Below are positions 1-19,421 of a stretch of 19,421 nucleotides of DNA, piece by piece. Made by a program: the position numbers and the translations under genes. Numbering within the stretch: the first letter of the stretch is position 1; every line of letters begins with the position of its first letter. The stretch spans positions 1 to 19,421 of the forward strand of contig CAHJXG010000488.1 of the NCBI GenBank assembly GCA_903644035.1. The letters are read 5' to 3'. The notes under the pieces are model-generated. The model was not told where the DNA came from. It made no database searches and worked only from the letters and a program-made list of their open reading frames with translations. This DNA comes from Rhodospirillales bacterium (GTDB lineage Bacteria > Pseudomonadota > Alphaproteobacteria > Acetobacterales > Acetobacteraceae).

Positions 1-10
1 CTTCCGATCT
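1..10. other. Illumina adapter remnant at contig edge
   Basis: The window opens with CTTCCGATCT, which is identical to the last ten bases of the standard Illumina TruSeq adapter (ending GCTCTTCCGATCT). A ten-base match starting exactly at base 1 is very unlikely by chance. The helicase frame stays open through it, but the first codons read from it are probably not biological. The left end is therefore best treated as an untrimmed read end, not a natural DNA end. Confidence 0.85.
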
Positions 11-11
11 G

Positions 12-1340
12 ACGCTCCGGGCATTCGAGGCCCTGCGCGAAGACGCCGCACGGTTGTCATCACAGCTGGAGCAGGGCGAGGGAGCGTTGGGGGACGCGGT
101 GCCTGGACCCGGGTTCTGGGCCTTGCCCGATGATGAGTTGCAGCGCGCGGCACCCTGGAACGCCGGTGAGTTCCGCGCCGCCCGAGACGAGCTGTTCGCT
201 GCCGTCATACGCCTGCATCGGGCCTTCGTGGTTGTCGCGGCCCGCACCGTGAAGACGTCGCTGAACACGATTGTCCGGGCGGCGCAGGGTGGCTCCGGCG
301 TCGTCAAGCCGAGCGCGACGGATTGGGGAGTGTTCTTCCTGGTGGTGCCCGTGGTCTCGACGACCTTCGCTTCGATAGGGCGCATGTTCCAGGGGTTCGG
401 TGCCGGGGAGATCGGCTGGCTGCTGATCGACGAGGCGGGGCAGGCGCCGCCGCAGGCCGCGGTGGGTGCGATCTGGCGGGCGAAGCGCGCGGTGGTCATT
501 GGCGACCCGCTGCAAATCGAGCCGGTGGTGACCACACCCAAGCGCACGACACGACTGATCTTCGAGAGCAACGCCGCCGATCCAGTGGCCTGGGCGGCGC
601 CAAAGCAGTCAGCGCAGTCGCTGGCGGATCGTGCCAACCCGGTCCAGGGCCGCTTCCAGGTGCTGGACGGGGAAACTGGCGGGACCGAGCGGATCACCGG
701 CATGCCGCTTCTGGTGCACCGGCGGTGCGAGGAACCGATGTTCGGCATCGCCAATCGCATTGCCTATGACGGACGGATGGTGTTTGCCACATCCGAAGGG
801 GTGTCCCGGATCAAGGACATCCTGGGGTCCTCGGCCTGGATTGACGTGGATGCGCCTTCCACCGACAAGTGGGTGGAGGACGAGGGACGTCTGATCGCCC
901 AAGCGATCGCTAAGCTGTGCCGCGGCTTGCCGACGCCGCCGGACCTCTATGTCATCTGCCCGTTCAAGGCGCCCGCGGCGCGGTTGAAGGCGTTGCTGCT
1001 GAAGGCTCCGGGCGTGCTTCCCGGCCTCAGCAGGGACAAACGGGAGGAATGGATCGAAAAGCGGGTCGGGACCGTGCACACCTTCCAAGGCAAGGAGGCG
1101 GAAGCGGTCATCCTGATGCTTGGGGCGGGGCGGGGTGCCAAGGAAGGCTCGCGCATCTGGGCTGGCGGAACACCGAACCTCCTCAACGTCGCTGCTACCC
1201 GGGCCAAGCGGGTTCTCTACTTGGTGGGCAACCGCCGGGAGTGGCAGGGAGTGGGAGTGTTCACCGAGGCGGCACGCACGTTGCGGCACCGCTCCGGACG
1301 GGAGTGGCTGGTCGCGGAGCCTGCGGCGGTTACTTCTTAG
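12..1340 (+). CDS. SF1 (Upf1/DNA2-like) helicase, C-terminal part, 5' truncated
   Basis: The frame is open from the contig edge, so the true start lies outside; a TTG at 54 is not needed as a start. Visible helicase motifs are motif II LLIDEAGQAPP (aspartate codon near 429), motif III VVIGDPLQIEPV, motif V VHTFQGKEAEAVIL (near 1075) and motif VI NVAATRAKR (near 1186). These are typical of AAA_11/AAA_12 SF1B helicases that translocate on nucleic acid using ATP. No Walker A (motif I) is present in the visible part, as expected if the N-terminal half is missing off the contig. The gene converges on the four-gene operon, whose third gene carries a second, clearly different SF1 helicase. It could belong to another defence or repair module. 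The family call is firm; the specific function is unknown. Confidence 0.85.
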   Translation, partial: TLRAFEALREDAARLSSQLEQGEGALGDAVPGPGFWALPDDELQRAAPWNAGEFRAARDELFAAVIRLHRAFVVVAARTVKTSLNTIVRAAQGGSGVVKPSATDWGVFFLVVPVVSTTFASIGRMFQGFGAGEIGWLLIDEAGQAPPQAAVGAIWRAKRAVVIGDPLQIEPVVTTPKRTTRLIFESNAADPVAWAAPKQSAQSLADRANPVQGRFQVLDGETGGTERITGMPLLVHRRCEEPMFGIANRIAYDGRMVFATSEGVSRIKDILGSSAWIDVDAPSTDKWVEDEGRLIAQAIAKLCRGLPTPPDLYVICPFKAPAARLKALLLKAPGVLPGLSRDKREEWIEKRVGTVHTFQGKEAEAVILMLGAGRGAKEGSRIWAGGTPNLLNVAATRAKRVLYLVGNRREWQGVGVFTEAARTLRHRSGREWLVAEPAAVTS

Positions 1341-1408
1341 CCATTCCAAGGAAGCGTTGGCATCCAGCAAGATCCTGCGCGGGGCTGGGCACCACTCGGC
1401 GCGTGGCG

Positions 1409-1729
1409 ATGTGGGAGGCCCGGGCGATCGAGCGCGACGTGCCGCCGCCGCTCAGGCTGGCGGACGGCGCCGCGGGCCTGGGCGAGCCGCCCGAGAGCCT
1501 GAGGGATTACTGGCGCGAAAAGAACACGCTCAGCATGGACGGGCTGCCGACCGGGCTGCTTGAGGCCGAGGGACTCGCGGGCCACACCGAGTAAGCCTGC
1601 CCGGGTCGGCCGCCGTACCTCGACCAGCGCGTGCCTGACCAGCTATTTCGCGAGCTGTCTGACTTGCGACGCCTCCGCCCGATCCTCGCGGACGCAGAGG
1701 TGGCAGCGCTCGCGCTGGGACAGCACTGA
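1409..1729 (+). pseudogene. Degraded or interrupted small gene with one in-frame TAA
   Basis: From the ATG at 1409, 61 codons with strong G/C third positions run to a TAA at 1592-1594. The same frame then stays open with the same codon bias for 44 more codons, to a TGA at 1727-1729. The first half includes YWREKNTLSMDGLPTG and the second half PPYLDQRVPDQLFRELSDLR. An alternative reading is two small genes, the second starting at the GTG at 1631 (32 aa). No clear ribosome-binding site precedes 1409. I do not recognise a family. The consistent frame and composition on both sides of the stop argue for one gene broken by a nonsense change or a remnant, but this is inference. Confidence 0.35.
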
Positions 1730-1846
1730 GGCGTGACCGGGACGCATTGAGACTAGCCTGGCCCACTACGACGCAGGGGAGCGCGCGACCGGATTCAAGC
1801 TGACGAGGATCTTTGGGCGTGCTAGGCCCTGCCTTTGGAGGGATCC

Positions 1847-2104
1847 ATGCGCGCCATCCAGCTACTGGCAACCATGCTCACCATTGCCCTCGCGCTACCC
1901 CCTACCGTGAGAGCACAAGACAACCCAGAGAGGCAGCTTACTGGCGACGCGTCCCGAGAGTGGGTCTTCAAGCGCGTCGTGCGGTCGATGGGTCCAGGGG
2001 ACGCCTGCACCTCTGGCCTGACCTACACGTTCGAGCAGGCCATTCGCGTCACAGCCTGGAAGTTCGGGCGATTGGTGCCCTCGCGCGAACGGCTTCCTCA
2101 ATAG
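1847..2104 (+). CDS. Small secreted protein, probably C-terminally truncated
   Basis: This 85-aa product begins with a classical Sec signal peptide: MRAI, then a hydrophobic stretch (LLATMLTIALAL), then a likely cleavage site after VRA before QDN. The ATG at 1847 is chosen because GGAGGG (1837-1842) sits 4 nt upstream; an earlier start at 1835 would run through this site. The mature part contains REWVFKRVVRSMGPGDACTSG and a TYTF segment with a single cysteine. The last 56 nt overlap the 3' end of the convergent coiled-coil gene, and the short tail after GRLV looks cut off, suggesting that the original C-terminus was replaced when the neighbouring operon arrived. I do not know a function. The signal peptide is clear; the truncation is inferred. 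Confidence 0.6.
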   Translation: MRAIQLLATMLTIALALPPTVRAQDNPERQLTGDASREWVFKRVVRSMGPGDACTSGLTYTFEQAIRVTAWKFGRLVPSRERLPQ

Positions 2105-3416
2105 CCGGGGCGGGCATGCTGACGGTCTTCACCGGTTGCACTCCCGCCTCAAGCGCCCTCTCCAATATGATCTCACTCCCGCTTGCTGACAGCGCAGCTC
2201 TCAGACGGTCGAAATCGGAACACCAAACGGTCTCCTGCTCAGCGTCACGCCTTGCATTTCGGTGTGCGCTTGGCTGGTCAGAACCGACCAGCCGCACCTG
2301 CATTCTGGCTGCGTCCACGGGGGCCCCGAGTTCGACACCGTAGTCGCTTGTGCCTGGCCGTCGAACGACAACACGTCCCTCTCGGATCCAGGCTGTCTCC
2401 ATCTGGGCGCCAATCTCGTAGCCAAGGGCAGACAGACCGCTGAGGATTACGCGCCTCCGCTCGGCGGCGGCGAGTGCTTGGATTTCCGACGCGGTCAGAG
2501 CCTCAGCCTCAGCCTCCAGTCTGACCACGACATCTTCCAAGGGCCTTTCCCAAACCCCTTGGACGCGGTCGCGGAGTGCGACGCCTTCCTTGGATGTCGA
2601 CTGGCTCAAAGTTGCAACAACCTGACCAAGCCGCCGCCGGAGATCCTCTTGCGCCCGAAGCTTGGTGACGTGAGCCGAAAGGTCGAGCAACAAAGAGTCC
2701 GTGAGAAGCGAACGCCGGGATGCGTCCTGCTGCCCGCCGATCTCTGCCGCTCGTTTCTCAAAAGCCGTGGCGGCTTCCACCTCCAGCGTGGAGATGTCCG
2801 CCAGGAGCCGGTCCAACCGCTCCTGAACCGGATTGGGCGGCGCCGGTCGGGACGCGAGCCAATCACTCACCGTCTGCGCTTGCATGCCCTGTTTCAGCCG
2901 ACCAGCCAGTGCTTCGATCTCAGGATTGTGGGTCTCTTGGGCGAGCGATGCCAACTGCCGGGCCGCCGCGGCGAGTTCACGCTCGACCACAGCCGTCTCG
3001 CCGCCGACAGGCCGCCTGTGAGACGCGTCCTGTAGAGCGATCGGGACCGCGAGACCGGCGCCTTCCATAGCTGCGACAACGCTGCGAACGGCGTTGGTCA
3101 GCTGCCTTTGCCGCGCGCGAGCGACCGCGGCGGTCTCCGCCGCGCGCTCTCGAAGGCGGTCGGTTTCCGCGCGCAGGAACATCACCTCCTCTGGCGCCTG
3201 CTTCTGCAAGTCAAGCGCGCGGTTTGCCGCAAACAGACCCGAAAGCCGACGATGGCGATCCTCCAGCGATCTCTCGAGGGAGTCGTCGAACATGCCAAGC
3301 CGTCGAGCCGTGCGCCGTAGGTCTTCGGCGGCCGCCTCCACAGCCGCCAAATGACGTCGGCAAATGGCCTCGATCTCCTGCCGAGTGACGATCCGTACGA
3401 CCTTGGGACCGCTCAT
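2049..3416 (-). CDS. Coiled-coil protein, last gene of the four-gene operon
   Basis: This 455-aa protein of unknown function starts with MSGPKVVRIVTRQEI, an N-terminus I associate from memory with conserved hypothetical proteins. Residues of about 15-115 and 150-330 are rich in Ala, Glu, Arg and Leu in heptad-like order and should form long coiled coils. A smaller globular part follows (about 345-430), with WIREGRVVVRRPGTSDYGVE and a QETVWCSDFDRL segment. There is no signal peptide, membrane segment or catalytic motif. The ATG at 3414-3416 overlaps the TGA of the upstream 2088-aa gene as ATGA, so it is translationally coupled. A scaffold or adaptor for the large helicase-nuclease is a reasonable inference only. 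Its 3' end overlaps the secreted-protein gene on the other strand. Confidence 0.85.
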   Translation of the reverse strand: MSGPKVVRIVTRQEIEAICRRHLAAVEAAAEDLRRTARRLGMFDDSLERSLEDRHRRLSGLFAANRALDLQKQAPEEVMFLRAETDRLRERAAETAAVARARQRQLTNAVRSVVAAMEGAGLAVPIALQDASHRRPVGGETAVVERELAAAARQLASLAQETHNPEIEALAGRLKQGMQAQTVSDWLASRPAPPNPVQERLDRLLADISTLEVEAATAFEKRAAEIGGQQDASRRSLLTDSLLLDLSAHVTKLRAQEDLRRRLGQVVATLSQSTSKEGVALRDRVQGVWERPLEDVVVRLEAEAEALTASEIQALAAAERRRVILSGLSALGYEIGAQMETAWIREGRVVVRRPGTSDYGVELGAPVDAARMQVRLVGSDQPSAHRNARRDAEQETVWCSDFDRLRAALSASGSEIILERALEAGVQPVKTVSMPAPAIEEAVRARAPIARTSRL

Positions 3417-6400
3417 GCCGCCTCCCGCTGCAACGCCGACTCAATGGCTGACCGAAGACGTGCCCGCTCGTGTTGCGGACGGTGATACCAGGCATGAACC
3501 GATACCCGGTGAAGGGCGGGTACGGCCCGCCTTAGAACGGCTGCGCGCCAGATCTCACGAGCCCGGGCCCGGGTAAGCAGTTCGTGCCGCGGGGCCTCAC
3601 ATTCTATTCCGATCCCAAATAGACGGGTCACCGGGTCGACGATGGCGTAATCCATGCTGAACACGTCGCCGCTCTCGTCGGCCGACACAGGATCATAGCC
3701 GAGCTGTCGAACGAATTCGCCCACGGACTCTCTGAAACCATCTCGGTCCCATGCAGTGTCGTCAGTCGGGCCGGAGGAGCCGTCGCTTAGTTGAGCAGGG
3801 ACAAAGCGTGCGGCCTCAAGGTCGCCAGCATCCAGCTTGCCCGCATAATCGAGGTAGGCTTGCAGGTAGTCGCGAGGTCGCTCGGGGCGGCGCTTCGATT
3901 GGAGCCAATCGGAAACTTCTGAAACGGGAATGGACGTCACCAGAATCACTTTGCTACGGGCACGAGTGATAGCAACGTTCAATCGCCGCTCACCGCCCGT
4001 CTGCCCAAGCACCCCGAAACTGCGGCGGAAGGTGCCTCGCGCATCCCGGCCGAAGGTGGTTGAGAAGATGATCGCATCCCGCTCGTCTCCTTGGACGTTC
4101 TCCACGTTCTTGACGAAGAAGCCCATGTCCTCGCCATCCTGCTTGCGGTCACGCTCCCGCCGGAGAGCCGCCGCGAAGGCCGGGTCTTCCGCTGCGCGTT
4201 CCTCAAGCGCGTCCTCGATGAGGTCTGCTTGCTTGCGGTTGAATGAAACCACCCCGACGCTCGGGCATGAGGTTCCCTGAGCCGACCAAAGGTCCGCGAG
4301 GATCTCCACGACCCGTTCTGCCTCGCCGCTGTTCGTCTGCGAGACATAGGTCCCATCGACCCGGTCGACCTCGATCGGGCGCACCTGCCTTATCTCGCCG
4401 TCGGGGTGGCGAACGGGGACGCTCAGGGCGCCGCTGTAGAAAGCGGCGTTCGAGAAGCCGATGAGCTCGCGATAATTCGAGCGGTAGTGGATCTTCAAAA
4501 CGGCTTTCGGAAGCGCCCAGCGGCCGAGCTGGAGCAGGTCGGGGCAGTCCTTCACTTCCCGCCTGTTCCATGCCTCCTCGGCCGCCGCCCGCTCGCTCTC
4601 GGTCGCAGTTTCGTCGACCTCGTCAGCATCCAACGCATCGTCGTCGTCTTCGACCGCACCGGTGAAGAACGCGCTCGGCGGCATCTGCTTCTCGTCGCCA
4701 GAAACAACCACCCTGCGACCACGGAAGAGGGTGGGAACGGCATGCTCGACCGGCATCTGGGAAGCTTCGTCGTATATGACGAGATCGAAAAGACCGGCTC
4801 GGAGCGGCAGGACGCGGCTGGCCACATCGGGGATCATGAGCCAGATCGGGCGTAACTGCATCAGGCCGACGGCCTGACCTTGATCCAGGATCTCCCGTAC
4901 GGTCTTGGCTCTCGGTCCGCGCAGCATGGTCAGGGCGGTCCACGCCGCCTGTGTTCCAAGCCTCGAGCCCTCGCAACCCGCAGCCAGGACCCGCCGGTTC
5001 AGGTCGCGCAACTCGCTGTCCAGCTGAGCCAACCCGTGCACTTTGGCCTCGATCTCCTCCCGATCCGAAAGCAGTTCCGGATGGCTGCCCTCCAACCGGT
5101 TCTTCCAGGCGAGCAAAGCCTCCCTGTGGATTGTCTTGCGCACGACGCCGTCCAGATTGGACGTTGGTATCGCGTTCAGCAGGCTCTCCGACTGCCTGAG
5201 TTGGGAGAGGACTCGGACCGCGTCTTCGGAGCTCCGGCCCATCCGCATCCGGACGCGTTGGTAGGGCGCCAGGGCATGAAGCGCCTCGGCCAACGGGGCC
5301 GTAAGCCTTGCCGTCGGGGAGTTGCGCCCGATCGCTGTCTCGCACTCGGCCAACCATCCGGGCTCGATCCAGGCCGAGAGCACAGACAACGCGCCACGAC
5401 TGCGTTGGCGTGCCTCGTGCCGGGCACATGCGCCTTCGAAGGTTACTTGCAGGCCGCTGTAAGCGGCCTGGGTCGCCTGCCGCACCGTCCGCTCGGCAAG
5501 CTCCGCTGCGGGGCAGGCCAGTACCGCCGCAGACGCCTGCTCAACCATGTGCAGCGAGTTCAGCAGCTTCCTGGTGTCCTCGACCAAGACGTCGAGGGGA
5601 GAGGGATGCAATGGCGGCTGTGAGCGGAGCGCTTCGTGAACCTGTTGGAGCTTCGTTCTCAATGGACGGATCTCGTGCTCAAGCCTGAGCAGGTCCAGAA
5701 CGCCGACCAGCGATCTCTCGGGCTTCCCGAGCCTGGCAACGAAGCCGATCGCGCGGTCAACCCTTCCCCAGCGGTAGGGGTTCAACCATTGAAAAAAGTT
5801 TGGCTCCGTTGATGCATCGACGAAATCCTCGATCAGGGTCTCAAGCTCGATCAGAGAGAGTTTGGCAACGTGTTCAAAAGCAGCAGGATCGTGCCTCTTG
5901 GGATCAATACAACCCAAGGTGTTGGAAAGCTCCTCAACCTTGGAGCGGAGCTGCGAGCCAAGGCTCTCTCCGCCAGCAACGGGTCGGAACAGATCAAGCC
6001 ATGTCGCCAGCCGAGCCCGCACGTCCTCGAGCACGACGGACAGGATGGTTCCGGATCCAGCCATCCACTCCATGAGCTTCGTCGGGTCGTCAGTCTCGAA
6101 CCCAGCAGAGTCCGCCGGGGCCGAGGCGCGTGCTTGCTCGGCGACCAGGAAAGCACCGAAGTCATCGCGGAACGCGCGATCGATGTGGTCGTCAACGGCG
6201 AATGGCTTGAGCGCTGCCAGCGGGCTGCCCTCGAACCTGGACCGCAGCCAGTCCCGGGCGAGCGGACCGCAGGTCTCCTCCACGGCTGCGAGCCGGATCT
6301 CGTCGAAGCCGGACAGCAGAGTCCGCAGTCGTGGAGCGTCGATGGTCAGCCCGCTTGCCTCGACCTCGATCAGCTGGCCGACGACGTCGCGGTAGGAAAG

Positions 6401-9400
6401 CCCGCTGGGCTGGTCCCGGCTGTGGAGTGCTGCGTGGTGCCGGTCGATCTCGCCTTCAAGCGCCTCGATCCTGGCGGCGAGTGCCTGCCGTCGCCTACCG
6501 AGGTCGGCAACACGGCCGGGATCAGCCGTCCTCGCGGCTGGCACTTGCGTCCTGAGTGCGTTGACAACGGAGGTTCGATCCCGGTTGACGTCGGCCAGCA
6601 GGAAAAGCCGGTCGCCCAGTCCTTCCGCTTTCAAACGCTTCTCGACGACCTTCAATGCCGCGAGCTTCTGGCAGACGACGAGCACGGTCTCGCCGTGCCC
6701 GACAGCGTTGGCGACCATGTTGACGATGGTCTGGCTCTTACCCGTCCCGGGTGGGCCTTCGACGAGCAGGCCTGGACCGCTGCGGGAACGCAGAACGGCG
6801 TCGTCCTGCGACGGATCGCTTTCCACGGTGTTGTAGCGATCACCTTCGCTGGTGGCCGGGACCGGGCCGGGTTCACCCTGCTCGACGATACGGAGCGCTG
6901 CTTCCAGGGATGTCCCGGCGATCGGCTTGCCCTGGAGAAGTTTGATATCCTCGGCCACCGCTTGGCCGGTGAACTCCACGTGGAACAGCGCGGCAGCCGC
7001 AACCAGTTCGGGCTCGGCTGAGATGGTGGTCGCGTCGCGTCCTGGAATGCGGGCCAACACCCGGCTTTGAGGCGCGGCGAGGTGCGCGAGGACATCCATC
7101 ACGTCGGCGACACGCAGGTTATCCCGCGCCAGGAGGTCGTCCTTCGCGCGGCGCCAGCGCTCCATTGCCCCGCCGCCAACGATGGATTCGAGAGCGGGAT
7201 TCAGCCGAACTTCTTCACCTTCCGCGCGGAAAGCCAGTCGGGCCGCCCTGCCAGCGGCGTCATTGCTGAACTCAAACGCCACCGGCCAGAGCAGGACCGG
7301 AGCAATACGCGGCCGGGCAGAACCCCTGCCACGATGGCCGTCTCCCACAATGAGGAACGGGAAACCCATGTAGCGTCCGTCGATGCCCGTGTCTCTCTGG
7401 AACATACTGGCATGGCTGACCAGCCGCCGAAGTCGTGCCTCCAGGTTTGGGTTGTTCCTATAGGCGGCAGGGTCCAATGCAATGGCTGAGGGCGTTCGCG
7501 CCAGCACATGGGCGACAACCGCTTCGGGGCCGCGATGGGATGTGCCGAGTTCCGCAAGGTCAATGCGCGGCGTTGTCTTGCCGATGAGGAAGCGCACGAG
7601 AGATCCGCGGCCGATAGCGCTCGATACCCGTTTTTCGAAATGCTCGAGCAGGCTGGAGACGTATTGCTGCTTTGGCGGCTCCTGCCACCGCTCGGGTGGA
7701 ACCGCAAGCAGAACCGCGGCCCGCGGCAACAGCATCCTGCGGCGGGCCCGGAATTCATCAGCCCAGGTGTCGATGCCCTTGCTGCCGCACCGGGCAAAAT
7801 TGGCGATGCGTCCGTCAACCTCGCTGAAGATCTCGCGCCTCGGCCTGGCCAGAAGCCGCTGTGCGACCTCGGATTCTAGTGCAACTCCCGCCTGCGACGC
7901 CTCCCTGAGCGCAGCCTCCACCAACGAAGCGAGAGCGGTGAACTGGCCCAGGGAGGCGCTGACCAGGAGCACGAGGTCTTCTTCGGTGACCCTGGACTTG
8001 TCTAGGATCGAAGCCAAGCGCGCGTGGTCGGTGTCGGGGAAGAGTCGAAGCCGCGCCTCGCGTTCGGCCTCGAGATTGGCCCTCGAGGTTGTCAGCATTG
8101 CCAACCGGAAGCTCTGCTCATCGAGCTCGATCTCGTTCAGTCGAGCTCGCTCGCGGACGGCGTCGGCGCGGATGCGCAGCCGGACCAGCCACGGCTCGCG
8201 CTCCAGGCGCTCGAGATGCCTGGCGACGGCGCCGGTGACGATCTCCGAGCCTCGCTCCGGGTTCGTCAGCAGCCACGCGCCTGAGACGATCTCGCCCCCG
8301 AGCGCGAGCGGCAGGTCACGGTTGAGGACCATCATCGCCAGGGCATGCTTGGCGTCATCGGCCAACTCGGGGTCGGAGACTATGTGTCGAACCTCGGCCA
8401 CCTGGGCCGGGTTGCCGCCCCGCTCGTCGAGCCAGGTCGCCACGGCACCCCTGAGCGTCGCTTCGGTTCCCTCAGCTTGGTTCGCCGCCTCGGACGCAGC
8501 AAGGGCATACGCCTCCGGACGCCGGAACAGGCGGCCACCAAGCGAGATCGCCGGGCCACGATCTTCGGTCCTCCCGGCCGCCTCTTCGGGAGGAGGCTCG
8601 ACCAACTCGCCTTGAAGCCATGCACGAACCTGCGTCCAGGACCAGCGGGCCAGCGGATCCCTCGCGAGCAGGCCGCGCAGAAGGATCCGGGTATCCGGGT
8701 CGAGGCTGGGCGGTAGCGTCATCCCACGTGTGACGACGTGCAGCAGAAACGCCTGGTCGTTCACCCCGTCGAAGCAGGCGCCCCGTGTGGCCTGCTCGAG
8801 TGCGATCATCCCAAGCGACCACCAATCGGAGGCCGCGCTCACCGCGCCAACGACCGCTTCCGGGGCCGAATAACGGGTCAGCTGGAGTGGTGCTACCGCC
8901 TCCAGGTCAAAATCCGAGAGTCTGGCCGACCCGAAACCCACGATGACGAGGTCGAACGCCTCCGGATCCCGGATCAGGACGGTGTCGGGCCGCAGCTCCC
9001 GGTGCCGCAAGCCGATTTCCGCAAAGCTGGACAGCGCGCGGCCAATCTCGTCGACGAGGATCCGGAACCTCTCCGGAGCCGCGGCGGGGTATTCCCGCGC
9101 GGAAAGCGAGCCGCCCCGGATGTGCTCGGTCACGTCATAGGCGCGGCCGTCGAACCTGCCGGTCGCGAATAGTCGGGGAGTGTGATCGGTCGGCATGCGA
9201 CGGAGCGCGTCGTGAACTGCGGGGTCGGGTTCGGCCCCGGTGCAATACAGGGTGAGCAGGGCTGGTTCTTCGGTGTCCTCGCGCCTGGCCAGAAAGCGTT
9301 CCCAAGGTTCACCGTCCCGCCCCGGCAAGCGCTCGTGAACCGTCCAACCGTCGATCACCGTCGCAGGCAGGCAGGCATCGCTCTGGGCGGTCGGCTCGGT

Positions 9401-9679
9401 CGTGGTCGGTGGCGCCAAATCGCCGCCGCAGACCATGCAGACTTGGTCGCCCTCCTCGAGGGGATGGCCGTTCACGCAAAGGGCTGAAGCGGTCTTGGGG
9501 GCTGCTGGCGATTGATGTGGTTCGGCGGGAGCATGCGGATCCACCAACGGCTCCGTCGACAGGTCCCAGCCGCACTCAACTCCGCTGACGACGTTCTCAC
9601 AGTTGAGTTCCATGGAGGCGCGGGCAGACCCGCACCCCGGACACCATCGAACAAGCCTTGTCGACATAGCTGTGCTCAC
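3413..9679 (-). CDS. Zinc ribbon-pseudokinase-SF1 helicase-nuclease fusion, 2088 aa
   Basis: The domains in order are as follows. There are two zinc ribbons (C13, C16, C27, C36; then C68, C81, C84 with H72). A protein kinase fold spans about 108-355, with HRELRPDT at 226-233, GFG at 248-250, APE at 272-274 and SDWWSLG at 284-290. A long linker carries the COG1112/DUF4011-like region (about 760-810). The SF1 helicase has Walker A GPPGTGKSQ (975-983), motif II YDEAS (1636-1640), SGDEKQ (1660-1665), HYRS (1731), NVQGDE (1861) and NVAITRAR (1901). The C-terminal nuclease (about 1980-2085) has MDYAIVD and FGIGIECEAPRH, as in MTES_1575/Vsr-like REases. The kinase lacks the VAIK lysine and both catalytic aspartates (HRE, GFG), so it is probably a pseudokinase. 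The GTG start at 9679 gives a 4-nt overlap with the upstream gene; an ATG at 9667 is the alternative. Likely cytoplasmic and acting on nucleic acid; its role in defence is inferred. Confidence 0.92.
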   Translation of the reverse strand: MSTAMSTRLVRWCPGCGSARASMELNCENVVSGVECGWDLSTEPLVDPHAPAEPHQSPAAPKTASALCVNGHPLEEGDQVCMVCGGDLAPPTTTEPTAQSDACLPATVIDGWTVHERLPGRDGEPWERFLARREDTEEPALLTLYCTGAEPDPAVHDALRRMPTDHTPRLFATGRFDGRAYDVTEHIRGGSLSAREYPAAAPERFRILVDEIGRALSSFAEIGLRHRELRPDTVLIRDPEAFDLVIVGFGSARLSDFDLEAVAPLQLTRYSAPEAVVGAVSAASDWWSLGMIALEQATRGACFDGVNDQAFLLHVVTRGMTLPPSLDPDTRILLRGLLARDPLARWSWTQVRAWLQGELVEPPPEEAAGRTEDRGPAISLGGRLFRRPEAYALAASEAANQAEGTEATLRGAVATWLDERGGNPAQVAEVRHIVSDPELADDAKHALAMMVLNRDLPLALGGEIVSGAWLLTNPERGSEIVTGAVARHLERLEREPWLVRLRIRADAVRERARLNEIELDEQSFRLAMLTTSRANLEAEREARLRLFPDTDHARLASILDKSRVTEEDLVLLVSASLGQFTALASLVEAALREASQAGVALESEVAQRLLARPRREIFSEVDGRIANFARCGSKGIDTWADEFRARRRMLLPRAAVLLAVPPERWQEPPKQQYVSSLLEHFEKRVSSAIGRGSLVRFLIGKTTPRIDLAELGTSHRGPEAVVAHVLARTPSAIALDPAAYRNNPNLEARLRRLVSHASMFQRDTGIDGRYMGFPFLIVGDGHRGRGSARPRIAPVLLWPVAFEFSNDAAGRAARLAFRAEGEEVRLNPALESIVGGGAMERWRRAKDDLLARDNLRVADVMDVLAHLAAPQSRVLARIPGRDATTISAEPELVAAAALFHVEFTGQAVAEDIKLLQGKPIAGTSLEAALRIVEQGEPGPVPATSEGDRYNTVESDPSQDDAVLRSRSGPGLLVEGPPGTGKSQTIVNMVANAVGHGETVLVVCQKLAALKVVEKRLKAEGLGDRLFLLADVNRDRTSVVNALRTQVPAARTADPGRVADLGRRRQALAARIEALEGEIDRHHAALHSRDQPSGLSYRDVVGQLIEVEASGLTIDAPRLRTLLSGFDEIRLAAVEETCGPLARDWLRSRFEGSPLAALKPFAVDDHIDRAFRDDFGAFLVAEQARASAPADSAGFETDDPTKLMEWMAGSGTILSVVLEDVRARLATWLDLFRPVAGGESLGSQLRSKVEELSNTLGCIDPKRHDPAAFEHVAKLSLIELETLIEDFVDASTEPNFFQWLNPYRWGRVDRAIGFVARLGKPERSLVGVLDLLRLEHEIRPLRTKLQQVHEALRSQPPLHPSPLDVLVEDTRKLLNSLHMVEQASAAVLACPAAELAERTVRQATQAAYSGLQVTFEGACARHEARQRSRGALSVLSAWIEPGWLAECETAIGRNSPTARLTAPLAEALHALAPYQRVRMRMGRSSEDAVRVLSQLRQSESLLNAIPTSNLDGVVRKTIHREALLAWKNRLEGSHPELLSDREEIEAKVHGLAQLDSELRDLNRRVLAAGCEGSRLGTQAAWTALTMLRGPRAKTVREILDQGQAVGLMQLRPIWLMIPDVASRVLPLRAGLFDLVIYDEASQMPVEHAVPTLFRGRRVVVSGDEKQMPPSAFFTGAVEDDDDALDADEVDETATESERAAAEEAWNRREVKDCPDLLQLGRWALPKAVLKIHYRSNYRELIGFSNAAFYSGALSVPVRHPDGEIRQVRPIEVDRVDGTYVSQTNSGEAERVVEILADLWSAQGTSCPSVGVVSFNRKQADLIEDALEERAAEDPAFAAALRRERDRKQDGEDMGFFVKNVENVQGDERDAIIFSTTFGRDARGTFRRSFGVLGQTGGERRLNVAITRARSKVILVTSIPVSEVSDWLQSKRRPERPRDYLQAYLDYAGKLDAGDLEAARFVPAQLSDGSSGPTDDTAWDRDGFRESVGEFVRQLGYDPVSADESGDVFSMDYAIVDPVTRLFGIGIECEAPRHELLTRARAREIWRAAVLRRAVPALHRVSVHAWYHRPQHERARLRSAIESALQREAA

Positions 9680-10323
9680 ACGTCCAGCCGCCGGTCCGCA
9701 GTCACCGTGACACCATGGCCTTGGGCCTCGAGCAAGGCGGCAAGACGGTGGAAATCGCCCGGGCGCGGGATGCCTGCAAAGAAGACTTCTCCGGTCATGT
9801 CGTCCATCATCATGTCGAGCGAGCGTTGGGCGGGCATCGGCTTTTCCGTGTAGGGGCCGAGACGGTCTCTCCCGAGCGGCGTCAGGCAGACCAGCCGCTG
9901 GTTATCGCTGCCGCGCAGGGAAAGGGTCTGTGCGCTCCGCTGGTCGTACGGGTCGGCGATGACGCAGTCAATCAAACCGTCAAACGTCTTGAGCAGGCCT
10001 TTGAGATGCTCGAGAGGGTATCCCGAGTAGACGAGTATGTCCGCCGCCGTTACCGCGCGTAAGCGCGAGAGGAGCACGCGCAGGGCGTCGGCTTGGTCAA
10101 ACGGTTCGCCCCCGGAAACCGTCACGCCGTCGGCGGCTTGCAAGGCGGGCATTGCCGCTCTCACGAGGTTGTCGACGGTCGTCATCGGACCAGCCGCCCA
10201 GGTGTCCATCGACACGCAGCCTTGGCAGCGGATCGAGCAGCCCTGGAGCCAGATGGCGAGCCTCTGGCCTGGGCCGAGAGCGGTAACCGGGAAATGCATG
10301 CGGGAGATTGAGATTTCGGTCAT
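9676..10323 (-). CDS. NrdG-like radical SAM / 4Fe-4S protein
   Basis: This 215-aa protein has a CX3CX2C cluster motif, GCSIRCQGC (C29, C33, C36), which should hold a 4Fe-4S cluster that cleaves S-adenosylmethionine, and a GGEP motif (71-74, VSGGEPFDQ) for SAM binding. Its length and layout match anaerobic ribonucleotide reductase activating enzyme (NrdG) and pyruvate formate-lyase activase-like single-domain proteins. No glycyl radical enzyme is encoded nearby, so the usual partner is absent and the name nrdG is not justified. The ATG at 10321-10323 overlaps the TGA of the AAA+ gene as ATGA, and its own TGA overlaps the GTG of the 2088-aa gene. It may modify an operon partner or a small molecule; the substrate is unknown. 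The C-terminal segment (about 150-215) lies outside the core SAM fold and could contact partners. Confidence 0.88.
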   Translation of the reverse strand: MTEISISRMHFPVTALGPGQRLAIWLQGCSIRCQGCVSMDTWAAGPMTTVDNLVRAAMPALQAADGVTVSGGEPFDQADALRVLLSRLRAVTAADILVYSGYPLEHLKGLLKTFDGLIDCVIADPYDQRSAQTLSLRGSDNQRLVCLTPLGRDRLGPYTEKPMPAQRSLDMMMDDMTGEVFFAGIPRPGDFHRLAALLEAQGHGVTVTADRRLDV

Positions 10324-12191
10324 GCCGCTGACGCCGCCAAGGTGCGCACGACGTCGAGGTTCGTGACGGTTCCCGCCTCTCTGCTGAGGCCAGTGATGGT
10401 CAGCTGCTCGCCGGGCTTGGGTCCGACGTCGAACAGCGCCCGGGCGAGCGGGTTGATGAGGTGGACCTCAACCTTGTTGCGAATTCCTCGGCCGCCGTTC
10501 GACAGATCGGCGAGGCAGAGTTCCCTGAGTTCGTCGCGTGCGGCGCTTGCCATCCGCACCGAGGCGCCTGGGACAGGCACGGCCTCCCTGAGAACGTCGC
10601 CGACCATCAGGTCGAAGATCTCGGCGGCGACCGCTGGCCGGATGAAGTCGAACACGAGCACGTTCTCGCCGATGCGGTTCAGGATCTCGGGGCGGTTGAG
10701 CACGAGCTTGAAGTGCTGGTCGATCTCAGCGCGCACCTTCGCCTGAACGTCCTCAAAGGCATCGCCAGGGAACACGTGCTGCGTGCGTGAGCCGTCCGGG
10801 CGCATCTGGTAGATGCCGAGGTTCGAGGTGAACACGATGAACGCTTCCGAGAAGTAGACGCGGTCGCCGCGGCCGGAGGTCAGAACCCCGTCGTCGAGGA
10901 TCTGGAGGAACTTGTCGAGGATCCGTGGGTGGGCTTTTTCGATCTCGTCGAACAGCACCACACTGAAGGGCTTCTCGCGGATCGCGTTGGTCAGTTCGCC
11001 GCCCACGTCATAGCCGATATAGCCCGGTGGGGCGCCGACGAGGCGCTGGTCCGAATGCTCGGCCGAGAACTCGGACATATCGAACCGGATGTAGGCGCTC
11101 TCGTCCCCGAACAGCAGGCTTGTGAGCGCCTTGGCGAGTTCGGTCTTCCCGACACCGGTTGGACCGGCCAGGAAGGCGACGCCGCGCGGCCGGTTGCCCC
11201 TGCGGGGCGCACCCACTCCGGTGACTGCCCGCTTAACGACGTCCATGATGTGGGTGACTGCCCCGTCCTGGCCGCGGACACGCTGCCGGATGAACTCTGT
11301 GCCTCCCCGGATCTTCTCGCGGTCGATGGTAGCCCAGGGGTCTTCGGTGACGCCGACCTTGTAACGGCGGACTGCGTCGCCGATGGCCGTGAAGGAGAGC
11401 TTCTCAACGCGTCCCAACTGTGAGATCGCGAGGAGATCGAGCAGGAGCAAGCCTTCAGTCTGTTCGACAAAGGTGTCGAGCGCCTCCTTGGCCGGGCCCG
11501 CACCTGCGTCGCGGTAACCTCCAAGGCTGCGCAGCAGCGACGGCGCCAACGCACGCCGGGCGCGACTGTCTGGCTTGCCGACCGGGATGTGGCGCACCCG
11601 GGGATTATCGATGAGGAACCAGTCCGGCAGGTCGCCCTCCTTGTCCACGATCCAAATGACCGGGTTCATGAACGGGCGTGGTGGTGTCCCGTGTGGCCGT
11701 GCCTTCGCCTGGTGGGCGAGTACGAGTGCGCGTGTGAACGCCACATGTTCTTGCGAGGTGAGAGCATCGGAACGGGCGAGCAGCCTCGACGCAAAGTCCG
11801 CAACCAGGGCCAACGGCGGCCCGGAGGAGCTGACGAGGCGCTCCAAGGTTGTCGTGAACAGCTCAAGGCTAGCGGGAGCGTGTCCGTTGGCACTCGGGGT
11901 CAGCCCGAGCCCAATCAGCGTCTCGGCCGCGGAGGCGGGTTGCTCACCCGGCAGCGCGACGGCGCGGAAACCGTTCAGCGGGTCGTAGCCGATCACGCCG
12001 GAGTAGCCGACTTGGCGCAGTTCGGCGGCGATGACGTTGACGAGCGGCTGAACCGTGACATGTCCCGGATCGGTCTCGGTCAGCTGATGGTCGCGGACAT
12101 TCCCGGTCAGCACGAACTGTGATTTGAGCGGCAAGAAACGGAGTAGGTCCCGCAGCCAACGCGGCTTCTCCGCCGCTTGGCTATACTCCAT
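10320..12191 (-). CDS. ClpB/ClpA-type AAA+ ATPase, first gene of the operon
   Basis: This 623-aa protein ends in a complete ClpA/B D2-type AAA+ module. It has Walker A GPTGVGKT (343-350), pore loop GAPPGYIGY (Tyr391), Walker B VVLFDEIEKAH (411-421), sensor 1 FTSN (454-457), an arginine finger in RPEILNRIG (Arg506) and sensor 2 GGRGIR (566-571). The first 280 residues look like a decayed first ATPase domain: a QFVLTGNVRD segment stands where a P-loop would be, and PVIWIVDKEGDLPDW resembles a Walker B strand, but no GKT/S is present. I see no ClpP-docking IGF/IGL loop, so protein remodelling without proteolysis is more likely than a protease role. The protein is likely a cytoplasmic hexamer. 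The ATG at 12191 has only a weak upstream GGG. Its stop overlaps the radical SAM start by 4 nt. Confidence 0.9.
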   Translation of the reverse strand: MEYSQAAEKPRWLRDLLRFLPLKSQFVLTGNVRDHQLTETDPGHVTVQPLVNVIAAELRQVGYSGVIGYDPLNGFRAVALPGEQPASAAETLIGLGLTPSANGHAPASLELFTTTLERLVSSSGPPLALVADFASRLLARSDALTSQEHVAFTRALVLAHQAKARPHGTPPRPFMNPVIWIVDKEGDLPDWFLIDNPRVRHIPVGKPDSRARRALAPSLLRSLGGYRDAGAGPAKEALDTFVEQTEGLLLLDLLAISQLGRVEKLSFTAIGDAVRRYKVGVTEDPWATIDREKIRGGTEFIRQRVRGQDGAVTHIMDVVKRAVTGVGAPRRGNRPRGVAFLAGPTGVGKTELAKALTSLLFGDESAYIRFDMSEFSAEHSDQRLVGAPPGYIGYDVGGELTNAIREKPFSVVLFDEIEKAHPRILDKFLQILDDGVLTSGRGDRVYFSEAFIVFTSNLGIYQMRPDGSRTQHVFPGDAFEDVQAKVRAEIDQHFKLVLNRPEILNRIGENVLVFDFIRPAVAAEIFDLMVGDVLREAVPVPGASVRMASAARDELRELCLADLSNGGRGIRNKVEVHLINPLARALFDVGPKPGEQLTITGLSREAGTVTNLDVVRTLAASAA

Positions 12192-12974
12192 GCGGAACCC
12201 GGACAGCCTCAGTGGCGCGCGACCTGCCAGACCATGTGGGTGGCCAAAACCGGGGTTTCGACCTCAGTCCGTTGCTTTCCGGCGCGCAGTAACCCGCTGC
12301 ACCAGTTAGGTCTGCCTTGAGGGCACGTGCGGAGAAAGAATGCGAAATCTGAACATCCCAAGCCAGCATCAGTGCTTACTTATCCTTGCCGACGCATGCC
12401 AAAAATAGTTGCTCATTGGATATTAGCATAAATAAGTAGCGAAAGCTATGTGGAAGGAGGTGGGCGGTTCGCCGTTGATCGTAAGGCAATGCTGGTCGGC
12501 GCACCCAAAACCGGGGACGCCGGGTTCACGCGAGTGTCCAGCTAGCGATCCGGCGTGGAGGTGGGTGATTGGCTCGTGGACACGGCCCCAGTCCTCACCA
12601 AAGCGTCAGGTTGCCTGCCGCGCCCACCGAGTGGTGGGTGGATCCAGGTGGGGCGGCTGCGTGGAGGCGGCGCCCACCTGCCATTGTCAGGGGGCCAAGA
12701 GGGCGCGGGCGGGATGTCCGCCTGTTCTTGCATTTTTGTCAGGCAGCCTTGCCCCCGCTCTCGAGTGCGTAGGCGGGGGATGGCTGCGAAAAGGTCGCTG
12801 CCGCCGGGATAGCAGGCGGTCTCCGCTGACCTGACCCCGAACTTTCATCCAGTGACGACCAGAGACCGGCGTGTGTTCGATCTGCATCCCTTCTTTGGAC
12901 CAGCACCGCGTCGTGGGCGCCGAGTTCTGCCTTGGGGCGGCGGCGCAAGCGGCAGCCGCGGAGATCGGCCATCC
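12192..12974. other. Intergenic region upstream of the operon, no convincing gene
   Basis: This stretch of about 780 bases separates the operon start from the GreA-like gene. Several open frames cross it on both strands (for example 12448-12834 on + and 12739-12972 on -), but their products are rich in Pro, Arg, Gly and Ser without recognisable motifs, and their third positions show no coding bias. It holds one AT-rich patch (about 12374-12440, listed separately) and a 6-bp perfect stem with a 4-nt loop at 12623-12638. The string CAAAACCGGGG occurs twice (near 12245 and 12506). It may carry the operon promoter and some decayed mobile DNA. Confidence 0.5.
12374..12440 (-). promoter_or_regulatory. 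AT-rich patch with imperfect dyads, possible operon promoter/operator
   Basis: This is the most AT-rich stretch in the window and lies 183-249 nt upstream of the AAA+ start. It is bounded by GCTTACTTAT (12374-12383) and ATAAGTAGC (12432-12440), an imperfect inverted pair. Inside is a 19-bp imperfect dyad at 12410-12428 (TGCTCATTGGATATTAGCA, 6 of 9 pairs matching). On the - strand a TTGGCA followed about 18 nt later by TAAGCA could be a weak -35/-10 pair. A repressor or autoregulatory site is possible but not shown. Confidence 0.3.
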
Positions 12975-13307
12975 GTGCTCGCCACGGTGAACACGGGCGT
13001 GTTCGAGGCCACTCCTTTGGCGGATGTCCATCCTTCTGCCCCGGAGATGCCGCCTGCTGCTCCGGAGCACGGGTCGGAGGCGGTGGTCGAGGTGGGCGAC
13101 ACCGTCATCGTGCGCTTCGCCGACGACAACCGTGTCCGTCGGTTTCATCTCAGCCAGAAGGTGAACAACCCTGACCATGGCGTCGTCCACGTCAGCCAGC
13201 CAATCGGGGAAGCCCTGCTCGGGAACGGTCTGGAGGAGGAGATCGAACTGATCGTCGGCGGCCAGGCGAGGAAGGTCGTCATCGAGGAGATCACCAAGAC
13301 GGTGTGA
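12975..13307 (+). CDS. Stand-alone GreA/GreB C-terminal domain protein
   Basis: The last 75 residues read as the FKBP-like C-terminal domain of GreA/GreB/Rnk proteins: VEVGDTVIVRF, then NNPDHGVVHVSQPIGEALLGN, then EEEIELIVGG, ending VVIEEI. That domain binds RNA polymerase beside the secondary channel. The N-terminal coiled coil that carries the acidic cleavage-stimulating tip in GreA is missing; only a short Pro/Ala-rich leader precedes the domain, so this cannot be a normal transcript-cleavage factor. The GTG at 12975 is chosen because GGAG (12960-12963) lies 11 nt upstream and coding bias begins about there. GTG at 12987 or 12852 are alternatives. It lies next to, and on the same strand as, the 13440-14879 gene. 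Regulation of local transcription is speculation. Confidence 0.65.
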   Translation: MLATVNTGVFEATPLADVHPSAPEMPPAAPEHGSEAVVEVGDTVIVRFADDNRVRRFHLSQKVNNPDHGVVHVSQPIGEALLGNGLEEEIELIVGGQARKVVIEEITKTV

Positions 13308-13439
13308 ACTCGTTCGGCGCTTGCCCTGCCATTCAATTTTCTTCGGCGATTGAGGCAGCGGGCTGAAGAACAGAGGTGGAATCGGGCGCGGCGAGCGCAC
13401 ACATGGCGGTTTTCTGATGGGATTGGGGACTCGGATCGA

Positions 13440-14879
13440 GTGCTGGATCGACCTCTGCGTGGGACCGAGGCTACAGCTAACCGGGCGCAGCACGCTGTCT
13501 GCGGCGAGATCCGGGAGGCGCATCAGTTGCATCCTCTTGGCTACGACGACGATGACGATTGGGTTTGCCCGGACGAGAACTGCCGAGCCCGGATGACGCC
13601 CTGCGCCTGGAAGCCGCTGAACCGAGACGGGGAGCCCTACCAGCGATCGCCCTACTTCCGGGCTGAACCGGCTCACTCTCCGCTCTGCGTGGCCTGGCGT
13701 TCGGATGCTCGCGAGAGGTCTACGCCGGAAAACACCGTAGGCTACGCTGCTGACTACCCTAACCGTGTCGTCCTGTTTCCTACGCCGCCGCGAGATAGCC
13801 ACTCGGCTGCCAAGAACGAAGCCGACGTGTCGGAGCCATGCGGCATTGCCGTTCGAGAAACGCATGCAAGCTGGACGCGGAGCATTCGGAAGGCATGCGA
13901 GTTCTACGTAGCCTCGGCTGAGCACCACCAGCGATCTCTAAGGGTGGACGGTTGCGGGGGTGCGACCTACGGCGAGTGTTTCGTCCGCCTTGGTACTGGC
14001 GACCGCAAGATCGTCGGCCGTCAGTGGATCTTCTACGATCAGATCTGGCTCAAGGACTGGATCGACTTGGATGTCGAGCCGCTGGTTCTCCCGTTGATGA
14101 GCACGGTGTCGGGTGTCCATCGAACTCTGACTATCGACACCATGCGTTGGCCCGAGAGCCACCGGCGCGATCTCCGGCGGTGCTTCAGGGCAGTCCTTCG
14201 GGAAGGCAAGGCAGCATACCGCCAGGGCAAGAAGGATCACCGTCCGTGGATCTTCTTTGTCGGCCGTGAGGAGCTTTACGATCAGACCAAATTCCAAGCC
14301 GACCTTCAGCCTGGCGTGGAGGTGCTGGTTTGCACCATGCCCAGGCAGCAAAGGGCATTCCGGCCGTCCGCGCGCTTCGTGCAAGCAACGAGGCATTTCT
14401 ACGGCCAGGAGGCCGCGACAGAAGCGCCGCCTTCCAGAACCGAGTTTATCGGCGCGCCGGTAGAGGATGACGCGGCAGCGTCCGCAGCGCCAACGACGGG
14501 CGACAACTCCGGGCAGGAAATCGGAACGGGCTCGCCATTCCATGATCGCGGGGACTTTGAGCCAGCAGACGAGCAGCCGGAGGCCAAGCTTCGTCCATTT
14601 GCAGAGCCCAGTAGGGAGGATGCAGAGGAGCGACTGCTCGAACTCCCAGAGTCGGACACGGGGATCGATGCCGGTTCGACGCATGCTCGCCACGAATGCG
14701 AGGAGGCCAAGAAGCCGGAGCATGTGGAAATCGAGCCAACCGGCAATGATTATAGTGATCCGGATCACGGAGCCCAGGATAGTGAGGGCAGTGCCCTTGC
14801 GGCGCCCTGGAACGAGGCGGCGACGGTGTGGGTTCGAATGCGAAAGACCGCATTGAGGCTCGTGCGTTGGAAGAAGTGA
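13440..14879 (+). CDS. Protein of unknown function with CoiA-like zinc motif and acidic tail
   Basis: This is a product of about 479 aa. Near the N-terminus it reads DDDDDWVCPDENC, then SPYFRAEPAHSPLC, giving a CX4C...YFRX4HX3C pattern. That resembles the zinc-binding motif at the start of CoiA-like and some nuclease-linked proteins, where Cys, His and Cys bind metal. The middle part (RQWIFYDQIWLKDWID, PWIFFVGREELYDQTKF) looks globular but has no catalytic motif I can name. The last 130 residues are rich in Glu, Asp, Pro and Ala and probably disordered. The GTG at 13440 is chosen because codon bias is poor before it and GGGGA lies about 10 nt upstream; a TTG at 13350 would add 30 residues. 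It follows the GreA-like gene by about 130 nt on the same strand. Hypothetical, but clearly coding. Confidence 0.6.
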   Translation: MLDRPLRGTEATANRAQHAVCGEIREAHQLHPLGYDDDDDWVCPDENCRARMTPCAWKPLNRDGEPYQRSPYFRAEPAHSPLCVAWRSDARERSTPENTVGYAADYPNRVVLFPTPPRDSHSAAKNEADVSEPCGIAVRETHASWTRSIRKACEFYVASAEHHQRSLRVDGCGGATYGECFVRLGTGDRKIVGRQWIFYDQIWLKDWIDLDVEPLVLPLMSTVSGVHRTLTIDTMRWPESHRRDLRRCFRAVLREGKAAYRQGKKDHRPWIFFVGREELYDQTKFQADLQPGVEVLVCTMPRQQRAFRPSARFVQATRHFYGQEAATEAPPSRTEFIGAPVEDDAAASAAPTTGDNSGQEIGTGSPFHDRGDFEPADEQPEAKLRPFAEPSREDAEERLLELPESDTGIDAGSTHARHECEEAKKPEHVEIEPTGNDYSDPDHGAQDSEGSALAAPWNEAATVWVRMRKTALRLVRWKK

Positions 14880-14977
14880 TACCAAGCGCCCTTTGCGATG
14901 ACCGGTCTGCTTAGTCTCTTGTTCGCCAAGGCCGCGACGTCTGGGAAATCAGGTGATCCACTTCCAGGGCAAGGCAT

Positions 14978-15718
14978 CTACACGCCTTCGGCGAAGAACG
15001 ACAGCACGAACTCACGGCCGTTAGGGGCGTCCGTGACCTCCAGGCTAGGTTTCAAACGCACAGTCTCGCCGAAGTTGGACCGCACCGTGAGAGTCAGCAG
15101 GCTGGTGAGAAAGGCGGTCAGCGCGTTCGCCACCGTGATGGTTTCCCGCAGGATGGCAGCAAACCCTGCATTCGCGTCGACACCGTCTGCAAGGCCAGCG
15201 ACGCCGTAGCCGACCACCGTCTCGCACGACAGATACAGCGAGTTCGTGTGGTCCGAGGCCACATACCACGACCAGTCCGCATCCTCGGGCACGGAAGTGA
15301 ACGCCCGAGCCAGATCGTCGGTTGACGGGTGATGGTAGGAGAAGCGGTTGCGCAGGTTATGGAGCAGCCCGGAGCCGCCGAAGCTCCGCTTGAGCAAGGC
15401 GTATGCCTCCGCTGCCTCCCTGGGCATCATGGGCAGGTACTTACGGCCGACCAGGCGCTGGCTCTCCGGCCTCCTGAGCCATTCCCATGTTTCGGCGATG
15501 ACCCCGAACAGGGACCGGAGGATGATTTGGGTTTGCGCTTCGCCGACCCGGGTCTCGATCGGGTTGGCCGCCGCGCGATTGGTCGAGAACCGGATGAGCT
15601 TGATCCACACGCCGAGCATGTTGAGCGTGTGACCGGAGAGAAGCATCAGTGCGCGCTCGTCATTGGGCACCGCGGCCAACTGCACCTTGGTGATCTCGAG
15701 CCTGTGGACTCTGATCAT
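14978..15718 (-). CDS. HEPN-like helical protein (candidate RNase toxin or effector)
   Basis: This 246-aa, mostly helical protein opens MIRVHRLEITKVQL and continues with an LLSGHTLNMLGVWIKLI helix. It resembles a family of hypothetical proteins I recall in alphaproteobacteria. At residues 123-129 it has RNRFSYH (within LLHNLRNRFSYHHPS). This fits the HEPN catalytic pattern R(N/D/H)X4H, in which Arg, the polar residue and His form a metal-independent RNase site. It starts with ATG 13 nt after the stop of the upstream 15732-16235 gene, so the two are probably one transcript. AGGCGG lies about 10 nt before the start. HEPN proteins often act in toxin-antitoxin or abortive-infection systems. The motif is visible; the fold assignment and activity are inferred. 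Confidence 0.6.
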   Translation of the reverse strand: MIRVHRLEITKVQLAAVPNDERALMLLSGHTLNMLGVWIKLIRFSTNRAAANPIETRVGEAQTQIILRSLFGVIAETWEWLRRPESQRLVGRKYLPMMPREAAEAYALLKRSFGGSGLLHNLRNRFSYHHPSTDDLARAFTSVPEDADWSWYVASDHTNSLYLSCETVVGYGVAGLADGVDANAGFAAILRETITVANALTAFLTSLLTLTVRSNFGETVRLKPSLEVTDAPNGREFVLSFFAEGV

Positions 15719-15731
15719 GGGTCAAAGCCGC

Positions 15732-16235
15732 CTAGGGCTCGAGCGGCACGGAACGGGCCAGCGGTCCCGAGTCCCGGTGCGGCGTACGCTGAGCCCAACC
15801 CGGTTCCTTGCCGAGCAAGTAGAGCTCGACGCTTCGTGTGAGCTTGATCAGGGAAGCAGCCCTGTCCGCGTTGCCTTTTGGCCCTTCCAGGAACTCATGC
15901 CACTCGAGCCAGGTCCGAATTTCGGCGAGCGGGTGTGCCTGGGGAGCGGTCAGCAGTTCGTCTCCGGGATCCGCGCATTTGAGGATGGCCGCTTGCGCCC
16001 CGGCATCGAGACGGCTGAAGAGGTCGGCAATGGAGAGGTTCGCGAAATCTTCGGGGTTACCAACTCCGAGTGCGGATTTGAGGAGAAGCTGTGCGGCGAA
16101 AACCGCATTGAGGACGGCGGCATCCACGATCTCGTGCCGGTCGGCATGGAAAATCAGTTCTGCCGCCGTGAGGCAATTCACGCCTTGCTGGAACAAATCC
16201 AGTGGGGATGGAACCGGTTCGTTTGAGGACCGCAC
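15732..16235 (-). CDS. Small helical protein, possibly HEPN-related partner
   Basis: This 167-aa product is read from the GTG at 16235, chosen because AAGGA lies 8 nt upstream on the - strand; a longer frame to 16319 would ignore this site and overlap the preceding gene. The N-terminal half (PLDLFQQGVNCLTAAELIF, then AVLNAVFAAQLLLKSALG) has the two-helix look of HEPN-type proteins, whose second helix often reads like 'ELLLKALL', but no RX4-6H motif is visible. The C-terminal half has EIRTWLEWHEFLEGPK and a VELYLLGKEPGW tail. It precedes the 246-aa HEPN-like gene by 13 nt, so it could be its partner or neutraliser. I cannot name a family with confidence. Confidence 0.6.
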   Translation of the reverse strand: MRSSNEPVPSPLDLFQQGVNCLTAAELIFHADRHEIVDAAVLNAVFAAQLLLKSALGVGNPEDFANLSIADLFSRLDAGAQAAILKCADPGDELLTAPQAHPLAEIRTWLEWHEFLEGPKGNADRAASLIKLTRSVELYLLGKEPGWAQRTPHRDSGPLARSVPLEP

Positions 16236-16288
16236 TCGCTCAATCCTTGTCGTTGCTTCAACGTTGGGAGGCCGCCCCGCCGCAGACG

Positions 16289-16936
16289 TCACCTGCGGTC
16301 CGGATAATGCCAAGTGCAATACGAGGGGCCTTCCTGGAGCGCATGGACCGACTCAGGATTGCCCTCCAAGGCAGACCGCGCCAATTCGCCGCACTGTGAC
16401 CTTGGTTGGACGGTGTAGAACTGCGCGACATTGTCGGCACAGGCGGAGCACAAGCCCATGTTCAGCAGCCGGTTCTTCACGTCCTCCCGCCGCATTTGGT
16501 CCCGCGGGATCCTGGAGCGGATCACCTCCACTTCGTAGACGATCTCGTCGGGCTCGCTGGCATCGGGACCGTAGGCCTTTGTGGAAGGTTTGCAGTTGGT
16601 CATCTTCAGCGCAAGAAGCAGGTCATCGCCGATCTGGACATGGGTCGGATAGCAATAGCCGCCGTGCGAGCAGTAGGAGGTGCGGCCGGTCCTGAGGTTG
16701 ACCCGGAACTGCGTGATCGCCTCGTCCTTGCCGCCTTTCCGGATGAAGGAATTCGCGACCCCGATGGCTGGCACATCGCGCAATGCGGTCGCTTCGCAGA
16801 TGTCGTCCGCGCGCGCCCCACCACCCAAGAAGCAAAATACGGCAGCCAGGGCGAGGAACAAGCGGAGCGGATAGGAGCGATGCACGACAGACGCTGGGAC
16901 TGAAAGGCCCCATATTCGTGCGATCCGGCAATCCAA
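16289..16936 (-). CDS. Secreted cysteine-rich protein of unknown function
   Basis: A signal peptide is clear: positively charged HRSYPLR, a hydrophobic LFLALAAVFCFLGGG core and a cleavage site after ARA before DDICEA. The mature protein of about 170 aa has eight cysteines (in ICEA, SYCSHGGYC, TNCKP, GLCSAC, SQCGE and SYCTW), enough for four disulfides, which suits a periplasmic or extracellular location. No family is recognised. The start is uncertain. A TTG at 16936 has AGGAAGG about 4 nt upstream but gives a long n-region; a GTG at 16885, directly before the charged n-region, gives a more normal signal peptide but has no good ribosome-binding site. It lies 53 nt before the 15732-16235 gene on the same strand, so co-transcription is possible. 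Confidence 0.6.
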   Translation of the reverse strand: MDCRIARIWGLSVPASVVHRSYPLRLFLALAAVFCFLGGGARADDICEATALRDVPAIGVANSFIRKGGKDEAITQFRVNLRTGRTSYCSHGGYCYPTHVQIGDDLLLALKMTNCKPSTKAYGPDASEPDEIVYEVEVIRSRIPRDQMRREDVKNRLLNMGLCSACADNVAQFYTVQPRSQCGELARSALEGNPESVHALQEGPSYCTWHYPDRR

Positions 16937-17417
16937 ACAACCTTCCTGCGTCCTGCGGGAGAACTCGGCCGAGCGTAGGCGAGCCGTGCCGTTTTGCCGA
17001 AATCGCGGCGACGGTCGTGAAGAGCCGAACAGGCAGACATAGAGGTTACGGCGTCAGTAATACCAAAACTCTCTGACCAGAACCTGTTGTCCATCCCGTC
17101 ACGTTGATGATGCTGGTCTGTTTGGGGTTGAATAGGTTCTGGTCAGAAAGTTTTGGTATTACTGACGCCGTGTTCCCGGAGTCTGATGCCTAGTCTGCCG
17201 CCGCTTGCGATGGTGCCTTGGCCTCCTCGGGGTGCCGTTGGTCAACCTGCCCGCTCACCACCAAGCCTCACGGTCTGAGCAGTCGCACCCGGATCCCGTC
17301 ATCACGTTTGATCCTATAGGATGGTCAGAGACGGTCCAGGCCGACCTTGACGCTGACGCCCGCCAATTGCCTCGCTTCCGAGAAGGATGTTGACCCCGAT
17401 GGGAGCCGTGGTGTGAC
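16937..17417. other. Gap with inverted repeat, otherwise no supported gene
   Basis: This stretch of 480 bases holds the 124-bp inverted repeat listed separately. On either side, short frames exist on both strands (for example 17205-17393 on +, ending in DADARQLPRFREGC) but none has a start with a ribosome-binding site, clear codon bias or a known motif. The part after 17172 may hold remnants of older genes. No terminator with a T-run was seen. Confidence 0.45.
17048..17171. repeat. Near-perfect 38-bp inverted repeat, MITE-like element
   Basis: The left arm (17048-17085) and right arm (17134-17171) are reverse complements at 37 of 38 positions, with the single difference at CTCTCTGA versus CTTTCTGA. 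They flank a 48-bp spacer without coding potential. The arms begin ACGGCGTCAGTAATACC. GTT occurs directly outside both arms (17045-17047 and 17172-17174), which could be a 3-bp target duplication. This is the shape of a non-autonomous transposon (MITE) or the paired ends of a lost insertion sequence. No T-run follows, so a simple terminator is unlikely. Confidence 0.75.
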
Positions 17418-18229
17418 ATGAGTGACCAGTCCCGGCCATATGCAATCCACAGCGACAGCGAGTGCGACCGCCTTGAGCGCCAGGCGGCACTGGCAGGGTT
17501 GGAGGAGCACCTCGCCTACGTTCCGCTGACGCCGCAGCTCAAGCCCATCCTCGATGCCGGGTGCGGCTCCAGGTCGATGGCGCGCCACTCGCGGCGAGGT
17601 GCCCTCACGCGCGAGTTGTCGGCGTGGATGTCCGGCCGGACTACGTGGCTTACGCACAGGAGCGCGCCCAATGCGAGGGCTTGGGCAATCTCAGCTTCGA
17701 GCCGGGCGACATCTTCTGCCTGCCGTTCCCAGATGGCTCCTTCGACCTTGTCTGGTCCAAGTACCTCCTGCAACGGGTCGAGGACCCGGCTGCTGCCATG
17801 GCGGAGATGCGGCGCGTCGCGGCGCCGGACGGGCGGGTGGTCTGCTGCAACTTCGACGGCTTCGCGGTCACGCACTGGCCCGAGGACCCGGCGCTGCAAA
17901 CGAGCGCTGACCGCGTGTTCCCGGCCCTCGTGGACCCGTTCATCGGGCGCAAGATGGCCTCCTTTATGGGGCAGGCCGGGCTGGCCGACATCGCGGTCCA
18001 CTTCGAGGCCGACCGGCTGTTCGCTGTCGTGGGCCAGATCGATCCGGAGCGGCGGCGCAATTGGGTCGACCAGTTCACGGCAGCGCGACCCTACATGGCC
18101 CGCATCCTCGGCGGGGAGCCACAAGCGGACGCCTTCATCGAGGCGTTCCTCGCCTACCAAGAGCGTCCCGACACCGCCAGCTACACAGCCCTCGACTTCG
18201 CTTCTGGAACCGTCCCGAAGGGCGCCTGA
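17418..18229 (+). pseudogene. Class I SAM-dependent methyltransferase with -1 frameshift
   Basis: The N-terminal part (MSDQSRPYAIHSDSE to ILDAGCGS, the SAM-binding motif I) is read from the ATG at 17418. The rest (ARCPHARVVGVDVRPDYVAYA, FEPGDIFCLPFPDGSFDLVW, RVAAPDGRVVC) is in another frame and runs to the TGA at 18227. Adding one C after the CAC at 17586-17588 would join them as MARHLAARCPHA, so a single base is missing there. The order of motifs (GxGxG-like, acidic VGVD after strand 2, FDLVW, post-motif III) is that of the Methyltransf_11/25 family, about 270 aa if repaired. The target could be a small molecule or lipid; it is not known. The loss may be real or a base-calling error in a GC-rich run. 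It stands alone on the + strand. Confidence 0.8.
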
Positions 18230-18235
18230 CCCACT

Positions 18236-18307
18236 CTCATCGGAGGCTCGGTATTCCTCTGAGTCGGCCTCCTCGACAAAGTAGCGCAGTTTCAGCTTAG
18301 CCGTCAC
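18236..18307 (-). pseudogene. Truncated gene start (about 24 codons)
   Basis: A GTG at 18305-18307 overlaps the TGA of the zinc-motif gene as GTGA, which is typical of coupled genes. It begins VTAKLKLRYFVEEADSEEY with protein-like composition. After about 24 codons the frame runs into the antisense of the methyltransferase and loses coding character, so only the 5' end of a former gene seems to be left. No family is recognised. The evidence is the overlap and composition only. Confidence 0.35.
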
Positions 18308-18495
18308 CAGCGCCTGCGTTTCAACGGGCTAGCGGGAGATGCCACGCCAGTCGGCTCGTCACGAACACGCTTGTATCGTCGGCAACTGGGGCATGACCAG
18401 TTTGGCGGCATCGTTAGCCAGTTGTCGTCGAGGTCGGCTTCGGTGACCCCAAGAACCGCCCTCAGGCCGAGGGTTTGTGGCACTGGGCCGTTCAT
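18304..18495 (-). CDS. Small CPSC zinc-motif protein, likely fragment of an HNH-type gene
   Basis: This 63-aa frame contains NWLTMPPNWSCPSCRRYKR. The pattern W...PP.W.CPxC.R.K is one I associate with the N-terminal zinc motif of some HNH endonuclease-like proteins. Only one CxxC pair is present; the second pair and any HNH catalytic part are missing, and the protein ends with a basic KRRRW tail. The ATG at 18495 has no strong ribosome-binding site. It lies 33 nt downstream of the Mrr-like gene on the same strand and overlaps the next gene remnant by 4 nt, which suggests a once-longer operon. It may be a fragment or a small DNA-binding protein. The HNH link is from memory and uncertain. Confidence 0.5.
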   Translation of the reverse strand: MNGPVPQTLGLRAVLGVTEADLDDNWLTMPPNWSCPSCRRYKRVRDEPTGVASPASPLKRRRW

Positions 18496-18528
18496 TTGGC
18501 AGCCGACAGCCCTGAACGGGGACTAGCT

Positions 18529-19421
18529 CTACTGTCCAAGCAAGAAGCGCCGGTACATCGCACCACGCTCTGTTTGGGCCCACAGCAGAATCTCGGCCCG
18601 CCCGATGACTTCCGTATCAGGGGGGACATCACCATGGCAGCCGCCATAAGCGAAGTAGAATGCCTTGTAGGGACCATCATGAGCACTCACGGCCGCGGCG
18701 AAACCATCGTCGATCGATACGCTTCCTGAGTTTTTCTTGCATTGCGCGAAGAGGTGCAGCCCGTCCGGAACCCTGCGCCCGACGATGTCGAACGTCGGCA
18801 ACGTCATGCCGGTTGAGAGACCAGTCGGCACGAAGCCTTGCTCCAGTGTCAGGTACGCCGTGCAAAGAGACTCCCACGCGGACGCCCCAAGAAAGTCGAT
18901 CAAGCGGTCGAACGGCAAGGCGGCCAGCGTAGCCCGGAGCATTGCAGCATTCTCGCTCTCTGCAAGAAGACATACGTGTGGACGCATACCGTGGAACTCA
19001 TGGATATTTCCGTAACCTTGGGTGGCCAAAATCTGGTAAGCATCCGGCAGGTCCATGACCTTAAACACTTTACCGATCTTGATACGACGAAATTTGAATA
19101 CCTCCTTCGCGCGGCGATCGGGGTATAATTGATTCAAAGCATGGTTTTCATCCGAATACATCCCGGGTTCCAACTGTGCCAAGCCGAACTCAGCACGCTG
19201 GCGGAGAAACACCACAACCCAATCGTCGGCACCAATTGCCTCGAGTCGCCGGACAGCGCCGATGTCAGGTGATGAATTCCACCCTAGGTCTTGTTGATGG
19301 GGGTGCTCGCGCAAGATGCTCCAAGGATCGCGCGGCTGAGCGTGGCAGGCTTCCTGCCACTCGTCCGCGGACCAAGCGCCATACCAAACGCCAACCTCGC
19401 CCCTCTTCCAAGCTTCGACGG
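18529..19421 (-). CDS. Mrr-like PD-(D/E)XK nuclease, 5' truncated
   Basis: The frame is open to the contig end, so the start is missing; 296 codons are visible, beginning with VEAWKRGEVGVWYGAW. A TTG at 19314 is not needed as a start. Near the C-terminal third it reads ASAWESLCTAYLTLEQGF, then TFDIVGRRVPDGLHLFAQCKKN. This matches the Mrr-type restriction endonuclease layout: a helix with Glu (WESL), a catalytic Asp (FDIVG), then QxK (AQCKK). The upstream 150 residues (LREHPHQQDLGW, DLPDAYQILATQGYGNIHEFHG) are not recognised and may bind DNA or a partner. Parts of the gene (about 19060-19150) are less GC-rich than the operon, fitting transfer. It is followed after 33 nt by the zinc-motif fragment. 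Confidence 0.7.
   Translation of the reverse strand, partial: VEAWKRGEVGVWYGAWSADEWQEACHAQPRDPWSILREHPHQQDLGWNSSPDIGAVRRLEAIGADDWVVVFLRQRAEFGLAQLEPGMYSDENHALNQLYPDRRAKEVFKFRRIKIGKVFKVMDLPDAYQILATQGYGNIHEFHGMRPHVCLLAESENAAMLRATLAALPFDRLIDFLGASAWESLCTAYLTLEQGFVPTGLSTGMTLPTFDIVGRRVPDGLHLFAQCKKNSGSVSIDDGFAAAVSAHDGPYKAFYFAYGGCHGDVPPDTEVIGRAEILLWAQTERGAMYRRFLLGQ

Follow-up and report, generated by a model that had tools for sequence, protein, structure and literature searches.

A conserved four-gene operon encoding an Hsp100-type AAA+ protein, a radical SAM protein, a pseudokinase-helicase-nuclease and an adaptor, and its possible role in defence

A contig of a Rhodospirillales bacterium (CAHJXG010000488.1; the 19,421 nucleotides analysed are hereafter the window) carries four overlapping genes, which raise the question of whether they form one system and what that system does. 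The initial annotation had described an operon of an AAA+ protein, a radical SAM (rSAM) protein, a pseudokinase-helicase-nuclease and a coiled coil. ORF analysis confirmed this composition and order on the minus strand, together with an overlap of 4 nt at each of the three junctions (Table 1). The helicase gene starts with GTG and the other three with ATG; alignment also indicated a downstream ATG as a possible alternative start of the helicase protein.

Table 1. Features of the operon (positions in the window)
Feature	Position	Strand	Basis
AAA+ protein, 623 aa, Hsp100/Clp type; degenerate first ring, second ring with motifs	10320..12191	-	ORF 12191-10320
AAA+ N-terminal half: D1-like fold without Walker A, consensus SGNxRD	11322..12191	-	profile and fold
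Minimal radical SAM protein, 215 aa, NrdG/PflA-activase-like, own C-terminal extension	9676..10323	-	Pfam, NCBIfam, alignment
CX3CX2C 4Fe-4S motif, rSAM residues 29-36	10216..10239	-	alignment, 21 rows
Zinc-ribbon / pseudokinase / DUF4011 / SF1 helicase / nuclease protein, 2088 aa	3413..9679	-	ORF, profiles, alignment
Pseudokinase domain (ALLTLY or LLTLYC, HRELRP, GFG)	8570..9343	-	Pfam, alignment
SF1 helicase; GPPGTGKSQ and DEASQ conserved	3905..6844	-	Pfam, alignment
REase_MTES_1575 nuclease domain	3443..3736	-	Pfam, alignment
MSGPK/WC adaptor: N-terminal strand, long helices, C-terminal alpha/beta domain	2049..3416	-	alignments, model pLDDT 90.9
N-terminal MSGPK of adaptor	3402..3416	-	alignment of relatives
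Adaptor C-terminal domain, LGY and WC motifs; Cys399 at 2220-2222	2121..2429	-	alignment, model

Gene order, junctions and distribution

Gene order was assessed in 30 relatives fetched with their flanks. All four genes were present in the same order in 29 of them; the remaining locus (G200) lacks the adaptor and has a broken helicase gene. The complete loci occur in Alpha-, Beta- and Gammaproteobacteria and in Bacteroidota, and gene content and order are maintained across phyla far beyond chance. Conservation of the set bears out the earlier proposal that the four products act together. The same annotation had taken the equal overlaps to mean production in fixed proportions, a claim that fared poorly. 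Only the helicase/coiled-coil junction overlaps regularly in relatives, by exactly 4 nt in 26/29 complete fetched loci as well as in the window (the exceptions being +16 in G589, -1 in G590 and 0 in G960), and the last two genes thus remain strongly coupled. Spacings at the AAA/rSAM and rSAM/helicase junctions ranged from -4 to +18 in loci with a clear start, and because of this variation and the uncertain helicase start, three equal overlaps are no proof of fixed proportions.

Within the genera sampled, the cassette behaves as an accessory element, patchy and mobile. It was found in 4/398 Pseudomonadota genomes (the source genome included), in 15/348 genomes of a Pseudomonas genus, and in 6/144 and 1/8 genomes of two further sampled sets; among 40 relatives of the source organism, the single occurrence is the source genome itself. 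A 13.8-kb segment holding the operon in G604 is absent from G633, leaving an empty site, and a plasmid typed as conjugative carries a copy with all four genes annotated.

The pseudokinase-helicase-nuclease and its named relatives

The 2088-aa protein matched Pfam kinase (2.3e-11), DUF4011 (1e-6), AAA_11/AAA_12 helicase (best 1.4e-20) and REase_MTES_1575 (1.5e-13) models. Among 29 aligned proteins of this nuclease version of the locus (type I), the stretch equivalent to VAIK lacks its lysine in all 29, xLTLY is present in 28 (LLTLYC in the window) and GFG replaces DFG in 24, the window included; HRD is kept in 27, and the window protein, with HRE, is an outlier at this residue. By these motifs the kinase part is degenerate, in agreement with its initial description as a pseudokinase.

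A 2025 review names this pseudokinase family DLHK and, in the portion consulted, gives the P. aeruginosa operon one sentence (PMC12599244). The likeness is close: DLHK proteins join a kinase to a helicase and carry AVLT, Hrdlrpas and GFG, as do most type I proteins, and their operon holds an ATPase, a radical activating enzyme, an unannotated gene and the fused helicase, as here (PMC12599244). The window protein shares the loss of the VAIK lysine and the change of DFG to GFG, but not the retained HRD aspartate. Unlike the present analysis, that portion of the review has no function, operon survey, defence link or wider module for DLHK (PMC12599244). In a 2023 paper, as excerpted, a DUF4011 gene and a radical SAM gene border a defence hotspot (PMC10250203). 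Searches of open-licence literature turned up no other source touching on the gene set, which may be in print elsewhere. A site shared with cDHS1 was considered and rejected for the fetched stretches of the Pseudomonas loci, in which a short pattern found no IHF-like gene (one hit of the pattern reads across a stop); P. aeruginosa may not figure among these genomes, so the result does not bear on the site in that species.

In profile searches the helicase protein matched PDC-S37, ProA and Hhe best, all DUF4011 helicase-nucleases of PADLOC and NCBIfam. Scores fell short of the NCBIfam cut-offs for Hhe (302.6 vs 2000 bits) and ProA (472.8 vs 1500 bits), the best-matching stretches lie outside the kinase part, and all three are single-protein models that do not include the partner genes found here. 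The MkoA profile also matched (1.6e-45), best in the helicase part. Mokosh proteins MkoA and MkoC combine a kinase with an SF1 helicase, and type I Mokosh has a PLD nuclease partner. The kinase and SF1 helicase pairing is common to both, whereas here the nuclease is REase_MTES_1575, the kinase is degenerate, and AAA+, rSAM and adaptor genes are added; no PLD family was detected among the window ORFs scanned, which upholds the earlier distinction from Mokosh. Profile searches found no named system covering the four-gene set in PADLOC; Pfam held no four-gene match and no NCBIfam cut-off was reached. The claim that no named system has this composition thus holds for the libraries searched (NCBIfam, PADLOC, Pfam) but not for the literature, since the operon is already mentioned for P. 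aeruginosa in the portion of the review consulted (PMC12599244).

The AAA+ protein, rSAM protein and adaptor as a wider module

The AAA+ protein (Pfam AAA_2, 7.5e-44) is an Hsp100 whose first ring is dead, an assignment new in this analysis. It shares with ClpB and ClpC the two-ring fold, the second-ring catalytic motifs, which are kept, and the pore tyrosine; Hsp100/ClpB proteins have Walker A in both rings, whereas the first ring here has none. The usual ClpP-docking loop was not seen in the AAA+ consensus. A profile of the first ring matched in 7/398 Pseudomonadota genomes, and six of the seven also had an rSAM match.

The rSAM protein matched Fer4_12 (3.4e-22) and, below the cut-off, Radical_SAM. 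Its minimal core is that of the glycyl-radical activases NrdG and PflA; it differs from these by its own C-terminal extension and lies below every NCBIfam cut-off among the matches listed, including that of the NrdG equivalog (76.8 vs 126.1). No reductase family was detected among the window ORFs scanned with Pfam. The catalytic motifs are kept. It is improbable that the protein modifies nothing and is instead a sensor or electron carrier whose 4Fe-4S cluster switches with oxygen, NO or iron: its minimal size, the lack of a further cluster domain in the Pfam scan and the life in air of hosts such as Pseudomonas would suit that role, but the three cysteines of CX3CX2C and GGEP are invariant across the 21 aligned rows. 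A phage origin was rejected. Scanning viral sequences returned 22 loci with identities of 26-37%, none close to the operon's rSAM subfamily and most matching only residues 17-145, as with NrdG. Matches were found in 1614 phage records, but in none did they reach 80% query coverage; among the 15 listed, those annotated are class III reductase activators or hypothetical proteins, and the rest carry no annotation.

The fourth protein had no Pfam match, and its description as a coiled coil was incomplete. It belongs to a conserved MSGPK/WC adaptor family with a C-terminal alpha/beta domain, also new in this analysis. MSGPK is fixed at the protein level and not at the codon level (29 rows). The structure model (pLDDT 90.9) makes residues 2-10 a strand within a sheet, which weakens the idea of a free, exposed N-terminal tag and means that MSGPK conservation may be structural. 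Nor is MSGP a universal mark: a same-strand gene starting with MSGP adjoins 16 of 28 non-type-I AAA+/rSAM loci, and of the other 12, some have adaptors beginning with MSS, MSA or MSK, some have an adaptor that could not be placed, and two are truncated where the contig stops.

The initial annotation foresaw no wider family, yet the AAA+ protein, rSAM protein and adaptor form a wider module, described here for the first time, mostly beside an apparently intact kinase. The AAA+/rSAM pair occurs in eight phyla (Pseudomonadota, Bacteroidota, Actinomycetota, Acidobacteriota, Spirochaetota, Nitrospirota, Ignavibacteriota and Bacillota). Type I forms a single group at 100/100 support in a 34-row AAA+ tree, and the nuclease version is one clade of the module. 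Some loci of the module hold a zinc-ribbon kinase and PP2C. TerY-P systems are kinase/PP2C/vWA systems; the zinc-ribbon kinase and PP2C resemble theirs, whereas the module is defined by AAA+, rSAM and adaptor. That these three occur elsewhere without this helicase, and that Hhe and ProA are anti-phage models for single DUF4011 proteins, would suit a stand-alone defence helicase-nuclease co-transcribed by chance with a separate proteostasis or redox unit. We consider this unlikely, given the near-fixed 4-nt overlap of helicase and adaptor genes and the match of a kinase profile built from non-type-I loci to the N-terminal part of the type I helicase protein.

Genomic neighbourhood and proposed function

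The 134 nearest flank proteins matched 85 PADLOC families at 1e-10 and 134 control proteins matched 9, a comparison weakened in that the output does not assign proteins to families. LmuA/B/C, GajB, KwaB, AbiEi, AbiEii, HamC and RTasHel are among the 25 flank families listed and absent from the control matches, which include mad2, mad3, DEDDh and PDC candidates. This excess of defence families is weakened by numerous ordinary metabolic flank genes and by a PADLOC match in only 1/10 hand-picked flank proteins. The window neighbour at 3-1340 is an MkoC-like helicase gene that runs into the end of the contig, rather than a demonstrably broken gene. The suggested defence-gene setting is supported by the flank families and this neighbour; toxin-like neighbours had no Pfam support among the ORFs scanned.

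Metabolic neighbours also suit a stress or DNA-repair complex of the host, in which the helicase-nuclease would process damaged DNA, the motor and rSAM protein would recycle it, and defence neighbours would be hitch-hikers. We take PA2725-PA2728 of P. aeruginosa PAO1 to be the operon, with PA2727 as its helicase gene. Within-patient changes in PA2727 (PMC4918941, consulted in part) point the same way, as does a DUF4011 gene at a fixed site in every P. aeruginosa isolate, which is more core-gene-like and counts against defence (PMC10250203, as excerpted). Patchiness, the empty site, plasmid copies and defence families above controls argue against host maintenance, which we hold to be rather unlikely.

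Defence is the best reading, about as probable as its opposite, and its basis is of two kinds, neighbours and mobility. Somewhat more tentatively, the four genes may be one mobile system, most likely against phages or foreign DNA, with a regulatory core and a DNA-attacking effector. Counted in its favour were gene order (29/30), the single type I group (100/100), patchiness, the empty site, the plasmid copy, flank families and MSGPK fixation, and also the MkoC-like neighbour, the PDC-S37, ProA and Hhe matches and first-ring/rSAM co-occurrence (6/7); counted against it were metabolic flanks, the 1/10 hand-picked result and the PADLOC matches of controls.

In the proposed mechanism, the Hsp100-type AAA+ protein, rSAM protein and MSGPK/WC adaptor would make up the core, coupled to the pseudokinase-SF1 helicase-nuclease as the effector that attacks DNA. 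The adaptor would hold the effector and be a client of the motor. Its state would be set through modification by the rSAM protein, with the N-terminal Ser-Gly-Pro or a conserved Cys of the C-terminal domain as candidate targets. Upon infection the motor would pull the adaptor, and the helicase-nuclease would be freed or armed on the invading DNA. The switch lost here with the dead kinase would be supplied in related modules by an intact kinase, accompanied in some by a PP2C phosphatase together with an FHA protein. The modelled sheet at the adaptor N-terminus and the 12/28 loci without an MSGP start were counted against this mechanism. In its boldest form, which we judge doubtful, the rSAM protein chemically marks the adaptor and the half-dead Hsp100 reads the mark and arms a kinase-controlled effector, the operon being the DNA-attacking branch of a widespread module for radical-gated immunity or stress signalling.

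If this is right, the module would couple radical chemistry, protein unfolding and phospho-signalling, with one branch driving a helicase-nuclease. The excerpted sources report the operon in P. aeruginosa (PMC12599244) and a DUF4011 gene beside a defence hotspot in every isolate (PMC10250203), so the idea is testable in that species, and it would give the unstudied DLHK pseudokinases a function.

Organization and conservation of the operon

The window is the complete contig C488 of a 3.33 Mb assembly that is 73% complete. Domains were assigned by way of Pfam, NCBIfam and PADLOC, with ten window ORFs scanned. The four-gene order proposed in the initial annotation, with a 4-base overlap at each of three junctions, was confirmed.

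Coordinates of the operon genes in the window
Gene	Position	Strand
AAA+	12191-10320	minus
rSAM	10323-9676	minus
Helicase	9679-3413	minus
Coiled coil (adaptor)	3416-2049	minus

The rSAM protein had 2345 relatives with E no higher than 0.001 (120 of them listed), and 30 relatives were fetched with flanks. The prediction that the genes occur together in other genomes held in 29 of these 30 loci; 28 were complete in the first search, and the adaptor of the 29th (genome G154) was initially overlooked and then located. In the remaining fetched locus (genome G200), the helicase is broken and the adaptor was not found within the locus and its flanks. Of the 29 complete fetched loci, 26 have a helicase/adaptor overlap of exactly 4 nt, as does the window. 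A species-level scan (one genome per species) gave at least 452 loci, and among the best 80 the same four genes occurred in the same order in eight (L002-L008 and L014), including L008, which has frame breaks in rSAM and helicase and a weak adaptor match. The two sets overlap, as seven of the 30 fetched loci are from the genomes of L002-L007 and L014. The four-gene set and its order are thus kept. Catalytic motifs are present.

Kinases and the adaptor family

The 28 non-type-I AAA+/rSAM loci were assessed with profiles built from members of the same loci, which match those members by construction, and with some misses at contig ends; kinases were identified in 22 of the loci, zinc-ribbon/FHA genes in 14 and PP2C genes in seven. 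Pfam supported these calls for a sample of loci. The partner kinases carry an HRD loop with Lys and Asn (21/22), a DFG, DYG or DFS motif (21/22) and the beta-3 Lys (20/22, read by eye; L026 has Arg and L041 was unreadable). In contrast, none of 29 aligned type I proteins, including that of the window and excluding G154 and G200, had a Lys in the VAIK stretch. The DFG position was GFG in 24 of the 29, with Asp retained in two; 27 still have HRD and three the loop Asn, and the window pseudokinase has HRE instead of HRD. Judged by these motifs, the partner kinases appear to be active and that of type I decayed. A tree of 34 AAA+ proteins placed all nine type I rows in a single group (100/100).

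The fourth gene, described earlier as a coiled coil, does belong to the operon, but its product is more than a coiled coil and is conserved. An MSGPK start was present in 118 of the 120 listed homologues (281 found), with MSGPK at a later start in the other two, and in 28 of 29 complete fetched loci, the exception being Providencia (G589; MSSSVHR). Across 29 rows including the window, chosen by the MSGPK motif, residues 1-5 are fixed and their codons vary, which therefore indicates selection on the protein. Adaptors of other subtypes have dissimilar coiled coils and frequent MSGP starts; these occurred in 16 of the 28 non-type-I loci and six of the eight type I loci among the 80, against a background of six other SGP starts in the 22078 in-frame starts of the 80 loci (a gene starting MSGPKK in L050 belongs to neither group), all counts being from loci related by ancestry rather than from independent events. 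Both W398 and C399 of the C-terminal domain were invariant in 46/46 rows. Among 24 wider-set adaptors, Cys followed Trp in 18 and lay in another context in five (by eye); it was not found in that of L047. The adaptor structure model had a pLDDT of 90.9. A Leptospiraceae locus (L037, 1039-4227) has two tandem adaptor-like genes, then PP2C, AAA+, rSAM and FHA genes.

Distribution and genomic setting

Type I rSAM matches, defined by a score over 320 bits, were found in 4/398 phylum genomes (own genome counted), 1/40 relatives (the own genome), 1/8, 6/144 and 15/348 genomes of three other genera, and 2/249 genomes of the family of Maribacter, in a scan of the top few candidates per genome in which misses are possible. 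Any rSAM match at 1e-15 occurred in 27/398 phylum genomes, all but type I under 125 bits. Of the 58 plasmid records that gave a match, eight had a close relative (52-59% identity; Rhizobium seven, Caballeronia one); one plasmid, typed conjugative, has all four genes annotated in order. Genome G633 shares the downstream flank of carrier G604 and lacks 13.8 kb holding the operon, with an alignment gap that opens 56 bp past the adaptor stop and closes 3.6 kb ahead of the AAA+ gene; four more non-carriers had the downstream flank alone in common with G604. The four-gene cassette is accessory in the genera sampled. In G813 the operon adjoins genes for tRNA-Gly, CDP-alcohol phosphatidyltransferase and uvrC. 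The 13.8 kb segment of G604 also holds a RES-domain gene and a neighbour weakly similar to Xre/MbcA antitoxins (L180, 4061-5447).

The expected enrichment of defence genes near the operon was borne out in part. At 1e-10, 134 flank proteins matched 85 PADLOC families (25 shown) and 134 controls matched nine, the latter generic (mad2, mad3, DEDDh and others), but many flank genes are housekeeping by Pfam and one of ten hand-picked proteins matched (IetA). Because the output counts families rather than proteins, and several rows are GajB models of perhaps one protein, the surplus among the families shown amounts to no more than some nine proteins that match named systems (Lamassu, Gabija, Kiwa, AbiE, Hachiman, DRT). 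An IetA-like protein (3.9e-28) lies close to the type I operon of G567 (L149, 9721-11277), and a plasmid copy of the operon lies close to tcmP, DUF3644 and a DNA methylase. In the window, the C-terminal half of a helicase running off the contig end (3-1340, plus strand; MkoC profile, 2.9e-35) is possibly a second defence gene. Also present are a 509-aa ORF (13350-14879, plus) with a weak PD-Lambda-4_B match in PADLOC (9.2e-7) and none in the Pfam scan, a methyltransferase-domain ORF (17561-18229, plus; Methyltransf_31/11), and an ORF cut by the contig end (18529-19419, minus) with no match in the Pfam scan.

Relation to known systems and proposed function

A 2025 review mentions the four-gene set in one sentence, for a P. 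aeruginosa operon of matching composition (PMC12599244), and a 2023 paper reports part of the set as a hotspot border (PMC10250203). A search of open-licence papers found neither a named system for the set nor any account of the adaptors as a family or of the larger module. The P. aeruginosa operon is presumably PA2725-PA2728. Because the AAA+/rSAM/adaptor core matches no named system in the libraries searched, and we know of none that has it, the set is taken as a new kind. On a stricter view, the helicase-nuclease arm alone could be a variant of DUF4011 or Mokosh-like defence.

The products would act as a joint complex, the adaptor would be a client of both the motor and rSAM, and the nuclease would target foreign DNA. 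The chances that the operon functions in defence are about even, and the explanation as a whole, apart from its chemistry, falls slightly short of that; modification of the adaptor by rSAM is doubtful. Sequence comparison suggests that AAA+, rSAM and adaptor form a core that comes with a phospho-switch, and that in one branch a decayed kinase became joined to a helicase-nuclease in a single protein.
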